From: an uncultured Bacteroidales bacterium
GTDB lineage: Bacteria; Bacteroidota; Bacteroidia; Bacteroidales; CAIWKO01
NCBI GenBank assembly: GCA_903913285.1
Contig: CAIWKO010000018.1
Coordinates: 1 to 64,000 of the forward strand
Direction of reading: 5' to 3'
DNA: 64,000 bases
The notes under the pieces were generated by a model. It saw nothing but the letters and a program-made list of their open reading frames with translations, did not search any database and had not been told where the DNA came from. The translations under genes and the position numbers were made by a program. Shown piece by piece: positions 1 to 64,000 of the stretch (its first letter is position 1; each line of letters opens with the position of its first letter).

Positions 1-423
1 TATTTATTTTTATAAAAATATTAGTTATTATTAATTAGAATTGTTCATAATGTTTAAAAAATTTTTATAAACGATTTTTAATTTGAATTATAAAACATTA
101 TCAACAAAAATAAAGAATTATTAAAACGTAAAAATATACTAATTAGTGTATTGAAAAAATATTAACAATGTTGTTAAAATCATCGAATATGATATTTTTT
201 TATTTAATTTTACTCTAAAATATTGTTGAAAAAAAATAGTAAATTATAATAAGAAGTGAAGAAGTGAAGAAATAATAATTTACAATCAAATTTTAACACT
301 CTCTTTGTTGAAAATTTAATTGTTTGATTTAAAAAAAAATATAAAATTAGTAATATTAAAAACCATTTAATATTAGAACAATAGTAAAAAGCATCTTTAA
401 TTAGTTATCAACAATCATAAATA
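1..423. other. AT-rich intergenic region, weak oriC candidate
   Basis: This 423-bp stretch upstream of rpiB is extremely AT-rich and has no convincing reading frame. It contains two identical DnaA-box-like 9-mers, TTATCAACA, at 98-106 and 405-413 in the same orientation. Each is one mismatch from the classical TTATCCACA. It also has the palindrome TTAACAATGTTGTTAA near 166-181, several TTTTCAACA-like motifs on the minus strand, and a short purine repeat near 254-271 built from GAAGAAGT units. The AT-richness and boxes would suit an unwinding region. The parS pair about 20 kb away also points to an origin-proximal location. No dnaA gene is visible here, so this is inference only, and it may simply be the rpiB promoter region. 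Confidence 0.3.
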
Positions 424-864
424 ATGGAAATAATAGGAATAGGGTGTGATCATGCAGGTTTTGAATTAAAAGAAAAACTGAAAAACAAATTAGAATCCGA
501 TGGCTTTGTTATCAAAGATTATGGAACCAACAGCCTTGCTAGCGTTGATTATCCAGACATAATCCATCCATTGGCCAGCGATATAAATAAAGGTATTTTA
601 AAACAAGCAATAATAATTTGTGGAAGTGGAAATGGGGTGGCAATAGCAGCTAACAAATATACAAATGTAAGAGCGGCATTATGCTGGAATATGGAAATAG
701 CAGAACTTGCAAGAAAACATAATGATGCCAATATTGTTTCATTACCTGCACGTTTTATTACTTTTGATGAAGCATATAATATTATTGGAATTTTTTTTAG
801 AACAAGGTTTGAAGGGGGAAGACATTCGATACGAGTAGAAAAGATAAAAAATATAATAGAATAA
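424..864 (+). CDS. rpiB: Ribose 5-phosphate isomerase B
   Basis: The protein interconverts ribose 5-phosphate and ribulose 5-phosphate in the non-oxidative pentose phosphate pathway, in the cytoplasm. It is 146 aa, the usual size of the RpiB/LacA-LacB family. Family residues are visible: D9-H10 in the N-terminal GCDHAG motif, the catalytic Cys66 in CGSGNG (66-71), and His99 in the KHND motif. The ATG at 424 is the first start in an AT-rich leader and no Shine-Dalgarno is seen. The next gene starts one base after the stop, so the two are very probably co-transcribed. A related LacAB-type sugar-phosphate isomerase is less likely because the RpiB active-site set is complete. Confidence 0.95.
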   Translation: MEIIGIGCDHAGFELKEKLKNKLESDGFVIKDYGTNSLASVDYPDIIHPLASDINKGILKQAIIICGSGNGVAIAANKYTNVRAALCWNMEIAELARKHNDANIVSLPARFITFDEAYNIIGIFFRTRFEGGRHSIRVEKIKNIIE

Positions 865-865
865 A

Positions 866-2248
866 ATGAGCGAAAAACAGAAAGAGTTTTCAAGAAAAGC
901 CGAGATAAAAGCTTTTGATACAATACACCGGAGAACTATTAAGTTTAATATTTCTAAGTATGATGCAGCTGTTATTAAAGGAAAAGAACAATATTCAAAT
1001 TTACAATTAGCAAGACAGCGCTTATCGGTCATTAAACATCGTGCCGTGAACGATATGGAAGATTATTTAAAAGAATTTGAATATAATTTCATGCAAAATG
1101 GTGGAAAAGTTATTTGGGCGCAAAATTCAGAAGAAGCAATAGAGGCAATAGTTAAAATTTGTGCTAAAGCGGGTGCCACCAAAATTGTAAAATCAAAATC
1201 AATGGCAACCGAAGAAATTGAGCTAAACCACGAACTTGAAGTTAACAATATAGAATCCGTCGAAACAGACCTGGGAGAGTATATAGTTCAAATTGCCGGT
1301 GAAAAACCATATCACATCATAACTCCGGCAATGCATAAATCTAAAGAAGATATTGCAAAATTGTTTCATGAAAAATTTAATACCCCCCCTGAAAGCACTC
1401 CCGAAGAATTAACAGCATTTGTTCGGCAATTGCTTCGCGAAAAGTTTGTAAATGCTGATATAGGAATTTCGGGTGTAAATTTTATCGTTTCCGATATTGG
1501 AGGAATTGCATTAACCGAAAACGAGGGAAATGCCTTAATGTCGGTTTCATTTCCCCAAATTCATATTGCTATCGGGGGAATCGATAAGGTGATACCTTCA
1601 ATGAAAGATTTAGGTTTAATTTGGCCCGTATTGGCAAGTCATGGAACAGGACAAAACATGACTGTTTACAACTCAATAATAACTTCGGCACGCAAAGAAA
1701 ACGAAATTGATGGACCACAGGAAATGTACGTTATTTTGCTCGATAACGGCCGAACAAATTTGCTTGCTAAAAAAGATCAAAAAGTTGCTTTTACCTGCAT
1801 CCGATGCGGTGCCTGTCTAAATGCCTGCCCAATTTATAAAAACATTGGTGGACACACTTATGGAACAACCTACAGCGGACCTATTGGCTCTGTTATAACG
1901 CCCCACATCAGTGGGATGAAAGAATACAAACATTTGAGTTTTGCCTCTTCACTTTGCGGAAAATGTACCGAAGTATGTCCGGCTGCTATAAAACTTCACA
2001 AATTGTTGTTATATAATCGAAGGGATATTGTAGAACAAAAATTGTCCAGCCCTATTGATAGAATTGTTATGTATGGCTGGAAAAAGATAATGTTGAATCG
2101 CTGGATTATAGATAAACCCAGCGATAAAATGAAAAATGCAGTAATCCGTTTATTTTTTAGAACCGCGTGGGGACCCCGAAGGGATGTGCCAGTGGTGAAG
2201 CCAAAATCTTTCAATAAAATGTGGAAAGAAATGAAGGGTATAAAATAA
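866..2248 (+). CDS. LutB-like iron-sulfur protein (lactate utilization)
   Basis: This 460-aa protein has the LutB/YkgF layout: an N-terminal LUD domain (about 60-300) followed by a ferredoxin-like domain. Iron-sulfur cysteines are C311, C314, C317 and C321, then C364, C367 and C371 in CGKCTEVCP, consistent with two [4Fe-4S] clusters. LutABC systems oxidise L-lactate to pyruvate. The usual partners lutA and lutC are not adjacent, so they must lie elsewhere or the protein acts with other partners. It starts one base after the rpiB stop. It could instead be annotated as a generic LUD-domain, quinone-linked electron carrier. The family assignment is firm and the exact substrate is not shown. Confidence 0.85.
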   Translation: MSEKQKEFSRKAEIKAFDTIHRRTIKFNISKYDAAVIKGKEQYSNLQLARQRLSVIKHRAVNDMEDYLKEFEYNFMQNGGKVIWAQNSEEAIEAIVKICAKAGATKIVKSKSMATEEIELNHELEVNNIESVETDLGEYIVQIAGEKPYHIITPAMHKSKEDIAKLFHEKFNTPPESTPEELTAFVRQLLREKFVNADIGISGVNFIVSDIGGIALTENEGNALMSVSFPQIHIAIGGIDKVIPSMKDLGLIWPVLASHGTGQNMTVYNSIITSARKENEIDGPQEMYVILLDNGRTNLLAKKDQKVAFTCIRCGACLNACPIYKNIGGHTYGTTYSGPIGSVITPHISGMKEYKHLSFASSLCGKCTEVCPAAIKLHKLLLYNRRDIVEQKLSSPIDRIVMYGWKKIMLNRWIIDKPSDKMKNAVIRLFFRTAWGPRRDVPVVKPKSFNKMWKEMKGIK

Positions 2249-2255
2249 TACCGTC

Positions 2256-2735
2256 ATGAAAAAGTTTATTTCTTTTGAATATAATCTAACCGAGGAATAT
2301 CATGCAATTGGGATAAGCAGCCATTTAAAAGATTATAAACTTTGCTGGAACTTGAATAATATTTTAGAAATCAACCTTCAAAAAAACAACAATTTTATAT
2401 CTTCTAAAAAAAAATCCAACCTCGAAGAATATTCTTTCTATCATTATTATGACCTTAATCAACGATGTTTTTATTATTTACTTTCCAACAAAAAAAACAA
2501 TTCATTTCTGATAGAAAAAATGCCCGAAACCGATTATGTTCTCTTGATGAAAGGTTATATGAATCAACAAAAAATTAACGACATCGTGATAAACATAAAA
2601 AAAACCACCAACATACTTACCGCCTTTTTAATTAATATGGAAAAATACAACGAAATGAACGGTTTTTTAACCGACATCGAATTGCACTATATAAACGTAA
2701 TTAAAGAAACAGGCAGTCACTTATTAATAAACTAA
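2256..2735 (+). CDS. IPExxxVDY family protein
   Basis: This is a small cytoplasmic protein of 159 aa with no signal peptide. It carries the degenerate family signature MPETDYVLLMKG around residues 89-100. The family is restricted to Bacteroidetes and is, to my knowledge, typically found beside pyk, as here; its function is unknown. It begins eight bases after the LutB-like gene and ends one base before pyk, so it sits inside the operon. The sequence is rich in Asn, Lys and Tyr. The name rests on the motif and the neighbour; no biochemical role can be inferred. Confidence 0.75.
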   Translation: MKKFISFEYNLTEEYHAIGISSHLKDYKLCWNLNNILEINLQKNNNFISSKKKSNLEEYSFYHYYDLNQRCFYYLLSNKKNNSFLIEKMPETDYVLLMKGYMNQQKINDIVINIKKTTNILTAFLINMEKYNEMNGFLTDIELHYINVIKETGSHLLIN

Positions 2736-2736
2736 T

Positions 2737-4161
2737 ATGAAAACAAAAATTATTGCTACAGTCGGACCGGCCTCTTCAACCGAATCTGTCCTAAAGGAAC
2801 TTATAAAAGCAGGTGTTGATGTATTCAGGCTGAATTTTTCACATGGTGATTTCGCTTTCTTCGAAAATATAATCAACACAATTCATAAAATTAATAAAGA
2901 AGATAAAACTCACATTGCTATCCTGGCCGATTTGCAAGGCCCCAAAATAAGAGTTGGGAAAGTTGAGAACGACTCGGTTGTTTTAATCGACAATGATATA
3001 GTGAGTATCACTACTCAAGAATGTGTTTCAACCGCATCGCGCTTATTTGTTAGTTATCCGCTTTTAGCGCAGGAAGCCCGAAAGGGTGAAAAAATATTAA
3101 TTGATGACGGAAAACTATTATTGGAAGTTATATCCACCAATAAAAAAGATGAGATCAAAGCAAAAGTTTTACATGGTGGTTTGCTTAAATCAAAAAAAGG
3201 TGTAAATCTGCCTGATACCAGCATTTCTCAACCAAGTCTTACCGAAAAAGATAAAGAAAACCTCGATTTTATTCTCAATCACAGAATTCAATGGATTGCC
3301 CTCTCTTTTGTGCGAAGCGCTCACGATATTCAGGAATTAAAAGAATATGTGAAACAACACAAACGTGCCGCAAAAGTGCGCATAATGGCAAAAATCGAAA
3401 AGCCCGAAGCCATCAAAGATATCGATTCCATAATTAGCTTAAGCGATGGCATCATGGTAGCTCGGGGTGATTTAGGTGTAGAATTGCCTTTAGAACAAGT
3501 TCCGCTTATGCAAAAAGAAATTGTCAGAAAATGCCTCATTAATTCCAAACCCGTGGTAATTGCAACCCAGATGATGGAAAGCATGATAAACAACATCAGC
3601 CCTACCCGTGCCGAAACCAACGATGTAGCCAATTCTGTTCTCGATGGGGCCGACGCCCTCATGTTAAGCGCCGAAACTTCCGTTGGCGAACACCCCGTGG
3701 AAGTTATCAAAGCCATGCAACGCATCATCACTTACACCGAACAAAATTCGATTGAAATCTATTACAAACATACCCCACCTCTTGATTTAAAAAACAACCG
3801 CTATATTTCCGATTCTATCATTTGCAACGCTTGTAACCTAGCCGAACAATCGGGAGCCGTGGCCATTATCGGCATGACCTACAGCGGATATTCAGCATTT
3901 GCCATCGCCGCGCAACGTCCGCGGGCTGCTATATATATATTCACCAACAACCATGCATTACTAAGCATCCTAAGTTTGGTTTGGGGTGTTCAGGGTTTTT
4001 ACTACGATAAATTTATCAATACGGACCACACCATTCTCGACATCAAACAACGCCTGCTGAAAGAAAAACTGCTCCGAAAAAACGACCTCATCGTGAACAT
4101 TGCAAGTACTCCCCTTACGGAATTAGGAATGACCAATATGCTTAAATTAAGCGTTGTGTAA
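2737..4161 (+). CDS. pyk: Pyruvate kinase
   Basis: The enzyme makes pyruvate and ATP from phosphoenolpyruvate and ADP, the last step of glycolysis. The 474-aa length is standard. Visible motifs are RLNFSHG with R31, N33, S35 and H36, the catalytic lysine in MAKIEKPEAI (K219, with E221), the metal-binding ARGDLGVEL (D245), and ATQMMESM (277-283). A C-terminal allosteric-type domain follows from about residue 345. The gene starts one base after the IPExxxVDY gene and probably ends the operon. No obvious terminator follows; the next 250 bp is a 21-bp-period repeat array. Confidence 0.97.
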   Translation: MKTKIIATVGPASSTESVLKELIKAGVDVFRLNFSHGDFAFFENIINTIHKINKEDKTHIAILADLQGPKIRVGKVENDSVVLIDNDIVSITTQECVSTASRLFVSYPLLAQEARKGEKILIDDGKLLLEVISTNKKDEIKAKVLHGGLLKSKKGVNLPDTSISQPSLTEKDKENLDFILNHRIQWIALSFVRSAHDIQELKEYVKQHKRAAKVRIMAKIEKPEAIKDIDSIISLSDGIMVARGDLGVELPLEQVPLMQKEIVRKCLINSKPVVIATQMMESMINNISPTRAETNDVANSVLDGADALMLSAETSVGEHPVEVIKAMQRIITYTEQNSIEIYYKHTPPLDLKNNRYISDSIICNACNLAEQSGAVAIIGMTYSGYSAFAIAAQRPRAAIYIFTNNHALLSILSLVWGVQGFYYDKFINTDHTILDIKQRLLKEKLLRKNDLIVNIASTPLTELGMTNMLKLSVV

Positions 4162-4197
4162 AAGGATTGCTACAGAAATTCGATTAAAAAATTAATC

Positions 4198-4448
4198 AAA
4201 CAAGCAACTTTTCACGCCAAACAATAGATATTTTAGGTGAAGCAAACGACTTTCCATGCGAAACAAACGACTTTTTATATGGAGCAATCGCTTCTTCACA
4301 CCAAACAAAGAATCGTAAACTCAAGCATGAGACTTTTTATGCCAAGCAATTGACTTTTAAGCCAAACATGAAACATTTTAGATGAAGCAACTGTCTTTTT
4401 TATGCTAAGCATAAGACATTTCACGCCGAACAATTAGAAATAAAATAC
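4198..4448 (+). repeat. Degenerate 21-bp tandem array (array 1)
   Basis: About twelve consecutive units of 20-22 bp fill the gap between the convergent genes pyk and korB. Unit starts are at 4198, 4219, 4240, 4261, 4282, 4303, 4323, 4344, 4364, 4385, 4407 and 4428. A unit opens with ARRCAA or AAGCAW, has GACTTTT in the middle, and closes with ATGCC, ATGCG or ACGCC. Conservation is loose, with many substitutions and one-base indels, but the phase holds throughout. No continuous reading frame explains it. The unit is longer than a simple microsatellite and has no spacer structure, so it is not CRISPR. Confidence 0.75.
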
Positions 4449-4479
4449 CGGTTCTTCATCCATTATCATAAAAATAAAA

Positions 4480-4506
4480 AAGGGACACAAATTTTTAGTG
4501 TCCCTT
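4480..4506 (-). terminator. Rho-independent terminator of korAB
   Basis: A 9-bp stem pairs AAGGGACAC (4480-4488) with GTGTCCCTT (4498-4506) around a 9-nt loop. Read on the minus strand it follows the korB stop by about 20 bases and runs directly into a T-rich tract, the complement of 4470-4479. Confidence 0.85.
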
Positions 4507-4527
4507 CCAAGTTCCAAATTAATTTTT

Positions 4528-5562
4528 TTAAATTTCCCATGTATCTCCGCTGTTCAGCAGATCGTCCACGTTTTTGATTTTAGAATTTGCTTTTGCGAAT
4601 TTAATTTGTTCTTCTACCAAATCGTCGTAAGTTGAATACATGGCTGAACGAATTACGCCCATAGCCACCGGAAAATACGGTGCTGTCATCTTGGCCAGCA
4701 TCAGATGGATGCCAGGGTCTTGCGAATATTGGTCATGAACCAGCAGATCGTTTTCATCAACACCGTTTTCACCCAAAGTAACTACTTCCAAACCATTTGG
4801 CCCTAGTTTGATTCCTTTTTCGTTATTCTTCCCGAAGATCATAGGTTCACCGTTCTTCAAATGAATTTGGTTTTCATCCCGAAATTCTTTCGAAGTGATG
4901 GGCGTATGGCAACCATCGTTATAAATTACGCAGTTTTGTAATATTTCAATCACCGAAGTACCATCGTGGCGGGCTGCTTCGAACATAACCTCGGTCATGA
5001 TTTTAACATTAGTGTCAACGGCTCTGGCAAAAAAAGTTCCCTGCGCTCCCAACACCAATTCACCAGGATTAAAAGGATGCTCTATTGTTCCTTGCGGCGA
5101 TGTTTTTGTAATACTTCCTATAGGTGATGTTGGCGAATATTGTCCTTTTGTTAAGCCATAAATCTGGTTATTGAACAAAAGAATATTAACATCAACATTG
5201 CGGCGGATGATATGAATAAAATGGTTTCCGCCGATGGCCATCGAGTCTCCGTCGCCTGTGGCAATCCATACACTTAGATGAGGGTTCGAAATTTTTACTC
5301 CTGTTGCAATAGCATTTGCACGACCGTGGATGCCATGAAAACCGTATGTGTTAACATAATATGGAAAGCGCGACGAACAGCCGATGCCCGAAACCACGCA
5401 AAAATTTTCTTTTTTATAACCTATTTTGGGAAATACGTTTGCAACCGATGCCAAAATAGCATGTGCTCCGCAACCGGGGCACCATTTAACCATTTGGTCG
5501 CTAACAAAATCTTCCTTAGTTAAAGGTACTCTTGAGCGTTCAACTGTGAAATTATCTTCCAT
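4528..5562 (-). CDS. korB: 2-oxoacid:ferredoxin oxidoreductase, beta subunit
   Basis: This is the thiamine-diphosphate-binding subunit that, with KorA, converts 2-oxoglutarate (or a related 2-oxoacid) and CoA to acyl-CoA, CO2 and reduced ferredoxin. It is 344 aa. Motifs are CPGCG at 28-32, a second conserved Cys region GIGCSS (59-64), and the ThDP/Mg motif GDGD (103-106) followed by the NN pair at 131-132. It lies 3 bp downstream of korA and is followed by a clear terminator, so the two form a two-gene operon. The two-subunit (gamma-alpha fusion plus beta) layout is typical of Bacteroidetes KorAB. Pyruvate specificity cannot be excluded from sequence alone. Confidence 0.93.
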   Translation of the reverse strand: MEDNFTVERSRVPLTKEDFVSDQMVKWCPGCGAHAILASVANVFPKIGYKKENFCVVSGIGCSSRFPYYVNTYGFHGIHGRANAIATGVKISNPHLSVWIATGDGDSMAIGGNHFIHIIRRNVDVNILLFNNQIYGLTKGQYSPTSPIGSITKTSPQGTIEHPFNPGELVLGAQGTFFARAVDTNVKIMTEVMFEAARHDGTSVIEILQNCVIYNDGCHTPITSKEFRDENQIHLKNGEPMIFGKNNEKGIKLGPNGLEVVTLGENGVDENDLLVHDQYSQDPGIHLMLAKMTAPYFPVAMGVIRSAMYSTYDDLVEEQIKFAKANSKIKNVDDLLNSGDTWEI

Positions 5563-5565
5563 GGC

Positions 5566-7416
5566 TTATATCTCCTTTAAAATTTGGTTAAACTTTTCTG
5601 ATAATTCGGTAACAACAAACGGCAAACCTTGAACTTTGTTGAATTGTTTGTATTTAAATTGCGGATAATTCATTTTCAGATATTGAACAAACTGGCCGGA
5701 ATTAAGTTCGCAAACAACAATTTGTTTGAATTTTCCAAGAATGTCTTCTGTGTTTTTCGGCATCGGCATGATGTGTTTGAAATGAGCGTGGCTTATTTTT
5801 TTGCCTTCTTTTATCAAATCTTCAACAGCAGTGTGAACAGCACCGTAAGTTCCGCCCCAACTAACTACTAAAAGATCGCCTTCGGGTTCGCCCAATACTT
5901 CCTGTTTGGGAAGGGTATCGGCAACCTTCATCACTTTTTCATAGCGCAGGTCGGTCATCAACTGATGATTTGCCGGATCCATGCTTACGTTTCCGATACC
6001 GTTTTCTTTTTCCAATCCTCCTACCCTGTGGCGTAAGCCTTCGGTTCCGGGTAATGCCCATTTACGAACCAGTGTTTTCGGGTCACGGTTGAATGGTTTA
6101 TAGTTGGGATCGTTTGCTGCAGCAATTGGTGGTGTTATTTTCGGAAGATCTTTTACTTTTGGTATTCGGAAAAGTTCTGAACCCTGACCGATATATCCAT
6201 CCGTAAGTAATATCACTGGAGTCATGTGTTCCATCGATAGTTTGGCGGCTTCAAAAGCGGCATAAAAACAATCGGAAGGTGATGAAGCCGCAATAACAAT
6301 AAGCGGACATTCACCGTTGCGGCCGTATAGTGCCTGCATCAAATCGGATTGTTCGGATTTGGTTGGCAGACCGGTTGACGGACCGCCACGTTGAACATTC
6401 ACGATAACAAGAGGTAATTCGGTGATAACAGCCAATCCCATTGCTTCGCTTTTCAACGATAAACCGGGTCCTGATGTGCTGGTAAGTGCCATTGATCCCG
6501 TGAAACTTGCCCCAATAGCGGAACAAATACCGGCAATTTCGTCTTCGGCCTGAAATACTTTTGCACCTAAGGATTTATGTTTCGACAATTCCATCAATAT
6601 TTCGGTTGCCGGAGTGATAGGATATGAGCCTAAAAACAAAGGCCGGCCCGAACGTTCGGAAGCGGCTAAAAATCCCCATGCAGTGGCAACATTACCCGAA
6701 ATGTTGCGATATCTGCCTTTTTCGAGGGCTGCAGCAGGAACATTGTAGGTTACGCTTATGGCTTCGATGGTTTCGGCATAATTATAACCGGCCGTAAATG
6801 CCAGTTTGTTTGCTTCCACTACAACGGGTTTCTTACTAAATTTCTTTTCAAAAAAATCGAAAGCCTTATCCTGTTTCCAGTTGAACATAAAATATATCAT
6901 CCCCAAAGCGAATATATTCCTCGATTTTTCGGCAGTTTTGTTATCCAGATTTAAGGATTTTAAACCTTCTTTATTCAGGCTTGTGATTGGAGCCGGAATA
7001 ATATTATAGTCTTTTAAACTGCCATCTTCGAGTGGATTGACTTTATAACCGGATTTTTCAATAGCTTTTTCGTCGTAGGTATCAAAATCGGTGATAATGG
7101 TAGCGCCCTTTTTTGCCCATTTAAGATTTGCTCTTAACGAAGCAGGATTCATTGCAACCAAAACATCGCACATGTCGCCCGAACTGTAAACTCTTTTGTG
7201 ACCTATGTGAACCTGAAATCCCGAAACCCCAGCAATAGTGTTGTGAGGGCCTCTGATTTCGGCCGGATAATCCGGAAAATTAGCCAAATCGTTGCCTAAT
7301 AAGGCTGCCGTATCAGAAAAGAGATTACCGATAAGCTGCATGCCGTCGCCGGAATCGCCAACAAACTTAACAACAACGTCTTCTCTGGTTACAACTTCGT
7401 TTTTCTTTTTTGCCAT
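5566..7416 (-). CDS. korA: 2-oxoacid:ferredoxin oxidoreductase, fused gamma-alpha subunit
   Basis: The protein is 616 aa from the preferred ATG at 7416, which begins MAKKKNEVVTRED. The N-terminal ~190 residues are the gamma domain, with GDSGDGMQLIGN near residue 20. The rest is the alpha domain, with the conserved SYPITPATEI near 265 and the GPGLSLKSEAMGLA region. A longer frame reaches an ATG at 7467, but the promoter motif TAACTTTG lies at 7447-7440, downstream of it, so the shorter start is favoured. The enzyme gives reversible, ferredoxin-linked 2-oxoacid oxidation in anaerobic or branched TCA metabolism. It is co-transcribed with korB. Confidence 0.93.
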   Translation of the reverse strand: MAKKKNEVVTREDVVVKFVGDSGDGMQLIGNLFSDTAALLGNDLANFPDYPAEIRGPHNTIAGVSGFQVHIGHKRVYSSGDMCDVLVAMNPASLRANLKWAKKGATIITDFDTYDEKAIEKSGYKVNPLEDGSLKDYNIIPAPITSLNKEGLKSLNLDNKTAEKSRNIFALGMIYFMFNWKQDKAFDFFEKKFSKKPVVVEANKLAFTAGYNYAETIEAISVTYNVPAAALEKGRYRNISGNVATAWGFLAASERSGRPLFLGSYPITPATEILMELSKHKSLGAKVFQAEDEIAGICSAIGASFTGSMALTSTSGPGLSLKSEAMGLAVITELPLVIVNVQRGGPSTGLPTKSEQSDLMQALYGRNGECPLIVIAASSPSDCFYAAFEAAKLSMEHMTPVILLTDGYIGQGSELFRIPKVKDLPKITPPIAAANDPNYKPFNRDPKTLVRKWALPGTEGLRHRVGGLEKENGIGNVSMDPANHQLMTDLRYEKVMKVADTLPKQEVLGEPEGDLLVVSWGGTYGAVHTAVEDLIKEGKKISHAHFKHIMPMPKNTEDILGKFKQIVVCELNSGQFVQYLKMNYPQFKYKQFNKVQGLPFVVTELSEKFNQILKEI

Positions 7417-7439
7417 AGTTTTTTTTATAAAAATTTCGG

Positions 7440-7447
7440 CAAAGTTA
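7440..7447 (-). promoter_or_regulatory. Bacteroidetes -7 promoter element of korA
   Basis: The minus strand reads TAACTTTG, matching TAnnTTTG. It lies 23 bases upstream of the korA ATG at 7416. No clear -33 TTTG was seen. Confidence 0.6.
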
Positions 7448-7499
7448 TAGGTTTTCTTTTGAATCAATTGATATTTTTGGCTATATTTTTATAAAAAAA

Positions 7500-7521
7500 G
7501 GGTTGTGAATGTTCACAACCC
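7500..7521 (-). terminator. Terminator of the susCD operon
   Basis: A perfect inverted repeat, GGGTTGTGAA (7500-7509) and TTCACAACCC (7512-7521), is flanked by seven A on one side and five T on the other. On the minus strand it follows the SusD stop by about 24 bases and ends in a T-run. The flanks would also allow it to work in the other direction. Confidence 0.88.
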
Positions 7522-7544
7522 TTTTTCATGAATAAAATGATTTT

Positions 7545-8939
7545 TTATAGTTTATCCCACCATACTCTGCTCTGAATAGTGGCAGTTGGAACATTACTGG
7601 AGTTATACAAAACTTCAGAAGTTGGATAAGGATAACGTCTTGGAATTGTAGAATAGACAGTATTTGCAGCTGGGTGAAGAACGGGATACCCTGTTCTTCT
7701 CCAATCGTTAAATACTTCTAATTGATAACAAAGTGCGATGTACTTTTGATTAATAATTTTTGCAAGAGTAATTGTACCACCTGTTTCGCTTGCATAATTA
7801 GTGACGAAAGTAGGATCAGTTACACCAAGTTTATCTAATGAAGCTAAAACTGCATCGTTATAAGCAATAGCAGCACCCGGTAAATCGCTTGTTTGGAATT
7901 TAGCTTCTGCTTCAATAAATTTTAATTCGGAATAGCTCATAAAGGGAACAGGAGAATTAGCCGAAGCATAAAAAGGTCCGGCCATTTCATAACCATCAGC
8001 AGTTCCTGCGTGAGAGCCTGTGCCGCCACCCGAGCTGTCGATCAATTGATCAAATCTTGGATCCCCCGTAACTTGCAAGGTACTATCCAGATAATAACCA
8101 ATAACAATATCTCCGGGACGATCGTTAACCATAAACTGATACATCGGGTTGTTTTCGTTTGAAGGATTCCCGCACATAACCTGGAAATCATCTGAATTAG
8201 ACGTAAAACCGTTTGCAAGAGCTATTAGTGCATTTGTATAAGCAGTTGCACCATCAATTTTTGATTTGTGAAGATAATAACGAGCTTCTAAAGAATATGC
8301 TGCTTTTATCCACAAATCGGGATCACCACCGTAAACAAAATCTTCTCCACCGGGAAAATGTAAATTAGCAGTAGATGGTTGTTGAAGATCTGTAATAGCA
8401 GAAGTTAATAGAGCAAAAATAGCATCATAAATTTGTTCCTGAGTGTCAAATTTCGGTGTCAGATTATCATCGCCCTGAAAAGCTTCTGAGTAAGGAGCAT
8501 CATTGAAGAGGTCGGTAATACAACCGATTGAATAGGCCATTTCGATTTTAGCAATGCCGCCATACCATGGAGAGCCTTCGCTTTTGGCTTTATCCATCAT
8601 AGTCTTCATATCAACCATAACAGCAGCGTACATGGCATATTTCCAAACATTATCAACATCGCTTTGAGTGAATGTGTATCTGTCGTAAGCTAATGGCTGG
8701 TTTGCACCGCCGGCTAATTGCTGCATCCACATAGAGGAAGCGTATTTTAAATCGCCGCCAACCGCATAACCTAAACCGGTTTGTGAACCGGGAAGTAGTA
8801 ATGCCAAAGAAACATTTGTGGGTTTACTCGGATCTTGATTATAGGCAGGATCCATCCATTTTTTGCAGGAACTGATTACAACCATTAGTAGAATCAGCAT
8901 TCCTATTATTTTTATTTTATGATTTTTCATGTTTTTCAA
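7545..8939 (-). CDS. SusD-like nutrient-binding outer-membrane lipoprotein
   Basis: This is a 464-aa surface lipoprotein that would cap its SusC partner and bind substrate on the outer membrane. The N-terminus is a lipoprotein signal with lipobox VISSC and lipidated Cys25. The body resembles the SusD/RagB family, in particular the SusD-like_2 branch, with aromatic-rich helical (TPR-type) segments such as SYSELKFIEAEAKF. It lies 21 bp downstream of the SusC gene and a terminator follows. No glycosidase, protease or regulator is next to the pair, so the substrate (glycan, peptide or other) cannot be inferred. Confidence 0.9.
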   Translation of the reverse strand: MKNMKNHKIKIIGMLILLMVVISSCKKWMDPAYNQDPSKPTNVSLALLLPGSQTGLGYAVGGDLKYASSMWMQQLAGGANQPLAYDRYTFTQSDVDNVWKYAMYAAVMVDMKTMMDKAKSEGSPWYGGIAKIEMAYSIGCITDLFNDAPYSEAFQGDDNLTPKFDTQEQIYDAIFALLTSAITDLQQPSTANLHFPGGEDFVYGGDPDLWIKAAYSLEARYYLHKSKIDGATAYTNALIALANGFTSNSDDFQVMCGNPSNENNPMYQFMVNDRPGDIVIGYYLDSTLQVTGDPRFDQLIDSSGGGTGSHAGTADGYEMAGPFYASANSPVPFMSYSELKFIEAEAKFQTSDLPGAAIAYNDAVLASLDKLGVTDPTFVTNYASETGGTITLAKIINQKYIALCYQLEVFNDWRRTGYPVLHPAANTVYSTIPRRYPYPTSEVLYNSSNVPTATIQSRVWWDKL

Positions 8940-8960
8940 TATTTAAATTAAATACAAACA

Positions 8961-11900
8961 CTATAAATTAACCTTTAAACCAAAGATGTACGATCTGGTA
9001 TTTGGCATGTTAAAATAGTCAATACCCTGAGCATTGTCAGCTCCATAAAGGTTAGTTTCAGGATCTATACCGGTATAAGGTGTCCAGAGGAACAAATTTT
9101 TACCTGATACAAATACATCCACACCTTTAAAGATTGATTTATGAAACCATTTGCTGGGTAAAGTATAGGTTAAAGAAACTTCACGCAAACGAACCCAATC
9201 TGTTTTTTCAATAAATTGGCCTGAAGGTCCACCAAAGCCACCGCCTAAACCATTATACCAGTATTGGTCTTTAATAACAGTAATATCATTTGTTGTACCA
9301 TCAGTAACTCCGTTACCGCTTGCATCAACACTACCTTTAACACCGTCGAAAACATAAGATTCTCCGCGAGTTGCTGTTTCTTCACCGGTTCCTAAAGCAT
9401 TCATGATTCCTTTAGTACCATTCCACATCATACCGCCCTTTTTTATGTCAACCAAAGCATATAAAGTAAATCCGTAATATTTTAATGAAGTTGAAACACC
9501 CATAGTCCATTTGGGCTGAACATTTCCAAGGAAGGTTTCTTTATCCGACATGAACGGGAATCCGTAATGATCATTTGTGCTTGGAGTTCCGGTGTTGTCA
9601 ATAATAAGATTTCCGTTGCCGTCTCTAACAAAGTCAGTTCCGTAAATTGATCCGTAAGGTTTACCAACTACCGCACGAATTTCAGCTCCGGTAAAACCAC
9701 CTAAACCAACGTTTTCAACGCCATCGGCAAGCTTATCAACATTGTTTTTGTTTTGAGTAAAGTTAATATTAATATCCCATTCAACTTTCTTAGTTTTTAT
9801 AGGAACTGTATTCAAAACAACTTCATATCCTTTGTTCGACATCTGAGCTGCATTCATCAATTTATCAGTATAACCTGATGAACCTGCTAATGGCACCCAA
9901 ATGATTAGATCTTTGTTCACATTGTTATAGTAAGTAAAATCAAGTCCAATCCTATTCTTGATAAATTTTAATTCTGTACCTACTTCAAATGAATAGAGTT
10001 TTTCTGGTTTTAAACCCGGGTTACCAAGGCCGCCATCGGTTTTATATCCGGTGTATCCTGCATAAGGGAACGAGATACCGGTTGTCCATCCATCACCATA
10101 AACAGAAGGAGCAAAGTAGTTATAAGTACCATAAATAAAAGCATCATTTGCGATAAGCGAATACGAAACTCTTAGTTTTCCGTAAGGCAATATTTTATTG
10201 TCTTTCAGTTTTCCAAGTTCGGTAAATACAAATCCTAAACTAGCTGATGGGAAGAAAAATGATCTTTTTGATTTTGGTAATGCTGTTGACCATTCGTTAC
10301 GCCCAGTAATGTTTAAGAAAAGTATGCTTTGATAAGACAATCCCAGATCGCCATAGATAGCTTGTGTTCTTTTTCTGCTGATATTTTCTCTGGCAGTTAT
10401 AGTGGCTGCATTTGAGATCTGATAAAAATCGGGTTGTGCAAGTTGATCTCCCTGAACATACAACTGTTGGTGATAGGTTTGATAAAAATTATGACCTACT
10501 GTCAGATCAAATTTAAAATCTTTTCCAATATCGTGTTTGAACATAAGGATCAGATCGCCATTGATATCGCGGCTGAAATGCTGATCTTCCTGAACCTGAC
10601 CTGCAGGAGCTTGACTTGAATTTATTGCGAAATAACCTTTTCTTCTGTCAGAATAGAAATCGGTACCAATACGATAGGTAACGGTTAACCAATTTAACGG
10701 TAAATAAGTTAGTTCGGCACTTCCGATCATACGATTTACATCATCTTTAAAAGAGTTTTCATTTACTGACCAATAAGGATTGTCGTAAATACCAAAACCT
10801 CTGAAAGAGCGTTGTTCGCCATCAGCAAATTTATAAGCATCAGGAGTTCCAACAGGATCGCTATATCCGTTTGCATTGTCGAATGTGTTTGGCGTACGGC
10901 ACAAACCAAGCATTACACCCGAAAGGTTAGAACCTTGTTGAAGTCTGTTTCCACCCGAATTAATGTAATTAACAGAACCCTGTGTGGTAAATTTCTTCGA
11001 AAGTTTTGCTTGTCCGGCCAATTTTAGGGTTGTTTTGTTAAAAGTATTCAGAGGAACAACTCCTTTACTGGTCAGGTTTCCAATAGACAGATAATAGGTT
11101 GCATCTGGATTTCCACCGGAAATACTTAACGCATTATCCCACGTATGACCTGTTTGGAAGAAATTTTTCAGATTTTCGTAAGGTACAACAGCGTTTCCAT
11201 TGGCAGTAGGATCGTTTTTACTTACGATAATTCCGTTTTTATCCCAAGCATAGCTTCCTGTAGCAAATGGGTCTTGCGATGCAGGATCGGTTAAAACTGT
11301 TGAGTAACTGCAGGTATCCAATTTGGGTCCCCATGAATTACGTTTCGTGGTTTCAGGACCTTGCCACGTTCCACTGGTTCCTTGTCCGTATAACATTTGC
11401 ATTTTTGGAAGCCTGCTCACCTGTTCGAGCGAAAATGTGGAAGAAAAACTAACTGCATAAGTGTTTCCTGATTTTGTAACCGATTGACCTTTTTTGGTAG
11501 TGATCAGCACAACGCCGTTTGCTGCACGCAAACCGTAAAGAGCCGATGCAGCACCGCCTTTTAAAACCGAAACAGAAGCAATATCTTCGGGGTTTAAGTC
11601 AATTCCGCGGTTTGAGTAAGCAACACCTTCGGTCAGGTTGTTCGATCCGTTATCGGGATTTCCGGAAGCATATTGCGAATTATCAATAGGAACACCATCA
11701 ACCACGATCAAAGGTTGGTTGTCGCCGCCTATGGATTGAAATCCACGAATAGTGAAAAACGTTGAACCGCCGGCTGCACCCGAACTGCTGGTTACATTTA
11801 CTCCGGCAACTTTTCCGTTGAGTGAATTGAAAACGTTGGCATTGTTGGTTTTTTGCAATTCATCGCCCCCAACTTCCTGAACAGAATATCCCAGCGCTTT

Positions 11901-12251
11901 CGAATCGCGCGAAATTCCTATGGCGGTAACTACAACACCTTCGATGTTCATCACGTCGGTTTCCAGCACTGCGTCGATCGTTGTTTGTGTACCTATGGTT
12001 ACATCTTGTGGTTTCATACCTACAAACGAAAATGTAATCACATCGTGTTTTGCCGGGACTGTCAGGGTGTATTTTCCGTTAACATCCGTTACAGTGCCAA
12101 TGGTCGTACCTTTAACAACAACAGTTACACCCGGCAAGGTCGAGCCATCATCTTTGGCGGTCACCTTCCCCGTAACGGTTTTCTGTTGTGCAAAAGCCAC
12201 CTGTAATCCTGAGAAGATCAGAATCACGCATAGAAATGTAAATTTTCTCAT
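8961..12251 (-). CDS. SusC/RagA-type TonB-dependent outer-membrane transporter
   Basis: This is a 1096-aa outer-membrane beta-barrel importer driven by TonB. In order it has a signal peptide cleaved near AFA-QQ (residue 21), a carboxypeptidase-regulatory-like domain (about 25-98), a short TonB-box region, a plug with the SusC signature SVLKGGAASALYGLRAANG (near 230), and a ~22-strand barrel ending in a C-terminal aromatic-rich strand (YIFGLKVNL). It is co-transcribed with the SusD-like gene. A promoter motif lies about 125 bp upstream, so there is a long 5' leader. The family is certain; the transported substrate is unknown. Confidence 0.95.
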   Translation of the reverse strand: MRKFTFLCVILIFSGLQVAFAQQKTVTGKVTAKDDGSTLPGVTVVVKGTTIGTVTDVNGKYTLTVPAKHDVITFSFVGMKPQDVTIGTQTTIDAVLETDVMNIEGVVVTAIGISRDSKALGYSVQEVGGDELQKTNNANVFNSLNGKVAGVNVTSSSGAAGGSTFFTIRGFQSIGGDNQPLIVVDGVPIDNSQYASGNPDNGSNNLTEGVAYSNRGIDLNPEDIASVSVLKGGAASALYGLRAANGVVLITTKKGQSVTKSGNTYAVSFSSTFSLEQVSRLPKMQMLYGQGTSGTWQGPETTKRNSWGPKLDTCSYSTVLTDPASQDPFATGSYAWDKNGIIVSKNDPTANGNAVVPYENLKNFFQTGHTWDNALSISGGNPDATYYLSIGNLTSKGVVPLNTFNKTTLKLAGQAKLSKKFTTQGSVNYINSGGNRLQQGSNLSGVMLGLCRTPNTFDNANGYSDPVGTPDAYKFADGEQRSFRGFGIYDNPYWSVNENSFKDDVNRMIGSAELTYLPLNWLTVTYRIGTDFYSDRRKGYFAINSSQAPAGQVQEDQHFSRDINGDLILMFKHDIGKDFKFDLTVGHNFYQTYHQQLYVQGDQLAQPDFYQISNAATITARENISRKRTQAIYGDLGLSYQSILFLNITGRNEWSTALPKSKRSFFFPSASLGFVFTELGKLKDNKILPYGKLRVSYSLIANDAFIYGTYNYFAPSVYGDGWTTGISFPYAGYTGYKTDGGLGNPGLKPEKLYSFEVGTELKFIKNRIGLDFTYYNNVNKDLIIWVPLAGSSGYTDKLMNAAQMSNKGYEVVLNTVPIKTKKVEWDININFTQNKNNVDKLADGVENVGLGGFTGAEIRAVVGKPYGSIYGTDFVRDGNGNLIIDNTGTPSTNDHYGFPFMSDKETFLGNVQPKWTMGVSTSLKYYGFTLYALVDIKKGGMMWNGTKGIMNALGTGEETATRGESYVFDGVKGSVDASGNGVTDGTTNDITVIKDQYWYNGLGGGFGGPSGQFIEKTDWVRLREVSLTYTLPSKWFHKSIFKGVDVFVSGKNLFLWTPYTGIDPETNLYGADNAQGIDYFNMPNTRSYIFGLKVNL

Positions 12252-12377
12252 AAGCTTTGTTTTTTGGTTAGTGTTTGGTTTCTATTATTGCATTTTATTT
12301 TATTGATGCCATTGTAATTATCGGCTAAACCCCTGATTTTTTATGTGAATAAGGCAATTTATCCGACTAATGAGATG

Positions 12378-12385
12378 CAAATATA
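12378..12385 (-). promoter_or_regulatory. Bacteroidetes -7 promoter element of the susC-like gene
   Basis: The minus strand reads TATATTTG, an exact match to TAnnTTTG, 126 bases upstream of the SusC ATG. It would give a leader of about 120 nt. Confidence 0.5.
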
Positions 12386-12552
12386 AACAATAGTTTTTCT
12401 GATTAAAAGAAATTTTAGGTTTTTTTTCATTGTTTTTTGTTGAAAATTAAAAATTATTTTAAAAATCATCTTTTTGGATAAAAAAATCCCATAAAAACTT
12501 GCAAATGATTTTATTTATTTTATAATTTTATAGCAGATTTTATGAATCTAAC

Positions 12553-12563
12553 AGAAAGGAGGT
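12553..12563 (+). promoter_or_regulatory. Unusually strong Shine-Dalgarno sequence
   Basis: AGAAAGGAGGT lies 9 bases before the ATG at 12573. It is an almost perfect anti-16S match. Comparable sequences are not apparent before the other genes here, as expected in Bacteroidetes, where Shine-Dalgarno pairing is generally little used. Confidence 0.7.
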
Positions 12564-12572
12564 ATAAAATTT

Positions 12573-12914
12573 ATGGGAAATAAAATTTCCGGTGAAATAA
12601 CCCCTGCCATTAAAACCACAGTCGAAGGTTTGGCTACAGGCGCAAAAGCCGCGATGCCTTTTCTGCGCAATGCAACTAAAAAAGAGCGCGAAACCCTCCC
12701 CAAAATGGGCCTTCAAAGAGCAGGTTTTGTCGACAAAGCTTATGCTGGTGCGCTCGCACATACTAACAAATTGCCCGGCGATTTCGATATGGCTGAATTT
12801 ACAAAAGATGCCAAATTGAAGGTCGATCTGCCCTACATCAGGCAAATTTTTGTTGATATGGTAGAATTGGTTGATGATACCTCATTATTGCTCGGCAACG
12901 ATTTGATTATGTAG
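12573..12914 (+). CDS. Conserved hypothetical protein, N-terminal part before in-frame TAG
   Basis: The frame encodes 113 aa beginning MGNKISGEITPAIK and ending in GNDLIM before TAG at 12912. It has the strongest ribosome-binding site in the window. The sequence resembles a small Bacteroidetes hypothetical family with a LPKMG motif (residues 42-46) and a VDDT motif near 100. In that family, as I recall it, the protein continues through a VYNYAK-like segment. Here the matching VYNHFK lies just after the stop codon in the same frame. The protein has no signal peptide and is predicted helical. Function is unknown. Confidence 0.6.
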   Translation: MGNKISGEITPAIKTTVEGLATGAKAAMPFLRNATKKERETLPKMGLQRAGFVDKAYAGALAHTNKLPGDFDMAEFTKDAKLKVDLPYIRQIFVDMVELVDDTSLLLGNDLIM

Positions 12915-12941
12915 GCAAACTATGTCTACAATCATTTCAAA

Positions 12942-13277
12942 TTGGTGACCGATAATGAAGATATCAAAACTCTTGTTGCAGAAATGGGTGCTGAATACAA
13001 AGGTCTCGGTGTAAAAAAAGCCGTTTCCACCTTCACCATTCCCCAATCGGTAACAATTTCAGTTACCAAAGTTATTACGGGAAAGATTTTGGTGAACGAC
13101 GGTACTACCGTTATTCAGTTCAAGCCTGGTAATGATTTGGCTGGTAAAGTACGTGAGGCTCAGCCAATTACGGTTCACCCGGGAGACTCTGCTATCATCC
13201 CAAAAGGATGGACAAGCATTGATGTAATTAACCTCAGTGCTACTACGCAAGGTAGTTTTGCCGTAAAGGTAAAATAA
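12942..13277 (+). CDS. C-terminal part after the TAG, possible separate ORF
   Basis: This 111-codon frame (GTG at 12942) is in phase with the upstream ORF. Its first ~35 residues (VTDNEDIKTLVAEMGAEYKG) look like the end of the upstream helical domain. The rest (ISVTKVITGKILVNDGTTV and on to FAVKVK) is beta-rich and could form a small sandwich. No ribosome-binding site or promoter precedes the GTG, so independent translation is doubtful. It is more likely the second half of the interrupted gene. No family is recognised. Confidence 0.4.
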   Translation: MVTDNEDIKTLVAEMGAEYKGLGVKKAVSTFTIPQSVTISVTKVITGKILVNDGTTVIQFKPGNDLAGKVREAQPITVHPGDSAIIPKGWTSIDVINLSATTQGSFAVKVK

Positions 13278-13327
13278 TACCTGAAGAAATGTGGTAACCG
13301 CGTTTCGGTTATCAGAATCGAACTTTT

Positions 13328-13370
13328 GAATTCGCAACTGCGTTGTATCGGGTTGCGAATTCGCTTTTTC
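13328..13370 (+). terminator. Terminator after the interrupted gene
   Basis: A perfect 11-bp stem, GAATTCGCAAC (13328-13338) and GTTGCGAATTC (13352-13362), has a 13-nt loop and is followed by GCTTTTTC. A second, smaller hairpin (GGTAACCG and CGGTTATC, 13293-13313) lies just upstream without a T-tract. Both follow the TAA at 13277. Confidence 0.8.
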
Positions 13371-13456
13371 AGGAAGCAGGCAGGCGTGTCTGGCCCGGCT
13401 TCTGCTTCACTCATTAAAATAGCTCAGAAAGCTACCAACAACCCTCGCAGAAGCCA

Positions 13457-13710
13457 GCCTCATAGCTCAGTTGTCTTAGGTTACCCTTACACAACTGAGC
13501 TCATCCCCTTGCTAAGCATGCTCATTTGGTAGCTAAGCTAGCCCTACCCCTCAGACAAGTGAGCCTATATGCTTGCTAAGCGAGCCCATGAGCTTGCTAA
13601 GCATGCCCATTTGGTAGCTAAGCATGCCCTAGCCCTCACAGAAGCTAGCCTTACCCCTCAGTGAAGCTAGCAATTTGCTGAGTGAAGTGAGCCCACTTGG
13701 TCCAAACTGA
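13457..13710 (+). repeat. Degenerate 21-22-bp tandem array (array 2)
   Basis: About twelve units of 20-22 bp start at 13457, 13479, 13499, 13520, 13541, 13563, 13584, 13605, 13626, 13648, 13670 and 13691. Most units open with GCCCAT, GCTCAT or GCCCTA and close with GCTAAGCAT, GAAGCTA or AAGTGA. The array is GC-richer than its surroundings. Less regular copies may extend upstream to about 13400. It lies between a terminator and the promoter of the DUF4175 gene. No coding frame explains it. Confidence 0.75.
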
Positions 13711-13738
13711 GCAAAAACCATTTCCAATTCACCTTTCT

Positions 13739-13770
13739 AATCGCCAATCGCAAATCGCAAATCGCCAAAC
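13739..13770 (+). repeat. Short AATCGC direct repeats
   Basis: Four near-identical copies of AATCGCCA or AATCGCAA lie head to tail just downstream of array 2 and 26 bp before the DUF4175 promoter motif. Period is 7-8 bp. They could be an operator or simple slippage; nothing more can be said. Confidence 0.5.
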
Positions 13771-13795
13771 GTATTAAAACCTGCCCGAAATTTCG

Positions 13796-13803
13796 TAAAT
13801 TTG
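13796..13803 (+). promoter_or_regulatory. Bacteroidetes -7 promoter element before the DUF4175 gene
   Basis: TAAATTTG matches TAnnTTTG and lies 55 bases upstream of the TTG start at 13859. Confidence 0.55.
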
Positions 13804-13858
13804 CAAATCATACCATACTATAATAGGTGTAAGTCCGTTTAAAAAAACAAAAATCACG

Positions 13859-16800
13859 TTGGCCGAACCCACAAACATATTGATCCATAAGCTCAATCTT
13901 TTTATAAAGAAATATTATAAAAACGAATTGCTCAAGGGCCTCATGCTGTTTGTTTCCTTTGCCCTTGCCTTTTTCCTGATTATAGCCGTGCTCGAATATT
14001 TCGCCTGGTTCCCCACCGTGGTGCGCACCGTTTTGTTCTATTTATATATAGGTGTAAATTTGTTTGTGGCCTGGCGGTTCGTGGCCATACCTGTTTTTCG
14101 CCTGTTTAGCATCGGCAAAACCCTCACCCACGAGCAGGCAGCCCGCATCATTGGCCATTTCTTTCCCGAGGTGAGCGACAAACTTCTCAACGCGCTTCAA
14201 CTGCAGGCTGTCCCGGCCCAAAACACGGCAAGCGCCGAACTGCTCGAAGCCTCCATCAACCAAAAAATCCGGAAGCTCTCCCCCATTCCGTTCACGGCTG
14301 CTATCGATTTTCGCATCAACAAAAAATACCTAAAATACGTGCTGCCGCCAACCGTGGTGCTGGTGGTGCTGCTCATTGTTTCGCCGGCCATAATAACCCA
14401 GCCGTCGAACCGCATCATCAACTACACCACCTTTTTCGAAAAACAGGCTCCTTTCCGTTTCGTGGTGCTCAACACCGATTTGAAGGCCGTGCAGCAACAA
14501 GATTTTCAACTTAACGTGAAACTCACCGGCGACCAGATTCCCAACGAAGTCTATCTGGTTTCGTCCGGCAACGAATACAAACTCACCAAAGAAACCATCG
14601 TGATGTTTCATCACACCTTTAAAAATCTGCAGAAAGATCAGTCGTTCTATTTGCGGGCAAACGGTTTCCGCTCCAAAGAATATACCATCAGCGTTATTCC
14701 CAAACCCATAATTCTCGATTTCGAACTCCAGCTCAACTATCCGGCCTACACAGGCAAAAAGAACGAAACCCTCCAAAACTCCGGCGATTTGTCAGTACCT
14801 TGCGGCACCGAGATTAGCTGGAAGATAAAAACCAAAGACACCAAAAAACTCTGGTTTCAGTTTATCGATAAAAGCTTCTTTCTGCAGCCAGGTTCCGACA
14901 ACCAGTTTGCCTACAGCCGCCATTTTTTTGTTACTCAGAACTATTCGGTGGCCACCTACAATGAATTCATCAGGAACCCCGATTCGCTGCAGTATAACAT
15001 AAATGTAATTCCCGATGCCTATCCCTATATCGATTTAAAAGAATATCACGATTCGCTTTTCGACAGCCATCTTTATTTCAAGGGAATGATAAAAGACGAT
15101 TACGGCTTCAACAAGCTTCTGTTCAAATATAAGAAAACCGACCCCGACAACAAAGAAGAACCCGAGCAAACCCGCGTAATAACCATCAACAAGCTCCTCA
15201 ATCAGCAGGATTTTTACTATTATTTCGATCTTTCGGGTTTGGGTGTTCAGCCCGGCGAAAACATCGAATACTATTTCGAAGTGTGGGACAACGATGCCAT
15301 AAAAGGCAGCAAAGCCACGCGTTCGCAGAAAATGGTTTTCAAGGTGCCTACCCTGGACGAAATTCAAAAACAAACCGACCAGAACAGCGATAACCTGAAA
15401 GACAAAATTGATGAAACCATAAAAGATATCAATCAGCTTCAAAAGCAAATCGACGACCTCAACAAAAAACTGCTTGACAAAAAAAACCTCGACTGGCAGG
15501 AACGCAAACAAATCGAGGATCTGGTGAACAAACAGCAACAGATGCAAAAAAATGTGGAAGACCTGAAACAGGAAATCCATCAAAACAGCGTAAAGGAACA
15601 GCAGTTCAAAACCGTCGACCCGTCCATACTCGAAAAACAAAAGCAACTCGAAGACCTTTTCAACAAAGTGATGACCGACGAGATGAAAGATATGTTCAAA
15701 CAAATGCAGGACATGCTCGACAAGTTAGACAAGAATAAGGTGAACGAGATGCTGGATAAAATGAAACTATCCAACAAAGACATCGAAAAAGAGCTCGACC
15801 GCAATCTCGAATTGTTCAAACAACTCGAATTCGAAAAGAAGATGTCCGAAACCATTGATAAGCTTCAAAAGCTTTCAGAGCAGCAAAAAAATCTTTCCGA
15901 ACAAACCAAAGACGAAAACAACAAGTCCGACAAATTGCTCGAACAGCAAAAGGATGTCAACAACCAGTTTAACGATGCCAAAAAAGACCTTCAGAATTTG
16001 GATGATTTAAACAAAAAGCTTGAGAACCCGAAGAACCTCGAAAAGACTGATGAAAAACAGAACTCCATTCAGCAGGAATTGAACAACAGTCAGAACCAGC
16101 TTCAGAACAACAAACGCAAGAATGCTTTCAAATCGCAACAAAATGCAGCCGAACAAATGGAGCAACTTGCCAACGATTTGCAAAAGAATCAGGACGAAAT
16201 GCAGGACCAGGCCGACGAGGAAGATGCTCATGCCCTGCGCGAAATTCTGGAGAACTTGCTGCGTGTATCTTTCGGTCAGGAAGATTTGATTGCAAAGCTT
16301 AAAAACACAAATGTCTCCGACCCGAAGTATATTGGCATTATGGACAAACAAAAAGATTTGAAGGACGATTTAGGTATGATAGAAGATTCGCTGCTGGCAT
16401 TAAGCAAGCGTCAGGCCATGATTCAGCCTCTGGTGAACCGCGAGATTTCACAAATAAATGATAATGTTACCAAGAGTCTTGAATTGCTCCACAGTCGAAA
16501 TGTGTCTATAGCCCAAAAGGCACAGCAATATGTGATGACATCTGTAAATAACCTGGCGCTGTTATTAGCCGAATCGCTTCAGCAGATGGAACAGCAAAAC
16601 AAAAACAAATCAAACAAATCCTGTAAAGGAGGATCATGCAAAAAACCCGGAGGTGGCAAACCCTCTGCCGCATCAATGAAAATGATGCAGGAAATGCTCA
16701 ACAAACAAATGGATGCTCTCAAAAAACAGATGGAAAACGAAGGAAAAACGGGCGATCCGGGTAAATCAGGTCAGGATGGACAATCCATAAGCGAACAATT

Positions 16801-17212
16801 GGCGCGTTTAGCAGCACAACAGGAGGCCATCCGCCAAATGATGCAGCAATATGGCGAAGATTTGAAAAAAGAAGGAACCGGAAACGATGGAAATATAAAC
16901 GAGATCATGAAAAAAATGGAACAAACCGAAACCGATCTCGTGAACAAAGTAATAAATGCAGAAACCCAAAAACGACAAAAAGAAATTCTCACTCGATTGC
17001 TCGAATCCGAAAAAGCCGAGAAAGAACGCGAGTTGGATGATAAGCGGGAATCGAATGAAGCAAAAGAAAAAAATTACAGTAACCCAAATCAATTTTTTGA
17101 GTATAAAAGATTAAAATCGCAGGAACTTGAATTATTAAAAACAATTCCTGTAACTTTAACCCCGTTTTTTAAGTATAAAGCTAACGAATATTTTTATAAT
17201 TTTGCTGATTGA
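13859..17212 (+). CDS. DUF4175 family membrane protein with long coiled coil
   Basis: This is a 1117-aa protein of the Bacteroidetes DUF4175 family. Three hydrophobic segments lie near residues 25-48, 52-75 and 150-172. An extracytoplasmic beta-rich region follows to about 500, and then a very long Gln/Lys/Asp/Asn-rich coiled coil (about 510-960). A Gly/Ser-rich linker and more helix end the protein. The start is TTG at 13859, because the N-terminus (ILIHKLNLFIKKYYKNELLK) matches what I expect for the family and no ATG lies close by. Function is unknown. The stop overlaps the next start by one base. GC content is visibly higher in the 5' part than in the genes that follow. Confidence 0.88.
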   Translation: MAEPTNILIHKLNLFIKKYYKNELLKGLMLFVSFALAFFLIIAVLEYFAWFPTVVRTVLFYLYIGVNLFVAWRFVAIPVFRLFSIGKTLTHEQAARIIGHFFPEVSDKLLNALQLQAVPAQNTASAELLEASINQKIRKLSPIPFTAAIDFRINKKYLKYVLPPTVVLVVLLIVSPAIITQPSNRIINYTTFFEKQAPFRFVVLNTDLKAVQQQDFQLNVKLTGDQIPNEVYLVSSGNEYKLTKETIVMFHHTFKNLQKDQSFYLRANGFRSKEYTISVIPKPIILDFELQLNYPAYTGKKNETLQNSGDLSVPCGTEISWKIKTKDTKKLWFQFIDKSFFLQPGSDNQFAYSRHFFVTQNYSVATYNEFIRNPDSLQYNINVIPDAYPYIDLKEYHDSLFDSHLYFKGMIKDDYGFNKLLFKYKKTDPDNKEEPEQTRVITINKLLNQQDFYYYFDLSGLGVQPGENIEYYFEVWDNDAIKGSKATRSQKMVFKVPTLDEIQKQTDQNSDNLKDKIDETIKDINQLQKQIDDLNKKLLDKKNLDWQERKQIEDLVNKQQQMQKNVEDLKQEIHQNSVKEQQFKTVDPSILEKQKQLEDLFNKVMTDEMKDMFKQMQDMLDKLDKNKVNEMLDKMKLSNKDIEKELDRNLELFKQLEFEKKMSETIDKLQKLSEQQKNLSEQTKDENNKSDKLLEQQKDVNNQFNDAKKDLQNLDDLNKKLENPKNLEKTDEKQNSIQQELNNSQNQLQNNKRKNAFKSQQNAAEQMEQLANDLQKNQDEMQDQADEEDAHALREILENLLRVSFGQEDLIAKLKNTNVSDPKYIGIMDKQKDLKDDLGMIEDSLLALSKRQAMIQPLVNREISQINDNVTKSLELLHSRNVSIAQKAQQYVMTSVNNLALLLAESLQQMEQQNKNKSNKSCKGGSCKKPGGGKPSAASMKMMQEMLNKQMDALKKQMENEGKTGDPGKSGQDGQSISEQLARLAAQQEAIRQMMQQYGEDLKKEGTGNDGNINEIMKKMEQTETDLVNKVINAETQKRQKEILTRLLESEKAEKERELDDKRESNEAKEKNYSNPNQFFEYKRLKSQELELLKTIPVTLTPFFKYKANEYFYNFAD

Positions 17213-17700
17213 TGAAAAAACATACTATAAAAATAAAATCAGATTTACAAGAGATTAACGAAGTAGAAAAATTCGTTGAGGCAATCTGTGATTATTATAA
17301 CATAAACGACTCCTATTTCGGAAATATCATAGTAGCAATCACTGAAGCTGTTGAAAATGCTATTCTTCACGGCAATAATAACGATAAAACCAAAAGTGTT
17401 ACCATATTATTTGATTCTTCCAAAAAAGGTATATCATTCACAATTGAAGACGAAGGAAACGGATTTGACATAAACAAAATACCCGACCCAACCGACGCAG
17501 AATTAAATCCCGAAAAAAAAGGAACAGGTATATTTTTGATAAAAACTCTTGCAGATGAAGTTGTTTTTAGTGAAAAAGGAAGGAAAATACAATTAAATTT
17601 TAATATCACCTCTATTAATCAGGAGGTCTACACAAGCAGAAAAAAATATGTTGACGAATATTTAAAGACCAAGAAAAAAATATTCGAAAATAAGAACTAA
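17212..17700 (+). CDS. RsbW-like anti-sigma-factor type ATP-binding protein
   Basis: This is a 162-aa GHKL ATPase of the HATPase_c_2 (RsbW/SpoIIAB) type. The N-box is ITEAVENAILHGN (about 44-56), the G1 box is EDEGNGFD, and the G2 box is KKGTGIFLIKTLADE. Family members are serine kinases and anti-sigma factors in partner-switching systems. No anti-anti-sigma (STAS) partner is adjacent, so the partner is unknown. ATG at 17212 overlaps the DUF4175 stop (TGATG), a sign of translational coupling; the TTG three bases upstream is not preferred. ybeY follows after 5 bp. Confidence 0.85.
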   Translation: MKKHTIKIKSDLQEINEVEKFVEAICDYYNINDSYFGNIIVAITEAVENAILHGNNNDKTKSVTILFDSSKKGISFTIEDEGNGFDINKIPDPTDAELNPEKKGTGIFLIKTLADEVVFSEKGRKIQLNFNITSINQEVYTSRKKYVDEYLKTKKKIFENKN

Positions 17701-17705
17701 GATTA

Positions 17706-18170
17706 ATGCCTTCCAACCAAATCAAGTTTTTTTCAAACAACGTATCCTCTCCTGTCAGAAACAAAAAACTAATCCGAAAATGGCTTTTTCTTTTGATGGA
17801 AAAAGAAATAAATAATTTAACTTTAGCAGAAATCAATCTGATTTTTTGCGATGATGAATATCTCTATAGTCTGAATAAAGAGTATTTAAAGCACACAACA
17901 CTTACAGATATTATTACCTTTGACTATTCAGAAAAAAAAGAAATAAAAGGAGATGTTTTTATCAGTGTCGAAAGAGTTAAAGAAAATGCAAAAATATTTT
18001 CACAGACTTTTTCAAAAGAAATTTCACGGGTAATGGCTCACGGATTATTACATTTATGTGGATACAAGGATAAAACCGTGAAAGAAAAAACACTAATGAC
18101 GACGAAAGAAGATTTTTATTTACAAATACTAAACGAACTAATAAATCAGCAACATGATAAAAATTCGTAA
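17706..18170 (+). CDS. ybeY: Endoribonuclease YbeY (rRNA maturation)
   Basis: YbeY is a zinc-dependent RNase needed for 16S rRNA 3'-end maturation and ribosome quality control. The 154-aa length fits. The zinc motif is HGLLHLCGYKD, with H112 and H116. The third ligand, His in the usual HGxLHLxGYDH, is replaced here by a Lys-Asp pair (121-122), a form I associate with Bacteroidetes homologues. The gene overlaps the next by 17 bp. RsbW-like, ybeY and mnmG in this order are, to my knowledge, common neighbours in the phylum; here a membrane protein gene sits between ybeY and mnmG. Confidence 0.92.
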   Translation: MPSNQIKFFSNNVSSPVRNKKLIRKWLFLLMEKEINNLTLAEINLIFCDDEYLYSLNKEYLKHTTLTDIITFDYSEKKEIKGDVFISVERVKENAKIFSQTFSKEISRVMAHGLLHLCGYKDKTVKEKTLMTTKEDFYLQILNELINQQHDKNS

Positions 18171-20016
18171 ATCAGACAACTTATTTTCTCTTGTCACTAT
18201 TCTGGTTTTATTCCTTATTCTTGTTGTGCTTAGGTTTGTTTATGCTCCTGTAAATGTTCTTTCCTGGGATGTTTTTGGTTATTACTTATATCTTCCGTCC
18301 AAATTTATATATCACGATTTGGGCCTCTCCAACCACTCGTGGCTCAACAAACTTATTGCCCAATATCAATCCACCGCCACACTCTATCAGGCATATATAG
18401 GTCCAACAGGGAAATGGGTGATGAAGTATTCCATGGGCCTGGCAGTTTTATACATGCCATTTTTCTTCATTTCACATTTATTAACCCCTATACTTGGGTA
18501 TCCTGCCGATGGATTATCATTACCCTATCAATACGGATTAGCAATTGGTGCGTTACTATATTCGTTTATTGGCTTGGTATTTTTCAGAAAAATTTTGCTT
18601 AAGTTTTTCAATGACAAATCAACTATGCTATTGCTGATATTAATGGTTCTTGGAACTAATTATCTTAATCAAGCAAGTGTTGGAAACCTGTTATCGCATA
18701 ATTTTCTTTTCACATTAGTGGCAGCTTTGGTTTGGTTTACCATAAAGTGGCACGAAAAGCAAAAAACACTTTATATTATTCTCATTGGAGGATTGTCTGG
18801 AATGATTACCCTCATAAGGCCAAATGAAGGAGTTTGTTTAATTATTCCTGTTTTATGGGGAATATATAATAAAGAGTCACTGAAAGAAAAGATTAGATTA
18901 ATTCGCAAAAATAAGTTACAAATTTTGGTTGCAGCCTGTTGTTTTATTATTATCTTACTTCCTCAATTTTATTATTGGAAGAAGTATGCAGGAAGTTTTA
19001 TCTTTTATAGTTATCCAAATCCGGGAGAGGGGTTGGATTTATTATCACCTCACATTTCAAATTTTCTGTTTAGCTTTAGAAAAGGATGGTTTGTATACAC
19101 ACCTATAATAATAATGCCCGTTATCGGTCTTTATTTCTTATTAAAAAAACAAAAACAAATTTTCTGGCCAATATTTATCTATTCTTTAGTGTCAATTTAT
19201 TTAGTGTCAAGTTGGACATGTTGGTGGTATGCCGGTGGTTGTTATAGTCAAAGAGCAATAATTTCTCTCTATGTTTTGTTGGCAATACCCTTTGGATTTT
19301 TGATAAAAAGAATAAACGAGCTAAAATTTTATAAAAAAACGACAATTTACTTAATATTGTTCTTTTTTCTTATCCTAAATATTTTTCAGTTTTGGCAATT
19401 TAATAAAGATATTCTTAAACATGACGGGATGACTGCAAAATACTACTTTTCAATTTTAGGGAAAACAAAAGTACCGGATAATGCTGCAGATATGCTTTTA
19501 GTTGATAGGTCTGTTACGGGGATTGAGAGAATGACCAATCCCGAAAAATTTAATAAAAAAATAATTGGCATTTATGATTTCGCAACTGTAAATTCTTCAA
19601 ATCGGGATCATTATATTAGAGATTCTTTTGATTCAACACGTTATTGTTTGGTAATGGATAGTTCTCTGAGTTTTTCACCCGGACTCACCATAAAATATAA
19701 AAATATTACTGGAGAATATTATGCATGGATTAGAGCAACAGTGGAGTATAAATATTCAAAAGATTATAAAGAAGAAAATTCATTATTGGTGATTACTTTT
19801 GATCATAAAGGTGGTTCTTATAAATATTTTACAGGCAGTTTGAGTTATTCTGATTCAACAAAAACTATATGGAATAAAACAACATTTGATTATCAAACAC
19901 CAGAAGTAAGAAGTGTGAATGACGAATTAAAAGTGTATGTTTGGCATAGAGGTAAAAATCGGGTGTATATAAAGAACTTAATTGTTGAAGCATATGATCC
20001 AATAACACCTAACTAA
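18154..20016 (+). CDS. Polytopic membrane protein, GT39/ArnT-like glycosyltransferase
   Basis: This is a 620-aa inner-membrane protein with about 11-12 hydrophobic segments in the first 430 residues and a ~180-aa soluble C-terminal domain rich in beta strands. The layout, with an early acidic motif in an external loop (NVLSWDVFGYYLYLP, near 29-43) and many Trp/Tyr residues, resembles lipid-linked-sugar glycosyltransferases of the GT-C fold. The donor, acceptor and pathway cannot be told. It overlaps ybeY by 17 bp and precedes the first parS site. Family assignment is tentative. Confidence 0.6.
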   Translation: MIKIRKSDNLFSLVTILVLFLILVVLRFVYAPVNVLSWDVFGYYLYLPSKFIYHDLGLSNHSWLNKLIAQYQSTATLYQAYIGPTGKWVMKYSMGLAVLYMPFFFISHLLTPILGYPADGLSLPYQYGLAIGALLYSFIGLVFFRKILLKFFNDKSTMLLLILMVLGTNYLNQASVGNLLSHNFLFTLVAALVWFTIKWHEKQKTLYIILIGGLSGMITLIRPNEGVCLIIPVLWGIYNKESLKEKIRLIRKNKLQILVAACCFIIILLPQFYYWKKYAGSFIFYSYPNPGEGLDLLSPHISNFLFSFRKGWFVYTPIIIMPVIGLYFLLKKQKQIFWPIFIYSLVSIYLVSSWTCWWYAGGCYSQRAIISLYVLLAIPFGFLIKRINELKFYKKTTIYLILFFFLILNIFQFWQFNKDILKHDGMTAKYYFSILGKTKVPDNAADMLLVDRSVTGIERMTNPEKFNKKIIGIYDFATVNSSNRDHYIRDSFDSTRYCLVMDSSLSFSPGLTIKYKNITGEYYAWIRATVEYKYSKDYKEENSLLVITFDHKGGSYKYFTGSLSYSDSTKTIWNKTTFDYQTPEVRSVNDELKVYVWHRGKNRVYIKNLIVEAYDPITPN

Positions 20017-20041
20017 CTTATAATAAGAGATATCGCTTTGT

Positions 20042-20057
20042 TGTTTCACGTGAAACT
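20042..20057. promoter_or_regulatory. parS-like centromere site (left of mnmG)
   Basis: TGTTTCACGTGAAACT is 15/16 identical to the perfect palindrome TGTTTCACGTGAAACA; only the last base differs. This is the ParB (Spo0J) recognition type, consensus TGTTNCACGTGAAACA. It ends five bases before the mnmG ATG. Confidence 0.88.
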
Positions 20058-20062
20058 TTCGT

Positions 20063-21937
20063 ATGCTTTTAAAAAAATATGATATTATTGTTGTCGGTGC
20101 CGGACACGCCGGGTGTGAAGCCGCCTCTGCTGCCGCAACATTAGGGTCGTCAGTATTGCTGATAACAATGAACATGAATCTTATTGCTCAAATGTCTTGT
20201 AATCCATCAATAGGCGGGGTTGCAAAAGGACAAATTGTAAGAGAAATAGATGCGTTGGGAGGAAAAACAGGTATTGTAACCGACGAAACCATGATACAGT
20301 TTCGTATGCTTAATAGATCGAAAGGTCCGGCAATGTGGAGTCCAAGAGCACAATGTGATAGAATGAAATTTTCCGAAAAATGGAGATCAATATTAGAAAA
20401 AAACTCGAATGTTGATTTTTGGCAGGATAGTGTGAAAACAATTATCATTAAAAACAACAAGGTAACAGGTCTTGAAACAAACCTTGGTATCAAAATCTTT
20501 AGCAAAGCAGTAATTTTGGCAAATGGTACTTTCTTAAATGGAATAATGCATATTGGTGAAAAGAATTTTCGCGGTGGGCGCATGGGAGAAAACTCCTCTC
20601 TTGGAATAACAGAGTCTTTGATAAAAGCTGGGTTTATTACTGAACGATTGAAAACCGGAACTCCGGTTAGAGTGGATGGAAGGACAATAGATTTTAAAAA
20701 ACTTGAAGAACAAAAGGGAGATACAATTCCCGGAAAATTTTCTTTTACAAAAACAAATGTTTTACAAAAGCAAAAAAGTTGTTTTTTAGCATACACAAAT
20801 ATTGAAGTCCATGGAATTTTGAAAGGGGGCTTTGAAAAATCACCTTTATTTAAAGGCATTATTAAAGGACGTGGCCCGAGATATTGCCCTTCGATTGAGG
20901 ATAAAATTGTAAGGTTTGCCGAAAAAAACCGTCATCAACTTTTTATAGAACCTGAAGGTTGGGACACGGTTGAATATTATATAAACGGCTTTTCATCATC
21001 TTTACCAGGAGAAGTTCAAATAAAAGCTTTGAGAAAAGTTAATGGTTTTGAAAAAGCAAAAATATTCAGACCGGGATATGCAATTGAATATGATTATTTT
21101 CCACCAACTCAGCTAAAAACAACTCTTGAAACCAAAAAAGTAGAAAATCTATTTTTTGCTGGGCAGATCAATGGTACAACTGGTTATGAAGAAGCCGCAG
21201 CCCAAGGATTAATCGCCGGAATTAATGCACATAATAAATTAAAAAATAGACCAAATTTTATATTAAGCAGGTCAGAGGCTTATATTGGAGTTTTAATTGA
21301 TGATTTGATAACGAAGGGTGTTGATGAACCATACAGAATGTTTACTTCGAGGGCAGAATACAGAATATTATTACGTCAGGATAATGCAGATTTACGTTTA
21401 ACAAAAAAAGGATATGATTTAGGGTTAATAACCAAAAAGCGGATGCTTGATTGTGAAAAGAAGCAAGATATAATTACTCGGTTGATTTATTTTTTAAAAA
21501 ACGAAACAATTAGCCCATCAAAAATTAACGACTTTTTAAGAAGCGTTGAAACACCTGATATTTCTCAAAAAACAAAAATTGCAAATTTATTATTACGTCC
21601 ACAAATAGATATTTTCTCATTATTAAGACATTCAATAGAATTGCAAAATTTTTTAAAAACAAATAATATTAGATCTAACGAAATTTTGGAACAAGCCGAA
21701 ATTCATATTAAATATCAATCTTATATTGAAAAAGAAAGCGAAATTGCTGATAAAATAACCAGACTTGAAGATATTGTTTTACTTAGCGATATTAATTATA
21801 TTAAAATAAAATCATTATCCATAGAGTCAAGAGAAAAACTAAATAAAATAAAACCCAGAACTATCGGTCAGGCTTCTCGAATTAGTGGTGTTTCTCCCGC
21901 TGATATTACTGTACTTTTAGTATATTTGGGCAAATAA
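20063..21937 (+). CDS. mnmG: tRNA uridine-5-carboxymethylaminomethyl synthesis enzyme MnmG
   Basis: MnmG (GidA) is the FAD-dependent partner of MnmE. It installs the cmnm5 modification on wobble U34 of several tRNAs. The 624-aa length is typical. The N-terminal dinucleotide motif VGAGHAGCEAA (11-21), the PSIGGVAKG motif near 49-57 and the TSRAEYR motif in the C-terminal half are all present. mnmG (gidA) is a classic origin-proximal gene, and here it is flanked on both sides by parS palindromes. mnmE is not in the window. Confidence 0.97.
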   Translation: MLLKKYDIIVVGAGHAGCEAASAAATLGSSVLLITMNMNLIAQMSCNPSIGGVAKGQIVREIDALGGKTGIVTDETMIQFRMLNRSKGPAMWSPRAQCDRMKFSEKWRSILEKNSNVDFWQDSVKTIIIKNNKVTGLETNLGIKIFSKAVILANGTFLNGIMHIGEKNFRGGRMGENSSLGITESLIKAGFITERLKTGTPVRVDGRTIDFKKLEEQKGDTIPGKFSFTKTNVLQKQKSCFLAYTNIEVHGILKGGFEKSPLFKGIIKGRGPRYCPSIEDKIVRFAEKNRHQLFIEPEGWDTVEYYINGFSSSLPGEVQIKALRKVNGFEKAKIFRPGYAIEYDYFPPTQLKTTLETKKVENLFFAGQINGTTGYEEAAAQGLIAGINAHNKLKNRPNFILSRSEAYIGVLIDDLITKGVDEPYRMFTSRAEYRILLRQDNADLRLTKKGYDLGLITKKRMLDCEKKQDIITRLIYFLKNETISPSKINDFLRSVETPDISQKTKIANLLLRPQIDIFSLLRHSIELQNFLKTNNIRSNEILEQAEIHIKYQSYIEKESEIADKITRLEDIVLLSDINYIKIKSLSIESREKLNKIKPRTIGQASRISGVSPADITVLLVYLGK

Positions 21938-21953
21938 TGTTTCACGTGAAACA
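21938..21953. promoter_or_regulatory. parS centromere site (right of mnmG)
   Basis: TGTTTCACGTGAAACA is a perfect 16-bp palindrome of the ParB-binding type. It begins on the base after the mnmG TAA and ends six bases before the next ATG at 21960. Confidence 0.92.
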
Positions 21954-21959
21954 AAAAAA

Positions 21960-22853
21960 ATGGAAAAAATAGAAACTTGTGAGATTTGTGGAAATAATAA
22001 CTTTTCAGTTTATATGGAAAGTTTTGATTATTTTCTTAGTAAAGAAAAGTTTACAATTGTAAGGTGCGAAAAGTGTGGATTTCTATTTGTAAATCCACGG
22101 CCGGACATTATAGAAATTTCCAGATATTACAAATCGAAGGAATATATTTCTCATTCCAATTCAAAAAAGGGTTTGATTAATAAAATTTATCATATTGTTC
22201 GAAGAAGAAATCATAAGAACAAATACAAAATTGTTCAAAAATATAAAAACAATGGTTCAATACTGGATATAGGTTGTGCTACAGGTGAATTTCTAAATTT
22301 TTTTAAAAATTGTGGATGGAATGTAATGGGCGTGGAACCTGATACAGATGCTCAAAATTTGGCCAGAACACAATATTCTTTAAATGTTCTCTCAGAAAGC
22401 GTATTAAACGAAAGACCAAAGGAAAAATTTGATGTGATAACCATGTGGCATGTATTAGAACACGTTCATCAACTTTCCATTAAGATTGAACAAATAAAAA
22501 ACTATTTAGTAGATGATGGAATAGTAATAATTGCGGTTCCAAATGCTGCTAGTAAAGATGCAGATATTTATAGAAATTTTTGGGCAGGATATGACCTGCC
22601 TCGCCACTTGTATCATTTTACACAAAAATCAATTCACGACCTCTTTGAAAAAAATGACTTTGTCATAATTGAAACTATTCCTATGAAATTTGATTCTTTT
22701 TATGTTAGCGTGTTAAGTGAAAAATATAAAACTGGGAATAAAAATATTATCAAAGCCTTTTTAAATGGATTGAAATCGAATAAATGGGGTACAAAAAATA
22801 ATAACAATTTTTCCAGCCTGATTTTTGTTTTAAAAAAAATCAACAAAAAATAA
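21960..22853 (+). CDS. Class I SAM-dependent methyltransferase with N-terminal zinc ribbon
   Basis: This is a 297-aa cytoplasmic protein. A small zinc-binding module is formed by C7/C10 (CEIC) and C36/C39 (CEKC), followed by FVNPRP. The methyltransferase fold has SAM motif I ILDIGCATGEF (101-111) and a typical WHVLEHV motif near 162. Such methyltransf_23 proteins with a Cys4 head often act in sugar or surface-polysaccharide biosynthesis, but no such cluster is evident here beyond the membrane protein upstream of mnmG. The ATG lies six bases after the parS site. Substrate is unknown. Confidence 0.82.
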   Translation: MEKIETCEICGNNNFSVYMESFDYFLSKEKFTIVRCEKCGFLFVNPRPDIIEISRYYKSKEYISHSNSKKGLINKIYHIVRRRNHKNKYKIVQKYKNNGSILDIGCATGEFLNFFKNCGWNVMGVEPDTDAQNLARTQYSLNVLSESVLNERPKEKFDVITMWHVLEHVHQLSIKIEQIKNYLVDDGIVIIAVPNAASKDADIYRNFWAGYDLPRHLYHFTQKSIHDLFEKNDFVIIETIPMKFDSFYVSVLSEKYKTGNKNIIKAFLNGLKSNKWGTKNNNNFSSLIFVLKKINKK

Positions 22854-22969
22854 AGCATTCTAATATAAAAACCCATAGCAGTAATATCATTAAATGATTT
22901 TATTAAAAAAATGCTTTAAAAGCTTTAATTTTAAGTCAAATTTTCAGTAACTGTGAAAAATTAAAAACA

Positions 22970-25900
22970 ATGTCAACAGAAAAACGCAACGTATTCCGAT
23001 TTTTTCTGGTTTTTATCATAGCCTTAGCCCTAATACTTATAAATTTTGTTTTAAAAAAACACTTATTGTATTCACAAAACACTAGTGTTTCCAAAATAGA
23101 AAATATTAAATCAAGATTAAGAGAGAAAGAAAATTTAGCAAATAGAGGTTTAAACGAAATAATCGCTGTTTCAAAAAATCATGCTCCATCGATATTTTTT
23201 GGAGATGATAAACTGTCAAATCTCTATAAGAAAGAAAAAATTTCTTTTTTTATTTATAATAAAGATAGCTTGAGTTATTGGTCAAATAATAGTGTTCCAT
23301 TAAACAATCTTCAAACAAATAATTTTTTTGATAGCACTTTTGTGAATTTATCAAATGGTTGGTATGAAATAATTAAAAGAAGAATTAATGATCAGGTTTT
23401 TCTCGCAACGATTCTTATTAAATCAGAATATAAATACGAAAACGATTACTTACTAAATGAATTCAATCAAGATTTTGGGATATCCTCACAAAATGCTAAA
23501 ATATCTATTTCAGGAAAATCGAATATTATTAGAAACCTTGAGGGAAAACCCCTGTTTTCTATTACATATAAGCAGACAAATAGCTTAAACAATTCCTCTG
23601 AAACACTAATATTTTTTATTTATCTGATTGCTTTTTTAGCATTATTATACCTGATTTACCTATTGTGTGAGATAATATTCAGAAACACTTCGAGCGAAAC
23701 TATAAAAAAACTTACTTTTTTATTTTTATTGATCGTATTTAGAGCTCTACTTTTTTATTTTAAATTACCCTCCGATTTATATAGTTTAGAACTATTTAGT
23801 CCAATATATTTTGCCTCATCTGAGTTATTACCATCTTTAGGAGATCTATTGTTAAACACCATTTTGTTTTTTGTAATAAGTGTAATTATTTTAAAAACTA
23901 CTATAATTAATAATCAAAAAAGTATTGGCAAACAACTTTCTATTTATCTTTCTTTTCTATTATTGTTTTTATCAGGATTGCTTTTTTGTTTTGTAATAGA
24001 TTTGCTTCAATCAATAATTATTGACTCTACAATTTCGTATAATCTCAATCAACTTTTTTCAATTAATGGATTAAGCATTCTTGGTTTTTTTATTATTTCT
24101 TTTACGATTCTATCATTTTTACTAATAAACATAACAATTCTAAATATCTTATATCGGTTTTCCATCAGAATAATTCCATTTTTTATTGGACTTTTATTGG
24201 CTGTTTTATTGATAATATTAATACATCCATTTAAATCTTCTCTTGATTTTCAGCTTTTACTAGGTTTTTCATTTTTTAATAGTGTTTATTATTTCCTTAG
24301 ATTGAAAAAAGGTCCGAAAATTCACTTTTATGAAATACTATTTTATTTAATCGTTTTCACATATTTCACTTACTATACTCTAAATGATTGTAATAAATAT
24401 AAGGAAATTGAAAAAAGAAAATCATTTGCTCAAAAATTATCTTCCGGTCAAGATCCGCTTGCCGAATACATTTACAGATCTACTCAAAAAATTATTTTAG
24501 CCGATAATTTTATTAAGAAAAAACTAAGAAAGTATACATTAAAAGATAATGAAACAAGCGAATATATTATAAAAAATTATTTTTCCGGATACTGGGATAA
24601 GTATAAAGTTCAAATTACAATATGTAATAATAACGACAGTTTACTGATAGAACCATCACTTGTGAAAAGAAACTGTTATATGTATTTTGATGATTTGATA
24701 AAAAGCATTGGAAAACCATCTTCTTGCGAAAATCTTTATGTTTTAAATGATGGAAGTGGAGGCAATAACTATATTTCTCAACTTGAGTTTTCGGATGACT
24801 CATCATCAATGTCATTATTTATTGAATTGAATTCAAAATTTATTCCAAAAGGCCTGGGATATCCGGAATTACTAATTGATAAAAAAATATTTATTAATAC
24901 AGATTTGTCGGATTATTCGTATGCCAAATACTTAAAAAACACTTTAATAGATGCTTATGGGAAATACTATTATTCTTCAGACTTTTATTTAAAAGATTCA
25001 CTTAATACAAATGATACCTATATTTTCAGCAAGAATGGTTTCAATCATTTAGTTTATAAAATTGATGACAGTTCTTTTTTAATTATTAGCAAAAAAAATG
25101 GAAATTTATTAGACACTTTGTCACCCTTTTCCATGCTTTTTACTCTTTTTTGTATCACATTGTTTTTGTTTTTTCTGATCAATAATTTTCCGGTACCAGT
25201 AAAATTATTCAGATTTGATTTTAAAAACAGACTACAGGTGTCTATGGTATCGATAATTTTTGTGTCTTTCATTGTTATAGGTGTGTCCACGTATTATTTT
25301 ATCAGAAATTTGGATGAAAATAAAAATGTGGATATTTTAAGTGAGAAAGCGATGTCAATATTGATAGAACTTCAGGATAAATTATCCGTAACAGAAACAT
25401 TAAATCTTGAACAACAAACTGTTTTATCTAATTCTTTAGCAAAATTATCTAATATTTTTTTTACTGATATTAATATTTTTGATAATCATGGAAATATTGT
25501 ATCGTCTTCACGTCCACAGATATTTAATGAAGGCCTTATTTCTGATAAGATGAATACATTAGCTTATCAGCAAATGATAACAGAAAAAACAACCTTGTTT
25601 ATTCAAAAGGAAAATATTGGGAAGCTAAAATATTATTCTGCCTACGTTCCTTTTTACAATAGTGACGGTAAAGTAATGTATTACATAAATTTACCATATT
25701 TCGCAAAAGAAAGTGAATTAAAAAAAGAACTCTCCTCATTTCTTATTGCGTTTATTAATATTTACGTTCTATTAATTGTTATAACCGTTTTGGTAACACT
25801 TTTTGTTGCTGGCCGAATTTCCCGACCCTTAAATACCATTCGGGAAAAAATGAGTAAAATTAAATTGGGAAGTAAAAATGAAAAAATATTCTGGCCCAGA

Positions 25901-26665
25901 AGAGATGAAATAGGAAGTTTAATTTCAGAGTATAACAGAATGGTTGATGAACTATCAAATAGTGCAGAACTACTTGCAAGATCAGAAAGAGAGAGTGCCT
26001 GGAGAGAAATGGCCATGCAGGTTGCACATGAAATTAAAAACCCTTTAACACCAATGAAATTAAGCGTTCAATATCTTGATAAGGCATGGAAAGATAAAGC
26101 ACCAGACTGGGATATAAGGCTGGAGCGGTTTACCAAAAATATTGTGGAGCAAATTGATTCTTTGTCGGTAATTGCATCGGAATTCTCATATTTTGCAAAA
26201 ATGCCAATACCTAAAAAAGAAATTATTAATCTTGTTGATGTAGTAAAAAATTCTGTTGAAATTTTTAGATCAAATTCAAATATCAAAATATCATTAGAAT
26301 ACGATAAATTAATTCCGGTTAGAATTTTTGCTGATAAAAAGCAGATCATCAGGGTGATGAATAATTTATTGAATAATGCAGTGCAAGCAATTGGCACAAA
26401 AAATATTGGGAATATTAGTGTTGAAATAGAGATAAAAGAAACAAAAACGATTCTTATTATAAAAGATGACGGTGAGGGTATCTCTGATGAAATGAAAGAT
26501 AAAATTTTTATTCCCAATTTTTCAACCAAATCAGAAGGAATGGGGCTTGGGTTAGCTATTGTTAGCAGTATTATTGAAACGTATGATGGGAAAATATGGT
26601 TTGAATCCGAAAAAGGATCAGGAACATCGTTCTATGTGGAACTACCCTTGTATAAAAATGAATGA
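22970..26665 (+). CDS. Large membrane sensor histidine kinase (NtrY-like)
   Basis: The protein is 1231 aa. There is an N-terminal membrane anchor (about 10-30), an extracytoplasmic region, a block of 6-8 membrane helices (about 210-480), a second extracytoplasmic domain, further helices near 720-745, 755-780 and 925-950, then a HAMP domain (about 948-1000). The HisKA motif VAHEIKNPLTP has phospho-acceptor His1020, and the HATPase domain has N-box NNLLNNAVQAIG and G boxes DDGEGI and GMGLGLAI. The HEIKNPLTP form is typical of NtrY-type kinases. No response regulator is adjacent, so the partner is unknown. The ligand sensed by the double extracytoplasmic region is unknown. Confidence 0.88.
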   Translation: MSTEKRNVFRFFLVFIIALALILINFVLKKHLLYSQNTSVSKIENIKSRLREKENLANRGLNEIIAVSKNHAPSIFFGDDKLSNLYKKEKISFFIYNKDSLSYWSNNSVPLNNLQTNNFFDSTFVNLSNGWYEIIKRRINDQVFLATILIKSEYKYENDYLLNEFNQDFGISSQNAKISISGKSNIIRNLEGKPLFSITYKQTNSLNNSSETLIFFIYLIAFLALLYLIYLLCEIIFRNTSSETIKKLTFLFLLIVFRALLFYFKLPSDLYSLELFSPIYFASSELLPSLGDLLLNTILFFVISVIILKTTIINNQKSIGKQLSIYLSFLLLFLSGLLFCFVIDLLQSIIIDSTISYNLNQLFSINGLSILGFFIISFTILSFLLINITILNILYRFSIRIIPFFIGLLLAVLLIILIHPFKSSLDFQLLLGFSFFNSVYYFLRLKKGPKIHFYEILFYLIVFTYFTYYTLNDCNKYKEIEKRKSFAQKLSSGQDPLAEYIYRSTQKIILADNFIKKKLRKYTLKDNETSEYIIKNYFSGYWDKYKVQITICNNNDSLLIEPSLVKRNCYMYFDDLIKSIGKPSSCENLYVLNDGSGGNNYISQLEFSDDSSSMSLFIELNSKFIPKGLGYPELLIDKKIFINTDLSDYSYAKYLKNTLIDAYGKYYYSSDFYLKDSLNTNDTYIFSKNGFNHLVYKIDDSSFLIISKKNGNLLDTLSPFSMLFTLFCITLFLFFLINNFPVPVKLFRFDFKNRLQVSMVSIIFVSFIVIGVSTYYFIRNLDENKNVDILSEKAMSILIELQDKLSVTETLNLEQQTVLSNSLAKLSNIFFTDINIFDNHGNIVSSSRPQIFNEGLISDKMNTLAYQQMITEKTTLFIQKENIGKLKYYSAYVPFYNSDGKVMYYINLPYFAKESELKKELSSFLIAFINIYVLLIVITVLVTLFVAGRISRPLNTIREKMSKIKLGSKNEKIFWPRRDEIGSLISEYNRMVDELSNSAELLARSERESAWREMAMQVAHEIKNPLTPMKLSVQYLDKAWKDKAPDWDIRLERFTKNIVEQIDSLSVIASEFSYFAKMPIPKKEIINLVDVVKNSVEIFRSNSNIKISLEYDKLIPVRIFADKKQIIRVMNNLLNNAVQAIGTKNIGNISVEIEIKETKTILIIKDDGEGISDEMKDKIFIPNFSTKSEGMGLGLAIVSSIIETYDGKIWFESEKGSGTSFYVELPLYKNE

Positions 26666-26666
26666 T

Positions 26667-27689
26667 CTATAAGACGTTTTGAAATTGTTTTAAAAAGCGT
26701 GTATCATTTTCAGAGAATAACCGAAGATCTTTGACAGAATATTTAAGATTCGTTATTCGTTCAATACCCATTCCAAAAGCAAAACCGGAATAAACGGAAC
26801 TGTCAATTCTACAATTTTCCAGTACATTTGGATCAACCATACCACAGCCCAGAATTTCAACCCAACCGGTCTTTTTGCACATATTACAGCCCTTTCCACC
26901 ACAAATAGTACAAGAGATATCCATTTCGGCAGAAGGTTCGGTAAAAGGGAAATAAGACGGTCTCAAACGGATTTGGGTATCAGCGCAAAACATTTCCTTT
27001 GAAAAATAAAGCAATGTTTGTTTAAGATCAGCAAACGAAACGTTTTTATCAATATATAAGCCTTCAATTTGATGAAAAAAACAATGAGCACGGGCAGAAA
27101 TAGCTTCATTTCTGTAAACTCTTCCCGGCATAATAGCTCTTAATGGAGGCTTATTATTTTGCATTAAGCGAACTTGTACTGATGAGGTATGAGTGCGCAA
27201 TGCAATATCCGGTTGTTGCTCAATGAAAAAAGTATCCTGCATATCACGGGCTGGATGATCTTCCTGAAAATTCAATGCCGTGAAAATATGCCAATCATCC
27301 TCAATTTCAGGTCCTTCTTCAATCGTAAAGCCAATTCTTGAGAAAATTTGAATAATTTCATTTCTTACTAAAGACATTGGATGTCTTGAACCAAAATTTC
27401 CATAATTTGCAGTTAATGACAAGTCGGAATTATTGTCAGAATACGATTGGGTTTGTTCCGATAGTTTTTTTAATAATTCATATTTCTCGTTAGCTGAAAT
27501 TTTTAGCTGGTTTAATAATTGCCCAACAATTTTTTTCTTTTCAGAAGGGATGGTTTTAAATTCGTCAAACAATTGATTAATGATACCGTTTTTAGTGAGA
27601 TAAGTTAATCTAAACTGTTCCAGATCAGTATCGGTTAATGAACTGAAAGTTTCAATTTCGGCGATATATTGGGTAATAGTTCTTTCCAT
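26667..27689 (-). CDS. pheS: Phenylalanyl-tRNA synthetase alpha subunit
   Basis: PheS is the catalytic subunit of the alpha2beta2 enzyme that charges tRNA-Phe. It is 340 aa with an N-terminal coiled coil (1-90) and a class II catalytic core. Visible core motifs are FGSRHPMSLVRNEI, FTEPSAEMDISC and GCGMVDPNVL. A Cys-rich insertion (CTICGGKGCNMC) near 258-269 could bind zinc. The stop is adjacent to the convergent sensor-kinase stop. pheT is not in the window. A -7 element at 27712-27719 gives the gene its own promoter. Confidence 0.96.
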   Translation of the reverse strand: MERTITQYIAEIETFSSLTDTDLEQFRLTYLTKNGIINQLFDEFKTIPSEKKKIVGQLLNQLKISANEKYELLKKLSEQTQSYSDNNSDLSLTANYGNFGSRHPMSLVRNEIIQIFSRIGFTIEEGPEIEDDWHIFTALNFQEDHPARDMQDTFFIEQQPDIALRTHTSSVQVRLMQNNKPPLRAIMPGRVYRNEAISARAHCFFHQIEGLYIDKNVSFADLKQTLLYFSKEMFCADTQIRLRPSYFPFTEPSAEMDISCTICGGKGCNMCKKTGWVEILGCGMVDPNVLENCRIDSSVYSGFAFGMGIERITNLKYSVKDLRLFSENDTRFLKQFQNVL

Positions 27690-27705
27690 TATAAAAAATA
27701 AAAAA

Positions 27706-27735
27706 GTTGTTCAAAAGTAATAAGATTTGAACAAC
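27706..27735 (-). terminator. Terminator of the cyclophilin gene
   Basis: A 10-bp stem, GTTGTTCAAA (27706-27715) and TTTGAACAAC (27726-27735), has a 10-nt loop. On the minus strand it follows the cyclophilin stop and leads into TTTTTTATTTTTT. Confidence 0.85.
27712..27719 (-). promoter_or_regulatory. Bacteroidetes -7 promoter element of pheS
   Basis: The minus strand reads TACTTTTG, an exact TAnnTTTG match 22 bases before the pheS ATG at 27689. It lies inside the loop and arm of the preceding gene's terminator. Confidence 0.55.
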
Positions 27736-27756
27736 TCAGAGAATCAAAAACAAAAT

Positions 27757-28395
27757 CTATTTTAATTCTTCGATAGTCATTTTGATATCTTCAATAGGTT
27801 TGTCGCCATTACCTGTTTTTACCGCAGCTATTTTATCGATAACACCTATTCCGTCAATAACATCTCCAAAAACAGTATACGAACCGTCAAGAAATGGCGT
27901 TCCACCTATCGTTTTATAGGCCTTTCTTTCTTCTGCTGTAAATTTTTTATTTAATCGCTGCTCAAAGGAGTTGAGCTCGTCATCAGTATAAACTTTTCCT
28001 TGCACGATATAAAACTGCGAACCGGAAGATTCTTTATTCGGATTGATATTATCCGGCATACGTGCTGCAGCTAATGCTCCTTTCTTATGAAAATATTTCG
28101 ACACAAATTCGGCAGAAATCGTATAACCAACATCTTTATTTCCACCAGAAGCGCCGCCACCTTGTATCATAAAATTATTGATAACACGATGAAAAATAGA
28201 ACCATTATAAAATCCATCTTTTACAAGTTTTATAAAATTGTCCCGATGTTTAGGCGTTTCATTATATAGCTTTATTTTAATATCTCCGTAAGAAGTTTTA
28301 ATCAAAAATTTTACTTCGGTTTGAGTTTCTGTTTGGGCATAATTAAGCCTTGAAAATAAAACAATAAATAAAAAAGAAAAGATAATTTTTTTCAT
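27757..28395 (-). CDS. Exported cyclophilin-type peptidyl-prolyl isomerase
   Basis: This is a 212-aa cyclophilin. The signal peptide is residues 1-20 (MKKIIFSFLFIVLFSRLNYA), so it acts in the periplasm on proline isomerisation during envelope-protein folding. The active-site block is FHRVINNFMIQGG (residues 63-75), followed by GGNKDVGYTISAEF. A loop of about 20 residues after SSGSQFYIVQG is longer than in minimal cyclophilins. The gene is followed by its own terminator and is monocistronic. A -7 motif is seen at 28470-28477. Confidence 0.92.
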   Translation of the reverse strand: MKKIIFSFLFIVLFSRLNYAQTETQTEVKFLIKTSYGDIKIKLYNETPKHRDNFIKLVKDGFYNGSIFHRVINNFMIQGGGASGGNKDVGYTISAEFVSKYFHKKGALAAARMPDNINPNKESSGSQFYIVQGKVYTDDELNSFEQRLNKKFTAEERKAYKTIGGTPFLDGSYTVFGDVIDGIGVIDKIAAVKTGNGDKPIEDIKMTIEELK

Positions 28396-28410
28396 AGTAA
28401 TTTTTTTTTA

Positions 28411-28418
28411 TATATTTG
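28411..28418 (+). promoter_or_regulatory. Bacteroidetes -7 promoter element of the 28493 lipoprotein gene
   Basis: TATATTTG matches TAnnTTTG exactly and lies 74 bases upstream of the ATG at 28493. The predicted start of transcription is near 28425. Confidence 0.5.
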
Positions 28419-28469
28419 CGTATGATTTTACAGCAAAATGATTTAATTTGCACAAATAATATTTCTTAG

Positions 28470-28477
28470 CAAAGTTA
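28470..28477 (-). promoter_or_regulatory. Bacteroidetes -7 promoter element of the cyclophilin gene
   Basis: The minus strand reads TAACTTTG, 74 bases upstream of the cyclophilin ATG at 28395. Predicted transcription starts near 28463, so this transcript and that of 28493 would overlap at their 5' ends. Confidence 0.45.
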
Positions 28478-28492
28478 ATAAAATTTACAATT

Positions 28493-28861
28493 ATGAGAAT
28501 AATTTCCGTTAAAAATCTGATCGCAATTTTTGTTGTAATGAGTATTGCAACTTTTGTCTTTCTTGGGTGCAAAAAAACAAATACAGATTGTACGGCTGTA
28601 ATAATGGTAAAATCTTTAACGGATACCAATGTTACTGTAGCATACGCTGATGTAATTATTGCCCCCGATTATCCCGATGTTAGGGTAGAGGGAAAATCTG
28701 ATGCTACAGGTCAATTCCAGACTGTTTTTAAATACGAAGGAATTTTGGATATTATTGCTATTAAAATAACTCCTGGAACCCCACCGGATACTATCCGAGG
28801 TAAAACTGTCATTCGTTTAAAACCGGGAGAAACTGTTACAAAAACTGTTTTCGTAGATTAA
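28493..28861 (+). CDS. Small putative lipoprotein, function unknown
   Basis: The gene encodes 122 aa with a lipoprotein signal: a hydrophobic stretch at 9-24, then FLGC with lipidated Cys26. The mature part is about 95 aa and beta-rich. It has the pattern of a carboxypeptidase-regulatory-like or Ig-like fold (VEGKSDATGQFQTVFKYEG). No catalytic motif is seen. It probably sits in the periplasm or at the outer membrane. It is convergent with tdk and has its own promoter motif. No named family is recognised. Confidence 0.75.
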   Translation: MRIISVKNLIAIFVVMSIATFVFLGCKKTNTDCTAVIMVKSLTDTNVTVAYADVIIAPDYPDVRVEGKSDATGQFQTVFKYEGILDIIAIKITPGTPPDTIRGKTVIRLKPGETVTKTVFVD

Positions 28862-28865
28862 TTTA

Positions 28866-29441
28866 CTATTTCTTTAAAACGTCTTTATAACAACTTCTGC
28901 AAAGAGGTTCATAATTATCGGTTTCTCCCAATAAAACTAATTTATCATTTTTTACAATTCTGTGAGAAACATAGGCTAAGTTGCCACAATTTACACAAAT
29001 AGCATGAACTTTGGTCACATATTCTGCAGTGGCAATCAATGCTGGCATCGGGCCAAAAGGTTTCCCCAAATAATCCATATCCAAACCTGCTACTATTACC
29101 CGGATCCCTTTTTCAGCAAGGATATTGCATACATTAACAATTTCGGAATCAAAAAATTGAGCCTCGTCAATACCAACAATGTCAACATCATTAGCGAGTA
29201 ACAATATTTGCGAAGAAGACGGAACAGGGGTGGCAACAATAGCATTTTCGTCATGTGATACTACATTTTCAATATCATATCGGGTATCTATTTCCGGTTT
29301 GAAGATTTCGTAGCGTTGTTTTGCGTATTTGGCGCGCTTTAATCGCCGTATCAATTCTTCGGTTTTTCCCGAGAACATCGAACCGCATATAACTTCTATA
29401 TATCCTTTTTTATGAGTTTCTGTAGTTTTTTCTGAAAACAT
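28866..29441 (-). CDS. tdk: Thymidine kinase
   Basis: The enzyme phosphorylates thymidine with ATP in the pyrimidine salvage pathway. It is 191 aa, typical of the type II (tetrameric, zinc-containing) thymidine kinases. The P-loop is GSMFSGKT (20-27) and the Walker B-like motif is DEAQFF near 105. The zinc-ribbon cysteines are CVNC near 150 and CRSC near 184. The preferred start is ATG at 29441. The stop lies 4 bases from the convergent lipoprotein stop. Confidence 0.96.
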
Positions 29442-29487
29442 TGTCGGGTTTGTTGTTCTTTTTATAATTTTATGCTTAATTTGGTTA

Positions 29488-29495
29488 CAAAATTA
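29488..29495 (-). promoter_or_regulatory. Bacteroidetes -7 promoter element of tdk
   Basis: The minus strand reads TAATTTTG, 46 bases upstream of the tdk ATG. A near-match for the divergent gene at 29522, TATTTTTA (29509-29516), has one mismatch. Confidence 0.5.
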
Positions 29496-29521
29496 TCACT
29501 AACATTTTTATTTTTACAATT

Positions 29522-30457
29522 ATGAGTATAAATATTATTAAAGAAGAAATAAAAATCATTCTGGAAACCTTAAACGAGCAGTACTCTATCATAGATGAAC
29601 ATAAAAAAAAGATTCCACAGATCGAAATTGATATTGTTTTAGCTAATATTCGTAAGCTATACGAACTCTTTTACGATCTGAACAAATTAAATACTTTGAA
29701 CAAAAACAGTATTGATGCAAATATAGCAGTAAATTTTGTAAATGAGAAGCAGGAAATTTCGATTAAAGAAGAAATAATTAGCACCCCGATTGAAACAGAA
29801 ATTGAAAAACCTCAAAAAAACAATAACGATGAATTGAACATCGTCGAAGTTGAAATACAAGAAAAACCCGCTGTTGAACCCGAACAACCTGTTGAGGAAT
29901 TGGAAACCCTATCAGAAACTCCCGAATTAATTATGCCATTAGAAGAAGCTGAACCCGAATCAGAGCCCGATAAATCAATCCTTGAGATTCCTATTGAAGA
30001 CGTTAATGAAAGTTTAGAAGACGTTAAAGAGGATTTGTTGAAAGAACCAATACCCGAGATACCAAAAACAATAAAACCTAGAAAAAAACAAGCGATGGAC
30101 TTATTTTCATTTGCCGAAAAAGAAACAGTGGCTGATAAATTTAAAGAAACGCCTAAACTCATGCATGATAAAATATCGCATGATAATTCTGAAAAAACTC
30201 TGGCTAGTAAAGTTGGAAAATCTTCAATAACAAATTTGAAGAATGCTATTGGAATAAACGATAAATTTTTATTTATCAACGAGCTGTTTAAAGGCGATCT
30301 GCAAGAATACAATAAATCCATTGATATCCTTAACAGCGTTGTTGGTATCGAGGAAGCAAACGTTTTTATTGAAGATCTGAAAGAAAAATTTAATTGGAAC
30401 GAAAAACAGGAAGTGCTTCAGAAATTGGAGGACCTAATCATCAGAAAGTTTTTATAA
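29522..30457 (+). CDS. Conserved Bacteroidetes protein of unknown function
   Basis: This is a 311-aa acidic protein without a signal peptide. An N-terminal helical segment (1-65) is followed by a low-complexity Glu/Pro-rich linker (about 80-180) full of PEQPVEE-like runs, then a Lys-rich stretch (185-200). A compact helical C-terminal domain (about 240-311) contains NDKFLFINELFKGD. This C-terminal motif recurs in Bacteroidetes proteins I recognise, but no function is known. The next gene begins two bases after its stop, so the two are co-transcribed. Confidence 0.75.
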   Translation: MSINIIKEEIKIILETLNEQYSIIDEHKKKIPQIEIDIVLANIRKLYELFYDLNKLNTLNKNSIDANIAVNFVNEKQEISIKEEIISTPIETEIEKPQKNNNDELNIVEVEIQEKPAVEPEQPVEELETLSETPELIMPLEEAEPESEPDKSILEIPIEDVNESLEDVKEDLLKEPIPEIPKTIKPRKKQAMDLFSFAEKETVADKFKETPKLMHDKISHDNSEKTLASKVGKSSITNLKNAIGINDKFLFINELFKGDLQEYNKSIDILNSVVGIEEANVFIEDLKEKFNWNEKQEVLQKLEDLIIRKFL

Positions 30458-30458
30458 C

Positions 30459-31712
30459 ATGAAAACGAAAGTTGTATTTCTCTGGTGCCTTTTGCTAAGC
30501 ACAAGCCTTGCCTACTCTCAAAACCTTACGTATGTCAAAGGAATTATTGACACACTGACCATGCCCGGTTTCTATGGACGGGGATATGTTAACAATGGAA
30601 ATAAAATTGCTTCAGAATTTATTTCGAAACAATTACAGAAAAACAATATTCAAAAGTTCGATACAAGCTATTTTCAGCGATTCAATATTAATGTAAATAC
30701 GTTTCCGGGTAAAGTTGAACTAAAGATCAATGATACCGATATAAAACCGGGACTCGATTTTATCGTTTCACCTGATGCTCAGTCGATGAATAAAACCTAT
30801 AAAACATTGGTGCTAAACGAAAAAACCCTAAATTCTCCCAAGCAAATTAAAAAGTTCAACAAAACAAACCTATTAAATATTGCCTTGGTCATTGATACCG
30901 GTTTTAAAGATCTGAAAAATCCAAAGATAAAAAAAGCACCACTGGTATTGTTTATTCGTGATCATGGCCTTACCTGGTCTGTTGCACAGGAACAAACCGA
31001 AAATAAACACGATGAAATATTCATTACCCGTAATGCATTTCCCCAAGAGATCAAGAATGTTTCTGTTAATATCGAAGCAAAACAATGCTACAATTATCAA
31101 ACTCAAAATATCGCCGGATACATTCCCGGAATAGCGTTCCCCGACAGTTTTCTTGTTTTTACTGCTCATTACGATCATTTGGGAATGATGGGCACTAAAG
31201 CATATTTTCCGGGGGCCAACGATAATGCAAGCGGAACAGCTATGGTGCTTGATCTGGCTTCGTTTTATTCTATGCCGGCAAATCGTTCCGATTATTCTGT
31301 TGTTTTTATTTTGTTCACTGGAGAAGAAGCCGGCTTGTTGGGTTCTGAATATTTTACGGAACACCCTCTATTTCCCTTAAAAAAAATTAAGTTTTTACTA
31401 AATCTGGATATGATAGGTACTGGAAGCGATGGGATCAAGGTTGTGAATGGAAGCATATTTAAAAAAGAATTTGAGAAACTTAAACAACTAAATGAAGAAG
31501 GAAAATATCTGAAAAGTATAAACGAACGGGGCGAAGCTGCTAACAGCGATCATTATTTTTTTTATAAAAAAGGTGTAAAATGTTTTTTTATCTACACTTT
31601 AGGCAACGAATACAAGGAATATCATAACGTAAACGACAAATCCCAAGGGCTTCCGCTCACGAAATACCCGGAACTTTTCAAATTAATTACAAGTTTTGCG
31701 AGATCTTTATAA
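30459..31712 (+). CDS. Exported M28-family zinc metallopeptidase
   Basis: This is a 417-aa aminopeptidase-like enzyme of family M28 with a signal peptide (residues 1-20, ending LAYSQ). The full two-zinc set is visible: H237 and D239 (TAHYDH), bridging D255 (GANDNASG), catalytic E289 and ligand E290 (FTGEEAG), D317 (LNLDMIG), and a late His in NSDHYFF. It would release N-terminal amino acids from peptides in the periplasm or at the surface. It lies two bases downstream of the unknown-function gene and a terminator follows at 31837. Confidence 0.92.
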   Translation: MKTKVVFLWCLLLSTSLAYSQNLTYVKGIIDTLTMPGFYGRGYVNNGNKIASEFISKQLQKNNIQKFDTSYFQRFNINVNTFPGKVELKINDTDIKPGLDFIVSPDAQSMNKTYKTLVLNEKTLNSPKQIKKFNKTNLLNIALVIDTGFKDLKNPKIKKAPLVLFIRDHGLTWSVAQEQTENKHDEIFITRNAFPQEIKNVSVNIEAKQCYNYQTQNIAGYIPGIAFPDSFLVFTAHYDHLGMMGTKAYFPGANDNASGTAMVLDLASFYSMPANRSDYSVVFILFTGEEAGLLGSEYFTEHPLFPLKKIKFLLNLDMIGTGSDGIKVVNGSIFKKEFEKLKQLNEEGKYLKSINERGEAANSDHYFFYKKGVKCFFIYTLGNEYKEYHNVNDKSQGLPLTKYPELFKLITSFARSL

Positions 31713-31836
31713 AAATATTTTTACAAGTACCCAGTTATTTTTATTTTATTACGTTTTACTGTTATACCCTAATGTTTAACTGAGGTATTGTTTCTAACCC
31801 TTACAAACCTCATTTAAAAAATTCCCGTAATTTATT

Positions 31837-31865
31837 AAGCAACCCCGACCGGGGTTGCTTTTTTT
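31837..31865 (+). terminator. Terminator downstream of the M28 peptidase
   Basis: A perfect 10-bp stem, AAGCAACCCC (31837-31846) and GGGGTTGCTT (31851-31860), has a GACC loop and is followed by TTTTT. It sits about 125 bp after the peptidase stop. The stretch in between holds no recognisable element. Confidence 0.9.
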
Positions 31866-31912
31866 ATAAGAACTAACAGCGTTTCGTGCCAACCGTTCTA
31901 AGAAAAAATACC

Positions 31913-31920
31913 TATTTTTG
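31913..31920 (+). promoter_or_regulatory. Bacteroidetes -7 promoter element of the first usp gene
   Basis: TATTTTTG matches TAnnTTTG and lies only 12 bases before the ATG at 31933. If used, the mRNA would be almost leaderless. Confidence 0.5.
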
Positions 31921-31932
31921 TTTATTTATCTG

Positions 31933-32799
31933 ATGACTGAAATTACGCCCAAACAACAGGTTCTTGTTCCTTTCGATTTTTCGCCTGCAGCCGATAAAGC
32001 ATTGGTTTACGCTCAGGAACTGGCGCGTTTGTTTGCCTGTGAGATCAGTATTTTTCATACTGTTACCAAAAAATTTGCTAAAGCAAATTCCGGCGATATG
32101 GAATCCGATACCAAAGTGAAAAGCAAATTGGCAACTATGGCCAATACAATAAGAACCGATAATAACATCCCGGTAAATATCTATGTTTTCAAGGGCGAGA
32201 TACACGACATCATTAACAAGATATATCAGAAATTAAATGCAATTGCAATAACTGTCGGATTGAATGAAATCAGATCTAAAACCGACTATTTTACATCAGC
32301 GTCTGTTGTATCCGACTACAGAGATCTTCGCATTCCACTGATCATTGTTCACGAGGAACTGCCACGCAAAACCATTTATGAAAATATTATTTTACCACTT
32401 GATTTCAATCGCGAATCGAAAGAAAAAGCTGCCTGGTCGGGTTATATCAGCACTTTAAGCAAATCGAAAGTTCGTATTCTAACGCGTTCATATAAAGATG
32501 CTTATTTTGCCGCCTCATTGCGCAACAATATCGTTTTGGTCGAAAAACTATTTTATAATTTAGGAGTGCAGTTCGAATTGTTGAAAGAACCCAATATTAC
32601 CGTCGATATTGACAAATATGCTGTTGAATATGCCTGGATGAATCAGGGCGACCTCATCGTGGTAATGGCAACCAAAGAAGTTGCTGTGGATGACCTGCTG
32701 TTCGGATTGAATGAAAAGAAAATTATCGAAAACAAATACAAAATCCCCGTAATGCTTATCAACCCGCGCGACGACCTATATTTACCCTGCGGATGTTGA
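31933..32799 (+). CDS. Universal stress protein, tandem UspA domains
   Basis: This is a 288-aa cytoplasmic protein with two Usp folds (about 5-140 and 150-288). The N-terminal one begins KQQVLVPFDFSPAADKALVYA. The ATP-binding G-2xG-9xG-S/T signature is not complete in either half, so nucleotide binding is uncertain. The start is ATG 31933. A frame reaching TTG at 31918 would begin inside the promoter motif and is rejected. It has its own promoter just after the M28 terminator and is convergent with lspA. Confidence 0.88.
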   Translation: MTEITPKQQVLVPFDFSPAADKALVYAQELARLFACEISIFHTVTKKFAKANSGDMESDTKVKSKLATMANTIRTDNNIPVNIYVFKGEIHDIINKIYQKLNAIAITVGLNEIRSKTDYFTSASVVSDYRDLRIPLIIVHEELPRKTIYENIILPLDFNRESKEKAAWSGYISTLSKSKVRILTRSYKDAYFAASLRNNIVLVEKLFYNLGVQFELLKEPNITVDIDKYAVEYAWMNQGDLIVVMATKEVAVDDLLFGLNEKKIIENKYKIPVMLINPRDDLYLPCGC

Positions 32800-32804
32800 A
32801 TGTT

Positions 32805-33452
32805 TTAAGCTTCGGTATTCGGTTCTGGCGGGGTTTCTGTTGAGGGGGCTTCGGGTTTTTTAAACAGCCTTTTCTGAAAGATCAGTAAAATAAATACTCC
32901 TACTGTTATTGCGCTGTCGGCAATATTAAATACAGGCGAAAAAAACTCGAAAGGCTGCCCTCCTATAAAAGGGATCCATTTAGGCCAGTTAGCATCGATT
33001 ATGGGGAAATACAGCATATCGACCACCTTCCCGTATAAAAACGTTGTATAACTTCTTGAGGAAGGAAATAACACGGCTTTATCATACAGGGTGCTGTCGC
33101 TGAAAATCAATCCGTAAAAAGCGCTGTCGATAATGTTTCCTATAGCTCCGGTGAATATTAACGCTATGGTAATAATCAGGAACGAACTGGCCTGCTTTTT
33201 AATCAGAGTATAAAGATACCATGCAATAGCACCGCTGGCAATAATGCGGAAAATCGTAAGAATTATTTTGCCGTATTTACCGGCAAATTCCATCCCGTAG
33301 GCCATTCCGTTGTTTTCAATAAAATGGATCTGAAACCAGTTGAGACCAAAAACATAATAGGTTTCCCCAATAAAGAAATGAGTTTTAACCCAGATTTTTA
33401 TGAATTGATCTATTAATAATACGGAAAAGATTACAAGTAATGCTTTTTTCAA
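32805..33452 (-). CDS. lspA: Lipoprotein signal peptidase (signal peptidase II)
   Basis: LspA cleaves the signal peptide of diacylated prolipoproteins in the inner membrane. It is 215 aa with four membrane helices. The catalytic aspartates are D109 in GNIIDS and D179 in FNIADS. A ~35-aa insertion between the two Asp motifs and a C-terminal Pro/Thr/Glu tail make it longer than the E. coli enzyme (164 aa); I regard the longer form as usual in Bacteroidetes. It is the last gene of the ileS, dksA-like, lspA operon. Many lipoproteins in this window, such as the SusD-like one, would be substrates. Confidence 0.95.
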   Translation of the reverse strand: MKKALLVIFSVLLIDQFIKIWVKTHFFIGETYYVFGLNWFQIHFIENNGMAYGMEFAGKYGKIILTIFRIIASGAIAWYLYTLIKKQASSFLIITIALIFTGAIGNIIDSAFYGLIFSDSTLYDKAVLFPSSRSYTTFLYGKVVDMLYFPIIDANWPKWIPFIGGQPFEFFSPVFNIADSAITVGVFILLIFQKRLFKKPEAPSTETPPEPNTEA

Positions 33453-33470
33453 CGAAGTAAGAATTATGAA

Positions 33471-33947
33471 TTAGTCTCTGGTTTTTTTCTGCATGTTCTT
33501 AGCATCAATGCTTAAGGTAGCATGAGGAACGATTCTGAGACGTTCTTTCGGGATCAATTCACCCGTAACGCGGCAAATTCCGTAGGTTTTATTCTGAATA
33601 CGGATCAGGGCGTTTTCGAGGTTCTTGATGAACTTGGTTTGACGCATGGCCAACTGGCTGTTTTCTTCTTTCGAAAGAACCTGTGAGCCTTCTTCCAGAA
33701 TTTTAAAAGTTGGCGAAGTGTCGTTGATATCTTCACCACCGCTGTTCGAAAAAGCTTCGGTTAAAATTTCCAGATCCTTTTTGGCTTCTTCTAATTTAGT
33801 AAGAATTATTTGCTTAAACTCTTCGAGTTCTTCGTCAGAATAACGGTTTTTAGGTCCTGTTTCTTTCTTCAATTCAGGTTTCGCTTCAGGTTTTTTAGCC
33901 ACTGCAATTTTTTTAATCTCCTTTTTAATCTTCTTTTCCATAACCAT
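33471..33947 (-). CDS. TraR/DksA-family protein with degenerate zinc finger
   Basis: This is a 158-aa protein. An N-terminal Lys-rich tail (1-35) precedes a coiled coil (about 38-120) and the DksA-type C-terminal module. In DksA the module has four zinc cysteines. Here it reads YGICRVTGELIP and VPHATLSIDAKN, with a single Cys in the whole protein, so zinc is probably not bound in the classical way. Relatives bind RNA polymerase in its secondary channel and modulate rRNA and stress promoters with ppGpp. The start may be ATG 33947 or 33941. It sits between ileS and lspA, a neighbourhood I recognise in Bacteroidetes. Confidence 0.85.
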   Translation of the reverse strand: MVMEKKIKKEIKKIAVAKKPEAKPELKKETGPKNRYSDEELEEFKQIILTKLEEAKKDLEILTEAFSNSGGEDINDTSPTFKILEEGSQVLSKEENSQLAMRQTKFIKNLENALIRIQNKTYGICRVTGELIPKERLRIVPHATLSIDAKNMQKKTRD

Positions 33948-33967
33948 TGATTTTGTGATATTATAAA

Positions 33968-36900
33968 CTACGCTTTTTTTAAAGAAACAAAAGTCGTTAT
34001 TTCGTCTGTGAGATCTACTGCAGTCTTATCAGCAGAAATACTTTCAGTTAGTGTTAGTGAAGATGCTAAAATTTCGCTGCAAATATAATTAAAATTATTC
34101 TGAACAGCAGCGACTATTTCTTCATGTTTCTCCACCAACACCTCAATTTTATCTGTTACTTCAAAATTATTGTCTTTTCTGAGGTTTTGTATCCTGTTAA
34201 CCAGTTCCCGTGCAATACCTTCATCTTTCAATGCAGGAGTAAGTGTTACATCAAGTGCCACAGTAATATTTCCCGATGATGATATCACCCAACCGGGGAT
34301 GTCTTCCGTTTGTATTTCCACATCATTTGAGTCCAGATCAATTGTTTGACCGGCAACTTCTATCTGTAAAGCATCTGTTCTTTCCATGGTGTTGATCTGT
34401 TCCTGACTGAATGCGATAACAACATCCAAAATTTGTTTCATCAACTTGCCGTGTTTCGGACCTAGGGTTTTGAAGTTGGGTTTTATTTTTTTAACCAGTA
34501 TGCCTGCCGACGTGTCGATGTATTCTATTTCTTTGATGTTCACTTCCGACAGTATCAGGTTTTTTACAGCCTCTATCTGGGTTTTGATCTTCTCATCCAT
34601 CACCGGTATCATGATTTTGGTAAGTGGCTGACGTACCCTGAGGTTGTGTTTTTTGCGCAGCGAAAGCACCATCGATGATATTTTTTGTGCCAGCTGCATG
34701 CGTTCTTCGAGGTCTTTATCCACAAATTGATGGTTGGCTACCGGGAAATCGGTAAGATGGACCGAAGTGGCCTTATTTTTACTCGTAACCGTGTTCAGGT
34801 CTAAAAAGAGGTTGTCCATGAAGAAAGGCGCTATGGGCGAAGCCAGCATGGCAATGGTTTCCAGACAGGTATACAGCGTTTGATAGGCCGCTATTTTATC
34901 GTCTGTGTACTCCCCTTTCCAAAAACGGCGGCGGCACAAACGTACATACCAGTTGCTCAAAAACTCATCCACAAAATCCTGTATCAGGCGGCCTGCCTTG
35001 GTAGGTTCATAATCGGCATAACATTCGTCTACCTGAATGATCAGTGTGTTTAGTTCCGAAATGATCCAGCGGTCTATCTCCGGGCGCTTTGCCAACGAAA
35101 TTTCCGTTTCCTGAAAAGCAAATCCGTCGATATTGGCGTATAAAGCAAAAAAAGCATAGGTATTATACAGCGTTCCGAAAAACTTGCGGCGGGTTTCGTC
35201 TATGCCTTCCAGATCGAACTTCAGATTATCCCAGGGCTGCGAGTTGGTGATCATATACCAGCGGGTGGCGTCGGGGCCGTATTTGCCGATGGTTTCAAAT
35301 GGGTCAACTGCATTACCCAAACGTTTCGACATTTTGTTGCCGTTCTTGTCGAGCACCAGTCCGTTCGAAACAACATTTTTGTAAGCCACGCTGTCGAAAA
35401 GCATGGTGGCTATGGCATGCAGCGTGAAAAACCATCCGCGGGTCTGGTCAACGCCTTCGGCGATGAAATCGGCCGGGAAATTATACTTGAAGAAATCCAT
35501 ATTCTCGAACGGATAATGGCATTGTGCATAAGGCATGGCTCCCGAATCGAACCACACGTCTATCAGGTCGGGTTCGCGAAACATCTTTTTGCCGGTGGCC
35601 GAAACCAGAACTATTTCGTCGACATAAGGCCGGTGAAGATCTATAGTCTCATAGTTCTCTTTCGAAAAATCGTCGGGGATGAAGTTCTTGTATTGGTTTT
35701 CGCTCATAAAACCTGCTGCAACGGCTTTCGCCATTTCGGCTTTTAGTTGTGAGGCTGACTGCATGCACAGCTGTTCTTCACGGTCTTCGCTGGTCCAGAT
35801 GGGCAAGGGAACTCCCCAATAACGCGAACGCGAGAGGTTCCAGTCCACCAGGTTTTCGAGCCAGTTGCCGAAGCGGCCACTGCCCGTGCTTTCGGGTTTC
35901 CAGTTGATGGTTTTGTTCAACTCTATCATGCGTTCTTTCACCGATGTGGTTTTGATAAACCACGAATCCAGCGGATAATACAAAATAGGTTTATCGGTGC
36001 GCCAGCAATGCGGATACGAGTGTTCGTATTTTTCGGCTTTAAAGGCCTTGTTCTCTTTTTTCAGTTTGATGATGATATCCACATCAACATTGTTCTCGCT
36101 TTCGGGCTTGAAATCGGGGTCGTATTCGCTTTTCACGAAACGCCCGGCAAATTCGCCCATAGTTTCAACAAAACATCCCTGTTTATCCACCAAAGTGAGC
36201 GAACCCAAACCTTGTTGTTTCGCGGTGCGGAAATCATCGGCGCCGAAGCTGGGCGCTATGTGCACTATGCCTGTTCCGTCTTCGGTAGTAACAAAATCGC
36301 CTACAACCACCTTGAAAGCATCGCCGTCGGCAGGTTGTACATAAGGCAACAGTTGTTCGTAGCGCAGTCCTGCCAGTTCTTTTCCTTTGTAATGTGCTCC
36401 CACCCGGTACGGAATATTCTTATCGCCCGGCTTATAATCTTCCATAGCGAGGGTGGTATTTTTTTCCGGAAAGAAGTTTTCTTTCAGCTCGTTGGCGAGA
36501 ATTACGGTGATGGGCAATCCGATGTATTGATTGAACGATTCAACCAATACATAGTCGATGCCCGAACCCACTGCCAATGCGGTATTCGAAGGCAAGGTCC
36601 AGGGTGTGGTGGTCCAGGCCATGATGAAGACATCGCCATGAGCTTTTTCAAACAGTTGGGCTACTAGCGGATGCTCGTTGCGGATAAGTTTAAACTGTGC
36701 CACCACGGTGCTGTCTTTCACCATTTTGTAGCATCCCGGCAGGTTCAGTTCGTGCGAACTCAGGCCCGTGCCTGCTGCAGGCGAATAGGGCTGTATGGAA
36801 TATCCCTTGTAGAGGAATCCCTTTTCGTACAACTTGGCCAGCAAATTCCAAACGGTTTCTATATATTTATTGTCGAAGGTGATATACGGGTTGTTCAGGT

Positions 36901-37333
36901 CGACCCAATAGCCCATTTTCACGGTTAGCTCGTCCCATTGGTCCTTATATTTCATCACCTCTTTGCGGCATTGTTTGTTGTAGTCTTCAACGCTGATGCT
37001 TTTGCCAATATCTTCTTTGGTGATGCCGAGGGTTTTTTCAACGGCTATCTCTATCGGCAGGCCGTGGGTATCCCATCCGGCTTTGCGTTCAACAAAATAT
37101 CCCTTAAGGGTTTTGTAGCGGCAAAACAGATCTTTGATGGCGCGGGCCATTATATGATGTATGCCCGGCTGCCCGTTGGCCGAAGGCGGACCTTCGTAAA
37201 AAACAAAGGGTGTCTGGCCCCGGCGGTTTTCGATGCTTTGGTTAAATATATCGTGTTCGCGCCAGTAGTTTTGAATTTCTTCGGCGCTTCGTGTCAGGTC
37301 GAGATGCTTATATTCTGTGTATTTCTTTTCCAT
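33968..37333 (-). CDS. ileS: Isoleucyl-tRNA synthetase
   Basis: IleS charges tRNA-Ile and edits misactivated valine. It is 1121 aa, the longer type II form. The HIGH-box equivalent is GIHH (57-60) after EGPPSANGQP and the KMSKR loop is near 665-671. The editing domain includes WTTTPWTLPSN near 242-252. A tRNA-binding anticodon domain and a C-terminal domain with beta repeats follow. The eukaryote-like IleS type is often associated with mupirocin tolerance, which is family knowledge and not shown here. It is first in the operon with the dksA-like gene and lspA. Confidence 0.96.
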   Translation of the reverse strand: MEKKYTEYKHLDLTRSAEEIQNYWREHDIFNQSIENRRGQTPFVFYEGPPSANGQPGIHHIMARAIKDLFCRYKTLKGYFVERKAGWDTHGLPIEIAVEKTLGITKEDIGKSISVEDYNKQCRKEVMKYKDQWDELTVKMGYWVDLNNPYITFDNKYIETVWNLLAKLYEKGFLYKGYSIQPYSPAAGTGLSSHELNLPGCYKMVKDSTVVAQFKLIRNEHPLVAQLFEKAHGDVFIMAWTTTPWTLPSNTALAVGSGIDYVLVESFNQYIGLPITVILANELKENFFPEKNTTLAMEDYKPGDKNIPYRVGAHYKGKELAGLRYEQLLPYVQPADGDAFKVVVGDFVTTEDGTGIVHIAPSFGADDFRTAKQQGLGSLTLVDKQGCFVETMGEFAGRFVKSEYDPDFKPESENNVDVDIIIKLKKENKAFKAEKYEHSYPHCWRTDKPILYYPLDSWFIKTTSVKERMIELNKTINWKPESTGSGRFGNWLENLVDWNLSRSRYWGVPLPIWTSEDREEQLCMQSASQLKAEMAKAVAAGFMSENQYKNFIPDDFSKENYETIDLHRPYVDEIVLVSATGKKMFREPDLIDVWFDSGAMPYAQCHYPFENMDFFKYNFPADFIAEGVDQTRGWFFTLHAIATMLFDSVAYKNVVSNGLVLDKNGNKMSKRLGNAVDPFETIGKYGPDATRWYMITNSQPWDNLKFDLEGIDETRRKFFGTLYNTYAFFALYANIDGFAFQETEISLAKRPEIDRWIISELNTLIIQVDECYADYEPTKAGRLIQDFVDEFLSNWYVRLCRRRFWKGEYTDDKIAAYQTLYTCLETIAMLASPIAPFFMDNLFLDLNTVTSKNKATSVHLTDFPVANHQFVDKDLEERMQLAQKISSMVLSLRKKHNLRVRQPLTKIMIPVMDEKIKTQIEAVKNLILSEVNIKEIEYIDTSAGILVKKIKPNFKTLGPKHGKLMKQILDVVIAFSQEQINTMERTDALQIEVAGQTIDLDSNDVEIQTEDIPGWVISSSGNITVALDVTLTPALKDEGIARELVNRIQNLRKDNNFEVTDKIEVLVEKHEEIVAAVQNNFNYICSEILASSLTLTESISADKTAVDLTDEITTFVSLKKA

Positions 37334-37363
37334 TCCTCAGCTATTGTGATGATAAAAAACGTG

Positions 37364-37371
37364 CAAAGGTA
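37364..37371 (-). promoter_or_regulatory. Bacteroidetes -7 promoter element of ileS
   Basis: The minus strand reads TACCTTTG, 30 bases before the ileS ATG at 37333. Confidence 0.6.
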
Positions 37372-37447
37372 AATAATTCGTTGGAAATAGAGAAGTTTGA
37401 AGAGCCTAAAGTGAACGAAAGAACTCAAAGCCCGCCTGAGCCGATGA

Positions 37448-37588
37448 GTTTACGAAGCCATAGTGGATGAAGTGCGTGTTGATATGAGCAATGTTCAAAA
37501 AGCTGTGAAAGGCGATAACTGCTCGATACCTGTAGTTTCGGAAGTGAGAAGAGGCGACAAACTATATAAACTCATTTCGAAAAAGTGA
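37448..37588 (+). pseudogene. Remnant of a U32-family peptidase gene (C-terminal end)
   Basis: A short plus-strand frame with no usable start reads VYEAIVDEVRVDMSNVQKAV and continues through KGDNCSIPV and EVRRGDKLYKLI to TGA at 37586. This pattern matches the extreme C-terminus of U32 peptidases (YdcP/TrhP type), where V-E-x-A-x-x-GD and VRxxDKLYK are conserved. A stop lies immediately upstream in frame (37445) and no earlier part of the gene is present, though 37410-37447 may hold frame-shifted traces. It is best read as a decayed fragment left after deletion. Confidence 0.6.
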
Positions 37589-37644
37589 TTAGTTAATTGG
37601 TTAAATAGTTAAATGGGGAGCGCTTCTTCACATCATTAAACAAA

Positions 37645-37668
37645 AACAGACGGGTTTCCCCGTCTGTT
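37645..37668 (-). terminator. Terminator downstream of the OmpA/TPR gene
   Basis: A 10-bp stem, AACAGACGGG (37645-37654) and CCCGTCTGTT (37659-37668), has a TTTC loop. On the minus strand it lies about 45 bases after the stop at 37715 and continues into TTTG TTTAAT. Confidence 0.75.
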
Positions 37669-37714
37669 CCGAACCAATATAAAAGCGTAGGTTTTATTTT
37701 TTATCTAAATCCGG

Positions 37715-39772
37715 TTATTTGCTGACAATTTTAAATTCGGTTCTTCTGTTTTGTTGTCTGCCTTCTTCGGTTTCATTGGTTGCAATAGGTTTATCGAATC
37801 CGTAACCAACAAAGGTCATTCTGTCTTTCGTGATGCCTTTGCTGATTAAATAATCAACAACCGATTTGGCTCTGTTTTCAGATAAGGTTTTGTTGTAAGC
37901 AGCCGTACCAATGTTATCGGTATGTCCTGAGATCTCTATTTTCAGTGTTGGGAAATCGGTCATCAGTTTTATCAGGCGTTCCAATTCGGGAATAGATTCG
38001 GGACGTAACACCGATTTATTGAAATCGAAAAAGATATTGTTCAACACTATGGTGCTGCCAATTTCGAGCTTCTTAAGTTTGATATCGCGTTCAATTTCTT
38101 GATAAATGGTTGTAGGCGGAATGTTCAGGTTTTCGGAATGGAACAAATATCCCGGTGCTTTAACAGCAATACCATAATTTTTTCCTGAAGGTAATGATAT
38201 TAGATATTTTCCGGTTGAACTGTTTGATTCGATGCTGGTAACGATTTCATTTTTTTCGTTATCGGTGATTTCGATCACAGCACCAATGGGGTCGAGATTA
38301 ATTTCGTCGAGCACTTTTCCTTTCAGAATTGTTATCTGATTTGCTTTAATTTCAACAGGCTTTTCGATCACCGTTTCGCTCACGGGTTGTGTTAAACTTG
38401 CCAACAGATTGTCTTCGGTATTATTAACCAAAGGTTTTTCTGCTCCCAAAAAGGTTACAATATAAATATCCTGACCACCATAACCATCAGCTTTCACTGA
38501 AGAATAATATCCGTGAACTCCGCTTGCCGAGATCGAAAAGAATACATCATCGTCGGTTGTGTTTATCGGATATCCGAGATTGATAGGTTCTGACCAAACA
38601 CCATTTTCGCAGGTCGACTTGAAAATATCATAACCGCCCATTGAATTATGTCCCTGCGAACTGAAATATAAGGTCTTTCCATCCGGATGGATAAAAACGC
38701 CTTCTTCATCGTATTGGGTATTGATCACAGGTCCGATATTTTTAGCTTCGCCCCAATTACCTTTTTTATCACGGTTGCAATAATAAATGTCGCCGCCACC
38801 ATATCCACCGGGTTTGTTACTTACAAAATAAAGAGTTTTACCATCAAAGGAAATTGAGCCCGATGATTCATGGTTTTTTGTATTTACATTATTATTCAGT
38901 TTTTGTGGCTTCGACCAGTTCTTTCCTTTTAATTTGCATTCGTAAATATCGCCACCATTGGTTCCTTTATAGATCAGCAAGGTTTGACCATCGGGAGATA
39001 ATCCCACTGTGGCATCATGTTTTTTGCTATTCAATGGTTTAGGAGGATTTTTCGGTGTTGTCCATTCGCTTCCAGCTTTATCAGTGATATAAATATCTTC
39101 GTAAAACCCAAGATCATTCTCATCTTTTTTTCCGCCGGTGGTATTATCGCGGCGCGAGGTAAAGAACAACTGTGTTTCATCGGCATTGATAAGCGGAGAA
39201 TATTCCGGATAAGCAGAGTTAACAATAGAGCCCAAATTGTCGATAAAAACACGTACTGGGGTTTTTTCCAGTTCTTTTCCGTTATTACATTCTTTGATCT
39301 TTTTTTCGATCTCGGCAGCATGCAAATTCAGATCGGAAGGCGATAAGGATTGTTTGTATTCCTGATATAAGGAGATGGCCTTATCAAATTCTGAATTCAA
39401 TTGATAGGCCTTTGCAAGCATGAATTTAGTATCGGGAAACTGGTTAGCATTAAGAGCTAACGATTTTTCGAAATACTCAATGGATTTTGTTTTTTGAATG
39501 GTATTAAGATAACACGTGCCTATCAGATAATTTAATTCAGCATTATTCGGATTAAAAGCATTAGCCTTAGTGAAATTTTCGAGGGCAACTAAATACATCC
39601 CTTTACCGATCTCAAAATATTTTTTTCCTTGATTCATTTGAGCTCTGGCTTCTTTAAATTCTTTTTCTTTTCCCGGAAAATTGCTTTTAATAAACTCAAT
39701 ATTTTGAGATGATGCAGAATAAATTCCGGTGAAAACTAAAATTATTGTCAGAAAAAAAATTGATCTCTTCAT
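37715..39772 (-). CDS. OmpA-family envelope protein with TPR, PD40 propeller and CRD
   Basis: This is a 685-aa periplasmic or outer-membrane protein with a signal peptide ending near residue 22 (YSASSQ). In order it has TPR repeats (about 50-165), a WD40-like PD40 beta-propeller (about 190-440, repeated SPDGQTL, SFDGKTLYF and HPDGKTLYF motifs), a carboxypeptidase-regulatory-like domain (about 480-560), and an OmpA peptidoglycan-binding domain (about 570-685, with SGHTDNIG and SENRAKSV). This four-part layout is that of PorE of the type IX secretion system, but Bacteroidetes have several paralogues and no other T9SS gene is in the window. It follows the TPR gene after 27 bp. Confidence 0.85.
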   Translation of the reverse strand: MKRSIFFLTIILVFTGIYSASSQNIEFIKSNFPGKEKEFKEARAQMNQGKKYFEIGKGMYLVALENFTKANAFNPNNAELNYLIGTCYLNTIQKTKSIEYFEKSLALNANQFPDTKFMLAKAYQLNSEFDKAISLYQEYKQSLSPSDLNLHAAEIEKKIKECNNGKELEKTPVRVFIDNLGSIVNSAYPEYSPLINADETQLFFTSRRDNTTGGKKDENDLGFYEDIYITDKAGSEWTTPKNPPKPLNSKKHDATVGLSPDGQTLLIYKGTNGGDIYECKLKGKNWSKPQKLNNNVNTKNHESSGSISFDGKTLYFVSNKPGGYGGGDIYYCNRDKKGNWGEAKNIGPVINTQYDEEGVFIHPDGKTLYFSSQGHNSMGGYDIFKSTCENGVWSEPINLGYPINTTDDDVFFSISASGVHGYYSSVKADGYGGQDIYIVTFLGAEKPLVNNTEDNLLASLTQPVSETVIEKPVEIKANQITILKGKVLDEINLDPIGAVIEITDNEKNEIVTSIESNSSTGKYLISLPSGKNYGIAVKAPGYLFHSENLNIPPTTIYQEIERDIKLKKLEIGSTIVLNNIFFDFNKSVLRPESIPELERLIKLMTDFPTLKIEISGHTDNIGTAAYNKTLSENRAKSVVDYLISKGITKDRMTFVGYGFDKPIATNETEEGRQQNRRTEFKIVSK

Positions 39773-39799
39773 TTCAGTATGATTTTAATGTAATTAAAA

Positions 39800-40855
39800 T
39801 TATTTGCATTGTAATTTAATATAACCTTCGGCAGTTGCTATCCCCAGTTCCTTGGCCTTTTTCCAGTCTTCGCAGGAATTTTGAGGTTTTCTCAACATTT
39901 CATTTACGATTCCTCTGTTTAGATAAGCATAGCCATAGTTCGGATTAAGTTCAATTGCTTTTGAATAATCGGCCAGAGCACCATCATTGTCCTTGAGTTT
40001 ATATTTGGCATTAGCCCTGTTATTATATGCAAATGGGTAATCAGGTTTTATCGAGATCGCTTTATTATAATCGGCAATGGCTTTGTCATATTCTTTCAGT
40101 TCGAAATAGGCCGAACCTCTGTTGTTGTATGCAAGATAATAATCGGGCTTTATGCTGATAGCAATATTATATTCTTCAATGGCACCTTTAAAATCGTTTA
40201 GTTTTTTCATGGCGCTGCCCAGATTTTCGTGAAAAAAAGGCATGTTATAGTTCAGTTTAACTGCTGTTTGATAATTGGTCTTAGCCTCTTCAAATTTTTC
40301 CTTCATAAGGTAAGCACTTCCCCTATCGTTATAAGCATAAGCATAATCAGCTTTGTTCTTTATTGCATGGTTAAAATCATCAATAGCATTATCATAAGCT
40401 CCTTTTTCAAAACTTTCAACACCTCTGTAATAGTATGCCTGAGCATGAGTAGAATCAAGTCCGATAGCTTTTGTAAAATCATCAATTGCTTCATCGTGCT
40501 TGCTCAATTCAAATTCTGCTTTTCCTTTATTAAAATATCCTTTTGCTGAAGGATTCAGCTCGATTGATTTGGCAAAATCTGTAATTGCTCCTGCAAAATC
40601 ATTCATTTCCAGTTTAACCGAGCCTCTATTATAAATTGCTTTTTCAAAGTTTGCTTTCAGATCGATCGCCGAACTGAATTTTTGTAAGGCCTCAGTATAA
40701 CTTTTACTCTCAAAAAGTTTCACACCTTCATTATAAAGTTTTTCAGCCTGTTGATCGTCGGCCTTAAAAAGTGAATCGGGTTTGTCAGTCTGAGCATATA
40801 ATGAAAAACTCAGAATAAAAATTATTGCAGCTGAGATAAGCTTTTTCATAATCAA
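39800..40855 (-). CDS. Exported TPR-repeat protein
   Basis: This is a 351-aa protein with a signal peptide (to about residue 22, LYAQ). About eight consecutive 34-residue TPR motifs follow, each with the YN.AI.DF.KAI pattern, for example YYLAYNNRGSAYFELKEYDK. TPR solenoids mediate protein-protein contacts, and here it would act in the periplasm. The start is ATG at 40855 or the ATG at 40849 (MKKLISA). It probably shares an operon with the downstream OmpA/TPR gene. A partner cannot be named. Confidence 0.85.
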   Translation of the reverse strand: MIMKKLISAAIIFILSFSLYAQTDKPDSLFKADDQQAEKLYNEGVKLFESKSYTEALQKFSSAIDLKANFEKAIYNRGSVKLEMNDFAGAITDFAKSIELNPSAKGYFNKGKAEFELSKHDEAIDDFTKAIGLDSTHAQAYYYRGVESFEKGAYDNAIDDFNHAIKNKADYAYAYNDRGSAYLMKEKFEEAKTNYQTAVKLNYNMPFFHENLGSAMKKLNDFKGAIEEYNIAISIKPDYYLAYNNRGSAYFELKEYDKAIADYNKAISIKPDYPFAYNNRANAKYKLKDNDGALADYSKAIELNPNYGYAYLNRGIVNEMLRKPQNSCEDWKKAKELGIATAEGYIKLQCK

Positions 40856-40896
40856 TTAATTAATTGTTTATAGATGTGGGTGTAGTCTTTATATTG

Positions 40897-40904
40897 CAAA
40901 AATA
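40897..40904 (-). promoter_or_regulatory. Bacteroidetes -7 promoter element of the TPR/OmpA operon
   Basis: The minus strand reads TATTTTTG, 41 bases before the TPR protein start at 40855. Confidence 0.55.
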
Positions 40905-40920
40905 AAATAAATTTTTCGTA

Positions 40921-41799
40921 TTAAAGTGAAATATAATAATCTAAAAGGAAAAAAATTAATAAAATAATGCTGGAAATACCGTTAAATGTGAAGAACGCTA
41001 CATTGATACGCTTCAGGTCATTTGGTTTTACAATGATGTGTTGATAAAAAAGTAATATCCCGAAAACTACAACACCTATCCAAAAAAGCAAACCGTCATT
41101 GCCAAAAATACCTGCAGTAATAATGAACATAAAGGCAAACAAATGTATCGTGGCCGAAATTATCAGTGATTTTGTGATACCGAATCGCTGAGGAATAGAA
41201 TGTAACTTTTGTTTTCTGTCGAAATTAATATCGCCCAACGCATAAATAATATCAAAACCTCCAACCCAAAATAAAACCGTTAATGAATAAAGTATGGGCA
41301 ACAAATCAAAGTGCCCGGTAACTGCCAGATAAGCTCCTATCGGTGCAAGTGACAATCCCATGCCCAAAACAAAATGAGCGAAAAATGTAAATCGTTTCGT
41401 AAAACTATACCCTAAAATTACTGCAAGTGCAACAGGCGACAGAAAAAAACATAGCGAATTGATAAAATACGTTGATAAAATAAATCCCAAAATATTGATT
41501 ACTAAAAATATAACAGCATTCCTTAAAAGTATTTTCCCGCTGGGAATATCGCGCGATTGAGTTCGTGGATTAAGTTTATCAATATTTCTGTCGATAATCC
41601 GGTTAAAACTCATTGCGGCATTTCGGGCAAAAAACACACATAGTAAGATCAATAAAAACTTTCGGTAATCAAAAACCGAGTTTTGATGAATCAACCCAAG
41701 ATAAAACCCAATAATAGCAAACGGAAGAGCAAAGACCGTATGAGCGATCTTCACCAGGGAAGCGTACTTTGATAATTTATTGAATATTTTGATCCCCAT
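40921..41799 (-). CDS. UbiA-family prenyltransferase
   Basis: This is a 292-aa inner-membrane enzyme with about nine membrane helices. The first Asp-rich motif, NRIIDRNID (near 67-75), binds the prenyl-diphosphate through Mg2+. The second is FDIIYALGDINFDR (near 182-195). The length and motif form fit the 4-hydroxybenzoate prenyltransferase branch. In organisms with the futalosine menaquinone route the same type is annotated MqnP, and either fits Bacteroidetes. No other quinone gene is adjacent. It lies 49 bp downstream of the DUF6132 gene and may share its transcript. Confidence 0.87.
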   Translation of the reverse strand: MGIKIFNKLSKYASLVKIAHTVFALPFAIIGFYLGLIHQNSVFDYRKFLLILLCVFFARNAAMSFNRIIDRNIDKLNPRTQSRDIPSGKILLRNAVIFLVINILGFILSTYFINSLCFFLSPVALAVILGYSFTKRFTFFAHFVLGMGLSLAPIGAYLAVTGHFDLLPILYSLTVLFWVGGFDIIYALGDINFDRKQKLHSIPQRFGITKSLIISATIHLFAFMFIITAGIFGNDGLLFWIGVVVFGILLFYQHIIVKPNDLKRINVAFFTFNGISSIILLIFFLLDYYISL

Positions 41800-41848
41800 A
41801 AAACATTTTAATGTATCAAAGTACTATCAAAAAATGAGAAAAAACAAA

Positions 41849-42115
41849 TTATTTCTCTTTTTTCTTTTTGATCATGTCTGCAACTAGGTATCCCAGCAAC
41901 AAGCCTAAGCCTATATCATAAAACGGGTTCGCTTTTAATCCGCAACTACCCGTAGCGCAACCCACATAAAAATAATACAAAAATCCCCCGATTCCTCCTA
42001 TGGCTAGACCAATAATATGTCTTAATCTAAAGGCGTCTCTCAGTCGTTCCGAAAAGGTTTTTTTTTGTTTTTCAGGTATTGGTGTTTCCGATTGTGGTGT
42101 TTCTGTGTTTTCCAT
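41849..42115 (-). CDS. DUF6132-like small membrane protein
   Basis: The gene encodes 88 aa. A Pro/Glu/Thr/Lys-rich cytoplasmic tail (1-30) is followed by two hydrophobic segments (about 33-52 and 62-80). The conserved loop VGCATGSCGLKANP lies between them, with two Cys. This loop pattern is that of the DUF6132 proteins of Bacteroidetes, whose role is unknown. The Cys pair and the thioredoxin gene 4 bp upstream hint at a redox link, which is inference. A Lys-rich end (MIKKKKEK) suggests the C-terminus faces the cytoplasm. Confidence 0.75.
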   Translation of the reverse strand: MENTETPQSETPIPEKQKKTFSERLRDAFRLRHIIGLAIGGIGGFLYYFYVGCATGSCGLKANPFYDIGLGLLLGYLVADMIKKKKEK

Positions 42116-42119
42116 AAAT

Positions 42120-42533
42120 TTATTCTTGAATGTTTTTTAATGCGTTAACTAAAGTTTCTTTATCCTGCAACCCCACTACTCTGTATTCGGGATTTCCGTT
42201 CTTAAAGATAATTACGGTAGGCAGATATTTGATATTATATTTCAATGAAGCTACCGGACATCTGTCAGTGTCCAACTTGCAAATTTTTACTTTTCCGTTT
42301 GCTTCTTCAGCAATTTCCTCTATGATAGGAGCTAAAATCTTGCAAGGCCCGCACCAGGTGGCATAAAAATCAACCATAACTATCCCATTTTTAATGGTGT
42401 TATCAAAATTCTTATCGGTCAGAATCAATACGCCGTTTTGAATATTTTGATCTGAAACAGGAACTTTCTTCAAACTATCATGCCGAACAACAAAAGTGCT
42501 CAATAACATGAACAAAACAACAAACATTTTCAT
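42120..42533 (-). CDS. Exported or membrane-anchored thioredoxin
   Basis: This is a 137-aa thioredoxin-fold protein. The N-terminus (1-16) is hydrophobic and probably a signal peptide or anchor. The active site is WCGPC, C61 and C64, in DFYATWCGPCK, and the cis-Pro is in YLPTVIIF. It would handle disulfides in the periplasm or at the membrane. The tight spacing (4 bp) to the DUF6132 gene suggests co-expression; mutS2 ends 39 bp upstream. Cytoplasmic location is possible if the N-terminus is mis-started, but no better ATG is evident. Confidence 0.88.
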   Translation of the reverse strand: MKMFVVLFMLLSTFVVRHDSLKKVPVSDQNIQNGVLILTDKNFDNTIKNGIVMVDFYATWCGPCKILAPIIEEIAEEANGKVKICKLDTDRCPVASLKYNIKYLPTVIIFKNGNPEYRVVGLQDKETLVNALKNIQE

Positions 42534-42572
42534 AATATTCTTTTTTTAATCATCATCAATTTTTAATCCAAT

Positions 42573-45020
42573 TTATTTTAGTGTCACCACCGTAATTCCG
42601 TCTCCCCCGTTTTCGATGTGTTCATTCCCAAAATATTCAACATTTTTATGAGCCGAAAGAATCTCTCTGATGATCTTCCGCAAAACACCTCCGCCTTTTC
42701 CATGCAAAATTCTTATATTAAAATTTTTCAGCAGTAAAGCATCATCTATATATTTTTCGATAATGCCGTATATTTCTTCCGCTTTCTTCCCTCTCACATC
42801 CAAAGTAGTCTGAAAACCGGCAACTTTGCTTTGTAATTGTCTCGAAAATTCCGAATAATCGCCTTTCGTTATTTTTTTATAACTATCCTGATATTCTTTT
42901 TTTGTTGCCACGATCAGCCGGTCGACAGGCAAACTCATCTTTAAATTATTATACATCACAATTGCCTGGTCTTTTTTCAATTCTATAATTTCACCAATTT
43001 GGTTCTGACCGGGTATTTTCACAAAATCTCCTTTTTTCGGATCAACCAAATAAACTTCCTTTTGCGGGATCTTCGCCAATTGTTCCTGATGTTTTTTGAT
43101 CGGTAATTTCTTTGCAGGTTGTAAAACAACTTTCTCAGGTGCAACCAAATTTTCCACAATTTCTTTCAATTCGGTCCGAACCGTTTGCACCATCTGCTTT
43201 TCTGCATTTGCTTCTTTAATTTGCTTGATGGTTTTTTCGATGGCGATGTTGGCTTTTTGCAACATACTTTCTGCTTCTGCCTTTGCATCGTTCAAAAACT
43301 CTTTCCGTCTCGACTCCAGATCCGTCAACAACATCTGATACTTGTCGATCATATCCGACAAAAAATCGTCAGCCATTTTCACCTTTTGTTGTTCGCCTGC
43401 CAGTTCTTCTTTTTCAATTTCAAATTGTTGGATCTGCTTTTCGAACGAGATTTTTTCAACCCCCGACAGCGTAATTGCCTTTTCAACAACATCCTTCGGG
43501 TATCCTATCTTTTCAGCTATTTCAAAAGCATACGAACTTCCCGAATTGCCGATCCGAAGCTTATACAAAGGCTGCATTTTTTTACTGTCGAACAACATCG
43601 AAGCATTCACAACTCCCTCGGTTTTGGCGGCAAATTCTTTCAAATTGGCATAATGTGTCGAAACTACACCGATTGCCTTTTTCAAATTCAGAGCTTCCAG
43701 AGTAGCTTCGGCAATTGCCCCGCCCAATTGAGGCTCAGTGCCGCTGCCAAATTCATCTATCATAAAAAGTGTATCTGCTTCGGCATTCTGCATAAAACAA
43801 CTTAGATTCTTCAAATGCGAACTGTATGTGCTCAGATCGTTCTCTATCGATTGTTCATCGCCGATCTCAATAAATATTTTCGAAAAGATACCTGACGTTG
43901 AATTTTCTTTAACAGGGATCAGAAGCCCGCATTGAAGCATATATTGCAGCAACCCCACGGTTTTCAAACAAACCGATTTTCCACCCGCATTCGGCCCTGA
44001 AATAACCACGATGCGCTGCTCAGCATTAAGAACCATATCAAACGGAATAACTGCCTTTTTATGTGTTTTCAGATGTTGGGCCAACACGGGGTTAGTCGCA
44101 TTCTGCCAGTTTATTTCAGGTTTATCAACCAATTGCGGTTTTACCGAATTCGTTTCAAGTGCCATCAATGCCTTTGCCCTGATAAAATCAACCGTTCCCA
44201 AAAAATCGTATGCTTTCACAATGCCCGGCAATAGGGACCGTAAAACATCAGTAAAACGAATCAGAATTTTAATAATTTCTTTGTGTTCGGAATTCTCAAG
44301 TTCGCGCAGCGAATTGTTCATCTCAAAGATCTCTGATGGCTCAATAAAAGCCGTTTGTCCGCTCGCCGATTCATCGTGAATAAAACCTTTTACTTTTCGC
44401 TTGTTCGAAACGCTTACCGGAATCACTGCCCTGCCGTTTCTCACCGTAATTTCGCTTTCGCTCTGAATAATATTCTCTTTTTTCAGGCTGGTCAATATCT
44501 GATGAAGTCGTTTTTCAATCTGTATTTGGATTGATTTAATTCCCGCCCTTATTTTTTTCAGATCTTCCGAAGCCGTATCCCGAATCGTTCCCTTATCATC
44601 CATGATCCGGTTTATACCGCTAACAATTTCTGGATACACTTCAAATTCTTTCGAAACACCGAACAGCAGCGGATATAATTCCTGCTCTTTATAAAAAAAA
44701 TCAACGATCTCCTCAATTGTCGTATACGAGAGCCTGAGCTCAGCCATTTTCTCCAACTCGATAAAAGCACCTGCAAGAGTTATACGTTCCAGTTCCGGAG
44801 CCAAATAATAATAATCCTGTGAAGGAAATTTCTCTGCTGAAGTCAAAACCGAGCAAAACTCCGAGGTCAATGCCAATTGGTTCTCAACAAAACGTATCGA
44901 ATCCGAGAACCTGATCTGCTCAGTTTTCAATTGTCCGGCTTCACTCAGACACAATTCCTTCAATCGGTTTTTTATACTGTCGAACCCTGTTTTATATTCA
45001 AAATTTCCCGGATATATCAA
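42573..45020 (-). CDS. mutS2: Endonuclease MutS2
   Basis: MutS2 is an ATPase with a C-terminal Smr nuclease domain. Family work links it to suppression of recombination and, in Bacillus, to collided ribosomes. The protein is 815 aa. The Walker A motif is GPNAGGKS (near 336-343) and the Walker B motif is MIDEFGSGTEP. A long coiled coil (about 515-620) and the Smr domain with LDVRGKKAEE and ILHGKGGG follow. It lacks the MutS mismatch-recognition domain. The start is TTG at 45020, which opens the familiar MIYPxNFE N-terminus, and an in-frame TGA lies two codons upstream. Confidence 0.95.
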   Translation of the reverse strand: MIYPGNFEYKTGFDSIKNRLKELCLSEAGQLKTEQIRFSDSIRFVENQLALTSEFCSVLTSAEKFPSQDYYYLAPELERITLAGAFIELEKMAELRLSYTTIEEIVDFFYKEQELYPLLFGVSKEFEVYPEIVSGINRIMDDKGTIRDTASEDLKKIRAGIKSIQIQIEKRLHQILTSLKKENIIQSESEITVRNGRAVIPVSVSNKRKVKGFIHDESASGQTAFIEPSEIFEMNNSLRELENSEHKEIIKILIRFTDVLRSLLPGIVKAYDFLGTVDFIRAKALMALETNSVKPQLVDKPEINWQNATNPVLAQHLKTHKKAVIPFDMVLNAEQRIVVISGPNAGGKSVCLKTVGLLQYMLQCGLLIPVKENSTSGIFSKIFIEIGDEQSIENDLSTYSSHLKNLSCFMQNAEADTLFMIDEFGSGTEPQLGGAIAEATLEALNLKKAIGVVSTHYANLKEFAAKTEGVVNASMLFDSKKMQPLYKLRIGNSGSSYAFEIAEKIGYPKDVVEKAITLSGVEKISFEKQIQQFEIEKEELAGEQQKVKMADDFLSDMIDKYQMLLTDLESRRKEFLNDAKAEAESMLQKANIAIEKTIKQIKEANAEKQMVQTVRTELKEIVENLVAPEKVVLQPAKKLPIKKHQEQLAKIPQKEVYLVDPKKGDFVKIPGQNQIGEIIELKKDQAIVMYNNLKMSLPVDRLIVATKKEYQDSYKKITKGDYSEFSRQLQSKVAGFQTTLDVRGKKAEEIYGIIEKYIDDALLLKNFNIRILHGKGGGVLRKIIREILSAHKNVEYFGNEHIENGGDGITVVTLK

Positions 45021-45052
45021 TTCTCATTTACAATTTACTGCCTAAAATTACT

Positions 45053-45060
45053 CAAAAATA
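45053..45060 (-). promoter_or_regulatory. Bacteroidetes -7 promoter element of mutS2
   Basis: The minus strand reads TATTTTTG, 32 bases upstream of the TTG start. Confidence 0.55.
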
Positions 45061-45176
45061 CCAATATAATCTTTAAATTACCTATTACATTTATACCCAA
45101 CAACATTAACGATCCTTCCACCTTTTAGATGCTTTCCAAAAAATTTGAAATCATAAAAACAAAAGAAAATCTAGGA

Positions 45177-46418
45177 TTAGGTACCGATAAGTTGTGTATA
45201 AACATCACGATAAACGTTCACACCATTTTTTAGCGAATACAACCGAAGAGCTGTATCCACAATATCCTGTTTCGAAGTCTTCAGCAAATCATTTAAAGTT
45301 AAAACCGCGTGCTCATAAGCTGCCTCTGAGAACTCATCAACCAGAACTCCAACTTTGTTTTCAGCTATAAGTTTATCAATATCTCCGATACCTTTATTAG
45401 AAATAAAAGGAATTCCCAAACTCATCAACTCTCCCATTTTTGTCGGCGACGAAGCCTTTTTCGAATAGGCAGGCTTGATAAAAAACAACGAAACCGAACT
45501 TAACGAAAGCAAAAGAGGCATCTGCTCGCGCGAAGCTTTTGTAATTATTATTTTATTTGCGTCTATTCCTTTTTCCGAAACTTTATTTCTGATAATATTG
45601 GAATCATCATGAGTGATGAGCAAAAAGCGGGCATTCTTGTATGTTTTTAGAAGAACATTATAAAAATCGAGCATTTCATCCAGCAGATACCAGGTACCAA
45701 TCGACCCCGAATAGCTCACAACAAAATCATCAACAGAAATCTTCAGCTTATCTCTTAATGTAGCCTGGTCCTTTTCAGAAATATTTTTACATGAGAAAAT
45801 ATCGGTATCAACACAACAGGGAATTACACTGATGTTTTTTGATTCTATCGGAGAATTAAAATGAGTTATAATTTCGTTTTTAGCATTCTTGGTCAGCGAA
45901 ATAACATGATCCGACTCTGATAAAAATTCGGATTCTTTCTTTTTAAAATACTTATAAACCGATTTGAATATAGGATTCTTCAAATTCCACAAATTTCCGT
46001 CAACGCGCTCATCGGCCCAAAAACCACGCATATCGAACACAAAAGGAATGTTTTTTTTGCGTTTCAGCATCAAACCTACAAAAGCAGCAATATAGCTTCT
46101 GCAATGCACCAGACGGAAATCGTGCTCTGCAAAAAGCTTTCGTGCTGTTTTCTTCAGGGCATAAATATCATATATAGTAGAAATCACGGGAGGTTTCGCC
46201 GTGTAATGGATGGGATACCAATTAATGTTTCTTTTTGAAAGGATTTCCTGGATTTTTTTTCCGTTTGCTTCAAACCTTTCTTTTTTCTCGCAACTCAGCA
46301 AATGTATTTCAAATCCGATTTGTGACAAACCCGCAAGATACGGTATCACCTGCGATTGACCCAATGAATCTGTCATCCCATCGTACGAAACATAAAGAAC
46401 TTTAACAGGGCAATTCAT
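45177..46418 (-). CDS. Group 1 (GT4-type) glycosyltransferase
   Basis: This is a 413-aa cytoplasmic GT-B enzyme. The N-terminal half begins VLYVSYDGMTDSLGQSQV, with a nucleotide-fold pattern. The C-terminal donor domain carries SYSGSIGTWYLLDEMLDFY (about 234-252), the E-x7-E region around SPTKMGELMSLGIPFISN, and a Gly-rich end. It would transfer an activated sugar to a glycan or lipid carrier. No other polysaccharide gene is adjacent except the divergent membrane protein at 46498, which could be a partner. Substrate is unknown. Confidence 0.85.
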   Translation of the reverse strand: MNCPVKVLYVSYDGMTDSLGQSQVIPYLAGLSQIGFEIHLLSCEKKERFEANGKKIQEILSKRNINWYPIHYTAKPPVISTIYDIYALKKTARKLFAEHDFRLVHCRSYIAAFVGLMLKRKKNIPFVFDMRGFWADERVDGNLWNLKNPIFKSVYKYFKKKESEFLSESDHVISLTKNAKNEIITHFNSPIESKNISVIPCCVDTDIFSCKNISEKDQATLRDKLKISVDDFVVSYSGSIGTWYLLDEMLDFYNVLLKTYKNARFLLITHDDSNIIRNKVSEKGIDANKIIITKASREQMPLLLSLSSVSLFFIKPAYSKKASSPTKMGELMSLGIPFISNKGIGDIDKLIAENKVGVLVDEFSEAAYEHAVLTLNDLLKTSKQDIVDTALRLYSLKNGVNVYRDVYTQLIGT

Positions 46419-46450
46419 AATTTGTTATTAAAGAGCAAAAACTTAAGCAA

Positions 46451-46458
46451 CAAAATTA
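46451..46458 (-). promoter_or_regulatory. Bacteroidetes -7 promoter element of the glycosyltransferase
   Basis: The minus strand reads TAATTTTG, 32 bases before the ATG at 46418. It is back to back with the plus-strand element at 46471. Confidence 0.55.
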
Positions 46459-46470
46459 CCACATTATTAT

Positions 46471-46478
46471 TACTTTTG
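46471..46478 (+). promoter_or_regulatory. Bacteroidetes -7 promoter element of the 46498 membrane protein
   Basis: TACTTTTG matches TAnnTTTG, 19 bases before the ATG at 46498. Confidence 0.6.
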
Positions 46479-46497
46479 TTAAGTTCAAACGAAATAT

Positions 46498-47904
46498 ATG
46501 GATGTCTTCCCCGGATACCTGCTCGGTGATTTTCTTTTAACGCCTTTTTATATTATATTCATTTTTCTTATTGGATATTTTATCAAAAAAAGGTACTCTG
46601 AAGATAATCCTTTATATAAATATTTTCTTCCGGGCTTATTGCTCAAAGTATTTTCATCCATTATCTTTCTTTTGATCTTCACGGAATATTATGGATATGG
46701 CGATACGGTCGATTATATTTATGGTAGTATTGCCATGTCGAAACTGATGTTTAAAGATTTTGGTCATTATCTTGAAACATTTTTTGGGATGGTAAAATAC
46801 GGACAATCGTGGTATTATTTTGATTCAAACACGGGCTTTCCGCAATATTTTATGTGGAAAGATGATAATACCCGTTTTGTAATATGTGTTTCAAGTATTG
46901 TAAACACTCTGGGTTTTAGGTTATTCATGCCTACAACCGTATTGATGTCTGCATTCTCTTATTTCGGATGCTGGAAACTTTATTTGTTTTTTACCAACTA
47001 CTACCCGAAACTTTCCAGACAAATGGCTATTGCAGTACTTTTCATGCCATCGGTTGTTTTTTGGGGGTCGGGAGTTATGAAAGATACCTATACTTTTGCG
47101 GCGGCGGGTTGGTTTATTTATAACATGATGCAGGTGTTTCAAAAGCGTGAAAAAGTATTTGTCAACCTGGGATTGGGAATAATAAATGCTTTGATTATCA
47201 TCTCAATTAAGCCTTACATCTTTGTTGCTTTATTTCCCGGAACAGTGATCTGGATGTTTTTTAACCGCTTGACTAACATTAAAAACCCCGTTCTGCGTAC
47301 TATTTCCATGCCATTAATTATTGTTGTTATGTTTGCGACTGTGGGGGGCGTGTTTTCATCCATGCAAGGTGGCTTAGGTGGTTATGGAAGTGTTGATCAG
47401 GTTGTGAAAAAGGCACAGGTGATTCAGGAAGACCTTATGCGAAGTGAACAATACGGAACCAATTATTATAATGTCGGTAAAATTGACGGAACTATGGGAG
47501 GAATGATGAGAGTGGCACCAAAAGCATTATTAGCCGGTATGTTTCGTCCTTATTTATGGGAAGCGAAAAATGTTGTTATGATACTATCGGGACTCGAAAA
47601 TTTTTTTCTATTAATTATTACTCTTTATCTGATGATACGGTTAAAAATTATCCGGTATTTTCAGTTCCTGTTCTCCGAACCCGTTCTGTTATTTTCAATA
47701 CTATTCTCTATATTTTTCTTGTTTGGAGTAGGAATGGCATCGGCTAATTTTGGAGCTTTAGTTCGCTATCGAATTCCGGCACTGCCCTTTTTTGTGGCAA
47801 GTGTTTTTATCATGCTCGATAAATACCAAACGTATAAACTTAAAAAAGAACATCCTCTTGAAATAGCTGAAGAGTCGGAGGATACAGAATCAGAAGATGA
47901 CTAG
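46498..47904 (+). CDS. Polytopic inner-membrane protein, function unknown
   Basis: This is a 468-aa protein with about ten membrane helices, the first at residues 12-33, and an acidic C-terminal tail (EIAEESEDTESEDD). The pattern of many short loops, GYGDTVDYIYGS near 76-87 and an internal GGVFSSMQGGLGGYG loop resembles polymerase or GT-C-like polysaccharide proteins seen beside glycosyltransferases in Bacteroidetes. No defining motif is complete. The divergent GT4 gene is consistent with a joint role in surface glycan assembly, which is inference. The stop overlaps the convergent glutamine synthetase by four bases. Confidence 0.7.
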   Translation: MDVFPGYLLGDFLLTPFYIIFIFLIGYFIKKRYSEDNPLYKYFLPGLLLKVFSSIIFLLIFTEYYGYGDTVDYIYGSIAMSKLMFKDFGHYLETFFGMVKYGQSWYYFDSNTGFPQYFMWKDDNTRFVICVSSIVNTLGFRLFMPTTVLMSAFSYFGCWKLYLFFTNYYPKLSRQMAIAVLFMPSVVFWGSGVMKDTYTFAAAGWFIYNMMQVFQKREKVFVNLGLGIINALIIISIKPYIFVALFPGTVIWMFFNRLTNIKNPVLRTISMPLIIVVMFATVGGVFSSMQGGLGGYGSVDQVVKKAQVIQEDLMRSEQYGTNYYNVGKIDGTMGGMMRVAPKALLAGMFRPYLWEAKNVVMILSGLENFFLLIITLYLMIRLKIIRYFQFLFSEPVLLFSILFSIFFLFGVGMASANFGALVRYRIPALPFFVASVFIMLDKYQTYKLKKEHPLEIAEESEDTESEDD

Positions 47905-49409
47905 CCGCAATGAAAAAACCGTTGCACCAGTTTCATCACTTCATCATCATTATCATTTAGTTTTTCGCGCAGGTTTCTGTCATCAAATTTTTTCAGATTT
48001 TTCACGATGCCGTCAATGATGTTTTGAGAAAAAACATCGTATTTCTTATAAATTTCTGCTTGCTCTTCGAGCTTTAAGGCAGAATCCCAACATGAAGCCG
48101 GCAACGTTTGCAGGTCTTTCAGTTTTTCTTTATGTTCGTCGTGAAAGATATTGACGTCCACATAGGTTTGTTTCGCAAAATCCAACGCGTTTTCCATTTC
48201 CAGACCGTGGCGGGCAGCAACAGTGAGTCCGGCAAGCAACAGATAAATATCGGCCGAACCATCAGGGCAACGGAATTCAACGGTTTGTTTATCACTAAAA
48301 TCATCTTTCGGAACCAGTTCCAGCGGATTGGCTTTAACGATCATGTCGTTGTTTCCGCACCAGCCCAAAGGAACACGAACCAACACCGAACGATTCCGGT
48401 CGCCCCAGCAAATATTGGTGGGAGCTTCCTGATGCGGAACCAATCGCAGATAGGAAGTGGGATTGGTGTTGCCAAAAGCAGTTAATGATGGCGCAAGCGA
48501 TAAATAACCGGCTATAACTTTTTTAGCAGTTTGGCTGATGCTTCCGCAATCCACCATGGCATTCCGATTATCTTTCATCAAGCGGGTGTGAATATGCATA
48601 CCGCTACCGGCTTTGCCCACCGTTATTTTGGGTGCGAAAGTGATGTTGATACCATATTTATAGGCCAAAGTCCGGATAATCCATTTCGAGATGATAAGTT
48701 GGTCGGCAGAATCTTCAACATTTACGGGTAAAAACTCTATTTCGTTCTGTTCAAATTCTAAATTATCGATCGAAAAGCTGCCCACTTCGGTGTGGCCATA
48801 TTTGATGTTGCCGCCAACGCGGGCTATTTCGAGCATGGCTTCGGTGCGAAATTGTTCCCATTTGGTGAAAGGGGTCGATTCGTGATAGGCTTTTTGGTCG
48901 GTGGCCGGAAACAGGTTTTCTTTTTCACTAATTGCATAATATTCCAGTTCGCCCATAGTTTCAAAACTGTATCCGGTATGCATTTTCAGGGCGTTGTGGG
49001 CCTTGTGCAATATATATTCGGGCGATGAAGGCAGCGGGTCGCCATCTTTATTGAAATACGAACATAAAATGTCGAGTGTGGGAATTTCGGAAAAAGGATT
49101 AAGAAAAGCAGTTCTGAAACGCGGCATAACATACAGGTCGCTGGCACCTGCTTCAACATAAGAGAACAGGCTTGAGCCATCCACACGTTCGCCCGACGAG
49201 AGCAGGGTGTCTAAGTGCTGTTTGTTGTTTATAACAAAATTCAGGGTTTTGAGGCGGTTATCTTCGCCAACATACCTGAAGTTAAGCATCTGTATATGGT
49301 TTTCCTCAACGTACTTTATCAGGTCGGCTTTCGTAAAGTCTTTTTGCGGTTTGTTTAAGTATTGAACCAGCGGGTTCGGATTCATTTCAAATAGTGATTG
49401 GTCGGCCAT
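47901..49409 (-). CDS. Glutamine synthetase family protein
   Basis: The protein is 502 aa from ATG 49409 (MADQSLFEMNPNP). Its N-terminal beta-grasp part (about 28-110) includes IQMLNFRYVGEDNRLK, and the catalytic domain includes SGMHIHTRLM (metal and glutamate site), NRSVLVRVP and VEFRCPDGS. These are the active-site blocks of type I/GSI glutamine synthetases, which make glutamine from glutamate, ammonia and ATP. Bacteroidetes also carry a long GSIII; this is the shorter class. A frame to 49448 exists but would start upstream of the -7 motif, so it is rejected. A gamma-glutamyl-amine ligase is a less likely alternative. Confidence 0.85.
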   Translation of the reverse strand: MADQSLFEMNPNPLVQYLNKPQKDFTKADLIKYVEENHIQMLNFRYVGEDNRLKTLNFVINNKQHLDTLLSSGERVDGSSLFSYVEAGASDLYVMPRFRTAFLNPFSEIPTLDILCSYFNKDGDPLPSSPEYILHKAHNALKMHTGYSFETMGELEYYAISEKENLFPATDQKAYHESTPFTKWEQFRTEAMLEIARVGGNIKYGHTEVGSFSIDNLEFEQNEIEFLPVNVEDSADQLIISKWIIRTLAYKYGINITFAPKITVGKAGSGMHIHTRLMKDNRNAMVDCGSISQTAKKVIAGYLSLAPSLTAFGNTNPTSYLRLVPHQEAPTNICWGDRNRSVLVRVPLGWCGNNDMIVKANPLELVPKDDFSDKQTVEFRCPDGSADIYLLLAGLTVAARHGLEMENALDFAKQTYVDVNIFHDEHKEKLKDLQTLPASCWDSALKLEEQAEIYKKYDVFSQNIIDGIVKNLKKFDDRNLREKLNDNDDEVMKLVQRFFHCG

Positions 49410-49445
49410 TATTTTTTGTTTTGTTTTCAACGTTAAATTGGGGGG

Positions 49446-49453
49446 CAAACATA
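49446..49453 (-). promoter_or_regulatory. Bacteroidetes -7 promoter element of the glutamine synthetase
   Basis: The minus strand reads TATGTTTG, 36 bases upstream of the ATG at 49409. Confidence 0.55.
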
Positions 49454-49575
49454 GTAAAAATTTTATTTATAGGGTTCTAATAATTTAAAAAAAACTAATT
49501 TTAGACAAAACTTTAGGGTAAAATGCTGATAAAAAAAGTATCGTTTGATCATTTTACTTCAAAAAAGTTAGAAAG

Positions 49576-50598
49576 ATGGCTGCCATTTTCAATATCATTT
49601 TACCTAAACGTATGAACATCAAAAGATGGCTTATTGGGTTTTGTTTGTTTTTGATTTCTCCTACCATTCAGGCTCAACCGGGAAAAGACACTTCTATCGT
49701 TTATATTTATCAGGCTGCTCCAAGTTTTGAGGTACGTGTATTAAAAATAGCCGCAAGAATAGTATTACCAAGAAACAGTATTTCTAAAAAACTCAGCAAA
49801 GACCATTTTGTATCGGATGCAGCCACAATTCCCAAACAATTATTTACCGAATTCAACATAGATACTACCCGGGTATACGGCAGAAATGTGTACAGGATTT
49901 CTCCAAAAGGGAAAAAGTCGGGGAAATATGTGTTATACCTTCACGGCGGGGCTTATATTAATAACATCTTTCGTCAGCATTGGCTTTTCGCCGCAAAGAT
50001 TATTCGCGAAACAAACTGCACCTTTATTTTACCCGATTACCCTTTAGCGCCCGCTGCCACTTATGAAGATGCTTTTGCTATGCTTGAGGCCATATATAAA
50101 AGCCTGTTATCCGAAACAGATGCAAAAAACATTATCCTAATGGGCGATTCGGCAGGTGGCGGACTGGCACTTGCTTTGGCCGAGAAACAAAAAAATGAAG
50201 GTACAGCGCAGGCAGAACAGATCATACTTTTATCGCCCTGGATTGATGTAAGCATGAGTAACCCTGAAATTAAAGAAATACAAAAGAAAGATGTTACATT
50301 AAATGCTGACGATCTGGTGATGGCTGGCAAAGTTTGGTCGGGCAAATCAGAAACAAGTATTTATTTGGTAAGCCCTGTTAATGGCTCATTGGAAGGACTC
50401 CCAAAAATCAGTGTATTTATCGGCACGCATGATATTCTTTATGCAGATTGCAGTAGGTTGAAGATGATAATGAAGCAGAAAGGTATCCCGATAAATTACT
50501 ATGAATATCCAAAGATGTTTCACGACTGGATGATACTTGTTTCTTTAATAGAATCTGAAAAAGCACTATCGCAGATTTGCTGGCTGGTGTTGAACTAA
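49576..50598 (+). CDS. Exported alpha/beta-hydrolase, HSL-type esterase
   Basis: This is a 340-aa carboxylesterase-like enzyme. The oxyanion-hole motif is HGGAY (123-127), typical of the hormone-sensitive-lipase family. The nucleophile is Ser192 in GDSAGGG. The acid and His are likely in GTHDILYADC and MFHDWM near the end. A signal peptide lies at about 13-35 (IKRWLIGFCLFLISPTIQAQ), so the ATG at 49612 (MNIKRW) is as likely a start as 49576. It would hydrolyse short acyl esters in the periplasm. Substrate is unknown. Confidence 0.87.
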   Translation: MAAIFNIILPKRMNIKRWLIGFCLFLISPTIQAQPGKDTSIVYIYQAAPSFEVRVLKIAARIVLPRNSISKKLSKDHFVSDAATIPKQLFTEFNIDTTRVYGRNVYRISPKGKKSGKYVLYLHGGAYINNIFRQHWLFAAKIIRETNCTFILPDYPLAPAATYEDAFAMLEAIYKSLLSETDAKNIILMGDSAGGGLALALAEKQKNEGTAQAEQIILLSPWIDVSMSNPEIKEIQKKDVTLNADDLVMAGKVWSGKSETSIYLVSPVNGSLEGLPKISVFIGTHDILYADCSRLKMIMKQKGIPINYYEYPKMFHDWMILVSLIESEKALSQICWLVLN

Positions 50599-50741
50599 AA
50601 GCATTGATTTTAATTTAGGCTCTTGATAATGTCTTACCTATAGCATTTAATTAGTATGGGTAATAATGTATTCTGCAAAAACATAAATCGGGTATTTTAT
50701 TGATTTTTTATAAAAACATGCCTGAGTTTCGGGATATTTTA

Positions 50742-50749
50742 TACTTTTG
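50742..50749 (+). promoter_or_regulatory. Bacteroidetes -7 promoter element of tRNA-Lys
   Basis: TACTTTTG matches TAnnTTTG and lies 10 bases before the tRNA 5' end. Confidence 0.6.
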
Positions 50750-50759
50750 CACCTCAAAT

Positions 50760-50832
50760 CTCTCCGTAGCTCAGTTGGTAGAGCAATTGACTCTTAATCA
50801 ATGGGTCGTGGGTTCGACTCCCGCCGGGGAGA
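50760..50832 (+). tRNA. tRNA-Lys (anticodon CUU)
   Basis: The cloverleaf is complete over 73 nt. The acceptor stem CTCTCCG (50760-50766) pairs with CGGGGAG (50825-50831), with one G-U pair. The D arm is GCTC...GAGC, the anticodon stem ATTGA/TCAAT holds loop CTCTTAA with anticodon CTT, and the T arm is GTGGG/CCCGC around TTCGACT. The discriminator is A50832. CCA is not encoded, as usual in Bacteroidetes. It reads Lys codon AAG. Confidence 0.95.
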
Positions 50833-50836
50833 CTTC

Positions 50837-50875
50837 AAAGGATGATTCCACTTAGTTGAGGAATTGTCCTTTTTT
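50837..50875 (+). terminator. Terminator of tRNA-Lys
   Basis: An interrupted stem pairs AAAGGA (50837-50842) with TCCTTT (50867-50872) and ATTCC (50845-50849) with GGAAT (50860-50864). It is followed by a T-run. Confidence 0.75.
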
Positions 50876-50879
50876 TATT

Positions 50880-51135
50880 TGTACTACAAGCATTCGTTTC
50901 TTTAAAATAAATTCAAGAATTTATCCTTCACCCTGCGCTGCGGCCATAATTGATATACCGACTCAGGCCGGAGCCTGAGCCGAACGGTGGTTTTGGTTAG
51001 AGATTTTTTGAATTGATTTGTTAATTAATTCTTAACAGAATTTTTGATTAATAATTTAGTTTGTTGGTTATTAATATTTTAATTTGTTTTCGATGTTTCG
51101 TATTTTACATTTTAATTGTCGTTGACTCCATTTTG
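50880..51135. other. Non-coding stretch with a GC-rich hairpin
   Basis: No gene is supported here. A GC-rich island at 50935-50995 holds the perfect hairpin CTCAGGC (50962-50968) and GCCTGAG (50973-50979) with a CGGA loop. The rest is T-rich and leads into the 21-bp array. Confidence 0.5.
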
Positions 51136-51345
51136 TACTTCATTGTCGTTATTTTATACTTCGTTGTTCAGATTTTGTACTTCATTGTCGTTATTTTATA
51201 CTTCGTTGTTCGGATTTTATACTTCATTGTCGTTATTTTGTACTTCGTTGTTCAGATTTTGTACTTCATTGTCGATATTTTATACTTCGTTGTTCAGATT
51301 TTATACTTCATTGTCGATATTTTGTACTTCATTGTTCAGATTTTG
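51136..51345 (-). repeat. Exact-phase 21-bp tandem array (array 3)
   Basis: Ten units of exactly 21 bp, each starting TACTTC on the plus strand, fill 210 bp with no indels (starts 51136, 51157, 51178 and so on to 51325). Units alternate between type A (TACTTCATTGTCGWTATTTT plus A or G) and type B (TACTTCGTTGTTCAGATTTT plus A or G), so the true higher-order period is 42 bp; the tenth is an A/B hybrid. Degenerate units flank both ends (51115-51135 and 51346-51366). On the minus strand each unit reads as a heptad (N-x-N/D-N-E-V plus Q or a TAA stop). The plus-strand frame is open only because the period is a multiple of three. Confidence 0.85.
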
Positions 51346-51525
51346 ATAATCGTTGTTCTGAAGTTGGGTTTGGAATTTTTTGAATGCCCAATCGTTGGTT
51401 TTGTTTAGCATTGCATTTTGATGGTTGAAAATGATATAATTATACAATGATATAATGGGAATTAAGAAGGGTTGGTTTTGGCAAGTAGAGGAGATGGAAA
51501 TGTAAGCAACAACGGACGAAACAGA

Positions 51526-51975
51526 TCATCGTTTTTCGAACCTGCCTGTTTTTTTCTCTATGTTTATTCTGTATACTATTGCTTTTAAATGAAGAGCCTC
51601 CATTTGTTGTAATTCATCAAGACCATGAGTGGGCTGACTGCTTTCGCTTTTCATCAGCGGCATAAAATGGATGATAAGCTTTTGCATAGCGCTTTTTGCT
51701 TCATCGCCTTGCAACTCTTCAAACGTACCCCAAACTATTACGCTCTGCCAGTTGGCCATATTCTGCATACTGTCCACTTCAAAACAGCATTTTGGATTCT
51801 TTTTAAGCATCCTGGTTTTCATGCCAATTATGGTATGTCCCAAAAGATATCCATCGACATAAAGATAGGTTACTGGTACTGTATAAATTTTTTCATCGGC
51901 ATAACATCCTATTCTGCCTATCACATTTGTGGTTAGCACCTGTTCAATTTGTTCTTCGTTTAATTCGCCAAGCAT
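51526..51975 (-). CDS. Pyridoxamine 5'-phosphate oxidase-like flavin-binding protein
   Basis: The protein is 149 aa from ATG 51975 (MLGELNEEQIEQVL). It has the split-barrel FMN-binding fold of the PNPOx-like family, with IGRIGCYADEKIYTVPVTYL in the first strands and NPKCCFEVDSMQNMANWQSVIVWGTFEE-type strands (about 75-100). Related proteins bind FMN, F420 or heme, and the exact cofactor and reaction are unknown. A longer frame to 52017 is rejected because the -7 motif TAACTTTG (52003-52010) lies inside it. Array 3 follows its stop. Confidence 0.8.
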   Translation of the reverse strand: MLGELNEEQIEQVLTTNVIGRIGCYADEKIYTVPVTYLYVDGYLLGHTIIGMKTRMLKKNPKCCFEVDSMQNMANWQSVIVWGTFEELQGDEAKSAMQKLIIHFMPLMKSESSQPTHGLDELQQMEALHLKAIVYRINIEKKTGRFEKR

Positions 51976-52002
51976 AAGATATATTTTAAGTGTTTTCAGA
52001 GG

Positions 52003-52010
52003 CAAAGTTA
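52003..52010 (-). promoter_or_regulatory. Bacteroidetes -7 promoter element of the flavin-binding protein
   Basis: The minus strand reads TAACTTTG, 27 bases upstream of the ATG at 51975. Confidence 0.6.
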
Positions 52011-52241
52011 TTTTCAATTATATTTCTGATTGTTACACAATTATTTAAAAGAATTGCAAGATTCACAGATTTTGAATGATGGTTAACAAACCCAAAAGAT
52101 GTTACAAGTCGGGAAACGAGGGCGAGCGGGGAATTTTCAGCGATAGTATAGGAGGATTTGATGATATTGATTATTTGTTGTGCTATATTTATTAAATTTG
52201 TTGGGTAATTATTTAGTCTTTGCAATCTAATTCTTAAAATC

Positions 52242-54764
52242 ATGGACCAAAACCAACAGCCTTTTTGGAGCATTCCGGCCGGCGAATTGATGCATCGCTT
52301 TGATGCTACAGCCAACGGACTTACCACCGGCGAAGCAAAAAAACGATTGGGCACCTACGGCGCTAACCGCCTGAAACCCCAAAAACGTTCGGATGTGTTC
52401 ACCCATCTTATTGCGCAGTTTAAAAGTCCTATCATACTCATACTCATCTTTGCAACCATACTGTCGTTATTTCTGAAAAACTTTGTAGATGCATCCATCA
52501 TACTAAGCATAGTTATTATAAGCGGGCTACTGGGTTTTTGGCAGGAACACAGCGCATCGAACGCGGTTAAAAAACTGCTGGCCATAGTGCAGATAAAAAC
52601 CACGGTGATGCGCAACGGAAAGCAACAGGAAATTCCGGTTGAAGATATAGTGCCGGGCGACGTGGTGATTTTGAACGCAGGCGATATAGTGCCGGGCGAT
52701 TGCGTGATGCTGGAAGGGAAAGATGTGTTTGTTGACGAGGCCATGCTGACGGGCGAAACCTTTCCGGTTGAAAAAGATGTTACAGTTTTGCCTGCCGATA
52801 CGGCGCTGGCACAACGCACCAACGCCTTGTGGATGGGAACGCACATTGTTAGCGGAAACGCGAAAGCAATGCTTACGCTGACAGGCAAAGACACCGAGTT
52901 TGGAAAAGTGTCGGAACGCCTGAAACTTAAACCTCCTGAAACCGATTTTGAACGCGGCATACGAAGATTCGGATACTTTTTGGGCGAAGTTACCCTGGGT
53001 TTGGTAGTTATAATATTTGCCATCAATTGTTTTTTGCACAGGCCGGTGCTTGAATCTTTTCTGTTTTCGCTGGCGCTTGCCGTGGGGTTGACTCCGCAAC
53101 TATTGCCTGCCATTATCAGCATCAACCTGTCGCACGGCGCCAAAAAAATGGCACAGAAAAAGGTTATTGTCAAGAGGCTTGCTTCTATCGAGAATTTCGG
53201 GAGCATGAATATCATTTGTTCCGATAAAACCGGCACACTTACAGAAGGAACCGTGAAGCTCAATTCGGCTGTTGATGTGAATGCCGCTGCCTGCGAAAAG
53301 GTGTTGCTTTATGCCTATTTGAATGCTTTTTTCGAAACCGGGTTCACCAATCCGATAGACGAAGCCATTTTGAATTACCGTAAATTCGATGTGTCAGGAT
53401 ATACCAAACAGGATGAAATTCCGTACGACTTTTTGCGGAAACGATTGAGCATTGCTTTCGTGAATGGCGATAAACATACCATCGTTACCAAAGGCGCATT
53501 GGCCAATATACTGGAAGCATGTTCAACGGCCGAAATCAGTGAAGGCAAAACGGTTGATATTGCCACGATGAAAGATGAGATACAAAAACACTTTGAAGAA
53601 TTCAGCAACAACGGCTTTCGCACCCTAGGTATAGCCTGTAAAAACTTATCGGCCAAAACGCCCATCAGCAAAAGCGATGAAAAAGATATGACCTTTTTGG
53701 GCTTTCTGACACTTTTTGATCCGCCTAAAGCGAATATTGCCGACACGATAAACACACTGAAAAAGATGGGGGTGTCGCTCAAGGTCATCACGGGCGATAA
53801 TCATCTGGTGGCTGCCAGCATCAGCAAAAAGATGGGGTTGTCGGGGAATAAGATATTAACCGGTTCGGACCTCCGGAAGATGAGCGACGGTGCTTTGCTA
53901 CGGAGTGTGGGCTCGATAGATGTTTTTGCCGAAATAGAACCCAATCAGAAAGAACGCATCATCATTGCCATGCGCAAGGCAGGCAATGTGGTGGGATATA
54001 TGGGCGACGGAATTAACGATGCTTCGGCACTTCACGCTGCCGATGTGGGCATTTCGGTTGATACGGCTGCCGATGTTGCCAAAGATGCCGCCGACATTGT
54101 TCTGCTTGAAAAAGATCTGGGTGTTTTGGTTGAAGGTGTGAGGGAAGGACGAAGAACCTTTGCGAACACGCTGAAATATGTTTTTATGGCCACAAGCGCT
54201 AACTTTGGCAATATGTTCAGCATGGCCGGGTTGTCGCTTTTTATTCCGTTCCTGCCCTTGCTGCCGAAGCAGATACTGCTCACCAACCTGCTCACCGACT
54301 TCCCCGAAATGGCCATAGCCACCGACAACGTTGATGACCAAATGATAAGCTATCCGCGCCGGTGGGATATAAAAGCCATACGCAAGTTTATGGTTACCTT
54401 CGGTTTGGTGAGTTCGGTGTTCGATTATATGACCTTCGGGGTGTTGTTGCTTATCGTTCGAGCCAACGAGGCTCAGTTTCGAACCGGCTGGTTTCTGGAA
54501 TCGGTTATCTCCGCGTCGATCATCGTGCTTGTTATCAGAAGCCGAAAACCTTTTTTCAAAAGCAAACCGGGAAAATATCTGCTGATAGCAACCTTGTCGA
54601 TAGCAGTTGTGACCTTAATTTTGCCCTTTACGCCCATTGGAACCGTGTTTGGGTTCAGCCCGCTCAGTTTCACAACCTATTTATGGTTATTGCTGATTGT
54701 TGTTATTTACATCATTGCGGCCGAATTCACCAAAAGGATATTTTATAAAAGGGTTAAGTTTTAG
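52242..54764 (+). CDS. mgtA: Magnesium-translocating P-type ATPase
   Basis: This 840-aa type IIIB P-type ATPase imports Mg2+ across the inner membrane. The N-terminal cation-ATPase domain starts near 20. Membrane helices lie at about 60-105, 240-290 and 640-830. The actuator motif is TGE (MLTGETFPVEK), the phosphorylation site is Asp328 in CSDKTGTLTEG, and the hinge is MGDGINDASAL. The selectivity is read from overall similarity to MgtA/MgtB, so closely related transporters remain possible. GC content is visibly higher than in flanking genes. No leader riboswitch was recognised in the 220 bp upstream. Confidence 0.93.
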   Translation: MDQNQQPFWSIPAGELMHRFDATANGLTTGEAKKRLGTYGANRLKPQKRSDVFTHLIAQFKSPIILILIFATILSLFLKNFVDASIILSIVIISGLLGFWQEHSASNAVKKLLAIVQIKTTVMRNGKQQEIPVEDIVPGDVVILNAGDIVPGDCVMLEGKDVFVDEAMLTGETFPVEKDVTVLPADTALAQRTNALWMGTHIVSGNAKAMLTLTGKDTEFGKVSERLKLKPPETDFERGIRRFGYFLGEVTLGLVVIIFAINCFLHRPVLESFLFSLALAVGLTPQLLPAIISINLSHGAKKMAQKKVIVKRLASIENFGSMNIICSDKTGTLTEGTVKLNSAVDVNAAACEKVLLYAYLNAFFETGFTNPIDEAILNYRKFDVSGYTKQDEIPYDFLRKRLSIAFVNGDKHTIVTKGALANILEACSTAEISEGKTVDIATMKDEIQKHFEEFSNNGFRTLGIACKNLSAKTPISKSDEKDMTFLGFLTLFDPPKANIADTINTLKKMGVSLKVITGDNHLVAASISKKMGLSGNKILTGSDLRKMSDGALLRSVGSIDVFAEIEPNQKERIIIAMRKAGNVVGYMGDGINDASALHAADVGISVDTAADVAKDAADIVLLEKDLGVLVEGVREGRRTFANTLKYVFMATSANFGNMFSMAGLSLFIPFLPLLPKQILLTNLLTDFPEMAIATDNVDDQMISYPRRWDIKAIRKFMVTFGLVSSVFDYMTFGVLLLIVRANEAQFRTGWFLESVISASIIVLVIRSRKPFFKSKPGKYLLIATLSIAVVTLILPFTPIGTVFGFSPLSFTTYLWLLLIVVIYIIAAEFTKRIFYKRVKF

Positions 54765-54868
54765 TGCAGAGTGTGAATAAAATCAGATGAAGGATTGCTC
54801 GTTAAACTACAGAATGAGCATCTTCTTTTAGATGTTTGCCGGAAGAGGTAAGAAATAAACTGAATAAA

Positions 54869-55273
54869 TCAGAAATACTTTTCAATAATATTACTGACGA
54901 TAGACTTAGAAAGCGGTTTGGTGATAAAGCCCGAAACAAAACTCCACGAACGCACCCGTTTTAAATCTGCCGGATCGTCGGAAGAGGTGAGCATAACGAT
55001 AAGGCAACTGCTTTGTATTTTTTTATCCAGCAGATCGAACTCTTTCAAAAAATCCCAACCATTCATGCCCGGCATATTAATGTCCAGAAAGATCAGGTCG
55101 GGTTGCAAATTACTGCCTTCGTTGATCGATCTCAAATAGTCAAGGGCCTCTTTCCCGGATGGTTTTGAAGTAACCACAATTGACGGGTCGTACTTTTTGA
55201 TCTCTCTTTCATGATAAAAATTATCATCAGGGTTGTCATCAACCAGCATAACGCAATTTATTTTTTCAGCCAT
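54869..55273 (-). CDS. Stand-alone response-regulator receiver protein (CheY-like)
   Basis: This is a 134-aa single receiver domain without an output domain. The acidic pair D12-D13 (MLVDDNPDD), the phospho-acceptor Asp in LIFLDINMPGMNGW (D63), the Thr/Ser of MLTSSDD and the switch Lys in FITKPLS are all present. Its partner kinase is not adjacent. An orphan sensor kinase exists at 22970 but no link is shown. A -7 element lies at 55318-55325. Confidence 0.88.
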   Translation of the reverse strand: MAEKINCVMLVDDNPDDNFYHEREIKKYDPSIVVTSKPSGKEALDYLRSINEGSNLQPDLIFLDINMPGMNGWDFLKEFDLLDKKIQSSCLIVMLTSSDDPADLKRVRSWSFVSGFITKPLSKSIVSNIIEKYF

Positions 55274-55317
55274 ATTGCTAAATTTTGAATTCTAAAACAA
55301 AAAATTGTTTCAATTTC

Positions 55318-55325
55318 CAAAGATA
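55318..55325 (-). promoter_or_regulatory. Bacteroidetes -7 promoter element of the receiver protein
   Basis: The minus strand reads TATCTTTG, 44 bases before the ATG at 55273. Confidence 0.5.
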
Positions 55326-55373
55326 CATAATTAATGTGAAATAACAATTTCTATTAAACTAAAAAACTTTTTG

Positions 55374-56300
55374 TTAATTTTTTGATCTGATAAAATCAAT
55401 ATTACGCTTTAATATAATATGCTTAATTTTTAATACAGCAGTATCACTGAATAGCTTACCGAATTTTTCTTCAGTAATATTTTCCCAATCTTCTTTGGTC
55501 ATTTCGAGCAATTCGGCGGAAGGCATAAAATCATTTTCTTTTGTTTCTTCCAACTTTGCATTCCATGGACAAACTGTCTGACAGATATCACAACCGTAGA
55601 TGTAGTTTTCAAGTTTGCCTTTGTATTCTTGTGGGATATCCTTTCTTGGGTCCATGGTAAGGTTCGAGATGCATCTGCGAACATCAATTTCAAGAGGATT
55701 CAGCGCATTTGTGGGACAGGCATCTATACATTTGGTGCAGGTTCCGCAATGTTCGGGATTAACATCATCGTACTCCAGTTCAATATCGGTGATAATAGTA
55801 CCGATGAAATGGAATGAGCCGGTGTTTTGATTGAGAAGCAAGGTGTTCTTCCCGATCCATCCCAAACCCGCACGTTTGGCCCAGGCTTTTTCGAATATGG
55901 GAGATGAATCGACAAAGAACATACAATTCTTGCCGGAAGTGTTTTCCAGAATAAAGTCTTTTATCAGGCTTAGTTTTGCGGTTAAAACTTTATGATAATC
56001 TTTTCCATAAGCATAGCGGGAAACTTTATAGAACTGAGATTCGGGCAAAGTTTGCGGCGTATAATAATTCAATGTTGCGCTGATCACCGATCTGGCTTCA
56101 GGCATTAATTTCAATGGATTTGCACGGGTTTCGGGGCTTCGTTCCAGATAGGCTTTTTCGGCATGAAACCCTTGAGAGAGCCAATTATTGAAATACTCCA
56201 GATCTTCTGTCAATTCTTCTGCTTTGGCAAATCCGCATTGTGAGAAGCCCAGTTCTGTCATCTTTGCTTTCAATTGTCCGGAAAAAAGTCTGGTATCCAT
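55374..56300 (-). CDS. queG: Epoxyqueuosine reductase
   Basis: QueG reduces epoxyqueuosine to queuosine in tRNA, the last step of Q biosynthesis, using a cobalamin and two [4Fe-4S] clusters. It is 308 aa. The C-terminal clusters are CGTCTKCIDACP and CDICQTVCP, and the N-terminal part shows AEKAYLERSPETRANP. It lies 8 bp downstream of ruvB, with which it shares a transcript. The HEAT-like C-terminal extension of the E. coli enzyme is absent. Confidence 0.94.
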   Translation of the reverse strand: MDTRLFSGQLKAKMTELGFSQCGFAKAEELTEDLEYFNNWLSQGFHAEKAYLERSPETRANPLKLMPEARSVISATLNYYTPQTLPESQFYKVSRYAYGKDYHKVLTAKLSLIKDFILENTSGKNCMFFVDSSPIFEKAWAKRAGLGWIGKNTLLLNQNTGSFHFIGTIITDIELEYDDVNPEHCGTCTKCIDACPTNALNPLEIDVRRCISNLTMDPRKDIPQEYKGKLENYIYGCDICQTVCPWNAKLEETKENDFMPSAELLEMTKEDWENITEEKFGKLFSDTAVLKIKHIILKRNIDFIRSKN

Positions 56301-56308
56301 ATAAAAGA

Positions 56309-57334
56309 CTAAAAAAGTGTGTTCTGCGCCGCGGGGCTAATTCGTCCAATATGCCTGTATGCTTTTTCGGTGGCTTCGCGTCCGCGCGGAGTTCGCATCA
56401 AATACCCTTCCATGATCAGAAAAGGTTCGTATACCTCTTCAATAGTTCCTGCGTCTTCGCTCACGGCCGTGGCAATAGTTGTTAAACCCACGGGGCCTCC
56501 TTTGAATTTATCGATAATGGTTACGAGTATTTTCATATCCATTTCGTCCAAACCATTCTTATCAACGTTCAATGCTGCCAAAGCAAAGTTTGTGATCTCG
56601 AGGTCAATAACCCCCGAACCTTTGATTTGTGCGAAATCGCGTACCCTGCGCAGCAATAGATTTGCAATACGGGGGGTTCCACGGCTACGGCGGGCAATTT
56701 CGAAGGCAGCATCCTTCTCGATTTCGATCTCAATAATACGTGCCGAACGTTCGATAATAGTTTGCAAAATGTCTGAGTCGTAATATGATAAGCGGGTATT
56801 GATGCCAAAACGCGAGCGCAAGGGTGCCGTGAGTAAACCCGAGCGGGTTGTAGCACCTACCAGAGTGAACGGGTTAATGGTAATCTGAATACTTCGTGCA
56901 TTCGGCCCGCTTTCGATCATGATATCGATCTTGAAATCTTCCATGGCCGAATAAAGATATTCTTCAATAATGGGCGAAAGACGATGAATCTCATCGATGA
57001 ACAATACATCGTTAGGTTCCAGATTGGTTAGCAAGCCAGCCAGATCGCCCGGTTTATCGAGAACAGGACCAGAAGTGACTTTAATACCCACACCCAATTC
57101 GTTTGCAATAATATAGCTTAAGGTGGTTTTACCCAAACCGGGAGGTCCATGAAGCAGAACGTGGTCGAGAGATTCGCCTCGAAGTTTGGCTGCTTCAACA
57201 AAAATTTTCAGGTTTTCAACTACTTTACCTTGTCCCGAAAATGAATAAAAGGCATTAGGCCGAAGAAATTGTTCGAACTCCTTCTCTACTGGAGATAAGT
57301 TATTCTTGTCGGGAGCGGGTAAATTATCGGCCAT
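56309..57334 (-). CDS. ruvB: Holliday-junction branch-migration ATPase RuvB
   Basis: RuvB is the hexameric motor of the RuvABC resolvasome in recombinational repair. It is 341 aa from ATG 57334 ([12 protein letters not shown]). Walker A is GPPGLGKTT near 71-79, Walker B is LFIDEIHRL and sensor 1 is GATTRSG. A C-terminal winged-helix domain includes [18 protein letters not shown] frame to GTG 57400 starts upstream of the -7 motif TAATTTTG (57349-57356), so the ATG is preferred. If that promoter is used, the mRNA has a leader of only about eight bases. Confidence 0.96.
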
Positions 57335-57348
57335 TTTGTTTTTGCAAA

Positions 57349-57356
57349 CAAAATTA
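57349..57356 (-). promoter_or_regulatory. Bacteroidetes -7 promoter element of ruvB-queG
   Basis: The minus strand reads TAATTTTG, 14 bases before the ruvB ATG at 57334. Confidence 0.55.
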
Positions 57357-57568
57357 GCAAATTCTAAAACAATTGCCGGTTTATTTCGTACAAAATCCAC
57401 AACAACACTTGAATTTTCGTAAAAAATTTTTCTGTTTGTTTTCCTTTGTTTTCCATCGATTACTAATCATTTCGGTATTTGCAGGCGCCAAAAAAATCTT
57501 TTTTGATATACCTATTTGACAAAACTTATTTACTTTAGCAAAATAATTATCGATAAATTTCCCAAATT

Positions 57569-58414
57569 ATGAGACAAATTGTAGTAGCAATTGATTTTTC
57601 AAAAAACTCTGTTCAGGCATTAGAATATGCTATAAATATTGCCAATATCGTTGGAGCACACATTATGATGGTATGGGTTGATAAACCAGATAATGAAGAT
57701 TCTATATATAATAATTCCGATCACGAACATCGTCAGGAAGCAAAAACCCGTTTGGAAGAATATGTGAAAGAATATTCAAAGAAGCTAAAGCACGGCACTT
57801 TATCTTATAAACTCCGTAAGGGCAAAGTTTATAAAGAAGTAGCAAATCAGGCAAAATATAACGATGCCTATTTGATAGTTGCTGGCTCGCATGGTGTTTC
57901 AGGATTTGAATCATTTATGATTGGTAGTAATGCCAGCAAAATTGTTACCTATTCTCCGTGTCCTGTTATCACTCTTCGTGAAACTTATGAAGTGAAGAAA
58001 ACCATTAAAAAGGTTATTTTACCACTTGATAATTCAGCATCTACCCGTCAAAAAGTTCCTTTTGCTATGGAATTTGCAAAATGTTTCTGTTCGGAAATTC
58101 ATGTGCTGGAATTACAATCCACTACGTTAAAATCAATTCGAGGTAAAGTAAGCAGTTACACAGCACAGGTTACAAAATTCTTAACCGATAACAACGTGAA
58201 ACATGTTGTAAAATCGGTTGATGCATCAAATATTACCACTGCTACGATAAAATACGCTGAATCGGAAAAAGCCGACCTCATTATTATTATGACCGAACAA
58301 GAACAGGAAACTTCTAACATCTGGCTCGGACCTTATGCAATGCAGATGGTTAATAATTCACCTATTCCGGTAATGAGTATCCACCCCAAAGAAATTGACA
58401 CACTGGCCAGATAG
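57569..58414 (+). CDS. Universal stress protein, tandem UspA domains
   Basis: This is a 281-aa protein with two Usp folds (about 1-140 and 145-281). The first ends with the near-canonical ATP loop GSHGVSGFESFMIGSNASKI (about 108-127), a G-x2-G-x9-G-S-type signature. The second lacks it. It is a paralogue of the 31933 protein, but more typical in the first domain. A six-base gap separates it from the SPOR gene, so they are probably co-transcribed. A near-match -7 element (TACTTTAG, 57531-57538) is present. Confidence 0.9.
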   Translation: MRQIVVAIDFSKNSVQALEYAINIANIVGAHIMMVWVDKPDNEDSIYNNSDHEHRQEAKTRLEEYVKEYSKKLKHGTLSYKLRKGKVYKEVANQAKYNDAYLIVAGSHGVSGFESFMIGSNASKIVTYSPCPVITLRETYEVKKTIKKVILPLDNSASTRQKVPFAMEFAKCFCSEIHVLELQSTTLKSIRGKVSSYTAQVTKFLTDNNVKHVVKSVDASNITTATIKYAESEKADLIIIMTEQEQETSNIWLGPYAMQMVNNSPIPVMSIHPKEIDTLAR

Positions 58415-58420
58415 TTCCTT

Positions 58421-58819
58421 ATGAAAAGAACGGCATTTATTTTTTGTTTTCTTTTGGCGCTAATAAGCGTGGCTAAAGCGCAAAAAGGTAATGTTGTTAT
58501 CATTGAAGACCCAAAGATCACTTCTCTTGTTGAAACACATAAGTATTTCAATTCGAAACAAAAGATCATCGGTTGGCGCATTCAGATATTCTTCGACTCG
58601 GGAAATAATTCAAAAAGTCATGCTTATAGCAAAAAGGGTACATTTATGTCAATGTATCCCGATATGAGTGTCTACCTAATGTTTCAATCGCCCTATTATA
58701 AAGTACGTGTTGGAGATTTCAGAACAAGAATTGATGCAGAAGGATTTAAACAGAAGCTTTTGGGTGCCTTTCCAGATGCCTTTGTAGTAAGAGACGAAAT
58801 AAATTTCCCCGGATTCTGA
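58421..58819 (+). CDS. Exported SPOR-domain protein
   Basis: The gene encodes 132 aa with a signal peptide ending near residue 20 (SVAKAQ). The rest is mostly a SPOR-type domain (about 50-125), with WRIQIFFDSGNNSK and YYKVRVGDFRTRIDAEGFKQ, the typical beta-alpha repeats. SPOR domains bind denuded peptidoglycan at division sites. The protein is small and single-domain, so it may be a peptidoglycan-binding adaptor. It is the likely second gene of a two-gene operon with usp. Confidence 0.85.
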   Translation: MKRTAFIFCFLLALISVAKAQKGNVVIIEDPKITSLVETHKYFNSKQKIIGWRIQIFFDSGNNSKSHAYSKKGTFMSMYPDMSVYLMFQSPYYKVRVGDFRTRIDAEGFKQKLLGAFPDAFVVRDEINFPGF

Positions 58820-58827
58820 GTTTGCAA

Positions 58828-59904
58828 TTAATTTCTGTTAATTGCATTCAGATCAGTGAATGCAATTTTTAATCTTTCTACCAGAGTTTTTTCACCATCG
58901 CGCAACCATGCACGCGGGTCGTAATATTTCTTATTAGGTTTTTCTTCGCCTTCAGGATTGCCTAACTGACCTTGCAAATAAGCTTCATTCTTCTTATAGA
59001 ATTTTAAAACGCCTTCCCAATAAGCCCATTGTGTATCGGTATCAATGTTCATTTTCACAACCCCATACGAAATAGCTTCCTTTATTTTTTCAGGTTCAGA
59101 GCCAGAGCCACCATGGAAAACAAAATGAACGGGGTTTTCAACTGTATTATACTTGTCCTGAATGTATTTCTGCGAGTTCTTCAAAATAACGGGTTCCAGT
59201 TTAACGTTACCGGGTTTATAAACCCCGTGCACATTTCCAAAGGAAGCGGCTATCGTGAAGCGATTGCTGATCTTATTCAGCTCTTCGTATGCATAAGCAA
59301 CATCCTGCGGTTGGGTATACAATCTCGAACTGTGGATATCGCTATGATCAACCCCGTCTTCTTCGCCTCCTGTAATTCCCAGTTCAATTTCAAGTGTCAT
59401 ATCTATTTTGCTCATGCGTTCCAGATATTGTTTGCAGGTAGCTACATTCTGTTCCAACGATTCTTCTGAAAGGTCGAGCATGTGAGAACTTAACAAAGGT
59501 TTCCCGTTTTGTTTGTAGAACTTTTCGCCTGCATCCAGCAATCCGTCAATCCAGGGTAAGAGTTTCCGAGCAGCATGGTCGGTATGAATGATGACAGGTA
59601 CTCCATAATATTCAGCCATCTGGTGAATATGCATCGCTCCGGAAATAGTTCCAGCAATCGCTGCTTTTTCAGCTGTATTATCAAGTGATTTTCCTCCGTA
59701 GAACAACCCGCCTCCGTTGGAGAACTGAATAATCACGGGAGAATTTACCACTTTTGCTGCTTCCATCACCCCATTAACTGAGTTAGTACCAACCACATTT
59801 ACAGCAGGTATGGCAAAATGATACTGTTTTGCTACATCGAAAACATACTGCAGGTTGTCGCCGGTGACCACACCGGGACCAATTTTGTTTAGAATATCAC
59901 CCAT
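58828..59904 (-). CDS. fbaA: Class II fructose-bisphosphate aldolase
   Basis: This zinc enzyme splits fructose 1,6-bisphosphate into DHAP and glyceraldehyde 3-phosphate, and runs in reverse in gluconeogenesis. At 358 aa it fits the class II type A. Zinc and catalytic residues are in IHTDHAARKL (D-H), ELGITGGEEDGV and FHGGSGS, and NIDTDTQWAYW is the phosphate region. It starts 12 bases downstream of atpC, so it probably rides on the atpD-atpC transcript. The cofactor reading is family knowledge. Confidence 0.95.
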   Translation of the reverse strand: MGDILNKIGPGVVTGDNLQYVFDVAKQYHFAIPAVNVVGTNSVNGVMEAAKVVNSPVIIQFSNGGGLFYGGKSLDNTAEKAAIAGTISGAMHIHQMAEYYGVPVIIHTDHAARKLLPWIDGLLDAGEKFYKQNGKPLLSSHMLDLSEESLEQNVATCKQYLERMSKIDMTLEIELGITGGEEDGVDHSDIHSSRLYTQPQDVAYAYEELNKISNRFTIAASFGNVHGVYKPGNVKLEPVILKNSQKYIQDKYNTVENPVHFVFHGGSGSEPEKIKEAISYGVVKMNIDTDTQWAYWEGVLKFYKKNEAYLQGQLGNPEGEEKPNKKYYDPRAWLRDGEKTLVERLKIAFTDLNAINRN

Positions 59905-59916
59905 AATCTTTTAAAT

Positions 59917-60153
59917 TTATTCAGCTAAAACAATGATCTTATTTTTTTGCATTTCAACTACACCACCGTTTATTTCATAAAATGTAGTTTGATTTTGTTG
60001 GTCTACAAGTCGTATGGAGCCCTTTTTCAGAACGGCCACTATAGGAGCGTGATTTTTCAATACTTCGAATGAACCGTCCTTTCCGGGGAATTTCGCTCTG
60101 CGAACGTCTCCCGAAAAAATGGTGGCTTCAGGTGAAATTATTTCAATGAGCAT
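59917..60153 (-). CDS. atpC: ATP synthase F1 epsilon subunit
   Basis: This is a 78-aa epsilon subunit made of the N-terminal beta-sandwich only (FSGDVRRAKFPGKDGSFEVL). The inhibitory C-terminal helical hairpin of E. coli epsilon (about 138 aa) is missing. I regard this short form as usual in Bacteroidetes, and it implies that ATP hydrolysis is not controlled by that arm. It lies 21 bp downstream of atpD. The other F1Fo genes are not in the window. Confidence 0.93.
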   Translation of the reverse strand: MLIEIISPEATIFSGDVRRAKFPGKDGSFEVLKNHAPIVAVLKKGSIRLVDQQNQTTFYEINGGVVEMQKNKIIVLAE

Positions 60154-60174
60154 AATTATTATTTTTATAGAATA

Positions 60175-61698
<1,524 letters not shown>

Positions 61699-61752
61699 TT
61701 AAAACGAGTTAATTTATTCAAGTAGTAAATTTATTTTACTTTACTTTACCAA

Positions 61753-61760
61753 CAAAAATA
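61753..61760 (-). promoter_or_regulatory. Bacteroidetes -7 promoter element of atpD
   Basis: The minus strand reads TATTTTTG, 72 bases before the ATG at 61680. It is back to back with the ribF element. Confidence 0.55.
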
Positions 61761-61804
61761 CGTCTTTTTGAAAATAAAAAGGGGTTTCCGTTAAAAATAT
61801 CTTT

Positions 61805-61812
61805 TATTTTTG
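61805..61812 (+). promoter_or_regulatory. Bacteroidetes -7 promoter element of ribF
   Basis: TATTTTTG matches TAnnTTTG, 25 bases before the TTG start at 61838. Confidence 0.6.
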
Positions 61813-61837
61813 CAAAAACTTTATAAATCTCTGAATA

Positions 61838-62767
61838 TTGAAGGTTTTACGAAATAGTAACGAAATTCCAGCGGATATCAGGTCTGTTGTGTCAACAGGG
61901 ACTTTCGACGGAGTTCATAAAGGACATCAGGCCATTATTAAAAAAATGATAACAATTGCAAAACAACACCAATTGCAGTCGGTTATTGTTACATTTGAGC
62001 CACATCCACGGGTTGCTTTAGGTAAAGATGATAATAAACTAAAATTGCTGACAACACTGGATGAGAAACTTTCGATCTTTGAAAGATCGGGTATCGATTA
62101 TGTTTTTGTGATTGATTTTACACCAGAATTTGCTGCAACACCTTATGAATCGTATGTGAAGGATTTTTTGGTTGGTCAACTTAAAGCAAAATTTATTGTG
62201 TTGGGGTTCAATCATCATTTTGGAAATAAACGTTCGGGAAACCATGATACACTTATAAAAATGGGTGCCGAATATGGCTACCAAGTTGAAGAAGTAAATG
62301 AACAAACTGAAAAAGGTGTGGCTTCCAGTTCAACAAAAATAAGGGCACTATTGGATAATCATTTCGTTGAAGAAGCTAATTCGTTGCTCTCATATCACTA
62401 CTCCATTTCAGGAGAAGTGGTAGAAGGCAAAAAAATAGGTAATACTATAGGTTTTCCAACTGCAAACGTAAAAATAGGTGACTGCCTGAAACAAATACCT
62501 GCCAATGGAGTGTATGCGGTGAATGTGGAGGTTGAGAACAGACTTTATAAAGGCATGTGCAATATCGGGCTTAATCCAACATTCGAAAACAGAAGCCTGA
62601 GCATCGAGGTGAATATTTTTGATTTCGAACGGAATATCTACGGAAAGTACATTAAAATAACTTTTGAGAGTTTTATACGTGATGAAATAAAATTTAAAAG
62701 CGTGGATGAACTTGTTCTACAATTGAATCGCGATAAACAAACCGTTTTAAAAAAACTTCATGAATAA
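61838..62767 (+). CDS. ribF: Bifunctional riboflavin kinase / FAD synthetase
   Basis: RibF makes FMN from riboflavin and then FAD. It is 309 aa. The N-terminal adenylyltransferase has STGTFDGVHKGHQ (19-31) and the C-terminal flavokinase has GFPTANV and the GVYAVNVEV strand. The start is TTG at 61838, which gives the usual MKVLRN-type N-terminus; no ATG is suitably placed. It overlaps the next gene by eight bases. Confidence 0.95.
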   Translation: MKVLRNSNEIPADIRSVVSTGTFDGVHKGHQAIIKKMITIAKQHQLQSVIVTFEPHPRVALGKDDNKLKLLTTLDEKLSIFERSGIDYVFVIDFTPEFAATPYESYVKDFLVGQLKAKFIVLGFNHHFGNKRSGNHDTLIKMGAEYGYQVEEVNEQTEKGVASSSTKIRALLDNHFVEEANSLLSYHYSISGEVVEGKKIGNTIGFPTANVKIGDCLKQIPANGVYAVNVEVENRLYKGMCNIGLNPTFENRSLSIEVNIFDFERNIYGKYIKITFESFIRDEIKFKSVDELVLQLNRDKQTVLKKLHE

Positions 62768-63515
62768 ATTGGCCCGATCACTTAAAATCCTGTTCGTTTT
62801 CCTGATATGTTCGTTGGCAACCGAAGTTGGTTTCGGGCAGAATGCCGACTCGTTGCAGTTGCAAAAAGAAAAGGTATTCACTTCACTCGAAACGGCTTTG
62901 CAAACGCCCGATAATGTATACAGGCTGAACCTTGAGAAGCAGCATCTGAAAACTATTCCCGATGAAATCTTCAAATTCAAAAACCTGCAGGAACTGAACC
63001 TCTCGAAAAATAATATTTCACAGATCCCAGATAGAATAAGTGAACTTACTCAATTAAAAATATTAAATCTGTCGCACAACAAGCTTACGGAAATTCCTCC
63101 TGACATTGGCGATCTGGATAATATGTACATCCTGAACCTATCGCACAACAAGATCTATACTTTGCCACCACAACTTGGCTTGTTAGTTAAACTCAGCAGC
63201 CTCGACATTTCGGTGAACAGACTCAAAATGTTGCCTCCAACCATTGGTAATCTGGTTTTACTTAGATCTTTCATCGCCAACAAAAATGAGATCACCGAAC
63301 TACCTGCCGAGATCGGAAACCTGCAAAAACTAAATTATATGGACCTTTGGGGAAACAGTATCACTGTGTTTCCTATAGAGATCGGCAAACTCAGCAAGAA
63401 CCTGAATGTTTTAGACATGAGAGTCATCGCCATTAATTTTGAGAAACAAAAACGTATGCAGGATTTGTTGCCGGATACGGATATCATTTTTTCGAAAAGC
63501 TGTAATTGTCAATAA
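62760..63515 (+). CDS. Exported leucine-rich-repeat protein
   Basis: This is a 251-aa protein with a signal peptide ending near residue 26 (VGFGQN). About seven LRR units of 23 aa follow, of the type LKILNLSHNKLTEIPPDIG, ending in a Cys-containing tail (KSCNCQ). LRR solenoids bind proteins, and here it would be periplasmic or surface-exposed. It overlaps ribF by eight bases, so it is translationally coupled, but no functional link to flavin synthesis is known. Confidence 0.85.
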   Translation: MNKLARSLKILFVFLICSLATEVGFGQNADSLQLQKEKVFTSLETALQTPDNVYRLNLEKQHLKTIPDEIFKFKNLQELNLSKNNISQIPDRISELTQLKILNLSHNKLTEIPPDIGDLDNMYILNLSHNKIYTLPPQLGLLVKLSSLDISVNRLKMLPPTIGNLVLLRSFIANKNEITELPAEIGNLQKLNYMDLWGNSITVFPIEIGKLSKNLNVLDMRVIAINFEKQKRMQDLLPDTDIIFSKSCNCQ

Positions 63516-63517
63516 TT

Positions 63518-64000
63518 ATGAAAAAAACTTTTTTAACGGTTCTAATACTTGCGGGATGCTTCATTTCATCCTTTTCGCAGAACATGAATTACCAGAAATT
63601 TGGCATAGGATATATTGCACCCGACAAAGATATTGCACCGCTGAACATCAATTTTCCTTATGCCGAGTTCGTGCTTTACGACCGACCCAACGGCAACAAG
63701 ATCGGCAAGATATATAAAAAGGACTGGCTAAACCTTGTATATAGCTTTACGACCAATAATAAAATTTTCAGAATTAAGAACGAAGACATGGTTGAGTTTA
63801 CAGGCAAAGCCTATTGTATGAAATATTTCGAAGCGAAAGACAACTTTTTAAAGGTCATGGTGAACAGCCATAGTGGTGGATGCTGGATTTCGATGAAAGA
63901 ACTGGCTTATTTGCGCATAGTATATCAAAGCTGGTCGGATTATATTCAGTCAAAAAAAGAAGGGTTTTATCCTGCCGTGGATATTGGTTTAAACTTACGC
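63518..64000 (+). CDS. Exported hypothetical protein, cut by the window edge
   Basis: From ATG 63518 the frame is open for 161 codons to the end of the window, so the C-terminus is missing. The N-terminus is a signal peptide (MKKTFLTVLILAGCFISSFS, then QN). The visible mature part has short beta-rich stretches and aromatic residues (YAEFVLYDRPNGNKIGKIY), which resembles an SH3-like domain. It starts three bases after the LRR gene stop, so it is in the same operon. No family can be named. Confidence 0.65.
   Translation, partial: MKKTFLTVLILAGCFISSFSQNMNYQKFGIGYIAPDKDIAPLNINFPYAEFVLYDRPNGNKIGKIYKKDWLNLVYSFTTNNKIFRIKNEDMVEFTGKAYCMKYFEAKDNFLKVMVNSHSGGCWISMKELAYLRIVYQSWSDYIQSKKEGFYPAVDIGLNLR

Follow-up and report, generated by a model that had tools for sequence, protein, structure and literature searches.

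What kind of element is the GC-rich tandem repeat that lies between a small gene and a DUF4175 gene in this stretch of Bacteroidales DNA, and does it stand alone? Within the 64,000 nucleotides analysed (hereafter the window), the first-pass annotation had proposed an array of twelve 21–22 bp units at 13457–13710. Autocorrelation of that interval confirms the periodicity: the self-match at lag 21 is 0.438 (z = 6.0), a value reached by 0 of 2000 dinucleotide shuffles (shuffle maximum 0.392 across lags 5–70), and further periodic lags are evident at 64 (21+21+22; z = 5.4), 43 (z = 3.3) and 22 (z = 3.1). The array is longer than proposed, however; autocorrelation and unit cutting together place it at about 13405–13715, with ~13–14 units and no assigned strand. 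Cutting its minus strand at a recurrent GCT/GCA start yields 13 pieces, of which ten have the expected size (20–22 bp), one is 41 bp long and contains an inverted pair of units (13464–13501, an inverted repeat of 17 nt with 88% complementarity, likewise unstranded), one is 24 bp and the last is 35 bp. By our reading the units fall roughly into two types, GCTNRCTTNNNTGAGGGGTAG and GCATGCTTAGCWASCAAATGG. The motifs said to open and close each unit are present but sparse (GCYYAT occurs five times, GCTAAGCA three times and GAAGCTA twice), while the palindromic core AGCATGCT, said to recur where units join, occurs a single time, at 13515. Dyad symmetry is not above that of a column-permuted control (z 0.5, p 0.41), which presumes strict 21-bp columns where this array mixes 21 and 22. 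The GC content of 0.50 exceeds that of the right flank (0.35) and of the window (0.37) as described, but equals that of the left flank (0.50).

The position of the array was also correctly described, after a terminator and ahead of the DUF4175 gene. The upstream neighbour is a small plus-strand gene of a family that we call B2 (12573–13277), broken by an in-frame TAG at 12912–12914 whereas the orthologues in the sister species G001 and G003 have open frames; the window copy may be a pseudogene, be subject to readthrough or contain an assembly error. It is followed by an inverted repeat with a T run (13328–13369, plus strand; 11-bp arms, 13-nt loop) that resembles a terminator as read from the sequence. 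A terminator scan covering loops of 3–8 lists none there, and a similar terminator-like inverted repeat is also present in a sister species. Downstream lies the DUF4175 gene itself (13859–17212, plus strand; PF13779, E 1e-8). The promoter that had been placed between the array and this gene was not recovered there by a sigma-70 scan. Used as a DNA query against the whole genome, the array finds only one other locus, a second copy at C36:216069–216290 that is 79% alike, and a search of 58 relatives at E 0.001 gives no match.

Two further arrays of the same class but with different units lie in the window, as the label 'Array 2' had implied: one at 4190–4440 (lag 21 z 6.2 for 4180–4440) and one at 51130–51345 (units of 21/42 bp; TRF score 376, lag 42 z 17.7), neither assigned to a strand. 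Across 462,306 bp comprising the window and more of the same genome (G000), strong self-match runs cover 5649 bases at lag 21, 0 at lag 20 and 123 at lag 22, with 5475 and 5155 bases at the multiples 42 and 63. A replicate sample of 232,589 bp gives 2234, 87, 0, 2037 and 1845 bases at lags 21, 20, 22, 42 and 63, respectively. TRF detects 71 arrays of at least 80 bp in 1,241,616 bp of G000, a cut below which the arrays at 13405–13715 and 4190 fall and which leaves them outside the 71. The period is 21 in 42 of these and 41–43 in 11 more (seven of 42, three of 41 and one of 43), the remainder comprising one of 20, one of 40 and 16 others. The sister species G001 has 20 arrays in 255,613 bp: thirteen of period 21, three of 43, and one each of 22, 42, 63 and 105. 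Contigs C15 and C17 of G000, and C2, C3 and C172 of G001, begin inside 21- or 43-bp arrays. Array counts may be underestimates, because the assemblies seem to break in arrays. In other genomes, many lag-21 runs were rejected as arrays, since by position and sequence they were judged to be coiled-coil coding sequence.

The feature common to these arrays is the 21-bp period rather than the GCTAAGCA core. The 57 arrays of period 20–22 resolve into 52 unit families, with five pairs alike (among them C36:148892/149753 and C36:209812/233129), and beyond these pairs the similarity between units is about that of shuffled units. At C36:194370–194730 and at ~47.9 kb of C22 (L206:2364–2429) a single unit appears, by eye, at two loci, with a gene of the family B1 (described below) at only one and no family gene at the other, which suggests that arrays are copied between loci. 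No base-composition wave of 10.5 or 21 bp is found across the 52 units and, for this reason, there is no sign of selected intrinsic curvature, which we rejected as a basis for the period. Arrays occupy 56 of 378 intergenic gaps of at least 150 bp, and two arrays were classed as largely coding, with open frames that consist mainly of array excluded from the genes. There is no clear preference for gap orientation (6/30 convergent, 34/243 codirectional and 16/105 divergent gaps contain arrays). GC content averages 0.41 in arrays against 0.31 in their flanks and is the higher in 48 of 56. Of the 66 distances measured on the start-codon side, 65 are at least 67 bp and one is 14 bp (gene starts predicted by script). 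The array at 13405–13715 is a member of a mostly intergenic class in which the shared feature is a 21-bp period (sometimes 41–43) and the unit is usually particular to the locus. The first-pass annotation missed both this genome-wide class and its partial pairing with small gene families.

The same observations make up much of the case for the main rival to the reading that we prefer below, namely a mutational process that duplicates DNA of any sequence in quanta of 21 bp and leaves functionless arrays to persist between genes, where they are harmless. Units that are mutually unrelated and lack a composition pattern, a location in intergenic gaps rather than in coding sequence, the indifference to gap orientation, and array edges that seem degenerate by eye would all be expected of such a process. 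Two-copy duplications point the same way: near-exact ones outside arrays are few, and 21 bp is by a slight lead their commonest length from 16 up, with three in G000 (other lengths 0–2) and three in G001 (other lengths 0–1), two of the six lying at contig starts. We regard a length-quantised origin as a serious possibility, if short of an even chance, and the evidence that runs against it comes from particular genes and from the sister species.

The length of 21 bp is also that of seven codons, and many arrays are open in one frame, as they would be if they encoded seven-residue peptide repeats. Open frames are, however, expected whenever a stop-free unit is repeated, and in arrays of period 41 or 43, as in one of period 22 bp with 0% indels, each unit falls in a different frame from the one before; we consider a coding role extremely improbable.

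Some of the genes adjacent to arrays group into five small paralogous families (A–E). A family gene lies within 600 bp of 25 of 73 arrays and none does at the other 48, including C36:216069, 4190 and 51130; the latter figure again fits a mutational origin. Twenty-three of 28 family members are at most 300 bp from an array, as compared with 95 of 1147 genes in G000 and G001 (p 6e-22), a figure that is biased in that the families were chosen because their members adjoin arrays; the distances behind it were entered by hand. Family C has a CarboxypepD_reg match. B2 genes have an array on their 3' side at all five loci (the window, C10:14037, G001 C68:50362, G001 C68:91063 and G003), of which the window, G001 C68:91063 and G003 are orthologues. 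The gene at C36:232317, with its array 5', was a co-seed with C10:14037, but its relationship is uncertain (E 0.008 against the other profile). None of the B1 and B2 proteins tried has a confident family in Pfam, NCBIfam, PHROGs, PADLOC or PDB sequences; the weak matches are CHB_HEX_C_1 for the B1 protein of genome G221 (E 6e-4, below the cut-off) and a PADLOC model for B2 (E 0.002). From a structure model of B2 with a pLDDT of 40.5, only the order of elements was used, helices and then strands. The G221 protein has no relative in phages, plasmids or viral contigs at E 1e-3.

Because families A–E were defined by array adjacency, a search for B1 in other genomes is the cleaner test. The gene at C36:24188, used as query against 295 genomes of the order, gave 25 matches in eight genomes, and a search of 395 genomes across the phylum with the G221 member added three loci in G548 and seven in G455. 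Within the 500 bp upstream, an array with a TRF score of at least 50 and a period of 21 or nearly a multiple of it precedes the start codon by 45–304 bp (median 118) at 29 of 35 B1 loci, in nine genomes of eight genera. Omitted from the 35 is a locus with an 1831-aa open frame and no array (G683:C43), with which the count becomes 29/36. The six loci without an array are G000:C38 (a 138-aa fragment), G042:C10, G042:C87, G171:C162, G216 (whose gene has internal stops) and G455:C42 (a 165-aa open frame). The discovery sample accounts for three of the 29; outside it an array is found at 26 of 32 loci (binomial p 4e-23 relative to the 8.3% of G000 and G001 genes that lie within 300 bp of an array, an approximate baseline given that B1 loci were scored over 500 bp upstream and in other genomes). 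Identity in other genera is 26–46% to the B1 query and 21–37% to the G221 member, many matches outside G000, G001 and G171 covering only part of the query. A portion of the class accompanies small gene families, lying 5' of B1 genes and 3' of B2 genes. In 307,464 bp from the seven other B1-bearing genomes, all of it free of B1 genes, 15 places have a period of 21 or 41–43, as compared with one such place in 319,578 bp of ten genomes without a B1 match, places being counted whether coding or not. No other 21-bp array was found in the stretches read of G171 (33,972 bp) and G271 (19,001 bp), and that the 5' pairing with B1 holds even in these two genomes speaks against a purely mutational origin.

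A second observation that such an origin leaves unexplained is the enrichment of dyads in the B1 arrays. For 20 of these, dyad symmetry exceeds a control in which columns are permuted within the 21-bp unit (Stouffer z 9.5, Fisher p 1.8e-8); in 62 other arrays it is weak (mean z 0.64, Fisher p 5e-4), and we limit the dyad claim to B1 for this reason. As with the array in the window, the strict 21-bp assumption of this control is broken by the 22-bp array of G001. A first dyad test on 27 unit consensuses had been negative (Fisher p 0.31), and the later stem test on array DNA was chosen after the B1 arrays had looked palindromic. Perfect stems of at least 5 in 29 B1 arrays are 2.6–5.2 times as frequent as in the control at 11 of 13 loop sizes (0–5 and 7–11), the enrichment being lower at loop sizes 6 and 12, and five B1 arrays, from four genera, contain GGAA..TTCC dyads (null maximum 3).

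Dyads at this spacing would also be expected if the arrays were transcribed and acted as RNA, presenting short hairpins every 21 nt upstream of the gene, and the folding energy of B1 arrays is indeed better than that of column-permuted arrays (mean z -2.1). The advantage is, however, alike on the two strands (-2.11 sense, -2.21 antisense), and stems with loops of 0–2 nt, too tight for a full RNA hairpin, show about the same enrichment as those with loops of 3–5. In addition, the array at 13405–13715 has no stem excess and no Rfam match, the sole Rfam match within the window being a tRNA. Action as RNA accordingly seems quite improbable to us. A connection with prokaryotic Argonaute through guide length was rejected, as PF02171 is found in only G000 and G015 of eight genomes and is lacking from the array-bearing G001 and G003. 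The gene concerned in G000 encodes a Piwi domain (C20:89725–90549) and has no match in three congeners.

Among B1 loci the similarity of arrays does not follow that of the proteins (Spearman 0.04, p 0.47), which speaks against B1 proteins as sequence-specific readers of the arrays. In one pair with proteins 84% identical, array similarity is 0.55 (null mean 0.52, null maximum 0.61). Among the four pairs whose proteins are at least 70% identical, however, two have arrays above every null value, so that array turnover is not always fast, and some pairs from different genera exceed the null maximum (0.77 for G171 and G548).

Arrays were also compared between the sister species. Both syntenic intervals tested in G001 hold arrays, of periods 42 and 22, whose units differ by eye from those of G000, and the G000 arrays used as DNA queries have no match to these syntenic counterparts. 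The interval corresponding to the 4190–4440 array is among those that hold an array in G001; its gene content differs between the two species through gain or loss, so that the spot is not exactly equivalent. Over the intervals between adjacent orthologues of the G000/G001 syntenic block, arrays are present in both species at two, in neither at 20 and in one only at none; counterparts for both arrays of the block argue against the mutational process. On the DUF4175 side, the sister-species gap holds an array with a 22-bp unit common to G001 (22.5 copies) and G003 (11.6 copies), the B2 proteins of which are 96% identical. Such a difference in copy number between sister species is again in keeping with a mutational origin. 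A tendency to 22 bp in this gap is common to G000, G001 and G003. In the Bacteroidales UBA5371, two apparently noncoding 21-bp arrays with a common unit are seen (L055:2303–2449 and 5856–5995), one of them directly upstream of that genome's DUF4175 gene.

Resemblances of this sort also bear on whether the period is a fossil, that is, whether one ancestral 21-bp array was copied around and drift erased its sequence while the period survived. The 13405–13715/C36:216069 pair, the C36:148892/149753 and C36:209812/233129 pairs, the unit seen at both C22 and C36:194370, the 22-bp tendency in the DUF4175 gap and the few B1 arrays that are alike across genera are all consistent with copying. An unselected period should, however, also have drifted to 20, 22 and 23, which is rarely seen, and descent from one array explains neither the same period beside B1 genes in other families and classes nor their dyads. 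We judge a fossil period to be improbable.

Twenty-one base pairs correspond to two turns of B-DNA, and the explanation of the class and its pairing that we tentatively prefer is a sequence-tolerant platform for binding or DNA architecture with a two-turn spacing. The array would be a cis-acting element offering one site in each unit for the assembly of a protein along a single face of the helix, and might organise or insulate the control region of the paired gene. The recogniser would more likely read shape (a dyad, a bend or phased repetition) than a fixed sequence, because the units drift while the period, and in B1 arrays the dyads, persist. Copy number would change by whole units, preserving helical phase, and concerted evolution could swap the unit while the period survives. 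Such a platform appears to fit best because it accommodates at once a constant length, a largely free sequence, changes in copy number, the two-turn spacing and the dyads of B1 arrays. Against it stand the array in the window, which has no dyad excess and lies 3' of its B2 gene, the missing composition wave, and the many arrays with no gene of families A–E. That 21 bp is the commonest two-copy duplication and that only about a third of the arrays (25/73) have a family gene led us to lower our estimate for the platform and to raise that for the mutational process.

A more specific version of the platform is suggested by a segment within the B2 gene of the window (13119–13154, plus strand), FKPGNDLAGKVR, which equals the C-terminus of the genome's HU protein except for the last residue. 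The HU C-terminal segment KFKPGNDLAGKV, with variants, is found in frame in six array-linked proteins that belong to different families, and also ends a 229-aa protein without a nearby array. Its DNA pattern is found at eight places in G000, HU included (sites in the window, at C48:69798–70067 (L190), and at L182 and L184–L188), as compared with none in three congeners, none for a reversed-pattern control and no match in viral contigs. HU is a structure-reading DNA binder. A small protein gene and an array of 21-bp sites could conceivably form a new kind of chromosomal module, the array being read by shape and phase rather than by sequence, that captures or mimics HU and builds a local nucleoprotein filament; a private sequence in each array copy would then be tolerated as long as the geometry stays constant. 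The presence of the HU segment in several array-linked proteins would fit capture or mimicry of this kind, which we nonetheless consider unlikely.

Plasmid iterons and operator arrays are tandem sites of ~17–22 bp with two-turn spacing, often adjacent to the gene of their binder. The present arrays resemble them in having tandem sites at that spacing and a gene nearby, but nearly every locus has its own unit (52 families among 57 arrays) and there are dozens of arrays per chromosome. One conserved site beside a Rep or regulator gene was not what we found, and the family proteins scanned (a subset of the array-side genes) have no match to a replication or regulator family. CRISPR arrays consist of near-identical repeats separated by unique spacers, and TIGR-Tas systems combine a Nop-domain Tas protein with interspaced guide pairs. 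Like these, the arrays can lie near genes of one family; unlike them, their units are contiguous, as the 20–22 bp pieces at 13405–13715 illustrate, without unique spacers, and no known effector gene was recognised. REP/BIME elements, associated with RAYT transposases, are short palindromic intergenic repeats with a common consensus in many dispersed copies, whereas here there is no common consensus and the array at 13405–13715 has a single other locus. A link to RAYTs was rejected, as 18 of 20 genomes have the Y1 transposase (PF01797) whether or not they contain arrays, and so was one to reverse transcriptase (PF00078), which is absent from the array-bearing G548 and G271. Bacterial minisatellites (VNTRs) are intergenic tandem repeats with copy-number variation, and tandem repeats that vary in copy number between relatives are what the 22-bp array of G001 and G003 displays; the differences are that a single period dominates the genome and that part of the class is paired with particular gene families. 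The tandem repeats of Borgs are described as many independent, fast-evolving, genome-specific arrays with unique units and a generator that is unknown, the units being perfect, without SNPs, of variable length and about half of them in genes (PMC9879509). The present arrays share with that description their large number, independence, fast evolution, genome specificity and private units, but differ from it in that units vary within an array, are mostly 21 bp long and lie mainly between genes.

A search of the open PMC literature found no description of such arrays. General bacterial minisatellites are the nearest known kind, and the class suggests an undescribed kind of DNA element. A repeat class set by exact length instead of sequence would be a cis element invisible to sequence-similarity methods, and makes it possible to ask whether selection can act on DNA geometry by itself; an unannotated protein family also gains a defined context beside arrays in distant Bacteroidota. 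A tandem repeat of another length is seen in G000 at C28:12459–12687, where 8-bp units (CTAAAAAG and CTAAACGG) lie ~0.7 kb from a 21-bp array.
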